The position numbers and the translations under genes were made by a program. From Crossaster papposus (lineage: Eukaryota; Echinodermata; Asteroidea; Velatida; Solasteridae): 64,000 nt of DNA. Numbering within the stretch: position 1 is the first letter of the stretch; each line of letters begins with the position of its first letter. The stretch covers positions 434,001-498,000 of the forward strand of contig JBAIAA010000436.1 in the NCBI GenBank assembly GCA_037893245.1, read 5' to 3'. A model generated the notes under the pieces. It did no database searches, was not told the DNA's origin, and saw only the letters and a program-made list of their open reading frames with translations. Positions 1-64,000 of this stretch are shown piece after piece.

Positions 1-114
1 TATTCAGCTGGCTTTTTCTTCTAATGAAATTTTGTACTGAGTAAGACTTTTTGTGCTCAGCAATTTTCTTTTGCTTAGCAGCTCCAGGAAAATGGCATTG
101 AAGTAAAAACTTAC

Positions 115-3100
115 TGGTTGATGTAGAACCCCCTGGTCGATGCAGTGACATGGTGCGACGTTCCCTCCATGGTCATAATATACAGGTACATCAGATCACC
201 TGAGGATAAAAACAAGTGAGTGAGTCAACTTCTGAAGTACACAAGACAGACATAATTAGAATAGAGTTGCTGAATTCAGTTGCTGGAAGACATTATTTGA
301 CGATAAAGGTGGAGTGCGAATGAGTTCTGGAAGGTCTGTTAATTCTTAGCACACACAAAAATTGTGAAATGTTTTTGTTCATTATCAGCATTACCAAAAA
401 ACTACAAGAGGGATTTTAACGAAACTTGATGGGTACATGACTTATGGGTAAAGGATTATTACTTAAAACATTCAAATTGATCTGGATGCAGATCGGGAAT
501 TTTGATCACTTTGAATGAAATGTTAACGTTTTTGCGTTTTTGCGGTTGGGACATGTTTTTGCTGTTGGGGTCGAGGTCTGCGCTGCATGTACCGATTGCC
601 TTTTTTCTTGTTTGTTGATGTTTCGGACACCAAATTTCCTGCACATTAACATTTGTGACACGATCAAGCGAAATCAGTCGGATGTCGGCCCCGGTCACAA
701 AAATTAGTGTTCATGTAGTTTCAAAGAAGGCATCTATACGTTTTAAAAACTGAAAACCCCATGTTGATACAATGTTTTGTTGTCGAGTTATATAAGTTTG
801 TTTAAATACCAACGAAGAATACAGTGCATTTTTGGGATTTGCCGACATCGGACTGATTCGGCTTGATCGTGTCACATTTACTTGTGAAATATTCAGCGAC
901 GTAAAAATCTTGATTTTGTTTTTTAATGCAAAGCCCTCGCACAGTTCATTTCACATGTAAATCCCACTTTAATCTGCATTAACATTTCTATAAACGTTCA
1001 ATAATTATTCAGTTGGGCTCTGAATGATTTGATTATAAAACATCTTAAGTTCAGAAAACTCGACAATCCGACGGAAGGATGACGTACAGGATGATGTATG
1101 CGAAACCATGAAAAGGTTTTTGTTAGTAATTAGTAACTCAACACATTTATTACAACGTGCCAATTGAACACTCGACTAGATTCTTTGGGCGATACAGACT
1201 TCATCGTAAAATTCCCAAAGGAATTAAACAAATTGTCAAGAAATTTAAATAGCAACAATAAAATGTAAAATCCCTGGTGCGTCAATGAATGTTAAACTAA
1301 AGAAAGCTTATAATTTTTTTAAAATAATATTTCTAGGGATTTACATGTTTAAATTGTAGTTTATGAAGTTACGAAAGTTACAGTATGTTAAATATCAAAT
1401 AAGTTAAGAGGGCCTAATATTTTGATCTTAACAAGATCTTCTTCAGAGACATAATGACCGTGTACACGAAACAAACATATATAGGGCAACATACAGCATG
1501 ATGCACATCATGTTAAATATGTTAAATATAATTGCTAAATTGTCAGTGATACAAAAAATCTATTTAAAAATGTTTTTGGATTTTTTTTGTTTAGCTGACA
1601 ACATAAGGTCGCTTTCACAAGAACATTGTTTTTGTAGACTCATGAACATCATTGTGCTTTGAGCATCACACGTATCAAATTCAGCCTACAAATAATTCAG
1701 GTGCATAAAGAATGCACATGATAATCAAAGCAACATACATTAGTACACCTACAGAAAGGCTAAGCCATGTTGTGACGGACACTGTTGGGTAATTCTTGGC
1801 ACCCATCCAAGCCCAAGCACGTGCGCTGATGTACGTGAGCATTATCGCTCATTCATTGATCACGAGGGAGGGATGGGGGGGGGGGGGGGGGGGGGGGAGG
1901 GGGGGGTGTGGCAGGGGAGGAAATACTACCCTGGAGGGGAGGATGACGTGCAATCACAATGACCTGCACCACGGTAAAGGTTAATGGCACAAACACGTGC
2001 ATACGTACCGGTATCTCAATACGACTAGGAAAAGGTTGGCCACTTAACAAATATAGCCTGTTTCTGGTGGCCCTTCTGTAAGAATCTGCATTCGGTTTTT
2101 TAACGGAGATTACATTTTTTTTTGTAAGCACACATAGGAATGGGCTGGCCACTAAACAAATATATCTCGTTTCTGGTGGCCCTTATGTAAGAATCTGCAC
2201 TTGTTTTTTTCACGTAAAGTACATTTTTTAAGTGTAAGAACGCATAGGAATGGGCTGACCACTAAACATATACAATGTAGCTTGTTTCTGATGGTCATTC
2301 TGTAAGAATCTACTCTTTTTTTTTTTTTTTTTTTACGGAGAGTACATTGTTTATAGTGTAATCTTGCATAGGAATGGCTGGCCAGTAAACAAATATATCT
2401 CGTTTCTGGTGGCCCCTCTGTATTCTGCATTTGTTTTGTTTTTATTACGGAGGGTGTACATTTCTGTTCTGGCCCTAAAATAAATGTATGAATGGTGTTC
2501 TTCAAGCAGGTGACGTCAATCTTCATGTTCACATGGTGCATGTACCGGTACATGCATGGTACATGTACGTACCTTTAGCCTTTGTCTGCATGACAGACAC
2601 ACGTGCAGCACATTTTGCCACCTCATGTGATGTAAAGTGTACCAGTCATTTCACTCAACTGGGCTCACTGCCATTGTGACATGATATGGATACAATATGC
2701 CAACTATGTTCGAAGTACTTTCACTGTTATACCTGCGACCTTCATAATGTCATTTTCCCAATATCCATGTTTGATAGATGTGCCAACTGGGCTGGTGTTA
2801 CAGGAATTGTATGTATTAAGGATGTGAATCTACGTTTAATTTTGTAAACGTTTAGCAAACTTTTCCCGTAACGTTTAAACGTTTAAACGTTTATTGAAAA
2901 CTTTAAAAGGCTGCCGCCTGTCCCAGTCTATTTGCGTAACTGCGGTCGCGTTTGTTTGTATACATTGTGTACACTTAACACCATTTTTTCTATGTTCTTT
3001 GAAGGCTAAACATTTCAAGAAGCATCACCTGCAAGTGCTGTCAAATCAAGTGTCATTTCAAGGAATGTCCAGACCAGCCTTGGGGAGATCGTTTATTTAT

Positions 3101-6100
3101 TTATTTTTTAGCTACGATTAAAAATAAAAAATTAAAAATAAAAAATAAAAAACGTTACCCTCACGAATTTCGCGATAGCTGCAGCATTCCAGCGAGTACT
3201 GCTGGTATACATTTATCTACGAACGCCAGTCCTCAAAGTTCGGTCACCTTGTAAATAGGTTTGTATAAACAAGAGATATAATGTATCAATTTGGACAATG
3301 GGGCTGTCAATCATTCTCTGGAGCCTGGAGAAATATTCTTTTGGGGGCCGAGATTTTTTTAAGACTGGGGAACCCTTAAACTGTATCGGAAAAATAAGAG
3401 AAACATATTTTCCAGCAGATGATAGAAACATTTTAACAATTTTCTTAAATAAGTATACAATTCTTTTCGAACCACAATATTGTTTACGGGGGAGATGTCG
3501 CAGAATCGTCAATGGTGATTAAATAGTCGACATCAATTTGGATAGAAATAAATACAGGGTTTGGACTTGGAAACTATAACTTTGTGTTTATTACTTGCAA
3601 CAACAAAACACCCAGATAAATGGCGAAAACTCTACATAAGCTTGGGCGATACCGCGATATTATCGAAAATCGCGATACCAGTTCTTAAACGATTTACGAT
3701 ATGTATACAAAATGTATTAAGATGTACAAATAAAAAGGTGTTAAAAAACCTGAGCCTGTTTATTTACGAAACCCTAGTCCTACAAACAAATAATTCCTAA
3801 GGCTAATTATGTAATTTGCCTTGTTTTTATATAAAACAAGAGATAGGGTACTTAAAGACTTGTTTGAATAAACTCAAAAAAAAATTCCAACAGTTTTCAG
3901 GGGTAAATAATAATACGATTATATTCCAAGTAGGGGCAAGAAATCCAGACAATGATTGACAGCTGACCTACAGATTGTATAACATTGTAGCAAGCAGACC
4001 AACATGCGGCCTGCCATCACTTTGGAATTTCAATAGGCTTGGGATGGGAGCCTAAAAGGTGAAAAAAAACATGCCGACCACTGAAAAATGCTGGCGGGGT
4101 AGTCAAAAGTCAACATTACTGAAGAAACCCGTTAACAGTGACGGCCGGGCTGATGAACTCAGTGAAGAATAGACAACGGGGAGCTCTTGGAAGTTCGCCG
4201 ACTTCGTCATCAGTGTCTTTATTAATGTAGTCTTCCTGAAGCGGACAACGAATCTTATTGGTGGTTCGGGCTCGGGTTGTTCCTGTGGTTGAACAAACTG
4301 CCGTTCATAGACCAATCAAAAAACAATTCTGCAGTTTTACTTCAGTCGGCATAATCCTTTGTGATGTGGTTAATAGCCAGAGCAGCAGGTTCTCTCCACA
4401 GCTCCCGATCCTGCGGTTGGTAGCCGTTATGTTTCTTGTAAAAAAAATGCGACGCACTTTGTGAGACTATTTCTGTGGTTGTTGGCGCTGAAGTGTTGAT
4501 TTTTTATTGACGTCACAAATTAATCGCGATATCATCGAATATCGCGATATATTTTTGACGATATATCGTGGATGAAAAAAAGCGGTATCGCGCGCCCAAG
4601 GCAAGCTTAACTCTACATTTATATCACTCTTCAAAAACTAATTTTAAAGTTTACACATCCCCATTCCACAAGTATTCTGATATGTCACTCCCAGCGGTAC
4701 CCGTTCTACGATCTAAAGAATATTTTATCCGTCGAATTGTTTTTTGTAAGGGAACAGTGGTGTTTGCACTTGCAGCCCAAGCCGATCTTAATAAGCGACA
4801 CAGATACATTGTTTTAAATAACGCATTTGTTTGATTACTGCAAAACACGCCGACTGGTGATTTAAGCAAATTTAAGTTCCAACTTCACAGAAAAATAAAG
4901 AAATACAAGAGACTCAGAATTGTTTGAAAACTTAGTAGTTTAATCTGAATAGCCCTCGGAGAAAGACGCCATCCACGCCTGTTTATTTTTTTCCCAGCAG
5001 CGGCGTATTGAAAACATCAAACACATGTGTACATGTGTTTGATGTTTTCAATACGCCGTTGCTGGGAAAATAATTAACAAGGCGTGGACATGTATAATCA
5101 TCATCATGGGCACAATAGATACCGGCAGCTGCTGGTCATTGAGAAAAGTATCTGATTAATCTTATTGGAACATGACCAAGTACTACAGGCATTACAAATG
5201 CTTTCTAAAATAAATAGATGTTTGAAGAAAGTAAATTCTTCGTGAATAAAACTTGAGGGTATGGCGTAAATGGAAGGTCCATTTATTTTTTATTCGAGTT
5301 CCGTTTAAGCGTTTGAAAAAAATTCTAAACGGATTTGATTTTGTTGACGTTTACACGTTTAAACGTTTAAAGGTCACATCCTTAGTATGTATACAATCAC
5401 TAAAATTGAATTAAAATTTAAATTAAAATTTTCGTTTAAAAAACCCATTTAAACACCGTTACATTTTCCAGATTTAATGTATTTTTTTCTTATAGCACAT
5501 GGTGCTTAGTGTTTTACATGCACTAGTAGGATACCTATAAAACTACTCTTTCTAATCAAATTTCTTGATTTTTTTTTTGAATTTGTTTACATGGAATTAC
5601 CAATTGTTTTATATGACTAATAAAATAAAATTAGAGAATTCAATAGAGAAACACCAGCATATCAAATACATACAGCTTGGGTGTACACTGTATCTGTATT
5701 CATACCCAGATCATGGTAACAACATATGTTAATGGAGCAATTCAAGCACATTTTATGACTTTTTAAAAATACCAGTGTATTTTTATTTATGAATAAGATT
5801 AAAACTGCTGAAAACTGCTTACTGGTTGGAATGACCTGAAATATACAAATCAAATAAGTTGAGAGGGCCTAATATTCCGATCTTAACAAGATCTTCTTCA
5901 TAATATTTATAATGGAATAACAGTCTGACCAGTGACATTTCGAGGTTAGGAGGTTTCTATCATTACACGTCTGCCGACAGCATCAGAACGGATGGATCCC
6001 GAGAATGCCTGGAATCTTAAAATCCCAACGGTGATGGTATCAGGCTAAAATGGTTCGGTCAGTTTCAGCACTGCCAGGCACAGAGTCGGGGCAGCAAGTA

Positions 6101-9100
6101 CAAAAAAAGAAAGTAGGTCACACTGATGCTAGACGAACGTCTTAGACGGACGTTAGCGCTACCTTTCCCATTGAAAATCAATATAATGGATAGTGCAGTG
6201 AAGCACCATGCATGATAAATGGCACGAAACACTCCTACATACCGGTAGATATCGGATCCTTAAAGGTAGGATACATCATTAGTAATTGCTGGAATTATCA
6301 TGAATAGGTAGATTTGGGGGGTTGTATTTTATAGTAAATATCGTTAAACTGACCTGTTCAAAGTTTTACAATCATGGATGCCGAGAAAAGCATGACAAAC
6401 GGCGTTTGTTTTCAACCGGCGTCGAGCAGTTATTCTTATGTTATCTTTGTTTTTTCGACGGCGATCGCAAATTTTTCTTTATAAAATTTTATTTTGGAAT
6501 AATTACAGGATATCTAGCGCAATCATTTTGCTGGATGCCTAGAATCATTATTTACTTTCAAATGAGCAAGATATTTCTTAATAATTTGGTAGTAAATATT
6601 TTCGATATCTGCAAATGCTGTATTTTACCTTTAAGAATTACTCTTGCAATAAAATTAAGTGTCGCCTTTTGTAAACGATGACTCAAAATGACCCAAAATT
6701 ACCTTTGACCTTTGATCGAAGGAGTTGTGATCGACCCCTTGCACCACAAAATCACAACATCCAAGTTATAATAAAATCCAGCAAATTCTGTACACAAAAA
6801 AAGATTGGAAGCATATTTAAACAATGACCTCTAATGACCCCTATATGACCTTTGACCTTAGTAATCAGATGAACAATTGTGTCTTCCCACCCAAGGATTA
6901 CGGCGTCCACGTTTCATGAAAGTAAATTATACATTTTTGTTCTCAAAAACTTAACCCGAAACTTAGAATAATTAATACCTACTTGTAAATGATGAGATAC
7001 GATCATAATTAGAAATTAGGACTGGTGCCCCCAAAACATCATTATTAAGGTGAAACAAAAATTACAAGAGTAAATTAAATGTTTGCGACATGCAAAGTTC
7101 GTTATCATTAGCTCAGAATAGAATCTATCCATCACATGCAAATCCATCCACACATCTACAATCATGTGTGCATCTTTCAATACACCAATCACACAATCAC
7201 TGCGCCGTTTAAGCCTGTTTATTTTGCATTCCTAATTCTCTGACCGTCCATTTTGTCTTTTTTTGTTTTTTTCCTCTGTCCTGATTTTCAACTCAAGAAT
7301 CTTGAATATTTTTGCTGCCACTCCTAAAGATAGGATACACCATATTGCAGATATCAAAAAAATTTACTACCGAATTATGAGGAAATATCTTACTCATCTG
7401 AAAGTAAATAATGATTCTAGGCATCCAGCAAAATGATTACGCTAGATATCCTTTAATTATTCTGTAAAATATATTTTTATAAAGAAAAGTTCACGATCGC
7501 CAGACGGCGATCAAGAAAAAACACAAATAACATAAGAATAACTGCTCGACGCCGGTTGAAAACAAACGCTGTTTTTTCGTGCTTTTCTTGGCATTCATGA
7601 TTGTAAAACTTTGGACAGGTTAGTTAAACGATATTTACTATAAAATACAACACCCAAATCCACCCATTCATGATAATTCAAGCAATTACCAATGGTGTAT
7701 CCTACCTTTAAGCTTCCCACTGTGCCCCGGCACACATGCCATTACATGGCCCTGTGCATTTCTTAAATACCATTGAGTGTATCTTTTAATTGAGATTAGA
7801 GCAGATGCGTTTGCACAGTGTGATTTTGGCATCGTGTACAAGTACATGAGTGTACACGATTCTATTTGACGAACAAACACAAACATTTGTTTGTCTTCTA
7901 CAAATTAAAACAATTCTAAAAGGGGATTCCGCCTTTACCTTGCATCTTATTTGTTTTGGTTAATAAATGATTTTAATTTTGATTTTCATGTTTCAATTTT
8001 CATTTTTTAGTTTATTGATTTCAATTTTGATTTAAAATGTGTACCTGTACAATTTTATTGTTCAATAATGCACATTATTAAGTTGTTTAATTTTGATAGT
8101 ACATGTAATTGTCATTTTTGTTATATTTCAATCCAAATTTGTCTGTAAAAATGTTTAGGGACAAAAGTTCTTAACCTTAACTCCCTTATCCCATTTTTCT
8201 TTACACATAACTTAAATTCTGCTAAATTTTGCAATTCAAAAGTGTAAAAACTGATGTAACCTAAATTCTACAAATGTTTTAAATATTTATAACTGTATAT
8301 ATTACTGTATATTTATTTATTTATGCCTGAATCCTGCAAAATTCTAGAGTGGGTTTACCATTGAGCTATAAAGCAGCTAAACATGAAACAAACAGCTGCT
8401 AATAAGTGCCCTATTACAACTAGGGTCTGCAAACACATGACCCTTGGTATACAAACGTTTCCTATCCGTGACATCTTGACTGAAGCTCTACAGAGAGCAT
8501 GCATACAGCATGAGCAGTGTGAAAGTACAAAGTAACAAATAACCTCAATCCTGCAAAATCCCCATTTGGAAAGAAAATATAAACGCCCTCAATCCTCTAA
8601 AAACGCAAAATCCTGCGATGCATCAACTTCCAAGTGCCCTCAATCCTGCAAAATCCAGCATTTTGCAAAGAGGAATTACATGTAGGAGGATTTGGAATGG
8701 TTAGGCTGTTAGGATTAATATTAACCCTATAACTACCCCAAACCCATCAAACTCCAAATGTAGGTTTTGCTAGGTTTTGGCAGGTTTGGTACCAAACCAT
8801 AGCAACTTGTTGTTAGACTTTGTTGGACTCAGTACCAAAGGCAAAGGGAGACCCCTGTTTGAATTATGTGAGGTTCAGGGCAGAAAGGCCCAAGACTTGT
8901 CGAAATGTTGGAGTTTAGGAGACTGAACCTGTGTGAGCTGTTGAAGTTTGTTAGGTTCGGTATTCTTTCTAGTGCAAAAGCCTAGGGGGTTAGTGTTAAC
9001 AGGCCAGATTTATACACAAAGGATAAAACAAATTCAATAGAAAAGAATAATTTTCAGTGTAGACAACATTATCTAACATTCCAAGGTCACTTGTTCAAAA

Positions 9101-12100
9101 ACTTTAACTGACAAAAGGTGGCTGTAAAAATGAATTTCCTGTTTTGCTCGAAAGACCAGCTGTAAATCTGTCCTGCATTATCATTGTGGTATCTTTCCAG
9201 CCCAAAATTAGGATGCGCTTAGCGTAGAATTGATGCAGAGGAAATAGAATTATGTTTACATTGACCTGCATAGTCCGAGGGCAGTATGCTTAAAAACTCA
9301 TTTGTAATCAAACCCCCCCCCCCACCACCCAACAAAAATATATATATATAAAAAAAAAACTATAAAAAAAAACAAATTAAATATCCTGAAAATACATAAC
9401 ATAATTGTTGTTTTACATCAGCTATTCTTGCCTTTGATAAATTGTAAAAATTGATAACATTTGTTAAAATTTGTAATTTGGTCAATGTTATTCACCCTTA
9501 ATATCATTTAATCATCCTTTTATTATTTTTTCTTGTTTTAATTTCAAGTTGTAATTTTTTCTACAGTATTTATCTAGATTTAATTTGTTTGTATGTTACC
9601 ATTCGAGTAGGGATTGACAGGCTTTCGAGTCACAGTGTTTTATTATAATTTTGTCAATCCTGACCAGCTTAAATTGGATTGTTTTTGTTTAGTTAAATCT
9701 GTTTATTTTGTGTATTGCTTGTTGTATGTTTGCAATTTGGCAATATTTAATAAATAATAATAATAATAATAATAATAATTTAATTGCAATGAAGAAAAAA
9801 CCAAGCGCAACAACCGATTTTCAAAGACACTTTACAACACTGTGACCATTTTTACTGAGCAGCAAATCAGAAAAATTTGTTAAGCTGAGAACAAATTTGC
9901 TTAGCAAAAATCAGGTGACCGGCCAAAATGTCATTGGGATATACTGACTGTGACTGGTTCACTGCAGCTGCTTGCTTACTGAGCTGCAAATCAGGGATTT
10001 TGTTTTCTGCTAAGCTGAATATAATTTTGCTCAGCAAAAAGCAGGTGACCGGCCAAAATGTCATTGGGATATGTACTGACTGTGACTGGTTCACGGCAGC
10101 TTCTTGCTTAGCAAGAAAACAATTCTGCTTAGCAAGAAAATAATTCTGCTTAGCAAGAAAATAATTCTGCTAAGCCGAGATATGCGCACTTACCGTGCAT
10201 CTTCCTGGTACCCGGTGGCGGGTTCCAGCCGGACACCGTCAGTACCTTCAGACACGTCGGGCTGCGACTCTCCTTGTTCACCGGCTGCAGGTTAGATAGG
10301 GGGCGCTCTTTGCTTAGGGGCATGATGTACTCCGGTGGTGTGCAGTCAACTGAATCCAAAGACTTGATGCGTTTGCGCTCTAAAAAAAAAAAAAAAAATC
10401 AAACCAACAATCAGAATTCACATACAAATTCTACTACTTTGTTGGCCTTATAATTTGGGAGGCTAATCATCCTTACTTGCAGCTAGGGTGCTAAAATGTC
10501 AAGGACTTGGCTACAACATGGTGGAGTCGATGGCACGAAAAGGCGCCTCTGGCAGCCGGCCATACGACCCATATCTGACCACGGAGCACAGCCAAAGATC
10601 ATAAATGTTGATTTTTGCGAAGAGAGGAAAACCGCAGAACGCGGAGAAAAACCCTTGTGGCACAGGAGAGAACAACTGTACTCATATTATGGTCCGAGCC
10701 GGGAATCGAACCCGGGCCACATTGGTGAGAAACGAGTGCTTTACACACCCTTGCCAACAAATATCTTTCTTAAAACCAGCTTTCAAGTCGAAATATTATG
10801 TAAACATGCAACTAATCACTTGATTTGTGTTAAGACATTTCTGCTTACCGTCATTGAGCACCGTAGTTAGAAAGGTCAGAGACTGGCAGTCGACACCGTT
10901 GTAAGCGTCGGAGGGGTCCAGTGATTTCAGCAGATCCCGGACGTGCCGAACGTGAATCCTGGCTTCTCTTACCGTGTAGGGCTCTGAAACCCAAAATGCA
11001 GAATTCACACTCAACTTTGCGAAGAATCCCAAAAGTTAAACAAGTTTACTTTTTTCTTCTTTTTTACATGCAGATGTGACATGCATGGAGGACGATTCAC
11101 TTTTGCAACTAGAGTTGTTTTATCTTGTCTTTCTGAAATTGTTACAGCAATAGGGCCATTGCAGATTTTTCCTTTGAAGAAATCCTAGTGCAGTGCCCGT
11201 TCAAAGTTTGCCTGTTCGGAACGGGCAGATTCCAGTGATCAAAGCACTTTTGCAAGTTTAATACTACGAAAAGGACAGCGCCCTCAAGCGATATAGAACC
11301 TATCTTTGTTTTGATCTGTATTATCGTTGCTCCGGCTATCACTCATAAGTCATTTGTTGCCATTTATTCGTCCCTAAAATGTGACACGATCAAGCCGAAT
11401 CAGTCGGATATCGGCGAATCACAAAAATGCACTGTATTCTTCGTTGGTATTTAAACAAATTTACATAACTCGACAACAAAACATCGTATCAACATGGGGT
11501 TTTCAGTTTTTAAAACGTACAGATGCCCTCTTTGAAACTACATGAACACTCATTTTTTTGACCGGGGCCGACATCCGACTGATTTCGCTTGATCGTGTCA
11601 CAAATGCAGACATATACAAGTATACATACAGAGGTTTGCTCATTACAGAGGTTTGGTCGTTTATTAAAGAAATGAAAAAAATATACATTCAAAGTTTTCA
11701 AACAAACTAAATTGTCTGACCTTCCACGACCTTGACGACGGACCCCTCCTTCAACCCCTCGATGCTCTTCAGCTCGGCAAAGTTGTCCAAGACGTTGGTG
11801 TCCAGCTGGAGGGAGAAGCAGGTGCGATGGCAGGTGTCTTCCCGGTCCATCAAGACCTGGTGAATCTCTTGAACCATCTCCTGGGGGCTTACCTGAGAAA
11901 GAGAAGGTGGGAAAAAACAGGTAGTATTGTCAGGCAAGATATACGCAGATCGCGAGTGTCTCTTTTTCCTGTGGTCGATGCCTGTATAGGTTTTGCGCAT
12001 TTGTAAACGACGACCGCAAATGACCCCTAGATGACCTTTGACCTCCAACAGGTTTCCCACCATTTCATGAAAACAAATCAAAGTAACGCAAAGCTTCAAA

Positions 12101-15100
12101 ATCCTTAACGTAAAATCAATTATCTGGGGCGTTCAGTAGGTTCAAGTACATGTACTTCATAAATCAATACTGTTGTGTGTATAATATGCATCTGTAGGTT
12201 TTGTGCGTGTTTCATTATACCTAACTAAACATACACACGTGTTAGCCACACAATACAAATATGTCATACAACCACCAAAAGAAACCAATGGCAATTTAAC
12301 ATGAGTATGTTGAAGGTTTCTTAAATAACATATGTACTGTAGCACTTGATCCCTTCACTATTTCAGAGAAATGTAATATTGGTAACATCATTTAAAAGTA
12401 AATTTATAACAAAAGTAAAATTGCCAAGTTTTTTTGCAACGCATCTAACAAATAGGTCCTAATGCACAATTTTTTTCCAGAATTTTATGTCAAATTTCAC
12501 GAAATGCTCAACCAACCTACAGCAAACACAAATATTTTCAACCCAAAACACTACTGTACTGAATCCATCCACTTGAATATTACGCACACCTTAGGGGGTC
12601 CGGTTATTTTCAGAAATGGATGGGTATGGGCGTTTCGCGACACAGATGAAACAGGACAATTGATTATCGACTTTGGAAATTGTTAGATCAGGGAACCAAT
12701 CTAGCCGACTTGCACCAAATAACGAATGCATAACCAATTACAAACAAAATGGTAAATTTACATGTAGGAAAGTATTTGCCAACAATCAGTTGTTCCATCC
12801 TTGTATATTGATACAAAAGTTCTGTTTTTCTTGAAAACGACAGCACGCCAGGCGCCATAATTTCACAGGAATGTAAATATTTCAATCTCAAGTATTAAGT
12901 AAGGTAAATATCATAGTTGTGTTATTTGATGTTTGTAAATGTATCTCTAGCATATACATGTACCAGGCTACAGGTAATTTAATTACAACCAAGGCCATTG
13001 TGGTAACACTGTTCGCTTGAGATATCATAATTCCTATCTATTTTTTTTCCATCTGGGGGAACCATTCAAAATCCCAGACAACCAGCATTATCCTAGGGCC
13101 AATTTCATGGAGCCGCTAAGCACAAACATTTGCTTAGCATAATCATTCTTAGTCAAAAACAGGGTTTTTATCAATGTATATGTAGTGTGTGGCGATGATA
13201 TTCAGCTGGTTTTTGCTTTGCATAAAAAGCACATGGAGTTTTGGCTGGTAACTTGTTTTTACTGAGCAAGACTTTTTTGTGCTAAGCAAATTGTTGTGCC
13301 CAGCAGCTCCTTTGGCCTCAGGGGTCAATTTCATAGAGCTGCTAAGCACAAAAATATGCTTAGCATGAACATTTGTCCTTGGCAAAAACAAGGTTACAGA
13401 CCAAATTTTCCAATGACCTCTATTGTTTTTTATTGATAATCAGCTGTTTTTTTGCTTAGCCTAAAAAAACAGAGAATTTTGGCTGGTAACCTATTTTTAA
13501 TGGAGCAAGACTTTTTTGCGCTAAGCAAATTTTGGCCCCTGGACTTAAATTACCACAGCTGACAGGTGATAACACTTTACCCTGGACTCATAATTGGGCT
13601 TACTAATCTTAACCATAGTCATCCTCAATGTGTAAAGGGGATCTGTCTGATAAATCAAAAGCTATTATTAAATTTGGCTAAAGCTTCCATTATTAGACAA
13701 AACCACCGCAAATCCTGTTTTTATCTGAGAAGCGTTTTATTTGGAAGCGTGCGAGAATGCAGTCATCATTTTAGGACACTTGGCAAGCAGTATGTACAGA
13801 TACAGACAGCTAAATGAGGATTTCCTGTGATTTAAGGATAGAAACCGCGAATAGGACAGATTTCTAAATTCAGAAACTGGGTTGAGTTGAAGGGCAGGGC
13901 CTAGGGGCAGACTTCTTTAAATTAAAATAAAAAGCAAATGATTTTGTTTCCAATTCAAAGCCATTTTGTCATTTTCTGTGATCCCTTATTCTGTTCTCAA
14001 CCATTAGATTAACACTATTTCGCTTTGTTCAGTCAGATAATTAAAAGTGGATGTTCACTTTGAAAAAATTTCTTAGAATTCACTAACTTTGCACAGAATT
14101 TGGAATGATTGGGTATATGGAGTGCAATTTACCCCAAATCAAAGGTGCACAAAATTATTGAAAAGAAAATTGAAGTAAAGATTGGGCTCAAGTAGAAAAA
14201 GCTGCTTAAAACGGAATCTTGTTTAGCAAATATTAGCAGGAAACCAGCCAAAAGCAAATAAAAACCCAATGCTTTTTTAGTTCTTGACCTTCTTTTGCAG
14301 CCTTCTTTTGTGCTAAGTAAATCTCAATAACTCAAAAAATTGGCTACAGAAATTTGAGGCCATTTTCAAAACCCCAGCTTTGTTTCCGTCTGTGGCTTTA
14401 TAGTGCAGTTTGGCAATGATAGAGCCTAAGCTGGGGTTTGGAAAAAAGCCCAATATCCAATAATACAGGAACCCCCTTTTCTGACGCACAGCTATGAATA
14501 ATGGTCACCAGGGAATCTGCCAGTTTCCCGTTTGGAGGAAGTGATTCATTTACAAGGGTTAAGGCTGTTCATGTTTCGAATAACTTACAAATGTAGTATT
14601 CGATATTAGAAACTGCATTATGACCGAATATTCAAATATTTGAAACTTGGGCTTTAATAACAAACAAAAAACATTGGAAAGGTATTTTAATTTTTTTTTT
14701 CAGAATACAAAGTTACTAAGGGGCCGTCCAAAGTTTTTAACATTTTAATGGTCGTACAAAGCGTACGACAGCGGGGAGGGGGGTCGGAGGCCGCGTACGA
14801 CTTTAAATTGTGAATAAAATGTTGATTTTGTACGGTACAATCAGCAAAAGATAATTATATAATTGGTTTTGTTTCCTTCTTTTTTTATCTCAAAAGAATT
14901 TCCAACATTAAAATCTAAAGCGATACAAAGTCCGCTGTTCAAAAATGATTGCTTCGGCAGGTTATACCTTGTTAACAGCTATTGTGCAACTCCGAGAAAA
15001 CAAATCCGATGCGTCCCTGGCTAGATATACGTAGCTTGCGAGGATGAGATACTTTTGACGCCGCCCGCCCTACACGCTGCGGCGACCGAGTTGGCAATGA

Positions 15101-18100
15101 TTTTGTATAGCGCAACGTTAACCATGCGGTGTACGTATTGATGCCCTAGCCCTGAATAAACGGACATCGTGCACGCAATGCGCTCTACCGGTGTTTGGAC
15201 TAGATGTTAAAAAGTACTACTTTGGGGGGAGGGAGGGGGGTCTTGAAAAGTAGTACGCTCTGTACGACCTTAAAAATGTTGACAACTTTGGCCGGCCCTT
15301 TTTGTAAAACCTTGAAACTTATTTGATGAACACTTATTTGATGTACTTATTTTGATACATTTTTATTCCTGTTTTCTGTTGAAAATGAATGGAAGAGTAG
15401 GTTTTTGTGGGCTTGGTCTGAAATTTTATTTTTTGTTTAAATCAAACCCACGATTTTGTTTCAGAGTGTTCTGGTTTTTAGGAGTGTCTCAGAAATGAAA
15501 AAGAAATGTTACACTCATCAGATAAATAAACCTGATGATAGCTTTAATACAAGAACCCTATACCGAGGCTTGCGTTAAATACGAATACATGTACATGTAC
15601 TTCAATACTGTAGTCTCGATGATACAAATAATCTGTATTAGAAAACACAGCTGTGATAATATAAACGGGAGTGATCACACATGACCAATACAAACCTGCA
15701 ATTCAAATGGTTCACATCCTGGGGGTACCAGCTTCAGAGTAAACGCCGTGTCTTGTATCACAATAACGTCTTCAACTTCGGAGTCTTTCTTGCTTTCGCT
15801 TTGTTCCGATTCTGTTCTTTTTGCTTCGTCTCTGTCGACAACGTTGTCGACTGCATTATCGGAAGGAAGGTCCTCAGATTTAGTCTCAACTGCATCTTTT
15901 TTACCGTCCGATTCTTCTGACGACGCATCTTCTGCGCTCCCGTTTTCGACGTGGCTATCTTTGTCTGTATCTGAATGAGTTCCGTCGGCGCTGGCGCACG
16001 GCTCACCACTTCCGTCTTCGGCCTTCGGTGACTCTGTGATTCCATTGGTCAAGCCGGGGTTGTCATGAAGACCATTGTCCAATCCGTTAGTCGCAGGTTT
16101 CGAGTCTGCATCCCCACCTCCCTGACCGTGGATAGGTTGAGACTCGTCGGTTAACACTGCTTTCATCTTCAGCGCTGCGTGGACACAAAAAGAGACAGAT
16201 TTGACAGATTTGACAGGAAAGATCAATACCAGTATGTTATAAAGGAATTTGGTGTCAGAAAAGAAGAAGAGATTTACGACCTCGAGTTAATGCCCTTTGT
16301 TGGCATTATGGATATTCACAAGTGGCCATGAAGAATCAGTGCACATTGTATGCATTCAGAAACGAATAATACCACAGTGTAGGCATTACTTAGGAAATAC
16401 TGTGAACTCGACTCTCCATGTGGTATTTCGTAAGTACACACTCCACAAATGTATAGAAAAAATGAAGAATACAATTGCTGACTCACTAGGATCTACAAGG
16501 ACAAGAGATTGAAAGTTTCAAGGCTGAACAGAATTTCTGACTAATATAAAAACAACTTTTAAAAACTACATGTAGCTAAACAAAATTATAATCAAGAAGA
16601 TATTACATAAACTATACAAAGTGCAAACAAATAGATCAAAAAGTACCGTAGCTACACATGTTTTAACCAGTTCACGCTGGAGGACGTATGTATACACGCA
16701 AAGTTTTCTCCAGATTCAAAACGGATGACGCATAAACACGTCACGAGCAAGGCTGGAAATGTCTGTCAGCAGCGAGCAAGGCCGGAAATGTCTGTCAGCA
16801 GCGAGAAAGGCTAGAAATGCGTGGGTGTGCTTCCCGGTACCATCAGCCTAAACCCACCTCGGATCGAGTTTCGCTAAAACTAATCCCACACCTCGGGCTC
16901 GGTGATGATCCCGTCGCGAACTGGTTAGGCCCTTTTTTCTCTAGTATACGTCCTTGTCCTTGCGTAAAGCCGAATTTCAGACATTTTCACATTTTGGAAT
17001 TAAACTTTTTGCTAACTAAATCCTAAATGATTTTTGGATTTTAAATGAAATTGTTTTAAAAACTTCTATGCGGCTTGGATATGACATTTTTATTTATTTA
17101 TTTATTTTTCGGGACAGCATACACTTAGCAATTAGGAAAGAAAAACAAGAGACTTTCTTTAAATATACTGAGGAAAGATCTTGTTAAGTATCACATATTC
17201 ACCTTCTTATGTTTCTAGTCATTCCATATGTGGAATCATTTTAGATCCAGTCTTGCTCACTTCCTCTCGCAATACATAATTTGGTTAACTTCCAGGTTTA
17301 CAATAGGAAGCAGTCAACAACATTCGTTCCTTCCAACTAAATGGAAAAACCATTTAGTATTTTCTATCTTCAAATGCCATATTTCCCTTTATAATAAAAG
17401 AAATGACCTTCAAAATGTTATTGAACTACTGAAAGCACTTATGTGGTTTGGACAGGTGCCCAGTATTACAACTGGAAAGAGGTTTAAAGGTAGTATACAC
17501 CATTTGTAGATATCAAAAATATTTACTACCGAATTATTAAGAAATATCTTACTCATCTGAAAGTAAATAATAATTCTAGGCACCCAGCAAAATGATTGCG
17601 CTAGATATCCTGTAATTATTCAGGAAAATAGAATTTTATAAGGAAAAATTCGCGATCGCCGATCGCCAATAACATAAGAATAACTGCTCGACACCAGTTA
17701 AAAACGAACGCCGTTTTTCGTGCTTTTCTCGGCATCCATGATTGTAAAACTTCGGACAGGTCAGTTAAATGAGATTTACTATAAAATACAACCCTACAAA
17801 TCTACCCATTCATGATAATTCAAGCAATTACCAATGGTGTATCCTACCTTGAAGATTGGTGAATTGTTATTTAGCCTTTGTGTAAGGTGGCTGCAAATGC
17901 CATTGCACTATGGAAAATAACATCCTCATAATAGCTTTTGACTTCCGATATTTGAACAACTCGATTCTGTGGAGAATGTTCATAAACTTTATGGGTTCTA
18001 CGGATACATTTCTTTTAATAACACTTTTATGAGGTAATGCACATGTGCGATATGTCTACATTTTAGCACGCACGGCATTGAATGTTATTGTAAGTTCAAG

Positions 18101-21100
18101 CATGATGGAATATGGTTCAAAGAATGCTATTTCTGTCATGTTCACGAGCATTTGATATTCTGCATGTGCCTTTGATTACAACTGATTGTATGCACCATGA
18201 AGGTAGGAGTGCTTGTTTAGTTTTAATGGTAAGATACATCATTGATAATTGCTTAAATTATCAGGAATGGGTGGATTTAGGGGGCTGTCCGAAGTTTTAC
18301 AATCATAGATGCCCCCCCCAAAAAATAAAAGCCATTTTAAACCGGCGTCGGGCAGTTGTTTTGGGTTTTTTTTCCGCGATTGCTGTCTAGCATTTTTTTA
18401 AATAAAATTCAATTTTTCATAACAATTACAGGATAACTAGCACAATCATTTTGCTGGATGCACAGAATCCTTATTTACTTTTAAAAAGTAAAATATTTCT
18501 TAATAATTCAGTAGTAATTTTTTCTTCGATATCTGCAAATTGTGTATCCTACCTTTAAGGTACACAAAAGTATACGTGCCCTGCTAGTATTAATATTGGT
18601 CTAGTGCACTATCCTTGCACATGGCCAACAGTGCATATTGTAGGTGAAAACTACATGTACTGGTAGGTTGATTTCACTATCCCTGAGGTAGAATTAAAGG
18701 TAGTATACACCATTGGTAATTTTTTGAATTATCAGGAATGGGTGGATTTGGGGGGTTGTATTTCATAGTAAATATCGTTTAACTGACCTGTCCGAAGTTT
18801 TACAATCATGGTTGCTGAGAAACGCAAGAAAAACGACGTTCGTTTTTAACCGGAGTCGGGCAGTTTTTCTTATGTTGTTTTTGTTTTTTTCGCGATCGAC
18901 GTCCGGCGAGAATGAATTTTGGTTTATACAATTCAATTTTTGGGAACAATTACAGGATATCTAGGGCCCTCATTTTGCTGGATGCCTACAATCATTATTT
19001 ACTTTTAAATAAGTAAGATATATTTCTTAATAATTCGGTAGTAAATTTTTTCGATATCTGCAAATGGTGTATACTACCTTAAAAGAACCCTTCAGACTTA
19101 CGCATTGATGGCAAAACAAAGACTGTCATCATTTGGCCATGAATTTGACATCCAACATTGGTTTGCAGGCACAATGTACAGTACATTGTATTTGTACTGT
19201 GCAATTGGTGTTTGTTAGTGACACCATGGAGGAATAACAACTAGCCATTGGTGTTGTGCATGGCACATCGTTCCAGCACTACAAGGACTCTCACAGCAGC
19301 GAAACGTGATATTAATCGCCAAATAGCTACGGGACACCATACCACAGGGACAATGGAAGCAGGTTACAAGATCGGATGAATACCAAATAAAGGCAAGAGA
19401 ACGTCTCGTAAGAAGCGATTTAAGAATACAGTGTTTTATACGTCCACCAATTTTTTTTTTTTTTTTTCTTTCTAATATTTTTTTTCTAACTACTTCCCCA
19501 CAAAGGTAATTTGCTTTGATTTGTGAGGCCACAATCTGAAATGCAGCATACATGAAAGCACAATATTTGCCTTTTTAAGAGAATTCAGCTTTGAAACAAC
19601 TTAAAGAATTTATGAAAAAGTTTTTTAAAAAATAAAATAAATAAGATCTGTTTTGGATGAAATTATATAACCTATAACACATTTTGGAAACAAGTTTCCT
19701 GACGCCATCTCAGCGGTTGTGTACTACATGTAAGTCTATGAAGAGTCGAGAACATTTTCTAAACATTTCCTAACAAAATTGGAAACGTTTCTCAGTCTCA
19801 GATTCATGTCTTTTCAACATTTTTGCACTGATTGACCTTCATTGAGATGATATCGGTATATGAAGGGAAAAAAACTGCGTCAGGTTGCAACATTCTTTCC
19901 CATATTTTCTTTATGAATCGAAACACGTTTCTGCCTCAATCAGAGCAGTCAACAGACATCTTTGAAATTGAAAAGTCCTTGCAAACACTTCAGCAAATCG
20001 CTCTTGACCGCTACCATCAATAGACCAATACGCTATTCCATTGAACATCCAACAACAACTCTAATCTAGATAATCTATAGTCAGTTTACTGGCCACATTT
20101 TAACAGAGCATTCAGAGTTTAATTGTCCAGCCCACCAGGTCAATTTCATAGTGCTGCTAAGCAACAACAAATTGCTTAGCATGAAAACTCGTCCTTGTCA
20201 AAAACAGGGCCCAATTTCATAGAGCTGCTAAGCACAAAAATTTGCTTAGCATGACATTTTGTCCTTGGCAAAAACAAGGTTACAGACCAAATTTTCACCT
20301 GATCTTTATTGTTCTGGATTGATAATCAGCTGTTTTTTTGCTTAGCATAAAAAACACGTAGAATTTTGGCTGGTAACCTGTTTTTAATGAGCAAGATTTT
20401 TGGTGCTAAGCAAATTTGTTTGCTTAGCAGCTCTATGAAATTGGCCCCCGGTTACAAACCAAATGTTCAGGTGATGTATACAGTTTGTGACTGGTATTAA
20501 GCTAGTTTTGTTTTGCTTAGCATAAAAAGCACAGTATGGAGATTTGGCTAGTGTTTTCATCACTGAGCAAAACTTTCTTGTGCTAAGCAATTTTTGTTTG
20601 TGCTTAGCAGCTCCGTGAAATTGGCCCCTGCAGGGCATGATTAACAAAGGCTTGTGTAAACAGGTAAACAAATGAAAGATAAACGACTCCCAGGGCTGTT
20701 GATAAAGTAATACTAGCTGTGGAAAAGTACCTTTGATGCCATTTGAACTTTGAATTACTCTGCTCGAGTGTATGAGCCGCGTCATTGATAACGGGAATTT
20801 ACTGATCCAAAATTATACCTTCCCTACCTTTTAATTTGTACCCAATGAAAATTCTTCAAAACTTAATACTTTTACTAAGGATAGGACCATGTCCATCAAA
20901 ATCTATCACTGTAATTTCTTGTACTTGATATAAATAATGGAACTACCGGTACATGTACCACCGAAGTGCTGGCTTCCGAAGAAAAAACCCTGCATAGTAT
21001 TAAATCATGATCATTTTAAATTATCTGCCATGTTATATATTTATCTTCGAACCATGGAGAAATGTGTCTTATTTCTCCATGTTCTCCCCAACCACGAGGG

Positions 21101-22399
21101 ACAGGAATTAAATTGCACATTTCACTGTCTTTTGGTCAAAAACTAACCCTATGTCGGCATTCCGCAAGTATAGCAAGCATAGAGTGGTGACCCTCGCTGA
21201 AAACTGCAATGTCATGCAGCAAACAGTGGATATTGTATCAATTGACAAAATCCCAAGTACAATGTATAATGCAATGTGTACACATGATAACAACTAGAGC
21301 TATCTTTGGTGATCAAAACCTAGGCCAAGGGCTTTTTCGCATTATTATTTCAGTTTTTCATGTTTAACCAATTACCTAATTACAGTGCGTGGGTAGTATT
21401 GCCTATTCATTTACAAAATGTATACATTATACAACTGGGTCATTATATTGTGACTATGCTGTATTCCTAGGTACCAATATTATGTATAGCAATAGCATAG
21501 TGACTGTTATGGTCTTGCACAGAACCTATAGAACAAGAGAACATATAATGACCATAATTAGAGAAAATCAGACGTAAAACTTTTCAAAGTTTGCAAAACT
21601 ACTAAGAAAAAAATGAAGTTTTATAAATCCGAGAGCAGGCAAAGCTACTTGTCAATTTTTAAATGCCAAATATGACACAGGTACGTTCGGCCAATTCAAT
21701 TTTAAAGTTTCCAAAGTTTCCAACTTTAAAAGAACGAAATATGTTTAGCTAATATTTAACCATATTATTTTCTTTAATTTTAAGAGGCCACCGGATTCTC
21801 GCAGTCGAACATCCGGGAACCTCGTTTATCTTTCTATTGTGTTTATGCACTTTTGTGGAAAGGAGAAAATTTGAGGTTTAACTAAGTAACGCATGTTGCT
21901 ATGGGCAGCTCGCCCCTACGTGATGTCATGCGGACAGCGAGAATACAATTCCTAACTCGGCCGGAAATCATCTGAAATCATCTGATTTATTAAAAAAGAA
22001 TCAAGATTAAAATAAAAAAATCATACTTCTGTAAATAATACCTTACCCAAGTCTCATCGTAAATTTGTATCCATTCAAATTAAATAAATGCATTAAATTT
22101 GCATTGGCCTTGCCCTTGTCATGCTTGTGCGCGCGCGCGCATTGTAATGCACTAAACTTGCGTGATGTAATTGGCGAAGCGTGGATGGCTGTTCGCCACA
22201 CACACACAATCATGACACAGTGATACGACGAGTACAAATTCCACTCAAAATCGTGGCCAAAATGTCGCCTCTTACCAGCACTGTCCACCGATTTTACGCC
22301 ACCGGGTCCCTCACATGACTGCTGGCTTGCATTGACCACCTCCTTAGCATGACTTTTGTTCTCCGATGTGCTGCTTTCCACCACGGAATCTTCGGCCAT
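115..22399 (-). CDS. CLUH: Clustered mitochondria protein homolog (CLUH), N-terminal part, six coding exons
   Basis: CLUH is a cytosolic RNA-binding protein that binds mRNAs of nuclear-encoded mitochondrial proteins and controls mitochondrial distribution. Exons, in transcript order: 22276-22399, 15696-16174, 11721-11892, 10849-10983, 10194-10379 and 115-199. All junctions are GT-AG and the phases join without a break (about 393 residues). Residues about 1-185 are acidic, Ser-rich and low in complexity. From about 186 the conserved part begins: VIVIQDTAF, then [64 protein letters not shown] and [12 protein letters not shown]. These match the vertebrate CLUH N-terminal ubiquitin-like region and the start of the CLU domain. 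The rest of CLU and the TPR region lie beyond the left edge. The start at 22399 (MAEDSV) is preferred; the frame stays open to another ATG at 22489. Confidence 0.95.
405..600 (+). repeat. Interspersed repeat with GATCTGGATGCAGATC core
   Basis: Diverged relative of 62120-62410: GAAACTTGATGGGTACATGA, CTTATGGGTAAAGG, TTGATCTGGATGCAGATCGG, then a T-rich and GGGGTCGAGGTCTG-like part. It abuts the GTGACACG element at 655. Confidence 0.5.
655..875. mobile_element. Short TIR element, GTGACACGATCAAGC family, copy 1
   Basis: The element is about 220 bases long with inverted ends of roughly 33 bases. The left end reads GTGACACGATCAAGCGAAAT and the right end is its complement, with a few changes. A second copy, nearly identical by eye but in the opposite orientation, lies at 11381-11601 in another CLUH intron. 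It has no coding capacity, so it is a MITE-like non-autonomous DNA transposon. Confidence 0.7.
1875..1906. repeat. Poly-G tract
   Basis: About 23 consecutive G bases, then an A and a further G run. Short Gly-rich or Pro-rich reading frames here are artefacts of the homopolymer. Run length is likely to be unreliable in assembly. Confidence 0.9.
2030..2465. repeat. Imperfect tandem repeat, about 105-120 bp unit, four copies
   Basis: Four consecutive units each contain GGCCACTAAACAAATATA, then a TCGTTTCTGGTGGCCC-like segment, then GTAAGAATCTGCA, a T-rich run, ACGGAGA-like and CATAGGAATGGGCTGG. Units differ by point changes and by T-run length. This is a small satellite or minisatellite inside CLUH intron 5. 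Confidence 0.8.
3638..4610. mobile_element. hAT-like element nested inside the 2817-5384 element
   Basis: The ends are inverted: AAGCTTGGGCGATACCGCGA on the left, and the complement of a CTTGGGCGCGCGATACCGC-like sequence on the right. The exact 8-base duplication CTCTACAT lies on both sides (3630-3637 and 4611-4618). Both subterminal regions are rich in TATCGCGATA. No coding sequence is recognisable, so it is non-autonomous. Confidence 0.78.
4973..5087. repeat. Foldback repeat (hairpin), 56-57 base arms
   Basis: Left arm 4973-5028 and right arm 5031-5087 are complementary apart from a few mismatches and small length differences. They are separated by two bases, and the centre reads ACACATGTGTACATGTGT. 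It lies inside the outer hAT-like element and may be part of it or a separate foldback MITE. Confidence 0.8.
6261..6633 (+). mobile_element. GGTAGGATACACC MITE, copy A
   Basis: Near full-length member of a 370-390 base family. It begins TTAAAGGTAGGATACATCAT and ends with the inverted form, CTGTATTTTACCTTTAA. Internal landmarks shared by all copies are TTTACAATCATGGATGCC, AACCGGCGTCGAGCAGT, GATCGC-rich sequence, and AGGATATCTAGCGCAATCAT. Confidence 0.8.
7324..7711 (-). mobile_element. GGTAGGATACACC MITE, copy B
   Basis: Reverse-orientation member of the family, 388 bases, ending CAATGGTGTATCCTACCTTT. A 25-base stretch just upstream (about 7299-7323, AATCTTGAATATTTTTGCTG and on) reappears at the METTL16 exon 2 acceptor (45235-45260). 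Confidence 0.8.
9590..9780 (+). repeat. Possible non-LTR retrotransposon 3' end with (AAT)n tail
   Basis: T-rich sequence ending TATTTAATAAATAATAATAA resembles the 3' tail of a LINE or SINE. No coding part is visible, so only the tail and simple repeat support the call. Confidence 0.35.
9850..10175. repeat. Degenerate GCTTAGCA-family repeats next to CLUH coding exon 5
   Basis: Two tandem-like copies of CAGGTGACCGGCCAAAATGT (9911 on and 10043 on) lie among repeated GCTTAGCAAGAAAA runs (10105-10170). They end 20 bases from the donor of the 10194-10379 exon. They appear to be broken members of the GCTGCTAAGCA family. Confidence 0.55.
10480..10765 (-). repeat. tRNA-derived SINE (family 3)
   Basis: Read on the minus strand, the segment holds GCCCGGGTTCGATTCCCGGC, a perfect RNA polymerase III B-box type sequence. 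Upstream is an A-box-like region, and downstream a non-tRNA body that includes TCTCCGCGTTCTGCGGTTTT. It is not an intact tRNA gene because the acceptor stem and anticodon arm do not fold properly. It lies in CLUH intron 4. Confidence 0.6.
11381..11601. mobile_element. Short TIR element, GTGACACGATCAAGC family, copy 2
   Basis: Opposite-orientation copy of the element at 655-875. It is close to it along its whole length, including the internal CATGGGGTTTTCAGTTTTTA segment. Both ends read GTGACACGATCAAGC in inverted form. Confidence 0.7.
13096..13318. mobile_element. GCTGCTAAGCA MITE copy
   Basis: About 220 bases, with inverted ends of the type GGGCCAATTTCATGGAGC and GCAGCTCCTTTGGCC. Internal landmarks are GCTTAGCA, CAGCTG, TTTTGGCTGGTAAC and GAGCAAGACTTTTTTGTGCT. 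It directly abuts another copy at 13321. Confidence 0.75.
13321..13540. mobile_element. GCTGCTAAGCA MITE copy, right end shortened
   Basis: Starts GGGGTCAATTTCATAGAGCT and follows the family through CAAAAACAAGGTTACAGACC. It ends AAGCAAATTTTGGCCCCTGG, missing most of the right terminal GCAGCTCTATGAAA segment. Confidence 0.7.
14359..14452. repeat. Small foldback element, TTTTCCAAACCCCAGCT family
   Basis: Inverted ends are GGCCATTTTCAAAACCCCAG on the left and CTGGGGTTTGGAAAAAAGCC on the right, about 94 bases in all. Related copies lie at 34268-34374 (LIS1 intron) and 44062-44166 (upstream of METTL16). Confidence 0.65.
14717..15302. mobile_element. DNA transposon remnant with long terminal inverted repeats
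   Basis: The left end (AAGGGGCCGTCCAAAGTT, continuing into GGTCGTACAAAGCGTAC) is matched in inverted orientation by the right end (GTACGCTCTGTACGACC into CAACTTTGGCCGGCCCTT). The ends run about 45-50 bases. The interior has no transposase-like frame. Confidence 0.7.
15696..16174 (-). CDS. CLUH: CLUH coding exon 2: acidic disordered N-terminal extension plus start of conserved domain
   Basis: The exon is 479 bases long and is entered in phase 1 through acceptor AG at 16176-16175. It leaves in phase 0 at donor GT at 15695. It encodes about 140 residues rich in D, E, S, K, N and G, then [10 protein letters not shown]...FELQ, which opens the conserved CLUH region. Human CLUH has a much shorter leader here, so the extension looks like a lineage-specific disordered region. 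An internal Met ([10 protein letters not shown], at 16165) could start a shorter isoform if a promoter lies in intron 1. Confidence 0.9.
16663..16927. mobile_element. TTAACCAGTTCGCG MITE, copy 1
   Basis: Begins TTAACCAGTTCACGCTGGAG and ends GTCGCGAACTGGTTAG. It carries the shared core (GCATAAACACG, GAGCAAGGCCGGAAATGTCT). A 34-base GAGCAAGG...GTCAGCAGC unit is repeated inside. One terminal TTAA is mutated to TTAG. Confidence 0.75.
17485..17850 (-). mobile_element. GGTAGGATACACC MITE, copy C
   Basis: Reverse-orientation copy, TAAAGGTAGTATACACCATT on the left and ACCAATGGTGTATCCTACCT on the right. It lacks part of the GATCGC-rich middle. Confidence 0.8.
18224..18557 (+). mobile_element. GGTAGGATACACC MITE, copy D
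   Basis: Diverged forward copy with a shortened 5' part. It ends AAATTGTGTATCCTACCTTT. It lies about 140 bases before copy E in the same orientation. Confidence 0.7.
18695..19082 (+). mobile_element. GGTAGGATACACC MITE, copy E
   Basis: Full-length forward copy, 388 bases. It begins TAAAGGTAGTATACACCATT and ends AATGGTGTATACTACCTT, with the shared CGATCGACGTCCGGCGA-type centre. Confidence 0.8.
20139..20629. mobile_element. GCTGCTAAGCA MITE split by a second copy of the same family
   Basis: The host copy begins GTCAATTTCATAGTGCTGCT and is interrupted at 20207 after CAAAAACAGG. It resumes at 20451 with GTTACAAACC, exactly where the family consensus continues, and ends GTGAAATTGGCCCC. The interrupting sequence (20208-20450) is itself a full family member. 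Confidence 0.75.
20208..20450. mobile_element. GCTGCTAAGCA MITE, inserted copy
   Basis: Full-length copy of about 243 bases with matching inverted ends (CCCAATTTCATAGAGCTGCT and GCAGCTCTATGAAATTGGCC). It sits inside an older copy, so it inserted later. Confidence 0.78.
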
Positions 22400-22700
22400 C
22401 GTGATCAAGAAGAGATCAACCGGCGTATTTCGAGCACGTGTGGTGTATCGGTACGATACGTTGTACGTATGCAGTCCGAAAATTTCCATACATGTACATC
22501 ATGTATTGTACTGTACATGTATTGTAAATTTGTACGCGCGTGCAAACGATACGGTCCGTGTGCGTACGTACGTACGTACGTACGTGTTCGTCCCAGGCCC
22601 AGGCCCAGCCGATCGATTTCATCATGCGATCTACACACCGCCCTCTCCCGTAGTTATGTGCCCCGCCCCCGACCAGCCCACAGAAACTTAATGTAAAACT
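22400..22700 (-). promoter_or_regulatory. Probable CLUH 5' UTR and promoter region
   Basis: This is the sequence immediately upstream of the CLUH start. It is richer in C, G and CpG than its surroundings, with an (ACGT)n run at 22562-22586 and C-rich sequence at 22590-22680. I see no clear TATA box. No transcription start can be fixed from sequence alone, so the assignment rests on position and base composition. Confidence 0.4.
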
Positions 22701-22990
22701 TGTACAATTCTACCAAAATTTGAATCGTGTTTCTGGTTGGTTGTTTTCGAACAGAAAGATCGGTTATCCTGATCTTGTACTATTTTTATGGTAGTTAGTT
22801 TGAATGCTTCTAACATTTTTTTAACAACCCCCCAATTTTTTTCAATAAAATGCAGTACTGCCTCATATAATAATATATTAATTTTTGCGATTTACTTTTT
22901 AACACATTGATCAACAAGTCACATGCATCAGACATGCGTGTGGCCGGCCGTGGGCAATCAAGCGTGACATCCACACAGCAAACTTTGAAT

Positions 22991-23158
22991 AAAGGTAATG
23001 CATGTGATGTCACACGCGCTACGCGTACGCGCTAATCGCACGTACAACCATGCGGAGCGGTGAGGTCAAACACACTTTGTTTGACCTCACCGCTCCGCAT
23101 GGTTGTACGTGCGATTAGCGCGTACGCGTAGCGCGCGTGACGTCAATGCAACCCCTTT
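22991..23158. repeat. Long near-perfect CpG-rich palindrome
   Basis: Arms 23005-23072 and 23078-23145 pair at 66 of 68 positions around a 5-base loop (CACTT). A further, looser 13-base match extends outward on each side (22991-23003 with 23146-23158), with one bulged base at 23004. The arms hold ACGCGTACGCGC-type CpG-rich sequence and GCGGAGCGGTGAGGTCAAAC. Confidence 0.92.
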
Positions 23159-23274
23159 ATTGAACTCAAATTTTAGAATATTTGGGTTTTGTTCTCGGAA
23201 TAAGCAGAATTCACAGCACTAATATATTTTGAGTACTTTTTCTGCTTCAAACGATAAAACGCACAACCATTCGT

Positions 23275-23545
23275 AAAGGGTCATCCCTGCATTTTTATGA
23301 AAATTAGGTCAAAATATGATTTTGTCCAAAACTAAATTTCAAATCCCCCAATAATTAATTTGCAAGGGGTTAGCCTAGCATTTTTATGAAAATAAGTTCA
23401 ATATGTTTTCTCCAAAAGTATTCTTAAATTCCTCCAAAATTAATTTGTAAGGGTTTAGCCTTGCATTTTTATGAAAATTAGGTCAACAAATGATTTGGTC
23501 CAAAAATGTCTCAAATCACCCCAAAATTGCATTGCATTTTTAAAG
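23275..23545. repeat. Imperfect tandem repeat, about 95 bp unit, three copies
   Basis: Three units each contain GCATTTTTATGAAAATTAGG, then a TTTTGTCCAAAA-like segment, then CCCCCAAAATTAATTTGCAA-like sequence. Spacing is about 90-100 bases. Confidence 0.7.
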
Positions 23546-24400
23546 ACCTACTCCAACGGTTTTAAAAGTGCTTGAATTATATGTATTGTGTTCAGTATTT
23601 AATAACTATACATTCATTCCAAAACAATGTTTATTTTGCGTATGGATTTTGTGTTATTTAGTGATAAATTCTGGACGGTTCCTCTCCCATTGGTGGAGTT
23701 TGGGTTTGCTGTTTGTTTTTTGCTAGAATTAGAATTTTCTATAAAAAAAGCAATTAGGATGTTTGGCTTATTTTTTTAGAACAACGAGAAATCAATTAAA
23801 GACCCAGACACCCTGACAACAAATTCACAATAAACTGGACGACAGTGTAGTTCTTTTTTAATCAGCAGATAACATTCACAGCTTTATACACAGTGAACTT
23901 TATTATTAATGTACTCGGTCCCAACCAACAAGTAGTTTTGTTTAATATACACAGTATGTAACTAGGCATTAAAGGGAGATGGAGGTTAATAATCTGATAT
24001 TGTGTTAAAGGGGAGTTAATTGCGATTGTTTTATCAGCTTTTCCCATCAAGACAGGGTTTTGTAAAGGCTGCAAACTTAAAAACATTTAAGCGTCAAATC
24101 TTTTACTTCTGATATAATCTGGGTACAATTCCTGTGCTGGAAACCATAAGGCAGATATATTGATGAGTGCGAGACTGTTAGCATATTCACGCCATAAAAT
24201 TCTGCTTAGGGTCAGCACAAATTTCTGCTACAGTTAGTACAACTTTTCTGCCATGAATTCGACCCATGTTGCTTCACTCGTTCCCCGCGGCCCTTCCTAA
24301 AGCTGCTAGTGACCTTTGATTTCCTTGAGCTCTCATTGAACAGATTTTAGTTGACCGGTTATCAAAGGTCAACACTTCCTCATGTCACAAAAAACAAATT

Positions 24401-24662
24401 GGCCCAATTCCATAGAGCTCAGCACCAAAAAAGAGCTTAGCACAAAGAAAGTCTTGCTAAATATAAAACAGGTTAGCATTCAAAACTCCATGTGCTTTTT
24501 TTTATTATGCTAGATTCAAAACCCAGCTGAATAACAGTCACGAACAATATACACTTAGATCACCGAAAAATTTGGTTTGGAAATTTTTTTTTTTGCCAAC
24601 GAAGAATTTTCATGCTAAGCAAATTTGTGTGCTTCCAAAGTAGCGGCTCTATGAAATTGATC
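24401..24662. mobile_element. GCTGCTAAGCA MITE copy
   Basis: Starts GGCCCAATTCCATAGAGCTC and ends GCGGCTCTATGAAATTGATC. It is a diverged member of the family with several small insertions, in the interval downstream of LIS1. Confidence 0.65.
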
Positions 24663-26611
24663 CTCCTTGGATTTGGCAACAGGGGACGAGCAAATTCTGT
24701 TGGCTCTTGATGATTACCCACAATGCATCTTAATACCCACAATGCATTTTCTTCTTCAGATAACCGCACACAACTTCACTACATAATAAATGAGATAATT
24801 AAGAAACATATACACAATACAAAAACAAAAACAAAAAAACTGTGTCGTTACAAATACAATAGACAATCGGTAAAGTAAATCGGCATAATAGAGATAATGA
24901 TTCACTTCAAATAGAAATTATGTAAACATCAAAATAAATAAGCTACACGTAAAAATTCATGCTTCCAAAAAAAACAAAAGGCAATCTTTATCAATGCTAA
25001 CTGTACACACTGCACCTCAGAAAACCCAATGTCCAATTCTTTAAACATTTACGTATTCTTTTTTTAACCGAGCATGAATATAAAACAAATTTTGTAATAT
25101 CTATAAGACATTTAACCATAACCCAATGTAACGTTCACTGGATTAAACTGGATTATAAACATGGTGTTAAATGAACTGCAACACTTTGACAATTCTCCAG
25201 GATGGTAAAGCAAGCAGCAAAAAATCCAAACTTGCTAAACGCAGGAATATTTTGTTTAGCAAATGCAGGTTACCGGCCAAAATAATGTGTAATGTTTAGT
25301 GGTAATAGTTGGCTCACTGCTAATAACTAACCAACATGTTTAGTTGAGCAGCTTCACAAAACAGAGCATTAATGCAGAGATAGAGGGTCATGGATTGGCA
25401 TAAATCAATCTGTTAGCGTTTAGGGTGAGATTAATTTGGATATCAAGTATTCTTTGAAATTTTTTTCAGATAAAAACGGCAACATTACGATGCAGTGAAT
25501 ACAGTGAACACTGGTAAAGTACATACTGCATTTACTTTGGATGGTCTGAACAAGTTCTCTAAAATACCAAGTCTATCCATATCAGGCCAAGAACATTTTA
25601 ATCAAATTGTCTTCGTTTTTCTGTAAATAGGAATAAGTTAAAATGATCACGTGGGCCAGCATTTAGTCAAACACAGAATTTACTAATACTATGACTGCGT
25701 TCACGTTATATTAAAACTCTGTGACTGCCATACAGATTCTCGCACAAGTACAACTTTTGCAAAACACTTTGAAGCAAACTGCATCAACTTGTATTTCATT
25801 TTAATCGTATTTTAAATTTTACTTTATTTTTGTACAGATGCTACTGTGCATATCGTATAACGTGCCGTGCACTTGCTACTTTTTATCAATTTATTTTCTC
25901 AAGTGGATAATTATGCAAGTTTGATTCCATGAGAAATAAAAAAAAAATAAAAAAAATTGTCGTTCTAATATGGAAATATCCGCTTCACTGAACGTCTTTC
26001 ACTACGCTAAATCTTGCTATTGGATGAATGCCACTGCACTACAGCTGGTAATACACTACATTACAAATGGAAACATCAAGTTTATTACACGACACGGCCA
26101 CGCTACACATGAATTATGATAATTATTTGTTAAAGTTATGTACAAGCTTATGCCCTTTTTAACAGCATACGTTCCTCTTATTTATACATTGACAACAGGT
26201 ACAGCAGGACATATGGTTAATATTATTATCATTAATATACTTTGTTTGGTGTTTATTTTTTTACACAGAAAACTTGTGACATCATCAAGGCTATTTTTAA
26301 GCACATTACGAGTCCATTTTGCTCGTGCAAGTTCTCGTTAGAACAGCCCTACAAAAATAAGATTATTTCGGACAAGTTTTCAAAAACAGAGCAGTATACC
26401 AATGTTGGCTGTCATCAGAAAATCATACCACAATTGTTGACACTTTTTTGGTTTTCGAAGTTGAAACACAAACTTTGGCAGACGAGCCTTAGACACGATT
26501 TTCTTAACATTTTTGTCAACTTGCTGTAGAATATAATATTAGAAAGGTGTTCCAAGATGTAATAGGCCTACATGTACATCTGTTTTACATGTGCGCTTTG
26601 CTACCATAGAA

Positions 26612-26750
26612 AAGCAAACAAAGGCCGCATCCGAAACTCTTGTCTATGGCTATTGTCTAGGTATTTGCTCATTACAACTAGATTGGGAAATGCTGACAAT
26701 AACCATAGCCGTAGCTCTGGAAGCCTATTTCAGACACTGCCAAAGCCATT
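26612..26750. repeat. Short foldback, GGCCGTGTCCGAAAC family
   Basis: The left end reads GGCCGCATCCGAAACTCTTG. The right end is an inverted counterpart, CTATTTCAGACACTGCC. It resembles the ends of the longer element at 54152-54645. Confidence 0.5.
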
Positions 26751-28325
26751 AGAGGTTAGGTCTATTTACAGACAACTTATTTCTTGAAAAAAAATAATAA
26801 CTATTGTTTTCAAGAATTTTCAAGTTTAGTTGTATATCCCCGTTGGATTATACAGACTAAATAATTATTACATTTTTGCCATCTGAGCTTTCAAACATTG
26901 TCAAACTGCTCTCTTTGTTTTCTTGTAAAAGTTACGCTTGAAAAACGAAAAGATCCTACGGCATATTACATTGATCATCAAAATGCTAATCCGCAGTTGT
27001 CATTTAAACACTTAGCCGAATGTACATTGTTATATAGAAATCCAATAAATACTGGACTCCGCCCACTGACCCTTGACCTTTTTGCATAATGATAGTATAT
27101 ACTTACACAACTGCCTCATTGGACCAACAAAAAAAAAGGACTTTTTTCCTTCAATTCTTTAGCTTTACAATAAGAGGAGAAAAAATAATTTACAATAGAT
27201 TAAATTTTTAATAGTTGCAATTTTTTATGGAAGAAAGCCGTTAAACTCTCCGAAAGTCGATTAAAACAAAAAGTCGGTTAAAATGTTATGATCAATGAAG
27301 TATTTTTTGGGTTTTTTTAAACTGCATATGACTGAAATGTGCACAGGAGTATGTCGGAAAAGACAACAGTAACATTTGGATAATGAATATGAAATTCTAA
27401 CCAACTAGTTGTTTTTTGAGACAAATGCTTCAACAGCGAAACATCTCCCAAATTGTACAGGTTCACAAACTATAAAGCACAATGGTTATACTCGTAATGG
27501 TTCGCATTGTTCTAGCCCCTAACGAGCCAGTTTGGCGTAGTTAAATACACAAGTCTTTTTTATTTTGACATCTGACAATTTTAGAGCTTACAGAGTACAT
27601 ATACTACTGTATGTATGTTGCAACACTGTTGTAAATTAGTAGCGTGTAGACGATACACCCAAGTGAGGATTGTGGCCCGATTAGGAATGGCATCAGCACA
27701 GTAGGCGGCCAGGCTTTAATTGGCTTTGACCAATTATGTGAAAGAGTAAAGTAAAGTAAATATGCGACATTGCGCCCAATTGCAACATGCAACCCAATTA
27801 GTGATTCCAAATGCGCAACCAACGGGAATCCCCATTTGGGCAAGCAAGCTTGTTTTTTTGCTAAAGTACTTTCGTAGTTGACAGCAGTTTTTGACGGCTA
27901 CACTGAGCAGTTTGCTTGAGACTTGATTGGTTACTGGTTCGAGTCCCGCCACAGCCAAACCCTTGGAAAGAACCAACCTTGGAAAGATCCTTCATGATTG
28001 TGCGTCCGAGTCCGACACACAGCCACCACTGACCCACAATGCATTGCAAGTACTGATACCATTTCTAATTCCGACAGAGGGCAGCATATCGCGGTTACAC
28101 AACAGTCCACAGTATAAGCGTCCCTAACAAGTATTAAAATCCTAACCCCCTAGTGTGTGTGAACATTCATAGAGAAATTGATGGATTTAGCACTATCAGG
28201 GTTCAGAGATTCTTTACTTTTTACCTCGTTTTACCTCCTTACTGGGTTTTTGATGTTAGATATTGAAAGAGACAGATGTCTGTAATAATATATATGTCCA
28301 GGAAATTACCTGCGTTTATGAGTCA

Positions 28326-31300
28326 TTAACGACACTCCCATACTTTGACGGTCAAATCCACACTACCACTGATGACGAATGGGGCAGACTTGTGGAAATC
28401 TGTGGACAGAAAAACAAGAGAAAATCTTATCAAACATTCGGTTGCGGTATCCGCTGCTAAAAAAAGTAGGTTCGAGTCCCACCCGAGTGATTTTTTTACT
28501 TAATAATCCCTAGTTCACGCTGGTACTATTTTGACTTTGACCAGGTGCAGGATTGTTTTTCACGAACCTCAATCCGAGACAGGCTCAGATCAAAATATGT
28601 GAGTAGCACACCCATATTCTCGGCCTCGCTCTCTGCAAGCCGGTCAATGGCAGATTATTTTCGGCCTTGCTTGTGACATGTTCATCCATCATCTATTTAG
28701 AATTGCGGATAAACTTTGCATGTATACACGTCGTCCAACGGTAAAAAGCAAACCCGATATCGAATTTACATCACTCTAACGCAAATTCCATCTCATGAAA
28801 CAATTCCTGACAATTTATGAAAAAATTTCCTCGAGGACATAACAGTTTCAATGATATAACTTTACAGGTTTTTCTTTTTTTAAAAAGATCTGAGAGAGTG
28901 GTGCGTTTGTATTGACCGGCAATCGTGGTCGTCGGACAAAAGAATGGAGTCCAACAATGGGTCCACAATTGACACAACGTCCACGATCTTTTCCCGTGTA
29001 CAAATCCTATGGCGATCATCCGAAAACGTTAGAGTATAAACAAAAGAGGGAAGACGGTCGGACAATGCCTCGTCCACGATTGCCGGTCAAAACATAACTG
29101 TGTGGGTGTACGATGCTCATGATGTCATGTTGGGGAAGAGCAAACACCGACTCACACTGAGAACTTCAACAAACTTACCGAGCGAGGTGACAAAGTGAGT
29201 GTGAGCGTTGAGGGACTTCTGACAGCGCCTGTTCTTGTAATCCCAGACCCTGATGGTCTTATCGTCGGACGCGCTCAGGATGTACTTGCCACCTGGATGG
29301 AAGAGTACACCTCGGACCCAGTTGTCATGTCCAGTCTGAATCAAATGACAAGCATAGAAACAAACGTCAACATGAATTCATTTCAAACGAACCACAGGAG
29401 AAATTGAATAGGTGCATTTAATACCATATTCATGTTGTGTTCAACCATTTTGTTTTTATAGGTAGGATACACCATTTGCAGATATCGAAAAAATTTACTA
29501 CCGAATTATTAAGAAATATCTTGCTAATCTGAACGTAAATAATGATTTTAGGCATCCAGCAAAATGATTGCGCTAGATATCCTGTAATTATTCTGAAAAA
29601 TTGAATTTTATAAAGAAAAATTCGCGATCGCCGGGCGCCGATCGCGAAAAAACCCAAATAACATAAGAATAACTGCTTGACGCCGGTTGAAAACAAACGC
29701 TGTTTTTCGTGCTTTTCTCGGCATCCATGATTGTAAAACTCCAGACAGGTCAGTTAAACGATATTTACTATGAAATACAATCCTCTTGATCTACCCATTA
29801 ACGATAATTCAAGCAATTACCAATGGTGTATCCTACCTTTAAGTGCAGTGAAACACAAACACAAATGCATTTGGAGACCATCAATAAAAACCATCAATAT
29901 TTATATAAAGCACACACAAACTGGTATATATTTATTGTTTTGTTGTTGTGTTGGGGTAAAATCAGGGAAATTTTAGGTTAACAATACCAAGGTCATGATG
30001 CAGATTCCAGCAGCGACGTCCCAGACTTTAATATTCTTGTCCCGAGATCCCGACACCAGGAATGGACCAGAGCGCTGATTCTTCTTCGACTGATACAAAA
30101 AAAAATTAAAAAATAATGAAAAACATTTGTACTGCAATTTCTTTTTATTAGCAATGGTCATTTAAAATAAATTTCAAGAGACAAACAAAAACAGTAAAAA
30201 GGAAGGAATGCTATTGTGAATGGAAAGCACTGTTTGTAATAATAAATGAAAAGGAAACTGGGGGATATAGTGGTACAAAAATTTGCCCCTGAAAAAGACA
30301 ACGGAGATGACAGAAGGAAAAAATATGAGAAAACTATCACACAAAAATAATTACCCAAAAAATTGTGAGCAGGAAAACGATATAATAATTGTGCTTGACG
30401 GGTACCGTACTATTTGAAACATGAACCATCATGCAATATTTTATCGTCAACATTTTGAGATAATTCATGCAAATTCATGCATTTTTCTTATTATTAACCG
30501 CAATTACCTGCTTGCCGTCAAAATTGTTAGCCACGGTTAGCTTTGAGACGAGGAAGCAATCGTTAAAGTTTGAAGATATTCATCACAAACATATTAGTTT
30601 CCTCAAGTATTTTAAGAAATAATAAAGGAGTAAAAAGAAAACATGCTTCGAAAATAAAATTAAAATAAATTGTAAATTATAAATATAAATTATAATAGGT
30701 TTTAATATGCCCCCAGCTGATGTAATAATAATAATAAATAATAATAATAATAATAATAAATAACATTTATATAGCGCTTAATACAAGTGTTTCTAAGCGC
30801 TAAGATTTCCCTGGTCATTGGGCCCTTGAAACATGCCAAATACTATCTCAGCTCCCTGGGGAGTATACAGCTCGATGCTGCCATTTTCGGCGCAAAGCAG
30901 CTAAATCAACCACAATAACCATCTCTGCCCTCACAGGTACCCATATACTCCTGGGTGGAGAGAAGCAATGAGTGACAAAGTGCCTTGCCCAAGGGCACAC
31001 GAACTGTAGTCCCAGGCCGGACTCGAACCCACAACCTGTAGCTTTACCTACAGATTACAAATTCAATGCTCCCTCCAGACCACGAGGCCACGGCACTCCA
31101 AGGTTTAGGTAGGTTTTAGGACAGGCCAATTTTCAACCAAATTGGACCTACAGTTCTATAGACTTACACCTTTAACCCTAACAGTTCTAAATCCTCCAAT
31201 TTTAATAGGAATTTAGAGTGTTAGGGTCTTAACGTGACATCACATGACATACGATGACATCATCGTGACATCCTTTCGAAATTCAACTGTTACACAGTCA

Positions 31301-31643
31301 GGCCAGGTATTCACCAAGTTACCACCAAATTGGTCTTTGGATTCTGTAGATATAGTCATTTAAGTCTCCGCCTAAAATGGTGAGTCGGGTTGGCGTAGCG
31401 GTTCTTTCCTCGCCTTCCACCACTATGACCCGGGTTCGAATCCGGCCTGGGCCAATATGTGGATTGGGTTTTCAGTCTCTGTCTGACTCCGTGGGTTTTC
31501 CCCAGGATATTCTTCTGGGGTTTTCCTCCCACCTCTAAAACTGTACCTTCTTCCTCTCATTGTCTTCACTCTACAGGTTTCTTCTGGCTTGCGAGCTACA
31601 GTGCCTTGGGTACTTTTGAGGGATCCTTGGTTTCATCACCAAA

Positions 31644-31689
<46 letters not shown>

Positions 31690-34600
31690 TAATAATAATA
31701 ATGTGACATCACTTGACACGTGATGATGTCCATCATGACATTACTCCAATGTATAACACATCCCACTCTAGGTGCAAGCCAAGTTGCAACCTAATCGGAC
31801 AAGTCCCTGCAAGTCCCTGCAAGTCCCTGCAAGTCCCTGCAAGTCCCTGCAAGTCCCTGCAAGTCCCTGCAAGTCCCTGCAAGTCCCTGCAAGTCCCTGC
31901 AAGTCCCTGCAAGTCCCTGCAAGTCCCTGCAAGTCCCTGCAAGTCCCTGCAAGTCCCTGCAAGTCCCTGCAAGTCCCTGCAAGTCCCTGCAAGTCCCTGC
32001 AAGTCCCTGCAAGTCCCAGCAAGTCCCTGCAAGTCCCTGCAAGTCCCTGCAAGTCCCTGCAAGTCCCTGCAAGTCCCTGCAAGTCCCTGCAAGTCCCTGC
32101 AAGTCCATCACAAGTCCATCACAAGTCCATCACAAGTCCATCACAAGTCCATCACAAGTCCATCACAAGTCCTTCAGTTCTAATTCAAATCGCAAGCTAT
32201 TCAAAACAGCTTTGACAAAAGCATTCCTTTGTCATTGTTCATCCAGTTACTTGCGACTGCCTTTATGAAGGGACTTGTGACTGGCTTCACGGAAGGACTT
32301 GTGAACGGACTTGCAGGGACTCGACTACAACCCTGGATATAGGCCCTTCAAATGTGCACCTCTACTACCAACCCCACCTACACCCCACGGTTTAATTTCA
32401 GCTTCCTTACCTCTGCACCGATAGCTTCGTTGATGGTGGGATGAGCGCATTCGGGAGCCCAGCTGACACATTCTACGACGTGGTCGTGCTCCCTCAGTTC
32501 CAACTTGCATTCCCTGGAGGCAATCACCCAGACCCGCACAGTCTGTCCACAGAAGAAGAAGGAATGTGTGTCTAATTCTTCTCAATTTTTCTTAATCAAT
32601 TCGCAGTTCGGATTATTTTGGCATTGACCAGGGCCAGGCGCGAGATTGTTTTTATTACGAACCTCGATCCGACACTAGGTGCAACAAAACGCATAACACC
32701 AGGGGCCAATTTTATAGAGCTGCTAAGCAACAATTTTTGTTTGGCACAAAAAAGTCTTGCTCATTAAAAACAGTTTACCAGCCAAAACTATACGTGTTTT
32801 TTATGCTAAGCAAAAAAACAGCTGATTATCAATCCATATATTTGGTCTGTAACCTTGTTTTTGCCAAGGACAAATTGTCATGCTAAGCAAATTTTTGTGC
32901 TTAGCAGCTCTATGAAATGGAAATGCGTTGCCTGCTAATTTCAACAACTTTTTACCATTGGTGCATTCTGTTGCATTTAGCAGAGTTAAGGCTAATAGAA
33001 ATTATTAAACAAAATTCAAATGAACCGTTGAGGGTTAGGGTTAATCAATTGATTGGTGTATTAATGGTTACCTGGTCATTGGAAGCACTGGCCAGCAGTG
33101 AGCCATCGTAGTTCACCTTGACCATTCTTACCCAATCCCTGTGACCAACAAAGGTCTTCACACAGTAGCTGGAAAAAAAACCACACAAAAAAAACATTAA
33201 GCAAATGACAATTAAGACCATTCTCACAGCTAAATACATACAACATTTGCTTTTGCTAATTTCTTTTTTATTGGAGCGATTCTGGGGTAAGTTTTTTATA
33301 GAAAATATTGCTAAACTGACACTGTGTTCACCGAAAAGAAGAGGCGTTTGTGTAGTCTGGTTTCCCAACCCCTACGTTAGATGGAACATAGTAATTTGTA
33401 GACGACAGGAATTGCCAGGTCAAGGAACCAGACCACCATTAACCAGTTCGCGCCGGGATTATTTAAACATCACCGAGCTAACGCGCGGAATTATTTTTTA
33501 CGAAACTCAATCCGAGACGGGTTCAGGCCGAAAGTTGCGGGGAAGCACATCCACACATTTCCGGCCTTGCTTGCTGCTGACAGACATTTCCGGCCTTGCT
33601 CGTGGCGTGTTTATGCGTCAACCGTTTTGAATTCGGGGAAAACGTTTATATCTGTCATCCGGCATGAACTGGTTAAAGAAGACAACATAAGTTTTCTCAA
33701 CTTACAAGTCATCCTATCAGCTTTGTACCCAAAATGTGACATTTTCATGTCCCTGTTTACCTCTGAACCTTGGAATTTTATTCAAGGTCATTAAACAAAA
33801 ATGACCTTTTCTCCTACAAATGAGGTACTACAATGCATTTGAATATGGAGGTTTATTTTGCCAAACATTTGACGGTGCCAACAAGAAAAGATCTAAATCT
33901 TGTGCTGACCCTGTGGCCACATCCCACATCTTGATGGTCTTGTCTCGGGAGCCAGATAGCACAAAGTCGCCGGTGGGCATGAAGCTGACAGAGGAGATAT
34001 TGTGATCGTGGCCGCGCATCGTCTTGATACACTCAAAGACCTGGAAATCCCAGAGTTTGACGGTCATGTCGGCCGAGCACGAAGCTGAAAAGAAAAGAAC
34101 AAAAATTAAGGAAAAGGGAAGAAAAACAGGACATCAGCTTGGAAGTACTTAGATCTACTCTCGGTGAAGAATGTAGCAGGCTAGTTACCATGACAAAACA
34201 CTCCAGAATCTGAAGTCTGGAGTCTTCGAGTCTTTGAGTCTGGAGTACCCAAAGTAAAAGAAGCAAAAGTTGTTTTCCAAACACAAGCTTTGTCTCCGTT
34301 TTTGGCTTCGTTCATGCAGTTTAGCATTAGTGATGGAGCCGGAGACGGCGCCTTAGCTGGTGTTTGGAAAACAGCCATAATGTGGTGAAGGAATATTTTT
34401 TGTAAGTAACCAAATGCAAGGTCCAAGATCACGCTAGACCGCGACAAAAATATGCATATCAAAAATAAGCCTTTTTGTATCTCAATAAGGTAGTCCAAGT
34501 CCAACGATATTTGGGAATACAAAAAATCAAATAACAAAAATCGCTTGAGTGATATTATGTCAACGTGTTGCATCTGGTTGACCTTCATGTATCATGAAAT

Positions 34601-37600
34601 TGTCAAAGGGTTTGCACTGAAATATTCAACCGCAAAATTTTAAATGATAACAAATACGGACTTACCTAATATCTTGCCCGTGTGGTCAAAGCATATATCC
34701 TGCACGATGTCCGTGTGACCTTTTAGTGTGCGTTCAAAATCTCCTGTTTCATAGTCCCAAACCTTAAAAAAAAATAGAATAGAAAATTTTAAAAAAAACC
34801 TACTTTTTATCTTTTTTGAACAAAATTATTTAGGTTTTTCATGCTAATAATCCCCAAGCTTTAACTAAGTATCTGCATTTTGCAAAAGCAAATATTTTCT
34901 GTTCTTGGTTGTAGACTTCCTCCAAACTGCTGACCTTTTACCTAAGCATTCCTTTCTATGCTAAGCAAGAAGTTTCTGTGCTTAGACAAATACTCAGCAG
35001 TTTTTCGAGATTGACCTCTGACCTAAACCTCAGCATACTATTTCTACTTCTTGAAATTTGTGTCTGCCTCTGTTATTACAAAAATGCATTTTTTACTAAT
35101 CAAGCTTTAGCCATACTTAGCATATTGCTAAGCATTTCCATGAATCTCCCAACAAGCGTCACTTTAATGTCTTCATCGCGGCTGACCTCTGTTACAGCAA
35201 ACCTTTAAACTTGTTATTTCTAATAAAATAATCCGTGCTTAGCAGATCGCTTAGCAGTTTTGACCAATCAAATGCGACCCCTGACCTTTATTGTGGCGTC
35301 CTCGGAGGACGAGGCCATGACACTGAAGACCGGGTGGAATAAAACCCTGGTAATGGTGGAGCGGTGGCCGGTCATCGAGTAGCGCTCGGGAGGCCTAGGT
35401 ATCCACTCTGTAGGCGAGCGTTTCTGATTGGCCGGCCCACTCATGGTGTACTCTTTCTCTGTCTCGTTCATCTTGCATTCCAGGTCCATGACCTTTTTCT
35501 GTAGCCGAATGACCGACGTCCATTTCTTCTCCAGGAGGCCGTTGTATTTTTTCTCAACATCGGCGGACTAGAAGGAAGAAAATTGGAAGAAAAAAAAAAA
35601 GAAGAATTTGTTTTTTTAATGTAGTAAACATTTGCAAATGTAAAAGAAAAAAGCTGGAAGTGAATAATAGTCTTAAGAATCCTGTGAAAACATGACACCT
35701 GGTGTGCTGGCGTTTTCACGAAAAGTGATTTTTTTTTTGTTACCAAATTTCCACGAATGATCAGCCGACCATCATTGAGAAAAACCCCGACAATTTTCAA
35801 ATACTGCTTCTACTTTATAATAATAATAATAATGTTAGTTCTTATATAGCGCTTTAGACTCCCATAATGTGGGTGTATCAAAGCGCTTTACATTATTACC
35901 CCGGTCATTGGGCCCGTAAAAAAATTTCATATACCATCTCAGCTCCCTGGGGAGTATACAGCTCGATGCTGCCATTTCGGCGCAAAGCAGCTAAATCAAC
36001 CACAATAACCATCTCTGCCCTCACAGGTACCCATTTTACTCCTGGGTGGAAAGAAGCAACGAGTGACAAAGTGCCTTGCCCAAGGGCACACGTACCCTAG
36101 TTCCAGGCCGGACTCGAACCCACAACCTGTAGCTTTACCTACAGATTACAAATTCAATGCTCCAGACCACGAGGCCACGGCACTTCAAATTTAGTTAGTT
36201 CACATTTTGTTTGCAATTGGTAAATTGGTTACACATCTGCGAATGGGGTGCAAGCCAGCTAGTCCGTTTCCTTGACATGGTGACGTCTATAAATTGCTCT
36301 GTTCCGTCTGAAGTGTGGCCAGGGAACCAGACTACAAGATCTATTTTTTTTAAAGCATTTACCAACCCAAGACTGTTAACAGGTCAGTTTCACAATATCT
36401 GCTATGAAATATGAATCCCTAATCCATCCACACACACAAAATGGTTTAAATGTTATTGTCGATGTTAAAAAATATTGCAATCTTGTTTATCTTATTTTTT
36501 TGGTCATCAGAATTAACCACATCCTTAACTTGCACTAAAGGTCATTTGATTATACTTCTTCATATAAATTAAATAACCGACAAATATTGACCGTCATAGA
36601 CTCTGATTTAATCAACTGGTTGATTTGTTTGGCAATGGGCAGTGCCGGGGTAAAAATCACAAACAACCACAATTCAATTACCAAAACGAATTGGAAATAA
36701 AATGTGGAAATTTGTGTTTTGTTATTTTAACAGGTGATATGGATCTGAGCATGGAGAAAAGCATGAAAGTCGGGTTGGCATAGAGATTCTTTCCTCGCCT
36801 TCTGCCACTGTGAATCCCGCCTGGGCCACTACGTGGATTGGGGTTTTCAGTCCCTGCCTGACTGCGCGGGTTTTCCCCAGGACATTCTTCTGGGTTTTTC
36901 CTCCCACCTTTGAAGCTGTACCTTCATCTCGTTCTCTTCTCTCCACAGGTTTCTTCAGGCTTACGAGCTACAGTGCCTACAATGCGCTTTTGAGGAATCC
37001 TTGGTTTCATTACCAGAAAGTTCAACACAAAACAGGCGACAATGAATGACTTAGAGAAAAACAAAGCACCTACCATATCTGCCTCTTTCTGAAACTCGTG
37101 CAAGGCATTCTCGTAGCCGTTAGATCGCAGGTAATCTGCAATGGCTTTATTTCTAGAAGAAAAAAAAAAGAACAAAAAAATTATCAGACAAACTTCAAAG
37201 AATGGTGAACAGGAACCAGGAACCATACATTTATGTAATCAGGGTGAGGTAAATATTGGTTTGCAGGTTTCACAATAATAATTTCACAACAATTATTTAG
37301 AAATTCACTACTTATATTTGTAAATCAATTGTAAAAAAAACCTGAGTACTTTACAAAAAAAATTACATTTGTTTTAAATTACATTTTAAATATATTAAAA
37401 CCGCCATCATGTGTTTGTACACGTGGGTAGGCACTCACCGCGTTAGGGGGACAGGCTCTTTTGTTTGGAAAAGACAGACCGAGTAGTGGGGACATTTTCA
37501 AGTCCCCATAGCGCATTGGGTGTTCAGTAAAGGTAGAACAGGGTAAAATCGGGTTAGGGTATAATGAAAGAAAATGAAGAAGAGGACAAATTAGGGTGAT

Positions 37601-40600
37601 CCTGAAAATTTTAGAATTTTAGAGTGTTCTGAGTTTGAGATTAGAGAGATTTCAGTTTACACACAAACCCTATGGGTTGTCCCCATAACGCTATGTACCA
37701 AAAGAATATGTGTACAGACCTGTCCTTGCACAGCTATACTATTAAACCCGTAGTGTAAATTTACTAGGAACCATACCTATCCTTGCAATTTCCAATACCA
37801 TATGGCAAACTCCACACTCCAACTGATTCTGGTGGTATGCCTAACCCAGGTATGCCTAACCCAATGGTCAACTTGGGTTTACTAAGGTTTACTACAGTTT
37901 ACTAGTATGTAAAGACTAACTGCAGATCAATAAAAAACAACTTCAGGAAAACAAACACTTCATTGACGACAAGAAGCCTATATTGACCATTAGTCTTTAA
38001 TTTAAAGAGGTACAGTGTTTTTGCTACTGTCACGGTCAGTAAGCATTACATGTATTTCTTGCATGCTGGTACTGTGTAAAACAACGTTGTGTAGAGTTAC
38101 ACACCGTGTTGAATAAATTCCACATAAAATAGTGAATGTTTTATACATGTGCATCCCAATTGGGTAATTGTGTGCACTGAATGTGCTGCATGATGAATCT
38201 TGGTTAAATCCATAAACATATTCATGACGCACATCAGTGTGCACATGTACTGTATGTCAATGAGTTTTGTATGCACAGAAGGTTTCTGAATTTGTCTAGT
38301 TTTGCCAGTCAAGTAACGTTCATTTCTTTTCTTCCAATGTCATACAAGTAGTACTGTATTGTTATGCATGATTTGTTTGAAATATTTTTAGAGAAATCTT
38401 TATTAATATTGTTTATATACGGGGGGTAGTTCAAATATTTTAAACCGAAACACAAAATACAAAAACGTTGTAGTAAATTTACATTGCATGTGTACACCTT
38501 ACATGTACACGTACTTCCTCATCGATGTGCGAATGGCTTTTTAAGGCTAACCCAGGTTAAATCATCTGTTTTTGTTTTATGTAATTTTGTATCTGTCATA
38601 TTGTTGTTGAGTTAACCTGAATAAATAAATCAAATCAAATCAAATCAAATTGAAACCTCAATATTACATGTACAGTACATTTTTGGTACATACATGTAGT
38701 ACATAGTTGATTATGATTATGAACATGCGATATAATATGCATCATCAGAGTTAACTGCAGACATGTGTATGCCATATGTATACATCAATGTACAAGTACA
38801 TGTACATGTCCCTGTATTGTCAAAGCACTACGGTATTATGCCACAACACTATCATGCATAGCTAGGTACACATGCAATATGTACGCGCCACTGTGAATAA
38901 ATAATATCCCTGACAACTATTCCAATTTAGTGTCCTAGATCCATAGACCTACAATGTATAGTAATATAGTTTCAAGGTCAGTGTGACCTACATATGTCCA
39001 TATGACATGTTCAGTACAATACAGTGTACGTCCAAGCCTAAACCTTTGGATGAATACAATAGGACTCGACAAATCAGCCATGGGCATTGGCATTTTGAGC
39101 GTCAACTTACATAATGCGCATCGGCTGCACTGTATTTCGAACACATTTTAAGCAACAAGTGAATGTTTGAACCATACTGCATAACGCGTGCTTGCGTAGA
39201 ATACGCAGTTGAAGTTCTACAAAGATGGCCGTCTTTGAGAGAGATCTATACAAAAAGTCTATGCAGTAATTATGTAGATATTTACATCAACAAGAGTATT
39301 AGGTACTTCATTTGAACATGTCCCGATGTATATTTTAACTTCCCACTATGTGTACAGGACCCAATCCACCAAAACCCAATACTCAATCTCTGCTTCTCAT
39401 ACATCAGATAAATTAACACCCAACTTAAGTGGTGGTCGGTGACTGTTGATAGACTTTAGTACACTTGGTTTATAACTCAGTTTAGCAGTACTGCATGATA
39501 GACAAAATCCATCAGATTTACCCCAGTAGTGCTTCAGACCTCCTGGCCCAAGTCCATCATAATCCATCAACATTTAGTCAAGCCAGGTCTGCAGGACCAA
39601 ATCCCCAACAATCCACCAAAATGGAGAGATGGATTTTGATGGATTTGGGAAGGTTAGGCTTAGGCTTGAAAAATTTGGTGAGATGTGGCAAATTGTACAG
39701 AATGTACAATCATGACAATTGTAAACACTGAACTTGCTGTGCACAAGTTATTTGGCGAGCACTACAGAACCCAACAGAAGGGTAGGGTTACTAATTTACT
39801 ATAAAGTACATTAAACAAACAAATTGAGACACTTAATTAAAAGCCATATGTTCTGCTCCTTGAACAGACATATTTCTAGTTAAATAGCTTGAACTTGTTC
39901 CTTGAGTGGGTCTTGTAAACACAAGTAACTATAGATACACTGGCTGCCATTTTCCATGCGGCCAACTGATGTCATGTCCAATGCAAGTGGGTCTAATGGT
40001 TGTCATTTGAAATATTCTCTCGAGTCCTCTTAATCTTATAAGGATTAGTGCTAGCTTTATGATTAGTGCAAGTTAAAAATGTAGGATGCCAATAGCTCCT
40101 AGAAAGATTTTTCTGTATAAATGAACTTTGATATACATATAAAGCTTGCAGTAAGTAATAAATCAACTGCGTTGACAAATTATTACAATTGAGAATGTGA
40201 AAGTCAATTAGCCAATGAAATATTTTTTACAAATAAAAAGGAGAAATTTCATTTTACTAGAAAAGTAGAATCCTGCCGGAAAGTGGGTGTGCAAGCATTC
40301 AAAATACTGCAATCTGTGGTAAATCTAGTACTTCTAAATTATTCTGTTAAAATCTGACCCCTGTATACAATGTACATAACAGGGAACACTGCCACAAAGT
40401 GTTCAAATACTCCACACAAATTTGACCTCGGAATACACAAAGACAATGAATATAATATGCTATGCCTATCAATCTCACTGGCTAAACAGAGAGCAACTTA
40501 TACACGTCCATAGTGTACATTATGAATGTCTTCGAAACTACAGACTGTATAATGTACCAGTACCTTCGGTCTCATTTATACTGTACAATGTATTAACTTG

Positions 40601-42343
40601 TGTCAATAGTTATGAATGCTCATTTTCTAACACTGCGGGTTACTGAACTTAAGCTTTGTGAACAGTTGTACAATTCACAATAGTTTTGTGCAGTACAATA
40701 CAGTTCACACGTTGTACAATACAGTTCACATACTGTGCAACACAGTTGATGCATTGCACACCCAGTACGTAAAGCATGTCTGCCTGTCTGTGCTAAATGT
40801 CTTCCATTGATCAAGATTTGCAGAGCTCGTCTACAGCTCATACCCATCGGGTGTAATTAATTCCCTTACGCCGCACACAGCGGCGGCGTATCGCGGTTCG
40901 AACCTGCTCAAGATGCACTCGGCACATGCCAACACCATGACTCATTCCACGTTGTCACCGATGCACCGGAATAACATATGTGACAGATGGAATAAAATTT
41001 GAATGTGATTTTCTATGCTGGTATCATGCTGTCTGTTGTAGGGATAAATTGTCAATTCTTTTGCCAGGGATGTTACCAACATTAACAACACTGTTCTTTT
41101 TAACCCTAATACACCCAATATTACAAAATACTACTTCAGTAAACTGTGGTACATGTATACTACACTAGTCTATGAGAATTGTGTAATATGTTTTACATAG
41201 CGTAGCAGTGTACATGTATACTGTACCCCAAATGAATGCCTACATGTAGGACGTTAGGGATAATGTATTTGTGTCTTCAACAGATTTCTCCGTTGAGGGA
41301 AATCTTTGCACAATGACCCACTCCAAATTATCTTTATGTGCTACTGAACACGTCCATATACATACAAGTTCCTTGCACTCTGTAGACTATGTACAACTAT
41401 GTATTAACCCTAACCCTGCTACACTTCTGCTGTCAACACTATACCGGTGCATTAACACCACAGTCTAAGACTATTGAGAGCTAGTCCCTTTTGAATAATG
41501 CCAGAGATGGGTCCTGCTGTATTTGGTGACCAGTGACTCTGAGGCAGTTTGACATTGAGATTTTTGACCTGATGGATGTCGTGGCACTGTGTCACCAAGT
41601 CATTTAAACAGCTGCTTGTGATCCGCAGTCCAAATCTCTACATTTGAAATATGTACATGGGGGGGGGGGGGGGGTGGTTTATTCCGGGTAACTAAACATA
41701 CATACATGTACAAGTACATGTATGAACGCGCAAAGAGTTCGCCTGACGCTATTGTATTAAATACAAATCAAAATTGGCATTTGCGCAACATCACGCAGTA
41801 TCACGCCAGCAATTTTATCCCGTATAACCTTTGACCTGCACTTCCTCATCAAGATGCCAAACTGGCTAATATTGCGCGGACAATCAACTGAATGTGCACA
41901 ACCCTGTAGAATCTTTGCACAGGTGGAAATGTGGACGTACTGTGAAAACAATGCCAAGTCTTCTCCTGTGAACATTAAGCGCAGCACAATTAACCATTTT
42001 GCGCCAGGATTATTTTAACATCACCGAGCTGCGGGAGTATTTTTAACGAAAATCGATCGAAGGCGGTTTCAAGCCGAAAGCACACTCACGCATTTCCGTC
42101 CTTGCTCGCTGCTGACAGACATTGGCGGCCTTGCTCGTGACGTGTTTATGCGTCATCCGTTTTGAATCTGGGGAAAACGTTGCATTTTCATACGTCCTAC
42201 GACGCGAACCAGTTAAGTGTGTATATTCATAGGACCATACATGTACATGCAACTGAATTTTACAATTGTCATTTAAAAAAATTAAAAAAATCAACGACTG
42301 TGTGCACTTACAGTTCTTCTCTTTGTCTCTGTGACAACACCAT
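28326..42343 (-). CDS. PAFAH1B1: Lissencephaly-1 homolog, PAFAH1B1 / LIS1, complete, ten coding exons
   Basis: LIS1 is the conserved WD40 regulator of cytoplasmic dynein (with NUDE/NUDEL) and the non-catalytic subunit of platelet-activating factor acetylhydrolase 1b. Coding exons: 42312-42343, 37074-37152, 35286-35567, 34666-34762, 33910-34084, 33072-33168, 32411-32542, 29988-30089, 29179-29335 and 28326-28399 (stop TAA). All introns are GT-AG and phases agree. The product is 408 residues (human 410). Residues 1-37 hold [11 protein letters not shown] and the LisH dimerisation motif ([18 protein letters not shown]). A short coiled coil follows (about 40-75), then seven WD40 blades from about 105, with [47 protein letters not shown] and the terminal [12 protein letters not shown]. 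The mRNA start is probably near 43800-43950, shared with METTL16. Confidence 0.97.
28506..28743. mobile_element. Degenerate TTAACCAGTTCGCG MITE
   Basis: Recognised by AGTTCACGCTGG, CAATCCGAGACAGGCTCAG, CGGCCTTGCTTGTGACATGT and the CATCCATCATCTATTT segment. Both terminal TTAA motifs are lost. Confidence 0.5.
28912..29090. mobile_element. Small TIR element, TTGACCGGCAATCGTGG
   Basis: Inverted ends TTGACCGGCAATCGTGG and CCACGATTGCCGGTCAA match exactly over 17 bases, 179 bases apart in total. Longer partial complementarity (GTCGGACAA and complement) follows. No coding content. Confidence 0.75.
29458..29842 (-). mobile_element. GGTAGGATACACC MITE, copy F
   Basis: Full-length reverse-orientation copy in LIS1 intron 8. 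It has both inverted ends and the CGCGATCGCCGGGCGCCGAT centre. Confidence 0.8.
30723..31100 (-). repeat. tRNA-derived SINE, family 1, copy 1
   Basis: Read on the minus strand, it starts GGAGTGCCGTGGCCTCGTGG (A-box-like). The B-box is GTGGGTTCGAGTCCGGCCTG. A shared body follows, with CAAGGCACTTTGTCACTCAT and GAGCTGTATACTCCCCAGGG, then an (ATT)n tail. Confidence 0.8.
31382..31700 (+). repeat. tRNA-derived SINE, family 2, copy 1
   Basis: Starts GAGTCGGGTTGGCGTAGCGG (A-box-like) with B-box CCGGGTTCGAATCCGGCC. The body contains GGGTTTTCCCCAGGATATTC and CTACAGGTTTCTTCTGGCTT, and an (ATA)n tail ends it. The second copy is at 36767-37012. Confidence 0.8.
31801..32172. repeat. Minisatellite: 10-bp AAGTCCCTGC x30, then 11-bp AAGTCCATCAC x6
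   Basis: Thirty nearly perfect 10-base units fill 31801-32100 (one variant, AAGTCCCAGC, at 32011). Six 11-base AAGTCCATCAC units follow, then a fading unit. All six reading frames stay open because of the repeat. An inverted relative (ACTTGCAGGGACTCG) occurs at 32308-32322. Confidence 0.97.
32702..32920. mobile_element. GCTGCTAAGCA MITE copy
   Basis: Full-length copy in LIS1 intron 6, GGGGCCAATTTTATAGAGCT to GCTTAGCAGCTCTATGAAAT. Its interior runs in the opposite orientation to the 20208 copy, with CAAGACTTTTTTG-type sequence near the left end. Confidence 0.75.
33353..33432. repeat. Short foldback, GTCTGGTTCCCTGACC family
   Basis: AGTCTGGTTTCCCAACCCC on the left faces GGTCAAGGAACCAGAC on the right. 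It is immediately followed by the TTAACC element at 33439. Related pieces are at 12687-12850, 36200-36340 and 63290-63515. Confidence 0.5.
33439..33676. mobile_element. TTAACCAGTTCGCG MITE, copy 2
   Basis: Complete copy with TTAA at both ends: TTAACCAGTTCGCGCCGGGA and GGCATGAACTGGTTAA. The core includes TTTCCGGCCTTGCTCGTGGC. It lies in LIS1 intron 5. Confidence 0.82.
34268..34374. repeat. Small foldback element, TTTTCCAAAC family, copy 2
   Basis: TGTTTTCCAAACACAAGCTT faces AGCTGGTGTTTGGAAAACA in inverted orientation, with GGCTTCGTTCATGCAGTTT between. It lies in LIS1 intron 4. Confidence 0.65.
35817..36187 (-). repeat. tRNA-derived SINE, family 1, copy 2
   Basis: Minus-strand copy with the same GTGGGTTCGAGTCCGGCCTG B-box and GAGCTGTATACTCCCCAGGG body as the copy at 30723-31100. 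It ends in an (ATT)n tail. The two copies are very close over most of their length. Confidence 0.8.
36767..37012 (+). repeat. tRNA-derived SINE, family 2, copy 2
   Basis: Shares AAGTCGGGTTGGCATAGAGA, GGGTTTTCCCCAGGACATTC and CCACAGGTTTCTTCAGGCTT with copy 1 (31382). The B-box is damaged (GTGAATCCCGCC), and it ends 60 bases before LIS1 exon 2. Confidence 0.7.
38535..38652 (+). repeat. Possible LINE 3' end with (CAAAT)n tail
   Basis: The sequence ends GAGTTAACCTGAATAAATAA followed by repeated ATCAA. This resembles the 3' terminus of a non-LTR retrotransposon. No coding region is present. Confidence 0.4.
39493..39660 (-). repeat. Interspersed repeat, TTTTGATGGATTTGGG family
   Basis: It shares GGCCCAAGTCCATCATAATC, CAGGACC and TGGATTTTGATGGATTTGGG with 53224-53385, where the same segments appear in the opposite orientation. 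Its class is unknown. Confidence 0.5.
41990..42216. mobile_element. TTAACCAGTTCGCG MITE, copy 3
   Basis: Complete copy with TTAA at both ends (TTAACCATTTTGCGCCAGGA and GACGCGAACCAGTTAA). It lies in LIS1 intron 1, about 95 bases from the first coding exon. Confidence 0.78.
42312..42343 (-). CDS. PAFAH1B1: LIS1 first coding exon
   Basis: It encodes [10 protein letters not shown] and two bases of the next Leu codon, with donor GTAAGT. A likely acceptor (CTTCTAGTACTGCAG) puts the exon's 5' edge at about 42373, which leaves a 30-base untranslated leader here and at least one upstream noncoding exon. One possible donor for that exon is GTAAGG at 43770-43765, unproven. Confidence 0.9.
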
Positions 42344-43888
42344 GTTGATGGCATGGAATGCGATACCACTATTCTGCAGTACTAGAAGAATCTGAATATA
42401 GTAAATCCACTGGGACTGGACAAGCAATTTTCCTGATGTTGTTGCTTCACGTTTTTGTGTATTCTCCTCGATACCGAATCTTGGGGTTTTAGTCAATTAA
42501 ATACAGTCCACCTACAAGTTCAGGAGGCACTGGAGCTTTCATCAACTCATTCTGACAGTTCTTCGCAATCTGAGGGAAAAGATGTAAAAAAGAAAACGAC
42601 CATTTAAAATCCGTTAAGCAGAATATAATTATTCAAACTTTTGTGTGGATAAGGTTAAAATACATAAGCCCTTGTTAACTTGGAAAGAAGAAGCCTTCGA
42701 CAATTCTGTTAAATCTTTCAGGGGATTTGGAATGTTAGGATAAGCAAATCTAAATCTAAACATGTTTTTCTTTTCCTTTTTTACTATTCCTCGTTTATCG
42801 TAAATTAAAATTTAAAAAAACATGAACAAATATATGTTAGAGCCTCTTTTCCTTTCTTTCCTTATTTGTAAAATATCTCTTGAGTTTGTGATAAATCAAA
42901 ATATATTCACCTTGATATCACCAATTTTCCACAATGAACTATTTTTATCCCCAACACATTTTATGAAACAATATTTTAAAAGAAAACAGAAGGAATCCCA
43001 GTTTGTGTTGAAGATAATCAACAGAGGTCAATTATTTAAAATCCAGGAAAATGTCCTACAGCAATTTTGTGCTGATGAATTAAGTTTTGGCCACAGCCAA
43101 TTTGTACTGGTAGATATCAGAAACTGTTGAAGTCAGTGACACTGTTGCAATGCAAACAAAGAAAACAAGGCAAACAAGAAAAATTAAATAAAACAGCAGC
43201 CCGACGCCGCCACCCCCCCCCCACCCCCCCCCCCCCCCTTTTTGACCAAAATATTCAAAGGGGAGGAATCACCCTTTCTACAAATTATGTTGGTAACAAA
43301 AAAAACACAACCGACAAGATATATTGCCAATATTATTAACAATATCCATATATTGTAAATGAATAAAATGCCGGCAGTTTTCAGTCCTTTTTTTTTCACT
43401 CCAAAATTTAAAATTAATCTAGCCTTAATTTAATGTGGAACCAAATTTACTTTGGCAGGTTTTCTTTAAAAATGCTACCAACATGATAATTTGATGTAAT
43501 ATGGCCTATATAACTTTCAGATTATAATATAACAACGTTGTTGGTGATCTGTCAAGTGTCAATCAAATGAATCAATTGGTTCAACAACTGGTGAAACTGT
43601 CTGTGAAAGTCCGAAGTCGCCCAAAATGGCGACAAGAAGTAGGCCTAATCTGTGTGTGCACAAATCGCATACAAATTTGACTCAATCTCTTGCATAAGCC
43701 CCACTAAATTCTCATATTCTTGCCAAGCGAAACATAACATATTTACACCAATAAAACAAGCAAACCTTACTTGTTCATGTTTATGGTTGATCACGCTCAA
43801 TTTTAATCAAGGTAAAGCGCCAGACGCCAAGAAAGACGACTTTTCCGTCTCCTCCAACACGTTGAAATTTTAACTCAGGATGCACGCC

Positions 43889-43900
43889 TGCGCATGCGCG
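43889..43900 (+). promoter_or_regulatory. NRF1 binding site
   Basis: TGCGCATGCGCG fits the NRF1 consensus YGCGCAYGCGCR at every position. NRF1 commonly drives TATA-less bidirectional housekeeping promoters. The site lies between the divergent LIS1 and METTL16 genes. Confidence 0.75.
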
Positions 43901-43919
43901 AACTTTGCTATGTGGAAAT

Positions 43920-43945
43920 GTTCCCATGATGCATCGGGACATAAA
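43920..43945 (+). promoter_or_regulatory. ZNF143-like and ETS-like motifs
   Basis: GTTCCCATGATGCATCGGG resembles the core of the ZNF143/STAF element (TTCCCANNATGC). It is followed by GCGGAAGT, an ETS-type core. Both lie within 50 bases of the NRF1 site. Confidence 0.45.
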
Positions 43946-44061
43946 CGCGGAAGTCGAAAATGTTCGTTTGCGGATGTGGATAGACTGGTGTATTTAGGTA
44001 CTTTGCATTTTTGTATTTAAACAGCATATACGAGTTGTAAAGAAGACAGGGCATCGTGCAC

Positions 44062-44166
44062 TGCCGTTTTCCAAACTTCTGCTCCGTCTCCTTTGGCTTT
44101 GTTTATGCAGTTTGGTAATGGTGATGGAGCCCAGTATCCTAAACGGAGGTTTAAAAAACGGCCCGA
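44062..44166. repeat. Small foldback element, TTTTCCAAAC family, copy 3
   Basis: CTGCCGTTTTCCAAACTTCT is matched by inverted GGAGGTTTAAAAAACGGCCC, with the shared GGCTTTGTTTATGCAGTTTG between. It lies between the NRF1 site and the METTL16 start. Confidence 0.6.
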
Positions 44167-44458
44167 TATTCGATAAATGTTGCCGCTCGTTTGTTGACGA
44201 CGTCGAGCGCGCACGTGTCGTCTGACGTGTCTGATATTATCAGTGGATGAAAACGTATCGAAAACGAGCGATTATTAAGACGGGTGGTGTAATAACTTTC
44301 TGTCACTTCACGAAGTAGGGCTATTCATTTCATTTTGTGACGGCCTAGTTCAGATTGATGGTAACAATTGCGTGCTGTAATTTCCTTTCCTTGAGGAATT
44401 TAGATTAAAATTGGCCTATAAATTATGAGAATATAGACTAGTCTAGACTAGAGTAGAG

Positions 44459-44532
44459 CATAGAGCAAGGAACAGTTCCTTGCTCTATGAGTAGAGTATG
44501 TAAAACCATGGAGGAATCTTATTCCTCCATGG
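44459..44532. repeat. Two adjacent perfect small hairpins upstream of METTL16
   Basis: Hairpin 1: CATAGAGCAAGGAAC (44459-44473), one base, then its exact complement (44475-44489). Hairpin 2: CCATGGAGGAAT (44506-44517), loop CTT, then its exact complement (44521-44532). They lie about 180-250 bases before the METTL16 start, probably in its 5' intron or leader. Confidence 0.85.
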
Positions 44533-44712
44533 TAAAACAAAGATTTGGTCAGTTATTTTTTTGCTGGCTGCAGTGCAAATAGTATACTCTGCCTTTAAAT
44601 TTCGAAAGTTCTCAGCAAAACTTGACAAACTTAGAAAGCGTAGACTATATATTTATATATATTAATAGCAAAGTCACCGCACTAATTTTCTTTCTTTTTA
44701 TGCAGACTCACC

Positions 44713-45040
44713 ATGGCACTCAACCAGTTCATGCACCCTAGGAACCGCTACAAGCACAAGAAGCCCGACTTTGCCGCGCTTGCCGTCAAGTACCCCGACT
44801 TCAAGCGGCACCTGTCTGCCTCGCTGACGGGGAAAGTCTCGCTGGACTTCAAGGACCCCGAGGCCCTGAGGTCGCTAACCTGTACTTTACTCAGGGAGGA
44901 TTTTGGGATTGAGCTGGTGATCCCGTTGGACAGGATAATCCCCACGGTGCCACTGAGGTTGAACTATATCTTGTGGATCGAGGATCTGTTGGGGCAGAGC
45001 GGGCACGGGGGATTAGCAGAAATCCATGGAATAGATATTG
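44713..45040 (+). CDS. METTL16: METTL16 first coding exon, ending at a GC splice donor
   Basis: The exon begins at about 44706 after a TTTTTATGCAG acceptor, so the 5' UTR is split. It ends GATATTG with intron start GCAAGTG. The next exon opens GTTGTGGGACG at 45266. Joining G to GT gives GIDIGCGTSCIYP, which aligns with human GIDIGTGASCIYP without a gap. The nearest GT donor (45045) gives the wrong frame, so GC-AG splicing is the best reading. Confidence 0.9.
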
Positions 45041-48000
45041 GCAAGTGTAACGATACTTGGTGCATGGCCAGCCCGAAAAGAATGTTGCAACCCGATGTTT
45101 TTTAGAAAAAGAACAAAAAACTAACTTTGTGTGATTTTTCTGTTTCTAAAATAGCATCAGGTTGCAACATTCTTCCACCCCCCCCCCAAAAAAAGAAGAA
45201 AATAATAATAATTATATTAATAATAAAGAGTGAATCTTGAATATTTTTGCTGCCACTCTTAACAGGTTGTGGGACGTCCTGCATCTACCCACTGCTAGGG
45301 GCCAAGCTCAACGACTGGCATTTTGCAGCCTCTGAAGTGGATCCCACAGCGGCTAGCTTTGCTACCCTCAATGTCAAAAAGAACAACTTGAGTGACAAAA
45401 TCCACGGTAAATTGCGCTGGTTTTCTCTGGCATATATGCAGTGTCTAGATCCTGTGTATGATAGTTTGCAAGTTCAAATTAATTTCATTTAAAGGTAGTA
45501 TACACCATTGGTAATTGCTTGAATTATCATGAATGAGTAGATTTGGGGGGTTGTATTTTATAGTAAATATCGTTTAATTGACCTGTCCGAAGTTTTACAA
45601 TCATGGATGTCAAGAAAAGCACGAAAAACAGCGTTTGTTTTTAACCGGCGTCGAGCAGTTATTTTTCAGAATAATTACAGGATATCTAGTGCAATCATTT
45701 TGCTGGATGCTTAGAATCAGTATTTACTTTCATATGAGTCGGTAGTAAATATTTTCGATATCTGCAAATGGTGTATACTACCTTTAAATGTGTTTTTTTA
45801 AGAAAAATATTTTTGAAAGATTTTTTCTTTGAAATTGTACCTGTTTATATTAAGAGCAAATAATAGTTACAGCTCACATATAACTCCATATAACTTGTGC
45901 GATTGTTATAAAATATCTTGCTTATGGACATTAACCCTCCTATGCAGAAGTCACTTTGGGGGCAAGTTGTTCAACAGCACACAAATGCACAGGGTTTTGT
46001 TTGTGTGCATAATGATTGGGCTTTGGAGCTGTTGGCAGAATTGTGTTCCCCGTAGAAGGACTTAGTGGGTACTGGCATTTAGCCCCAGAATGATCTTCGA
46101 GTATGGCATCAGTCTGTCTTGTAAACCCAATCACCAAATAAGTCTGTAGCACCAGTTCTAAGCATTCGCTCAAGAGCCATTTCAATCTAAAATGTATACA
46201 GTATTAAGAGTACATTTTTAGATTTTGTTCTTAATTGACAATCTCATCCCTGGTAGTGATTGAGGCCAAACCCGACGACATGCTTCAAGGCGTCGTCAAG
46301 GCTGCACCCAGAAGCCTCTACCACTTCACCATGTGCAACCCGCCATTCTTTGGCAACATCCTAGAAGCCCAGGGCATCATGACATCCCGCAGCGTGGACC
46401 GGTCCGAGCCTTTCTCGGTCAGCACTGCGGCTGAAGGCGAGATGATCTGGGGGGAGGGTGGGGAGGTGGACTTTGTCGGACGTATGATCAAGGACAGTTT
46501 GCAGCTTAGGGAACAAGTTGTGTGAGTAGAACCCAAAAATGTAATATGATACAATGCCCAATTTCATGGCTCTGCTTACTGCTAACAACAAAATGCCTGC
46601 TTACTGTAGCAGAAAATTCCATGCTTACGTTAAGCATATTTCCCAGGTAAGCAAAGAAATATGGCTTATAATACTAGACTGCCGAGTTCATTAGAGTAAT
46701 TACGCTTTGATTCACACTGCAATGTGCAAGGCAATTTGAAATGTTGCCTTTAACAAAATTCACATTCTAATATGCAAAACTTAACTTATTCTCCCCCAAA
46801 AATATAAGCAAATGTACATTAGTTTCTTTATAACTTAAAAAATTGCTTACTAGATTTTTTTTTTTTAATGCACACTGTCTTTTCTTTATCAGGTGGTACA
46901 CGTCAATGGTCGGCAAGAAAGCAAGTCTTGGGCCAATTAAGAAGGAGCTAGCAAAACACAAGGTCATTCAAGATTGTTGCCCTTCAATTAATAATGTGTT
47001 TTTCTAAAAACTTGTGGTGGGAAAACTAACATACTCGGATGGAACCCGACCCTTGACCTCCTGCTTACTTAAGTGCAGCTGGTTGTTACTGAACAAGCTA
47101 ATTCCACGGAACTGCTCAGCACAGAAATTTGCTTAGCAAAAATAAGTCTTGCTTAGTAAACAAGACAGGTTACCAACCAAAACTCTGAGTTTTTTCAAAT
47201 ACCAGTCACAAACCGAAATATTTGGTTTGTAATTGTAACCCTGTTTTTGCAAAGGAATAATTTACATGCTAAGCAGTTTTTTTTGTGCTGAGCAGCTTCG
47301 TGAAATTGGCCAAAGATTTGAATTGTGCTAGTGCAAGCTTAAAATGTTGCTGATGAAATTTTTTTTAAATTCTTGACTCGTAAAAAACAACAATTTGAAA
47401 TATTGTTGTTAAATATGTTTTTTCCGTTTAGATTCGCAATGTGACGGCGACGGAGTTCTGCCAGGGGCGTACCATGCGTTGGGGAATTGCCTGGACATTC
47501 TATGACGATATCAAGCTGCCCGTAAGAAACTTAATGTGAATTTATTGTGAATAAACTCTTCACAAATCGGCACATTAGATTTATGTAGATCTGGGTGGGT
47601 TAAAGTATATTTAAATTAGCTTAGAAAAGATAAGTAGTGAACTGTTGAGGTATGAATATTTATACATTTCTTTAAGAAGTTTGGTTAATAGATAAATTGC
47701 TATTTTTTTTTTGTTTAACCAGGAGTCGTCACCAGCAAAGAAATTCAAGTGGGATAAAGAGCGCCCTCCTCTGGTGATGGCTGTCCCCGACGTAGCCCTA
47801 CAGCGAGCCATGAGTGAGGTCAGCCCTGGGTCAAAGGTCAAAGTTGGTGGGAGCGAGGATCAGAAAAAAGTCAAGGCCATCGCAAAGGTCATGGAGAAAT
47901 TACTGGCGACGCTAGAGGTAAGCATTGCATAGATTTCAAATGAGCTTTTTCACAAGCAGTGTTTTCATTAACCCTAAACGTTTGCTTGCTCATTGGCTTA

Positions 48001-48772
48001 CTGTTAAATCGTCATTGGTGCTTAGCACAAAAGTTCCTGCTGAAGAGCTCTATTAATTGGCCTTGACTTTCTAATAGTTTCTTAATTTTTTGCCATTCAG
48101 ATTGACTTCAAGTCTAAGTGTGCACCTAAACTATGTTCAAGGTACGTCTTGACCGCTCACCGCAACACCTGGTGTAACCAGCGACAGAAGAGACGTCAGA
48201 TGAGCAGACGACACCATCCAGAGAACGAATCTCCACCCAACCCGGAGACTATCGCGACAAAATCTTGCCCAGAACCAACCGAAGCCAGACAAGCTTGTGC
48301 CAACAAGCCAGGAAAGCCCACAAATGCCGGACCAAATATCGGTGACGGTAGTACGACTAAAGATGTAGGCGGAAATGTTTGCGACAAAATAGATTTGTTT
48401 TGTAAAACTCAGGATGAAGCTAACACGAAAGTGGAACATTCTGAAGGAAGTGGATGCAAGAGTCAAACCGTTTGTGGTGATAATGACTACATACAGGGAA
48501 CCGACCACGCCGCAAAGCCGAATACGCCTTTGAAAGAACCCACCAGCAACACTTCTCACACCGACACGGATCGTAGATGGGGTCAACCTGGACAAATTAG
48601 CCCTCCAGAAGGCAGCAAACAGGGGACAGAGTGCCTGTTTAAGTGCGTGCTGACGGTCAAGATGACCGACAGGAAGGTTGTTGTAGAGATGAGCTGGACA
48701 GAAGGGCGGAGCCGCGAGGCCATGCACCAAGTTGGCCAGTACATCAAGAATCAACTCAACAAGATGGTGTAG
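44713..48772 (+). CDS. METTL16: METTL16, U6 snRNA / MAT2A m6A methyltransferase, complete, seven coding exons
   Basis: METTL16 transfers a methyl group from SAM to adenosine in U6 snRNA and in MAT2A 3' UTR hairpins, so it links splicing and SAM homeostasis. Exons: 44713-45040, 45266-45406, 46257-46521, 46893-46962, 47432-47521, 47723-47917 and 48101-48772 (stop TAG). The product is 586 residues (human 562). Residues 1-109 hold MALNQFMHPRNRYKHKKPDF, PRDF-like segments and REDFG. The SAM-binding GIDIGCG straddles the first junction (residues 106-112). The catalytic NPPF lies at residues 184-187, the same numbering as human. FCQGRTMRWGIAW follows. The C-terminal VCR part keeps CLFKCVLTVK and VEMSWTEGRSRE...YIKNQL, separated by a long, less conserved polar linker. 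Intron 1 uses a GC donor; the others are GT-AG. AATAAA occurs at 49092. Confidence 0.97.
45078..45172. repeat. Small foldback in METTL16 intron 1
   Basis: AAGAATGTTGCAACCCGATG (45079 on) faces CATCAGGTTGCAACATTCTT (45153-45172) in inverted orientation. A one-armed relative (GCGTCAGGTTGCAACATTCT) is at 19876 in CLUH intron 1. It starts 38 bases after the GC donor. Confidence 0.7.
45490..45787 (+). mobile_element. GGTAGGATACACC MITE, copy G, internally deleted
   Basis: Forward copy in METTL16 intron 2 with both ends intact (TTTAAAGGTAGTATACACCA and TGGTGTATACTACCTTTAAA). It lacks about 90 bases of the central GATCGC-rich part. Confidence 0.8.
46552..46650. repeat. GCTGCTAAGCA family fragment in METTL16 intron 3
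   Basis: CCCAATTTCATGGCTCTGCT followed by worn GCTTA-type repeats. Only the left part is recognisable. Confidence 0.5.
47098..47312. mobile_element. GCTGCTAAGCA MITE copy in METTL16 intron 4
   Basis: Starts CTAATTCCACGGAACTGCTC and ends GCAGCTTCGTGAAATTGGCC. The interior keeps AGTCTTGCTTAGTAAACAAG and CCCTGTTTTTGC. Confidence 0.7.
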
Positions 48773-48844
48773 ATTTATTAACCTGTGTTAACGATCGATT
48801 TCCGATAGCTTGCCAATGCCAGGTGCATTGCTGGTAACTAGCAA

Positions 48845-48980
48845 ACGAACGTTTTTCTTGCTTTTCTTCTCAGGATCCACGATTATAAAACTTTGGACAG
48901 GTCAGTTAAAGGATATTTAGTATAAAATCCACCCATTCCAGATAATTCAAGCAATTACCAATAATGTATCCTACCATTAA
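48845..48980 (-). mobile_element. GGTAGGATACACC MITE fragment, copy H, in METTL16 3' UTR
   Basis: Only the part equal to the 5' third of the family, in reverse orientation, is present: TTGCTTTTCTTCTCAGGATC through to AATGTATCCTACCATTAA. It starts 73 bases after the METTL16 stop codon and therefore probably lies in the mature mRNA. Confidence 0.7.
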
Positions 48981-49091
48981 TACACCTCCAGCATATTTGT
49001 TTTATTCAAAATCAGAACCAAAGACACAAACATGTTTGATATGATACCATTTATTGTCACCAGTATTAATTTTTTAATTGCGATATGATTT

Positions 49092-49097
49092 AATAAA
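49092..49097 (+). terminator. Probable METTL16 polyadenylation signal
   Basis: Canonical AATAAA, 320 bases after the stop codon, in AT-rich sequence. The cleavage site itself cannot be fixed from sequence. Confidence 0.5.
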
Positions 49098-49526
49098 ATA
49101 GTGATTTTATATTCTAAATCAACACAAACTGGATGTCTTTCTTTTTATTTGCTTGTCTACGAAAGCCGAGACGTTTAAATTTATAATTTACTTGTTTAAA
49201 AAAACAACAAACTTTAATAGCATTCATCAGTGCAGCTGAACGGTACTTTGTAAATGTCAACAAATTATAAACAAACAGTCACCGATTGTTTGAAAAGGAA
49301 CAAAAAATATAATGTAAACGCACATCAAAACTACCTCGCGTTTCCATTGATTTTATTTCTATTATTCTACAGAAAGGTTACGATACGTTGACCCCAAAAA
49401 AAAGTTAAATAGAAACACAGCTTCTTAATTTAAAGATTTTTCGATAATTACTTTACCCTTAGCAACCCCACCCCTCGGGATTTTTTTGTATGAAACCTTA
49501 CTGAATGTACAATTTCTCAATGACCT

Positions 49527-49750
49527 GGGGCCAATTTCATAGAGCTGCTTAAGCAGAAAAACCCTTGCATAATAAATCAGGTAAGAAGCCAAACTTCTGT
49601 GCGATTGTTACGCTAAGCTAACAACAGCTAAGTACCAATCACCAACAATATACATCACATTGAGTTGTGGCTGGTAAGCTGGTTATACTAAGCAAGAATG
49701 TTTTGTGCTTAAGCCTCGTTTATGCTTGAGCAGCTCTATGAAATTGGCCA
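49527..49750. mobile_element. GCTGCTAAGCA MITE copy
   Basis: Full-length copy between METTL16 and EIF3C, GGGGCCAATTTCATAGAGCT to GCAGCTCTATGAAATTGGCC, with both inverted ends intact over about 20 bases. Confidence 0.78.
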
Positions 49751-49829
49751 TATGTGTGAAGGGTGACGACCAATGAAACGTTAGTATTAAAAACTTTTAC
49801 CTTGAAATTCAAATTTTTTTAAATTTTGA

Positions 49830-50118
49830 TGGACTTGGAACACTGACCTCTATACATGGACAGATCATCCATTGTTTCATTTTGAAGTCGGCATGCAGAG
49901 AAGTGCAACATGGCGGACCCACGAAGTCACTCTGTGAGCCAATGAAATGTCCAGGTGTAGAGTTCAGTTGGTTGGTAAATCCACTGACCTCTACAACTGG
50001 ACATTTCATTGGCTCACAGCAGTGACGCCATGTTGCACTTCCAGTTCGCGCCGACTTCAAGTGTTAGCACAGCAGAATATGGACAATGATCCGTCCAGGT
50101 GTTGAGGTCAGTGACTTG
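49830..50118. mobile_element. Large foldback element
   Basis: The left half (CACTGACCTC, GAAGTCGGC, AGAAGTGCAACATGGCG, GTGAGCCAATGAAATGTCCA) is mirrored in inverted order in the right half (TGGACATTTCATTGGCTCAC, CGCCATGTTGCACTTC, GCCGACTTC, GAGGTCAGTG). Each arm is about 130 bases, with a short central loop near 49965-49985. Confidence 0.8.
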
Positions 50119-50255
50119 GAAGGATACATACAGCAAAGATATAATTATAGGCCAAAACTAATTATGCAGCACAAGTTTGTTTTTTTAGAAATTTATTGTT
50201 TAATTTATTTTGAAAGAGGGTACCATATACAATGTACTGAGACATCTTGGTAGTT

Positions 50256-50573
50256 GGAGTGCCGTGGGTAAAGTTGCAGGTTGTGGGTTCGAGTCCGGCC
50301 TGGGACTATGGTGCGTGTGCCCTTGGGCAAGGCACTTTGTTACTCATTGCTTCTCTACACCGAGGAGTAAAATGGGTACCTGTGAGGGCAGAGATGGTTG
50401 TAATTAGCTGCTTTGCGCTGAAACTGGCAGCATCGAGCTGTATACTCCCCAGGGAGCTGAGATGGTATTTGGAATGTTTTGTGGGCCCAATCAGCAGAGA
50501 TGACAGTGCCTCGAGTACCAGTCTTGGTAGATACGTGCGCTACACAAGACCTGCGTATTATTATTATTATTAT
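50256..50573 (+). repeat. tRNA-derived SINE, family 1, copy 3
   Basis: Plus-strand copy. The tRNA-like head is internally shortened (GGAGTGCCGTGGGTAAAGTT), but the B-box GTGGGTTCGAGTCCGGCCTG and the GAGCTGTATACTCCCCAGGG body are intact. It ends in an (ATT)n tail. It lies antisense in the presumed EIF3C 3' UTR. Confidence 0.75.
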
Positions 50574-50669
50574 TGGCTATGCATTTTGTTTAATGCAAAC
50601 CGCTCATCTTAAGGTGTGGGCTACTAGAGGAAAGTGTGGAAGAACCCAAAACAAGACATTGTGATCTCT

Positions 50670-50850
50670 TTACAGCACGAATAGGGTTGGGATGGGTAAC
50701 AAGTTCACAGCAAGGCATTAATAATGCCTCTACCCATATTATGTGTCCAAATGTCGTAGCCCAGGCCGGGCTCAAACCCTCAACCTGCAGAACTACCCGC
50801 AGACCACAAATTCAATGCTCCTGACAACTAGGCCACAATACTTCCGTAGC
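50670..50850 (-). repeat. Worn SINE-like fragment
   Basis: Minus-strand head resembling family 1: GTGGCCTAGTTGTCAGGAGC, then GAGGGTTTGAGCCCGGCCTG as a damaged B-box. The body is not clearly recognisable. Confidence 0.45.
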
Positions 50851-50862
50851 TTGCTGTGCAAT

Positions 50863-50891
50863 CTAGTAGTTATCCTGGTTACTTCTCTGAC
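50863..50891 (-). CDS. EIF3C: EIF3C last coding exon, 29 bases
   Basis: Acceptor CTTTTCTTTGCACAG precedes GTCAGAGAAGTAAC. Joined in phase 1 to the Gly of the previous exon it reads GQRSNQDNY then TAG. Human eIF3c ends with a similar Gln/Ser/Asn-type tail and a terminal Tyr. Read-through instead would end the protein at a TAG (51458-51460) lying inside the donor sequence GTATGTAG. Confidence 0.7.
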
Positions 50892-53800
50892 CTGTGCAAA
50901 GAAAAGAAGAACAGTTTGAAACAAATAACAGACTGAAAATTAAGGCTTTGGGAGTGCCTTGGTTTGCAAAATTCACTGTTAAATTCAAGACCATTTACCC
51001 TACTAAGATGTAGGATGTCACTGGCTTTTAAGCAAACCTAAAGAAAAAAGTTGAACTAAAATTATCAAAAAAGCTGGAATCAAGGTAGGACATTGGAGGA
51101 CAAAATCAGGATAAAAGTAGGACTTTTGTAGTAATTCTTGTTGATTTCAACCCATGTGGGGTTAGGGTTATCGGTAGAAAAATAAAGGGGAACACCTGAG
51201 GGGCCCAGAATCAAAATTTGGGGTTGAAAACAATTTCTGGAAGTGAGAAAAATGAGTTTTTAGTCAACGATTTCATTAATTGCATGAAGGCAAAAAGTGT
51301 GTCTCTGATACACATCTTTGGAAATAACACAATTTTCTATAATTTCACAGAGAGTTTAGAATCAATAATATGTTTACAACAAGTAAGTTTTTTGACAGTA
51401 TTTTGGTTGGTTACTTTTTGGATAGCTGCAAAAGGTCTAGTCCACCTCTAACACCAGCTACATACCTCCACGGTAGCCACCGCCAGTCCGGTCGCCACGG
51501 TAGCCCCCGCCGCCAGTCCGGTCGCCGCGGTAGCCCCCGCCGCCAATCCGGTCACCGCGATAACCCCCACCGCCACTACGGTCGCCGCGATAACCACCAC
51601 CTCCGCCTCCACCGCGATAGTTACCACCTCCGCCTCCACCACGATAGTTACCACCTCCACCTCCACCGCGATAGTTTCCACCGCCACCTCCACCGCGATA
51701 GTTTCCACCTCCGCCCCTGTAGTTCCCGCCCCCGCCCCCGCGATAGCCGCCGCTCCGATCCCCACGATAGCCTCCGCTTCGATCTCCACGATACCCGCCA
51801 CCCCCCCTGCCGCGGTACCCGGACCGCTCGCCGCCCCGGTCCCCACGGTCCCCGCGATAGTTGCCCTGCTTGTCACGGAACTGCTGGCCGCCGCCTTTGC
51901 CGAACCCTCGACCGTCGTTCTGGCGGTACTCCAAGAGGCGCTCGCCGTTCTCTACGAGGTTGTTGACTTTGTCCGCCAGCCGCAGGGCTAGGTTCTGGAG
52001 CTTGGTGGGCTCGCAGCGGTGCATCACCACGGTCTGCGCTGGTTCATCCCAAGACGCCTTGAAAAAAAAATGAAACAAATTGAAACGTTGATTAGAATCG
52101 GTCGTGTAAAGCACCGAACGAAACAGTTTCATCGAAAAACAAGCACGGGTACCTCGCCGGGCAGCTCGAGATAAAAAGTGTGAAGGCTTGAAGAGGGTAG
52201 GTTCAAGATTCCCATTGATTGTTGCATATTTTACCGTTGTGTGTGCGTCACAGATTTAAGCAACTTTGGTCTACTGGGTTAAGCATGCTTTTACTGTGCT
52301 TACTATCTCATGAAAATAGAGGTAAGCTGTGCTAAGCAAACATGGGCTGTTAAGCAGCACTCTAAAATTGGGCCTTACTTAATGTACATTTATCTCATCA
52401 ATAGACTTTACCATGAGTTCCTCATTAATAATCATCTTGCTGATGATACTGTGCACAACAGGTTTCTCCAACTCAAACATCTCAGCCAGTGTGTTCATGC
52501 TAAAATGAAAAGAAAAATTGATTAGAAGAGTATCTTTTGAAAGGTACATTTCTGGCTGGTAACCATGTGGACAAGCTGCACAGACATACAGGTTTAACCA
52601 GTTCGCGCCGGAGGACGTATATATAAGCAAAGTTTTCCCCAGATTCAAATTAAATGACGCATAAACACGCCAGGAGCAAGGCCGGAAATGTCTGTCAGCA
52701 CCGAGCTAGGCCGGAAAATGCGTGGGTGTGCTTCCCAGTACCATCGGCCTAAACCTGCCTCGGATCGAGTTTTGTTAAAAATAATCCTGCGCCTCGGTTT
52801 AGTGATGTTAAATTAATCCCAGCGCGAACTGGTTAATTACAACAAATGAACCGTCTATCTGCATGAATAACAAGGGGATCTGAAGACATAATTTGTTGAA
52901 CAAGGTGTCAGGTTGGATAAATTAAATTGTATTTAAAAAAAAAATTCAACACTACTGCAATTGTTGACGTTTGAGAAAGCAATTATAGCCAGGTATTTTC
53001 AATAAATTTTATTCACGTCTCAAACACAAAACTGCGGCCTCCTTCAAAATTTGTGGAAAACCAGCGCCAGAGGCAAATAATAAATACGAAGACAAAACCT
53101 TGCTTCCAAATAAACATACCTAAGCGAGTCGTAGACACTGCCGTAGGTGAAGAGATACGTCCGCAAACTCTCCTCTTGGATTTTCCTGTAATTACAGAGA
53201 ATTTTTTTTTCTAAATCAGAATTTGACCGAGGCTCTCCCAAATCCATCACAATCCCTTCCCCCTCCCCCATTTTGGCGGATATTGAGGAACTGGGTCCTG
53301 CGGGCCTTAATTGACAAAATTTTGATGGATTATGGTGGACTTGGGCTGGGAGGCCTGAAGCACTGCTGGGGGAATCTGATTGCTTTAGTCAATCAAGCAG
53401 TACGTTTAAAAGAAAAACAGCGAATGGCCTAACGGAAAATTCATAACAGAATTCATTTCAGAATTTTCGTGCTTCATTTCTTTACCTGGTAATAAGCTCC
53501 CTGACGTGGTCGCTGTTCGGGAACAGATTCCAGACTTTCCCGTTCATCTTGTCGTTCAGCAGGTAGTCCTTGCAAGCTCGCCAGTTACCGTAGCGCATGG
53601 CCCGCGAGGCGGCCACCACGTGCTCCCTCATGCTCTCGGGAGGACCCACCAGGGTCTGACGCTCGCTCAGGCGTAGCTGGTGGTGGAAACTCTTGCTGAT
53701 CATGCGCCGACGGATGTCAAAGTTGTGGGCTGTGAAATTAGAGGAAAAGAGATAGTGAGTATTTGGCCGTGTCTGAATTACTTGGCTGCGGCTCGATACT

Positions 53801-56800
53801 ACGCACGAGTCTATGAGATGTGGCTGCAGCCGCTACCATAGACCCGTGCGTAATTTTAAGCCGCAGCCCCAAGTATCTCAGACCCAAGAATTACTTGGCT
53901 GTGGCTCGATATTTCACTCAAGTCTATGAGATGTGGCTGCAGCCGCTACCCAAGAATTACTTGGCTGCGGCTCGATATTACGCACAAGTCTATGAGATGT
54001 GGCTGTAGCCGCTACTATAGACCAGTGCGTAATTTTAAGCCGCAGCCAAGTAATTCAGACACGACCTATTTACTATAAAGCCTCTTACATTCCGTCTTTT
54101 GATTGGCTAACAGCATGTCACATGATATGAAGCCCACTCTGCCAAAAAATGAGGCCGTGTCCGAAACGAGTGTCTAGAGCTACGGTCTATGTCTACAGCT
54201 ACGTCTACGTAGGCGCTAAGACAAATGAAATTCGGACGCGGCTACGGTAGAGACTACGGCTAGTTATTGCACCCCCAAGCGATGCTTGAAATAGTGTTTG
54301 CAAAATTACAATGTAAGAATTTACAACAATTATCGTCTGCTAGATGTTATGCAATGTTTGTTTACAGCCAGTCGAAATACCTGATATATTGACGTATTTG
54401 TCGATCTGTTAGTTTCAATTCAATGCACCATCATTAAAAACTAAACAAAAATTTGCTCTAAAATTAACGTTAGTGCTGCCGCCATTTTGTTTGACCAGAG
54501 CTAGACAACTTCTTTTACGGCTAGATTTTTGTGACGTTGTAGCCGTAGCTGTAGCTCTAGACGGCATTTCGGACAGCGCTACAAAATGGCCGACGCAGAC
54601 AAAAGCCGTGGCTGTAACTCTAGACACCCGTTTCAGACACGGCCTGTGTCTGATGTGACATAATACAGTTTCACGTAAAGGGCTGTTTAATGTCTATTGT
54701 CTAAGAGGTGAGTTTTTTTCTTTGAACAAAGGCTTTTGGGTTTCTCTGATATCTATATATATATCTACATTTCGCAGGGTTAGATCACATATAACAAATT
54801 GTTATAACTTCAACTTTCTATGATGGATTCATGAGGACCGAGTGCATCACTGGGAATTTGCCAACAGTCTCTAGTTGGTATTCTTACAGGCCATGTAGGG
54901 TATCTCCAGCAGCATAGCCGAGACGAGATAGACGCACTCTAACAGCTCTAGATTGATGTGCATGTGGAAGGGCAGCTGGCGAGACTTCTCAATCTTCTCC
55001 TGGGTTGGGTCACGTTCTTGCTGTCTCTGCATCAGCAGACCCTGCAGGTATAACGCACACGAGGAGGTCAATTAAGACAGTGAAATGTCCGGGTCAAAAC
55101 ATTTTAGGTCACCAGTTCTTCATTCAGACATAGGTAAAACAATATGATATGATATACCGTACCCTGTCAAGACATGAACAACAAAATAGGGGCAACAGGA
55201 TTGAATACGTCTCTGCAGGGTAATTTCTATAGGCGACAAAGCTTCCACAAAGATTTCACAGAATAGATATATGGATTTTACTCCAAAAATAGGGTTAGTG
55301 TTTGGGTTTGGTTTTGAGTTAGGGTTAGGGTTAGGATTGGGGTTGGGGTTAGGGTTAGGGTTAGGGTTAGGGTTTAAGGTATAATATAGGATATATTAGG
55401 TCAACATTTCAACCAAGGAAAGTAATTGCGGTTCAAGTAGGAGCATTTTGAACAGTCCACAAACTTTGTACACCTTACTTGATACATGTACTTAATAATA
55501 TATTAGTCTCCTCATACAAATATGGAGACAATGCCATGTCTCCACAGTGATACAAATTGTGTATACAAGTCTCTTTTTGGGATTTGTTCCCGTACCTGTG
55601 CAAGAAGCTCCTTAGCCCTACCCCCGCTCTGGATGTCCAGCAATGCATGATGGGCATCCTTGATGTTACCGTGACGAAACGCACACAGGCCCAGTTGCAC
55701 CATGGTCCGATTGTACAAAATCTAAACATGGAAAGGAAAACCAAAAGAAAATGTTATGTCCATGGCAGCACAAACAAAACCAGCATTTTCCACTTTCCCT
55801 TTTTTTTTTACTCTTGCTCTGTTATAAGCCATTGACTTTAAGAAGAACAATTTGGAAAATTAAGGTGTTTTTGAACATTTAGAAACATAAAGGTTAACAC
55901 AACCTTCTCTGCATATTGAAGGATTCTGCATATGTGACCTGTTCCAACGAAACCCGGACAAAGTCGACTTTTTAGTTTTTCAGATTTTGCTTTTTTCAAA
56001 TTCTCTAGGTTCTCAGCTTTAAAATGATGTATCATTTACATATGTACCCCCACCCTATCTTCCCTGGGGTCTGGATTTAGTGATAAAACCCCGACAACCT
56101 AATTATGAGATAAACAGCTTTGAAGTTCAGAAAAGCGTATTATTTCTATACACAAATGTTTCACAAAATTGACAATAAACACACTTCTGGTAAACGGATT
56201 TTGTTCAAATTTGAGGAGATTGTAGATTAATAGTGAGCGACTTAGGAAAACCTAAAACCTCAAAAGGGTAAAATCCATCTAGAAATGACTTCAGGAGTAC
56301 ATTGTGACAAAACACATTGTGCGACTTTGTCCGGGTTTCGATGGAACAGGTCACATATTGTCATTTACAAAATTTGACTGATTCACACCAAAATTTAAGA
56401 ATAGGCCCCCAAAATTTGGTGGATAGTTGACAAAAACACGATTAAAATAGTTTAAAGTTTGCAGATACTTTAAAGTTTGCAGATACTTTAAGACATAACT
56501 AAGTAACTTACATGTTATATAACTTACAAGTTGTTCGTGTATGGAATTCTTTCTGAAAAAAATGTGTACTGTGACGCGAGGTTTTAGCCAAATCGTTCAA
56601 AATCCTACCTGCGTTGGGATATCAGAGTGTTGTATGTTGGACTGCAGATGGGACATGAGTATGAGATCCCTTGCCATGTACCAGCGATCATGCAGGGCGT
56701 GGTGATAGATGTGGCACAGCATGGCCCGGGTACGGATCAGGTCAGTCGTATCCTTAGAGTAGATGAACTTGCACATGCGATCCATTAGCTCCGCCGAGGT

Positions 56801-59800
56801 CTCTGTGAATTCGAAAAAAAAAAAAAAAATATTGGATGGCGTTTAGAATCTTAGCTCCATAAATCTGCGATCCCGTTAACATGTTGTCTCCCTTCATCTT
56901 TGTGTTGCATTCGGCCCTCGTAGACTCGTGTGTAATTTTAAGTTGTAGCCAAGAAATTCTTCGCTCTCTGGACTTCCTTTATCCCATCGCCTCTGATCTC
57001 CGCCCCTTCAGATATGTACCAGAAAGGATTCCCACTTTGGAAAACACCCCCCCCCCCCAACCTTACTCCTTGACCCCTCTCCCTATACCTCATCCACTCT
57101 AGTATATTCTCTGACCTGGGGCCAATTTCATAGAGCTGCTAAGCACAAAAATTTGCTTAGCATGAAAATTTGTCCTTGGCAAAAACAAGGTTACAGACCA
57201 AATTTTCACGTGATCTTTGTTGTTTTTGATTGATAATTAGCTGGTTTTTGGCTCAGCATGAAAAACACGTAAAACTTTGGCTGATAACTTGTTTTTAATG
57301 AGAAAGACTTTTTTTGTGCTAAGCAAATTTTTGTGCTTAGCAGCTCCGTGAAATTGGCCCCCAGTATTAGATACGACTAAACTTACCGCTGCCATCTCCC
57401 TTTGTGTTTTTGCTGACCTCCTTTTTGTTGTCCGACCCCTCCCCCTCTCCCTCCACTGCAGCCTCTTTTGTGGCATCCTCTTTTGTGGAATCTTCTTTAG
57501 TAGCATCCTCTTTAGTCGCATCCTCTTTAGTCGCATCCTCTTTAGTCGCATCTTCTTTAGTCGCATCTTCTTTTGTGGCATCCTCTTTAGTCGCATCTTC
57601 TTTAGTCGCATCTTCTTTTGTGGCATCTTCTTTTGTGGCAGCCTCTTTAGTCGCATCTTCTTTAGTCGCATCTTCTTTAGTCGCATCTTCTTTAGTCGCA
57701 TCTTCTTTTGTGGCATCCTCTTTAGTCGCATCTTCTTTAGTCGCATCTTCTTTTGTGGCATCCTCTTTAGTCGCATCTTCTTTAGTCGCATTTTCTTTAG
57801 TCGCATCCGCTTTAGTTGCATCCTCTTTAGTCGCATCTTCTTTTGTGGCATCTTCTTCAGTCGCATCCTCTTTTGTGGCATCTTCTTTTGTGGCATCTTC
57901 TTTTGTGGCATCCTCTTTTGTGGCATCCTCTTTAGTCGCATCCTCTTTAGTCGCATCTTCTTTAGTTGCATCTTCTTTAGTGGCATCTTCTTTAGTGGCA
58001 TCTTCTTTTGTGGAATCCTCTTTTGTGGCATTCTCTGTAGTAGCAATCTCCTTAAACACATCCTCCTTTGTAGCATTCTCTTTAGTCGCATCTTCTGTGG
58101 CATCCTCTTTAGTCGCATCTTTTGTGGCATCTTCTTTAGTGGTATCCTCTTCTGTGGAATTCTCTTTAGTAGCATCCTCTTTAGTAGCATCCTCTTTAGT
58201 ACCATCTTCTTTTGTGGAATCTTCTTTAGCGGTATCCTCTTTTGTGGCATCCTCTTTAGTATCATCTTCTTTTGTGGCATCCTCTTTTGTGGAATCTTCT
58301 TTAGTAGCATCCTCTTTAGTAGCATCCTCTTTAGTAGCATCCTCTTCAGTCGCATCATCTTTAGTCACATCTTCTTTCAACCCCTCCTTCTCCTCCAAAC
58401 TTCCTTTCTCCTCCTCTTTGCCGTTCTTAGTTCCTTCCCCAGTTTCCACCTCTGTCTTGTTGTCTCCGGTCTTGTTGTCTTCAGTCTTGTTGGGATCCTT
58501 GCCCATCCCTTCTTGGCTCTCCTTCAGAATCTTGGCTCGTCTCTCCTGGACCTGCTCCTCAAGCTGCTGCAACTTGTCGTAGTCATACTGCAAGGAAGAC
58601 CAGGGCAAATAGCATCATAGGCGCCAACGAATGGGGCTTGGTGTTTTGTTTTTTTAATCAAGTCCCAGTTAGGCGATATTTTTTTTATATGCGAGGGGTT
58701 CTAGCAAAATGAGACGGAACTGGGCAGAGGTTGAAATGTGGGTTCTCAGGTATTAGAAAAAGAGGATAAAATTCTCCTTAAAATGCTGTGTCGCACTTCA
58801 ATCTGACATTCCATTAACAAGTTATGGCTTCTTAAAATTCGTATTTATCAACATATCACAAAAGTAAAATATTTTTAAAAAGGCCTTTGAAGCTTCGAGT
58901 TTCGTACATGTGATATAGACAAATATCCAAATGTCCAAAAGACACTTTTATAACTCATTTCGACCTGCCTAGTTCTGCCTCATTTTTGCCAGAACGCCTA
59001 ACATTCGTTTGATTTACTCCAAGTTTGTGCGAGACTCCAATTTCTATGCCTTTATTTTCTCCACCTACCTTGTAGTAGATGTGGTTGATGTAGCGCATGT
59101 AGATGCGACAGAGATCCGAGGCACTACCCCGCTCCTCGATGTAAGACTGCAGCGTAGTGATGATCTTAGTCACTCGGGTCTCATCCTTCAATCTGTTACA
59201 GTGATCATTCCACAAAATAAGGACGGTTCTCAAAACTTGAGTCTCGCCTACTTTTGCAATTACCTTATTTTATAACTTAACCTCAAATGACCTTTGACCT
59301 CAGTTGTGACCTTCAATATCCCCAGCACGTGCAATTTTCCATATTGCATCTATCACCCAAGTTTGATTGCAATTCAACTTCACGTTTTCAAATGAGACAA
59401 ATTTTACAATTCCAGCCGCTTGTACAACTTGACCTAAATAGACCTATGACCTTTGACCAGTACTTGACCTTTGACACGACAATTATATAAAGTTTAAAAT
59501 TTTGCAAGAATAACGCAAGTTTGAATGCAATTAAACTGCAAGTTTGCATATAAGACAAACTTTTCGGAACTTTAACCAAAATGGCTCGTATACACAGACG
59601 GCCTAAATACTACGTACAGAACTAATGATTGCAGAGTCTCTTTCTGAATTTCGTTCAGGTGATGGCCTATCATACGTGAACCCTAACCCTCTAAGATACT
59701 CTGGCTAAAAAACAGTTAATCGTAAAAATAATAAGACTTTAAGATAATAAAAACTAAAAACCAGTTAATCGTAAAAAATAATAAGACTTTAAGATAATAA

Positions 59801-62800
59801 GACTTTAATAAGAAGTTACAGAATGCAGTTCCTGAGCTATCGTACCTCTCAACAAATTCCGTGGAGTGTGCGTCAGCTGACTGCAGGATCTTAGTAAACT
59901 CCTTGTCCATCCGTTCCACAATGGTCAACACACAGCCTCGAATCCGATATGGCTTCTCCTACAATCACACAAATCATTCACTCAAATATTAGAGAGGTTT
60001 CGCCTGCAAACGGATACGGTTAGCTTAACGGATACGTCATTAATTTTCGCGGACTTATGACGTCACAGTTTCTCACTATCCGCTAACCGTGTACAAGGCA
60101 CGGATATCTCGCTTGCTACACGTAAGTATAAAACGCGTACGGATAGCTCAACGTACACGTACGCGTATCTGTTCGTATCGAAACCTCTCTATTATCTTTA
60201 AAAAAATATATGTATCGAGTTCTGCACTTCCCCAACAATTAAACAAAAAATATTTTACCCAATATTTAATGTACATCACCCTGACCAAAATTTCATTTTA
60301 CAATTTTTTTACAATTTTAATTGGTATAATTTTAAACTGAATGTACATGTATATTGCATGTAGCCGAGATGGGGTATATATTTTTGTTTGATAACCTATT
60401 AAACCCAAACTCCCAACTTAGTTTTACTTTATACTAGAGGAATGTGTCTGTTACAATCCATCACTCGTATTGCTCAATATAATGCCTTAGGACATATGCT
60501 ACATTCCAATCGTGTCGTGTTTATCGTGTTCACGAGTTCACGAGTTCACGAGTTCACGAGTCGTGTAATGGTGTTCACCAGTAGTGAACTCGAGGTGGAT
60601 TTTTTTTATCCATGTTCACGACTTTATAAACGAATAAAATACTCGCGCATGCGTGTTGGTTCACGTACGAGTTCTCGCGCGATAAAGAATGTCCTTACCG
60701 CACGACTAACTCGACTGTGCGCGTGCGTCTTGGTGGGTAGCGTTTGGAATGCAACCTACTCGTGAACGTTGAGAAATTTACGGTGAACACGATAAACACG
60801 ACGCGATTGGAACGCAGCATAAATTCATTGAAATTCACCACTGGTGCTGGTGTATTTTGATGGACTTGGTACACATCACCTTTTTCTTTAGCCAAAACCT
60901 ACCAAATTGAGGGTGGATTTTGATGAAGTTAGTAAAAGGTTATGGTTAGAGGCTAGGGGATGGCTAGAGGATGGTTCCTAGCCAAAGGGTTCTAAGGGGT
61001 TAGGGTTAAAGACTTCAGCTCTTAACCAGTTCGCGCCGGGATTATTTTAACATCACAGAGCCGATGCGCAGGATTATTTTTAACAAAACTCGATCCGAAG
61101 CAGGTTCAGGAACGCCAGTACCGGGAAGCACACCCACGCATTTCCGGCCTGGCTCGCTGCTTACAGACATTTCCGGCCTGGCTCGCTGCTTACAGACATT
61201 TCCGGCCTTGCTCGCTACTGACAGACATTTCCGGCCTTGCTCGTGGCGGGTTTATGCGTCATCCGTTTTGAATCTGGGTAAAAACTTTGCGTTTATATTC
61301 CTCATCCGGAGCGAACTGGTTAAAGATGTAACAGCTGACTTACATTGTAGGTTTCAGAGTCTTCAGGGATGTTCTCATTGACAGTGATGTCAAGATTATT
61401 CCTCAGTATCTCAAGGATCTCAGAGACGCAGTCCAAACACCTAGCAACAGAGACGGAGAAAAACACGGGGAAAATTACATTTTAGAGAAATAAGTTATCG
61501 AGGACCAAACAATTTAGCAGATCACAGAAACAAGGGTCATAGTCAAATGGTACATGTCACGGATCCAATGAAAATGAGTTGTCTGTTTGTCGGGCGAGTT
61601 GTCTGTTTGTCGGGCGAGTTGAGTTGTCTGTTTGTCGGGCGAGTTGAGTTGTCTGTTTGTCGGGCGAGTTGAGTTGTCTGTTTGTCGGGCGAGTTGAGTT
61701 GTCTGTTTGTCGGGCGAGTTGTCCGTTTGTCGGGCGAGTTGTCCGTTTGTCGGGCGAGTTGTCCGTTTGTCGGGCGAGTTGTCCGTTTGTCGGGCGAGTT
61801 GTCCGTTTGTCGGGCGAGTTGTCCGTTTGTCGGGCGAGTTGTCCGTTTGTCGGGCGAGTTGTCCGTTTGTCGGGCGAGTTGTCCGTTTGTCGGGCGAGTT
61901 GTCCGTTTGTCGGGCGAGTTGTCCGTTTGTCGGGCGAGTTGTCCGTTTGTCGGGCGAGTTGTCCGTTTGTCGGGCGAGTTGTCCATTTGTCGGGCGAGTT
62001 GTCCGTTTGTCGGGCGAGTTGTCTGTTTGTCGGGCGAGTTGTCCATTTGTTGGGCAAGTTGTCTGTTTGTCGGACGAGTTGTGTGTTTGTCGCGCAGGTT
62101 GTCTGTCTGTTTGTTTGATTGTTTGTTAGCAGGATTACTACAAAAAACTATTGGAGGGATTTTTACAAAACTTGGTGGGTAGATAGCTTATGGGTCAAGG
62201 TTGATTCCATCAAATTGTCAGATTGATCTGGATCCAGATCAGGAATCTGGATGACCTTTAAAAATCTGAATGGTTTTTTTTCACGTTGGGAGATAGGGTG
62301 TTTTTTCTGGTTGGGTGAGATTTGCCAATGGAGGGCGCTGTACTGGACAGCCGGTACCATTGGGACGTGTTTTGGGGGTTGAGGATGAGGTCTGAGCTCC
62401 GAGTGCCCTTTTTAAGTTGACTTACTTCATCCACATGTCCGGCTTCATACACGTAGCAACGTTGGGGTTGTAGTCGTAGATCGCCGCCGTGATGTTGAAC
62501 AGCACCTTCAGGTCGATGGCCACGCCCAGGTTGTTCTGCGTTGCGATAGTCCGCAGCTCTCGCAGCAGCTCAATCTGCTCTTTACGGTTGGTGCCCTTGC
62601 GGCCGCGGGCCGAGACGATCTCGTGAAGCTTCTTATTGACCAAGGTGTGCGTGATGTCCGTGCCTTTGTCAAACATCACCTGGGAACATTTTGGAAACAG
62701 GTTACACAAACCGGTTTTACTCGAACAACTTCCTACACAAAATGTCTGTTTAAAAAAAGCTGCCCCAATTTGTCATTATTACCCATTAGCACAGGTTTAT

Positions 62801-63549
62801 CCACAAATAATGTTGTGCAGGGTGGTAACAAAACAATTTTTTTATTATCTAAACATGCGGCGGCAGTCTAGAGGCAAGAAATTGGACGTATGGTCCAATT
62901 TCAGAGAGGTCCACATTACACGATTACACCACTACTGCAACCCAGTCAGACAGTATGACCTTTGACCTATGACCTATGACCTATGACCTCACCTTACTGA
63001 TGGGCAACCCCTTGGTGACCTTTGTCCACTCTTCGTCCCCTTCTTCCTCCTCTTCCTGCTTGGCTCGTCTGGCTTCGCGCTCTTTGCGACGGTGGAGGCG
63101 CACGTTCGTTTGATGATCCTCCTTCTCCGGATTATTCCTGCGATTTTTGTTTGTATAAAACAAAACTCGGCTCTCAATTTCAAATATTTCATCTTCATAT
63201 TTTAAATATTTAACCTTTAAATTATTTGTTACTCTTTTTTTTAAGTTAAGTGTTCAAAGATGGTGGACAAAATACTGTTCTTGTGGTCTGGCTCCCTGAC
63301 CCTACTTCAGACGAAACAAAGCACTTCATTGACAGAATAATTGTTAGGTCAGGGAACCAGACTGGCTAGCTTGCACCAGTTCTTAGATATGTAATCAATT
63401 GCACAAAAAATTTTGACGTATTAAATTTGGTAAATTGGGGGAAGGCTTTCAAAAACAGAAATCCGTCGAGCAGTTGGAAAAACAGTTTTCTTGAAAATGA
63501 CAAAACACCTTTTTTTTTTACCTTGAGTTCGCCTCCGACTTTTGAATCA
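50863..63549 (-). CDS. EIF3C: Eukaryotic translation initiation factor 3 subunit C, N-terminus missing, fifteen exons
   Basis: eIF3c is a core scaffold subunit of eIF3, which binds the 40S ribosome and recruits eIF1 and eIF5. Exons in order: 63522-63549, 62993-63137, 62426-62679, 61344-61440, 59846-59958, 59069-59192, 57387-58587, 56609-56802, 55596-55721, 54888-55041, 53486-53729, 53120-53185, 52412-52499, 51466-52057 and 50863-50891. All are GT-AG with agreeing phases; about 1150 codons are present. Landmarks: a charged [20 protein letters not shown] segment, [92 protein letters not shown], the PCI domain ([55 protein letters not shown]) and an RGG-rich tail. The KEDAT-repeat exon is described separately. 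The N-terminus lies beyond 64000. Confidence 0.96.
51466..52057 (-). CDS. EIF3C: EIF3C exon encoding the C-terminal RGG-rich tail
   Basis: The exon opens with [20 protein letters not shown] and [20 protein letters not shown], conserved in eIF3c. About 130 residues of GYRGDR, GGYRGG and GGGNYRGGG repeats follow. Arg-Gly-Gly tracts are typical RNA-binding and arginine-methylation sites. Human eIF3c has only a short GYRRGGYRQ-type tail. Codons are GC-rich compared with the rest of the window. Confidence 0.92.
52594..52836. mobile_element. TTAACCAGTTCGCG MITE, copy 4
   Basis: Complete copy with TTAA at both ends: TTAACCAGTTCGCGCCGGAG and CAGCGCGAACTGGTTAA. It runs in the same direction as the 16663 copy and opposite to the 33439 and 61022 copies. 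Confidence 0.82.
53224..53385 (+). repeat. Interspersed repeat, TTTTGATGGATT family, copy 2
   Basis: Inverted relative of 39493-39660: CTCCCAAATCCATC, GGGTCCTGC, AAATTTTGATGGATTATGGT and GGACTTGGGC appear in the opposite order and strand. Confidence 0.5.
53765..54066. mobile_element. Foldback element, GTGTCTGAATTACTTGGCTG ends
   Basis: GGCCGTGTCTGAATTACTTG (left) is matched by its complement CAAGTAATTCAGACACGACC (right). Between lie three direct copies of an ACTTGGCTGCGGCTCGATA ... AGTCTATGAGATGTGGCTG segment, some followed by inverted parts. A partial relative is at 56921-56960. Confidence 0.75.
54152..54645. mobile_element. TIR element, GGCCGTGTCCGAAACGAGTG ends
   Basis: The left end, AGGCCGTGTCCGAAACGAGT with GTCTAGAGCTACGG, is matched in inverted orientation by AACTCTAGACACCCGTTTCA and GACACGGCCT. 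Inverted ends are about 35 bases and the element about 494 bases. Similar ends occur at 26612-26750. Confidence 0.75.
55318..55374 (+). repeat. Interstitial telomere-like (TTAGGG)n array
   Basis: About nine units of TTAGGG with variants (TTAGGATTGGGG, TTGGGG). It is preceded by looser TTGGGT/TTAGTG sequence from 55290 and lies in an EIF3C intron. Confidence 0.85.
57118..57362. mobile_element. GCTGCTAAGCA MITE copy adjoining the KEDAT exon
   Basis: Full-length 245-base copy, GGGGCCAATTTCATAGAGCT to GCAGCTCCGTGAAATTGGCC. It lies only 24 bases from the donor side of the 57387-58587 exon. Confidence 0.8.
57387..58587 (-). CDS. EIF3C: EIF3C giant exon with KEDAT pentapeptide array
   Basis: The exon is 1201 bases (400 codons and one base) with a normal acceptor (CTTCCTTGCAG) and donor (GTAAGT). 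It begins [20 protein letters not shown], conserved in position with human FDYKAHQ. An E/K/G/N-rich stretch follows, then about 60 copies of a 15-base unit encoding KEDAT (variants [20 protein letters not shown]). It ends [20 protein letters not shown] before ELMDRMCKF resumes in the next exon. The segment replaces a human linker of about 25 residues. Alternating Lys and Glu/Asp suggests a charged, flexible or helical segment with net charge about -1 per unit. Confidence 0.9.
57465..58380. repeat. Coding minisatellite, 15-bp unit
   Basis: On the plus strand the unit reads GCATCTTCTTTAGTC or GCATCCTCTTTTGTG with few variants, in about 61 tandem units. Units keep the 15-base period, with rare changes such as loss of one codon pair near 58095-58130. 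The period is divisible by three, so length changes preserve the EIF3C frame. Confidence 0.95.
59990..60191. mobile_element. Small TIR element, TAGAGAGGTTTCG ends
   Basis: TAGAGAGGTTTCG on the left and CGAAACCTCTCTA on the right are perfect inverted ends. The 200-base interior is rich in short palindromic ACGGATA/GTACACG motifs. Confidence 0.72.
60495..60821. mobile_element. TIR element, TATGCTACATTCCAATCG ends
   Basis: The left end TATGCTACATTCCAATCGTG, continuing TCGTGTTTATCGTGTTCAC, is matched in inverted orientation on the right by GTGAACACGATAAACACGAC and GCGATTGGAACGCAGCATA. This is about 38 paired bases with four mismatches. Four tandem CACGAGTT units follow the left end. Confidence 0.8.
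61022..61323. mobile_element. TTAACCAGTTCGCG MITE, copy 5, with internal duplications
   Basis: Complete with TTAA at both ends (TTAACCAGTTCGCGCCGGGA and CCGGAGCGAACTGGTTAA). The internal ATTTCCGGCCTGGCTCGCTG unit of about 31 bases is repeated four times, which makes it longer than the other copies. Confidence 0.82.
61576..62110. repeat. Minisatellite: 20-bp GAGTTGTCCGTTTGTCGGGC, about 25 units
   Basis: Near-perfect 20-base units. Four early units carry an extra GAGTT (25 bases). Early and late units have T at the eighth base (GTCTG), and the middle ones have C (GTCCG). It lies in EIF3C intron sequence between exons 62426-62679 and 61344-61440. The long open frames across it are repeat artefacts. 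Confidence 0.97.
62120..62410 (+). repeat. Interspersed repeat with GATCTGGATCCAGATC core
   Basis: ACAAAACTTGGTGGGTAGAT, AGCTTATGGGTCAAGG and GATTGATCTGGATCCAGATC match, with changes, the segment at about 405-600 (GAAACTTGATGGGTACATGA, GATCTGGATGCAGATCGGGA). The class is unknown; similar GGATCCAGATC repeats are scattered in many invertebrate genomes (recalled, not checked). Confidence 0.5.
63290..63515. repeat. Interspersed repeat, TTAGGTCAGGGAACCAGACT family
   Basis: GTCTGGCTCCCTGACCC (63288-63304) faces TTAGGTCAGGGAACCAGACT (63343-63362) in inverted orientation. The following segment, with CTTGCACCA and TTTTCTTGAAAATGACA, matches 12687-12850. The repeat ends right before the EIF3C microexon donor. 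Confidence 0.5.
63522..63549 (-). CDS. EIF3C: EIF3C microexon, 28 bases
   Basis: A good acceptor (TTTCTATTTGCTTCTTAG) and a donor (AAG followed by GTAAAA) bracket 28 bases that read IQKSEANS in frame with the next exon (NNPEKEDHQ). The length fits the required phases. No homologous peptide is certain here because the region is poorly conserved, so the call rests on splice signals and frame. Confidence 0.55.
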
Positions 63550-64000
63550 CTAAGAAGCAAATAGAAATGAATAGTCCAAGTTTTTGGTTCATATCAATCG
63601 ATTTCATGTTTCTAAAGCACAACAGGCACCAGAGTGTGGCTGGAGTTCCCACAGTAGGCAGCCTAAAATTGCCTTAAGCCCAAGACAAAATCAGGGATTC
63701 GAAAAAGGCCTAATTAATCAATTAAGGTATTTTATAATCTTTTATAATTTTATAATTAAGGTATTTTTGTTAATTGCAAATATTGTATTATTACTACACA
63801 ATGCACTGAAAGAAAAAAATTTTCTTATAAATGTACAACTGTTTAGAGTGAGTGAGTGAGTGAGTTTAGGGTTTAACGCCGTGCCAGCATCAGTGGCCAA
63901 ATTTACGGCGGGAATGTGTACAAATATAAGACAATAGGTAGTAATACAAAACAATGGAGTAAACTGTGGAGAATATAAAAACTTGGAGTCAGAAGGAACA
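63550..64000 (-). other. EIF3C upstream intron, window edge
   Basis: AT-rich sequence with no coding exon seen. It contains a GAGTGAGTGAGTTTAGGGTT-type repeat at 63846-63918. Earlier EIF3C exons must lie beyond the right edge. Confidence 0.5.
63846..63918 (+). repeat. GAGTGAGTGAGTTTAGGGTTTAACGCCG repeat
   Basis: A short GTGA run followed by GTTTAGGGTTTAACGCCGTG, a CAGCAT segment and a TTACGGCGGGAA end. It resembles a SINE-associated domain widespread in molluscs, by memory only and not checked. Confidence 0.45.

Follow-up and report, generated by a model that had tools for sequence, protein, structure and literature searches.

A 15-bp minisatellite in frame within a predicted eIF3c exon of Crossaster papposus

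The eIF3c gene of the sea star Crossaster papposus hosts a tandem array of 15-bp units which, read in the frame of the gene, spells the pentapeptide KEDAT many times over. How may a core translation initiation factor have come to accommodate such an array, and does the array serve a function? The question is addressed here by analyzing the 64-kb stretch of genomic DNA that includes 13 exons of the gene (hereafter, the window). The favored answer, to which we assign a probability of roughly 0.68, is that a 15-bp coding minisatellite expanded within an eIF3c exon and is translated, most plausibly as a tolerated, nearly neutral passenger or, at most, as an extended spacer.

The eIF3c gene and its array-bearing exon

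The gene for eIF3c (eIF3 subunit 8) lies on the minus strand of the window. Thirteen exons with GT-AG ends could be joined from 63137 to 51461 (62993-63137, 62426-62679, 61344-61440, 59846-59958, 59069-59192, 57387-58587, 56609-56802, 55596-55721, 54888-55041, 53486-53729, 53120-53185, 52412-52499 and 51461-52057). The resulting frame encodes 1134 residues, and is free of stops from 63137 until the TAG found after 51461. The Pfam domain eIF-3c_N is recognized with 533 bits (cut-off 24.2) in two stretches, split by the array, and the PCI domain with 46.3 bits (cut-off 22). PDB searches with the model retrieved mammalian eIF3c (E = 1e-244), to which the core and the PCI domain align over about 240 residues before the linker hosting the array, and over 345 residues after it. 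The first exons fall outside the window; a human N-terminal peptide, used as query, has matches within the 10 kb that follow upstream. Exon 56609-56802 has a single match in the whole assembly (1,023,315,904 bases, 1.02 Gb). Given this single match, and the lack of stops in 13 exons, the gene is best regarded as the eIF3c orthologue, rather than as an extra or dead copy.

Matches to collagen VI (27.5 bits, 41.7 with the whole model) and to the histone-like HC2 family (23.4 bits, under the cut-off of 40) are compositional. No match was found in a collection of viral contigs, which is not meant for animals. A collection of prokaryotic genomes, similarly not meant for animals, yielded one weak match to an eIF3c piece (36% identity, residues 54-95) at 5001-5141 of a contig titled Anaerolineales, which may be due to chance or contamination.

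The array-bearing exon (57387..58587, minus strand) is 1201 nt long, and its borders are cttgcag/TATGAC at one end and GCAGCG/gtaagt at the other. In a simple weighted scan of the region 57300-58700, no other donor exceeded 6.1 bits and no other acceptor had more than 10 pyrimidines out of 18; the two borders, with 9.6 bits and 15 pyrimidines, are thus the best donor and acceptor of the region. The initial annotation had assigned good splice sites to both ends of the interval, and this holds; the interval that it had delimited coincides exactly with the exon. The upstream exon (59069..59192, minus strand) ends with the residues HIYYK, and in the PDB alignment follows mammalian eIF3c as far as residue 513. 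The match resumes from residue 544 in the downstream exon (56609..56802, minus strand). Conserved eIF3c residues are thus found on both sides of the array, in frame with it, and PDB and Pfam data agree with the earlier claim that the flanking peptides are those of eIF3c, and that the array sits within one coding exon, in place of a short linker. An open frame alone proves little here, as the array can be read without stops in three other frames. The coding status of the latter rests on flanking homology, splice sites and phase, from which splicing and translation of the exon are predicted.

The KEDAT array and the linker that it occupies

The array (57454..58377, minus strand) is made by 62 units of 15 nt, 60 complete and 2 reduced to 12 nt, with consensus AAAGAGGATGCCACT (KEDAT), and corresponds to 308 residues; the earlier estimate of about 61 units and 300 residues was thus close. 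Tandem Repeats Finder delimits it to 57458-58377 (period 15, 61.7 copies, 83% matches, score 993). The highest repeat score was 78 in 100 base shuffles of the exon, and 163 in 100 triplet shuffles. The units are of 29 distinct sequences, and at the protein level the array is mostly KEDAT, the exact pentapeptide being counted in 39 copies. Tandem units of at least 10 bp, all found in one exon, with a period divisible by three, qualify the array as a coding minisatellite. As had been proposed, this period permits changes in length without frameshift.

In a genome search with 80 array residues, 139 matches were found, 150 of the 5718 candidates having been scored. In this set, the four matches with identity of at least 85% (85-100%) all derive from this array, and the others do not exceed 60%. 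At 16 of the weaker places (9 + 7 loci) the KEDAT-like sequence belongs to an array of short period in which several frames are open, and these arrays have been taken as non-coding satellites. Among the titles listed by literature searches, none dealt with eIF3c and a tandem repeat, and those obtained for KEDAT were noise; searches on eIF3c in sea stars, and on disordered tandem-repeat proteins in echinoderms, did not reveal such an array either, which is not proof of absence in print.

The linker between the conserved eIF3c stretches measures 402 residues in this animal, in contrast with the 30 residues found in 7/7 mammalian-type and the 34 found in 6/6 yeast-type PDB sequences. These lengths have been computed from alignment ends for the 13 sequences matched on both sides; a fourteenth (7ase), matched downstream only, gave no length. 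Linker length is a variable property, not a family-defining trait of eIF3c. The non-repeat start of the linker spans 70 residues (58378..58587, minus strand), and single-sequence AlphaFold2 predicts with high confidence that about 27 residues at its beginning form a helix (2-28). In the linker this is the only helix; what follows is modeled as unstructured, and the array as devoid of secondary structure (mean pLDDT 48.5), which is weak evidence, and the protein used began with one extra, intron-derived residue. Amino acid composition agrees with disorder. The array contains 57 K/R and 119 D/E residues (net charge -62), and charges are mixed more evenly than in 500 out of 500 shuffles. The product is most likely a long, well-mixed, net-negative polyampholyte loop, predicted to be disordered.

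A second repetitive stretch, found by Tandem Repeats Finder and by composition, forms the C-terminus of the modeled protein (51461..51920, start approximate, minus strand). It is a tail of 153 residues rich in G, R and Y, with net charge +18, while only 35 residues follow the same point in mammalian eIF3c (913-residue chains). Once array and tail are removed, the net charge of the model is 0.

Variation among units and neighboring minisatellites

Distinct variants relative to the consensus include 7 of 9 possible synonymous and 15 of 34 possible non-synonymous changes, and neither of the 2 possible stops. The absence of stops is uninformative, because two reverse frames are equally stop-free across the array. 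Synonymous variants are present in more copies, and multi-copy variants are mostly synonymous (Mann-Whitney p = 0.009, a value which overstates independence, as units are copied from one another). On a spanning tree built from the unit types, synonymous changes number 14 out of 39 (24% expected). By count, variable sites are mostly third positions, the mean minor fraction being 0.30 there, and 0.06 and 0.04 at the other two. We interpret this pattern as weak constraint on the amino acid sequence inside the array, where evidence for selection is weak. The two ends of the array differ in age, as expected of growth from one end: among full units, 15 of the 23 at the N-terminal side depart from KEDAT, compared with 6 of the 37 at the C-terminal side.

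Other minisatellites are found nearby. An eIF3c intron contains a non-coding array at 61576..62103, identified by Tandem Repeats Finder and used for comparison (about 25 copies, 94% matches; strand is not meaningful), made by 20- and 25-bp units, which vary hence by 5 bp. Two successive arrays, open in several frames, were detected by the same program at 31800-32176: one of 10-bp units (31800-32106, 30.7 copies, 99% matches) and, after it, one of 11-bp units (7 copies). A 19-bp array (35.7 copies, score 1086), at contig positions 505931-506613, precedes the start of eIF3c by about 2 kb. None of these periods is divisible by three. Both indels in the KEDAT array measure 3 nt, and keep the frame, in contrast to the 5-bp steps of the intronic array and to the 10 and 11 bp of the 31800 array; with two cases only, the number is too small for a test. 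This stretch of the genome grows minisatellites, and many arise. A literature search on starfish minisatellites found nothing.

Origin and possible roles of the array

Expansion of the 15-bp unit would have occurred inside one eIF3c exon by replication slippage or unequal exchange. The site would have been the short linker that joins two conserved helical stretches, plausibly a permissive disordered loop, and there the array could grow without harm, its 15-nt period being divisible by three. Where a genome yields many arrays, one with a 15-nt period located in a disordered linker could well be the one able to expand. Translated as part of eIF3c, it would form a disordered, strongly charged, net-negative loop of about 300 residues, and selection would mainly act to keep the array in frame and its unit of the same overall character. 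Of the roles initially suggested, spacer and neutral passenger both fit the data, the latter best. What speaks against a wholly neutral expansion is the linker length of 30-34 residues kept in mammals and yeast, which would need explaining.

The array might alternatively be an electrostatic element, an acidic tether placed by the 40S-binding part of the protein, which competes with RNA or with the basic, G/R-rich tail of eIF3c itself, translation being tuned by copy number. The opposite charges of array and tail in an otherwise neutral model, the even mixing of charges and the KEDAT unit kept in 39 copies all favor this reading, as does the N-terminal helical element of eIF3c, placed next to the ribosome according to the portion of PMC4151992 considered. 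Yet the genome makes many minisatellites, and a literature search worded for this general concept found nothing; we deem such a role unlikely. More doubtful still is the specific version in which a lineage-specific, copy-number-tunable tether, opposite in charge to the basic tail, would be engaged in screening or competing for RNA at the site of contact between eIF3c and the 40S subunit, the number of repeats setting initiation behavior. The analysis weakens another early suggestion, that casein kinase 2 uses the array as a phosphorylation platform. S/T-x-x-D/E sites are abundant, 58 in the 308 array residues versus 9 in the 579 residues making up the rest of the model. However, casein kinase 2 is disfavored by basic residues at +1 and by threonine; of these 58 sites, all acidic at +3, as many as 48 carry K or R at +1 and 3 only are also acidic there, and nearly all are threonines. 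An N-terminal eIF3c site is listed in the phosphosite tables of a study of CK2-mutant cells (PMC9943641), but the reported eIF3c sites considered here are N-terminal serines, not linker residues, and the platform appears highly improbable.

The remaining alternatives deny either the presence of the full array in the protein or its flexibility. Most transcripts could lack the exon or the array, or the assembly could have produced an artefactual length. Tandem arrays are hard to assemble, the size of the array in the protein depends on one assembly, and its length may be misassembled; moreover, a donor-like site of 6.1 bits is found inside the exon, at 57418. On the other hand, the length of the exon leaves a remainder of 1 when divided by three, so that skipping it would shift the frame. 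The assigned donor and acceptor are the best of the region, and the purine-rich array provides no acceptor with more than 9-10 pyrimidines out of 18. A protein lacking the full array is accordingly held to be very unlikely. Least credible of all is a rigid strut, in which the array would fold into one long helix stabilized by contacts between E and K residues four apart. The glutamate at position 2 of KEDAT does precede by four residues the lysine of the next unit, but the single-sequence AlphaFold2 model has no helix in the array, with pLDDT mostly below 50; models of this type are poor, and the result is not final.

The tolerated coding minisatellite, which remains our preferred reading, has parallels. 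The kind of repeat is already known, and what is unusual is the host protein, and the place within eIF3c. Long internal exons are described in the consulted part of PMC12457776 as enriched in tandem repeats and disorder, with repeat content rising with exon length. The KEDAT array shares with them the long internal exon, the tandem repeat, the predicted disorder and the frame-keeping indels; yet fixed indels are almost all shorter than 19 nt there, whereas a whole array of 924 nt is found here in a core translation factor. Many tandem-repeat proteins have also been reported in the sea anemone Nematostella (PMC2805694). Like the array, itself predicted to be disordered, these feature units of 5-20 residues, segments of about 150 residues and disorder, and 80% of the segments are readable in more than one frame; eIF3c and KEDAT are not named in the part considered, and the term "initiation factor" does not occur in the text. 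If translated, the C. papposus array would be a natural experiment on the amount of bulk and charge that a core 43S component can tolerate, and on whether repeat length affects translation. It would also illustrate how a minisatellite-rich genome can reshape one of its core proteins, as long as the repeat period preserves the frame.

Two additional frames with domain matches were noted in the window. A plus-strand frame at 44686-45105 matches Methyltransf_10 (121 bits), and is presumably METTL16-like. A minus-strand frame at 11707-12132 matches CLU_N (30 bits, cut-off 25), and corresponds to the N-terminus of a CLUH-like protein, the yeast relative of which has been linked to eIF3.
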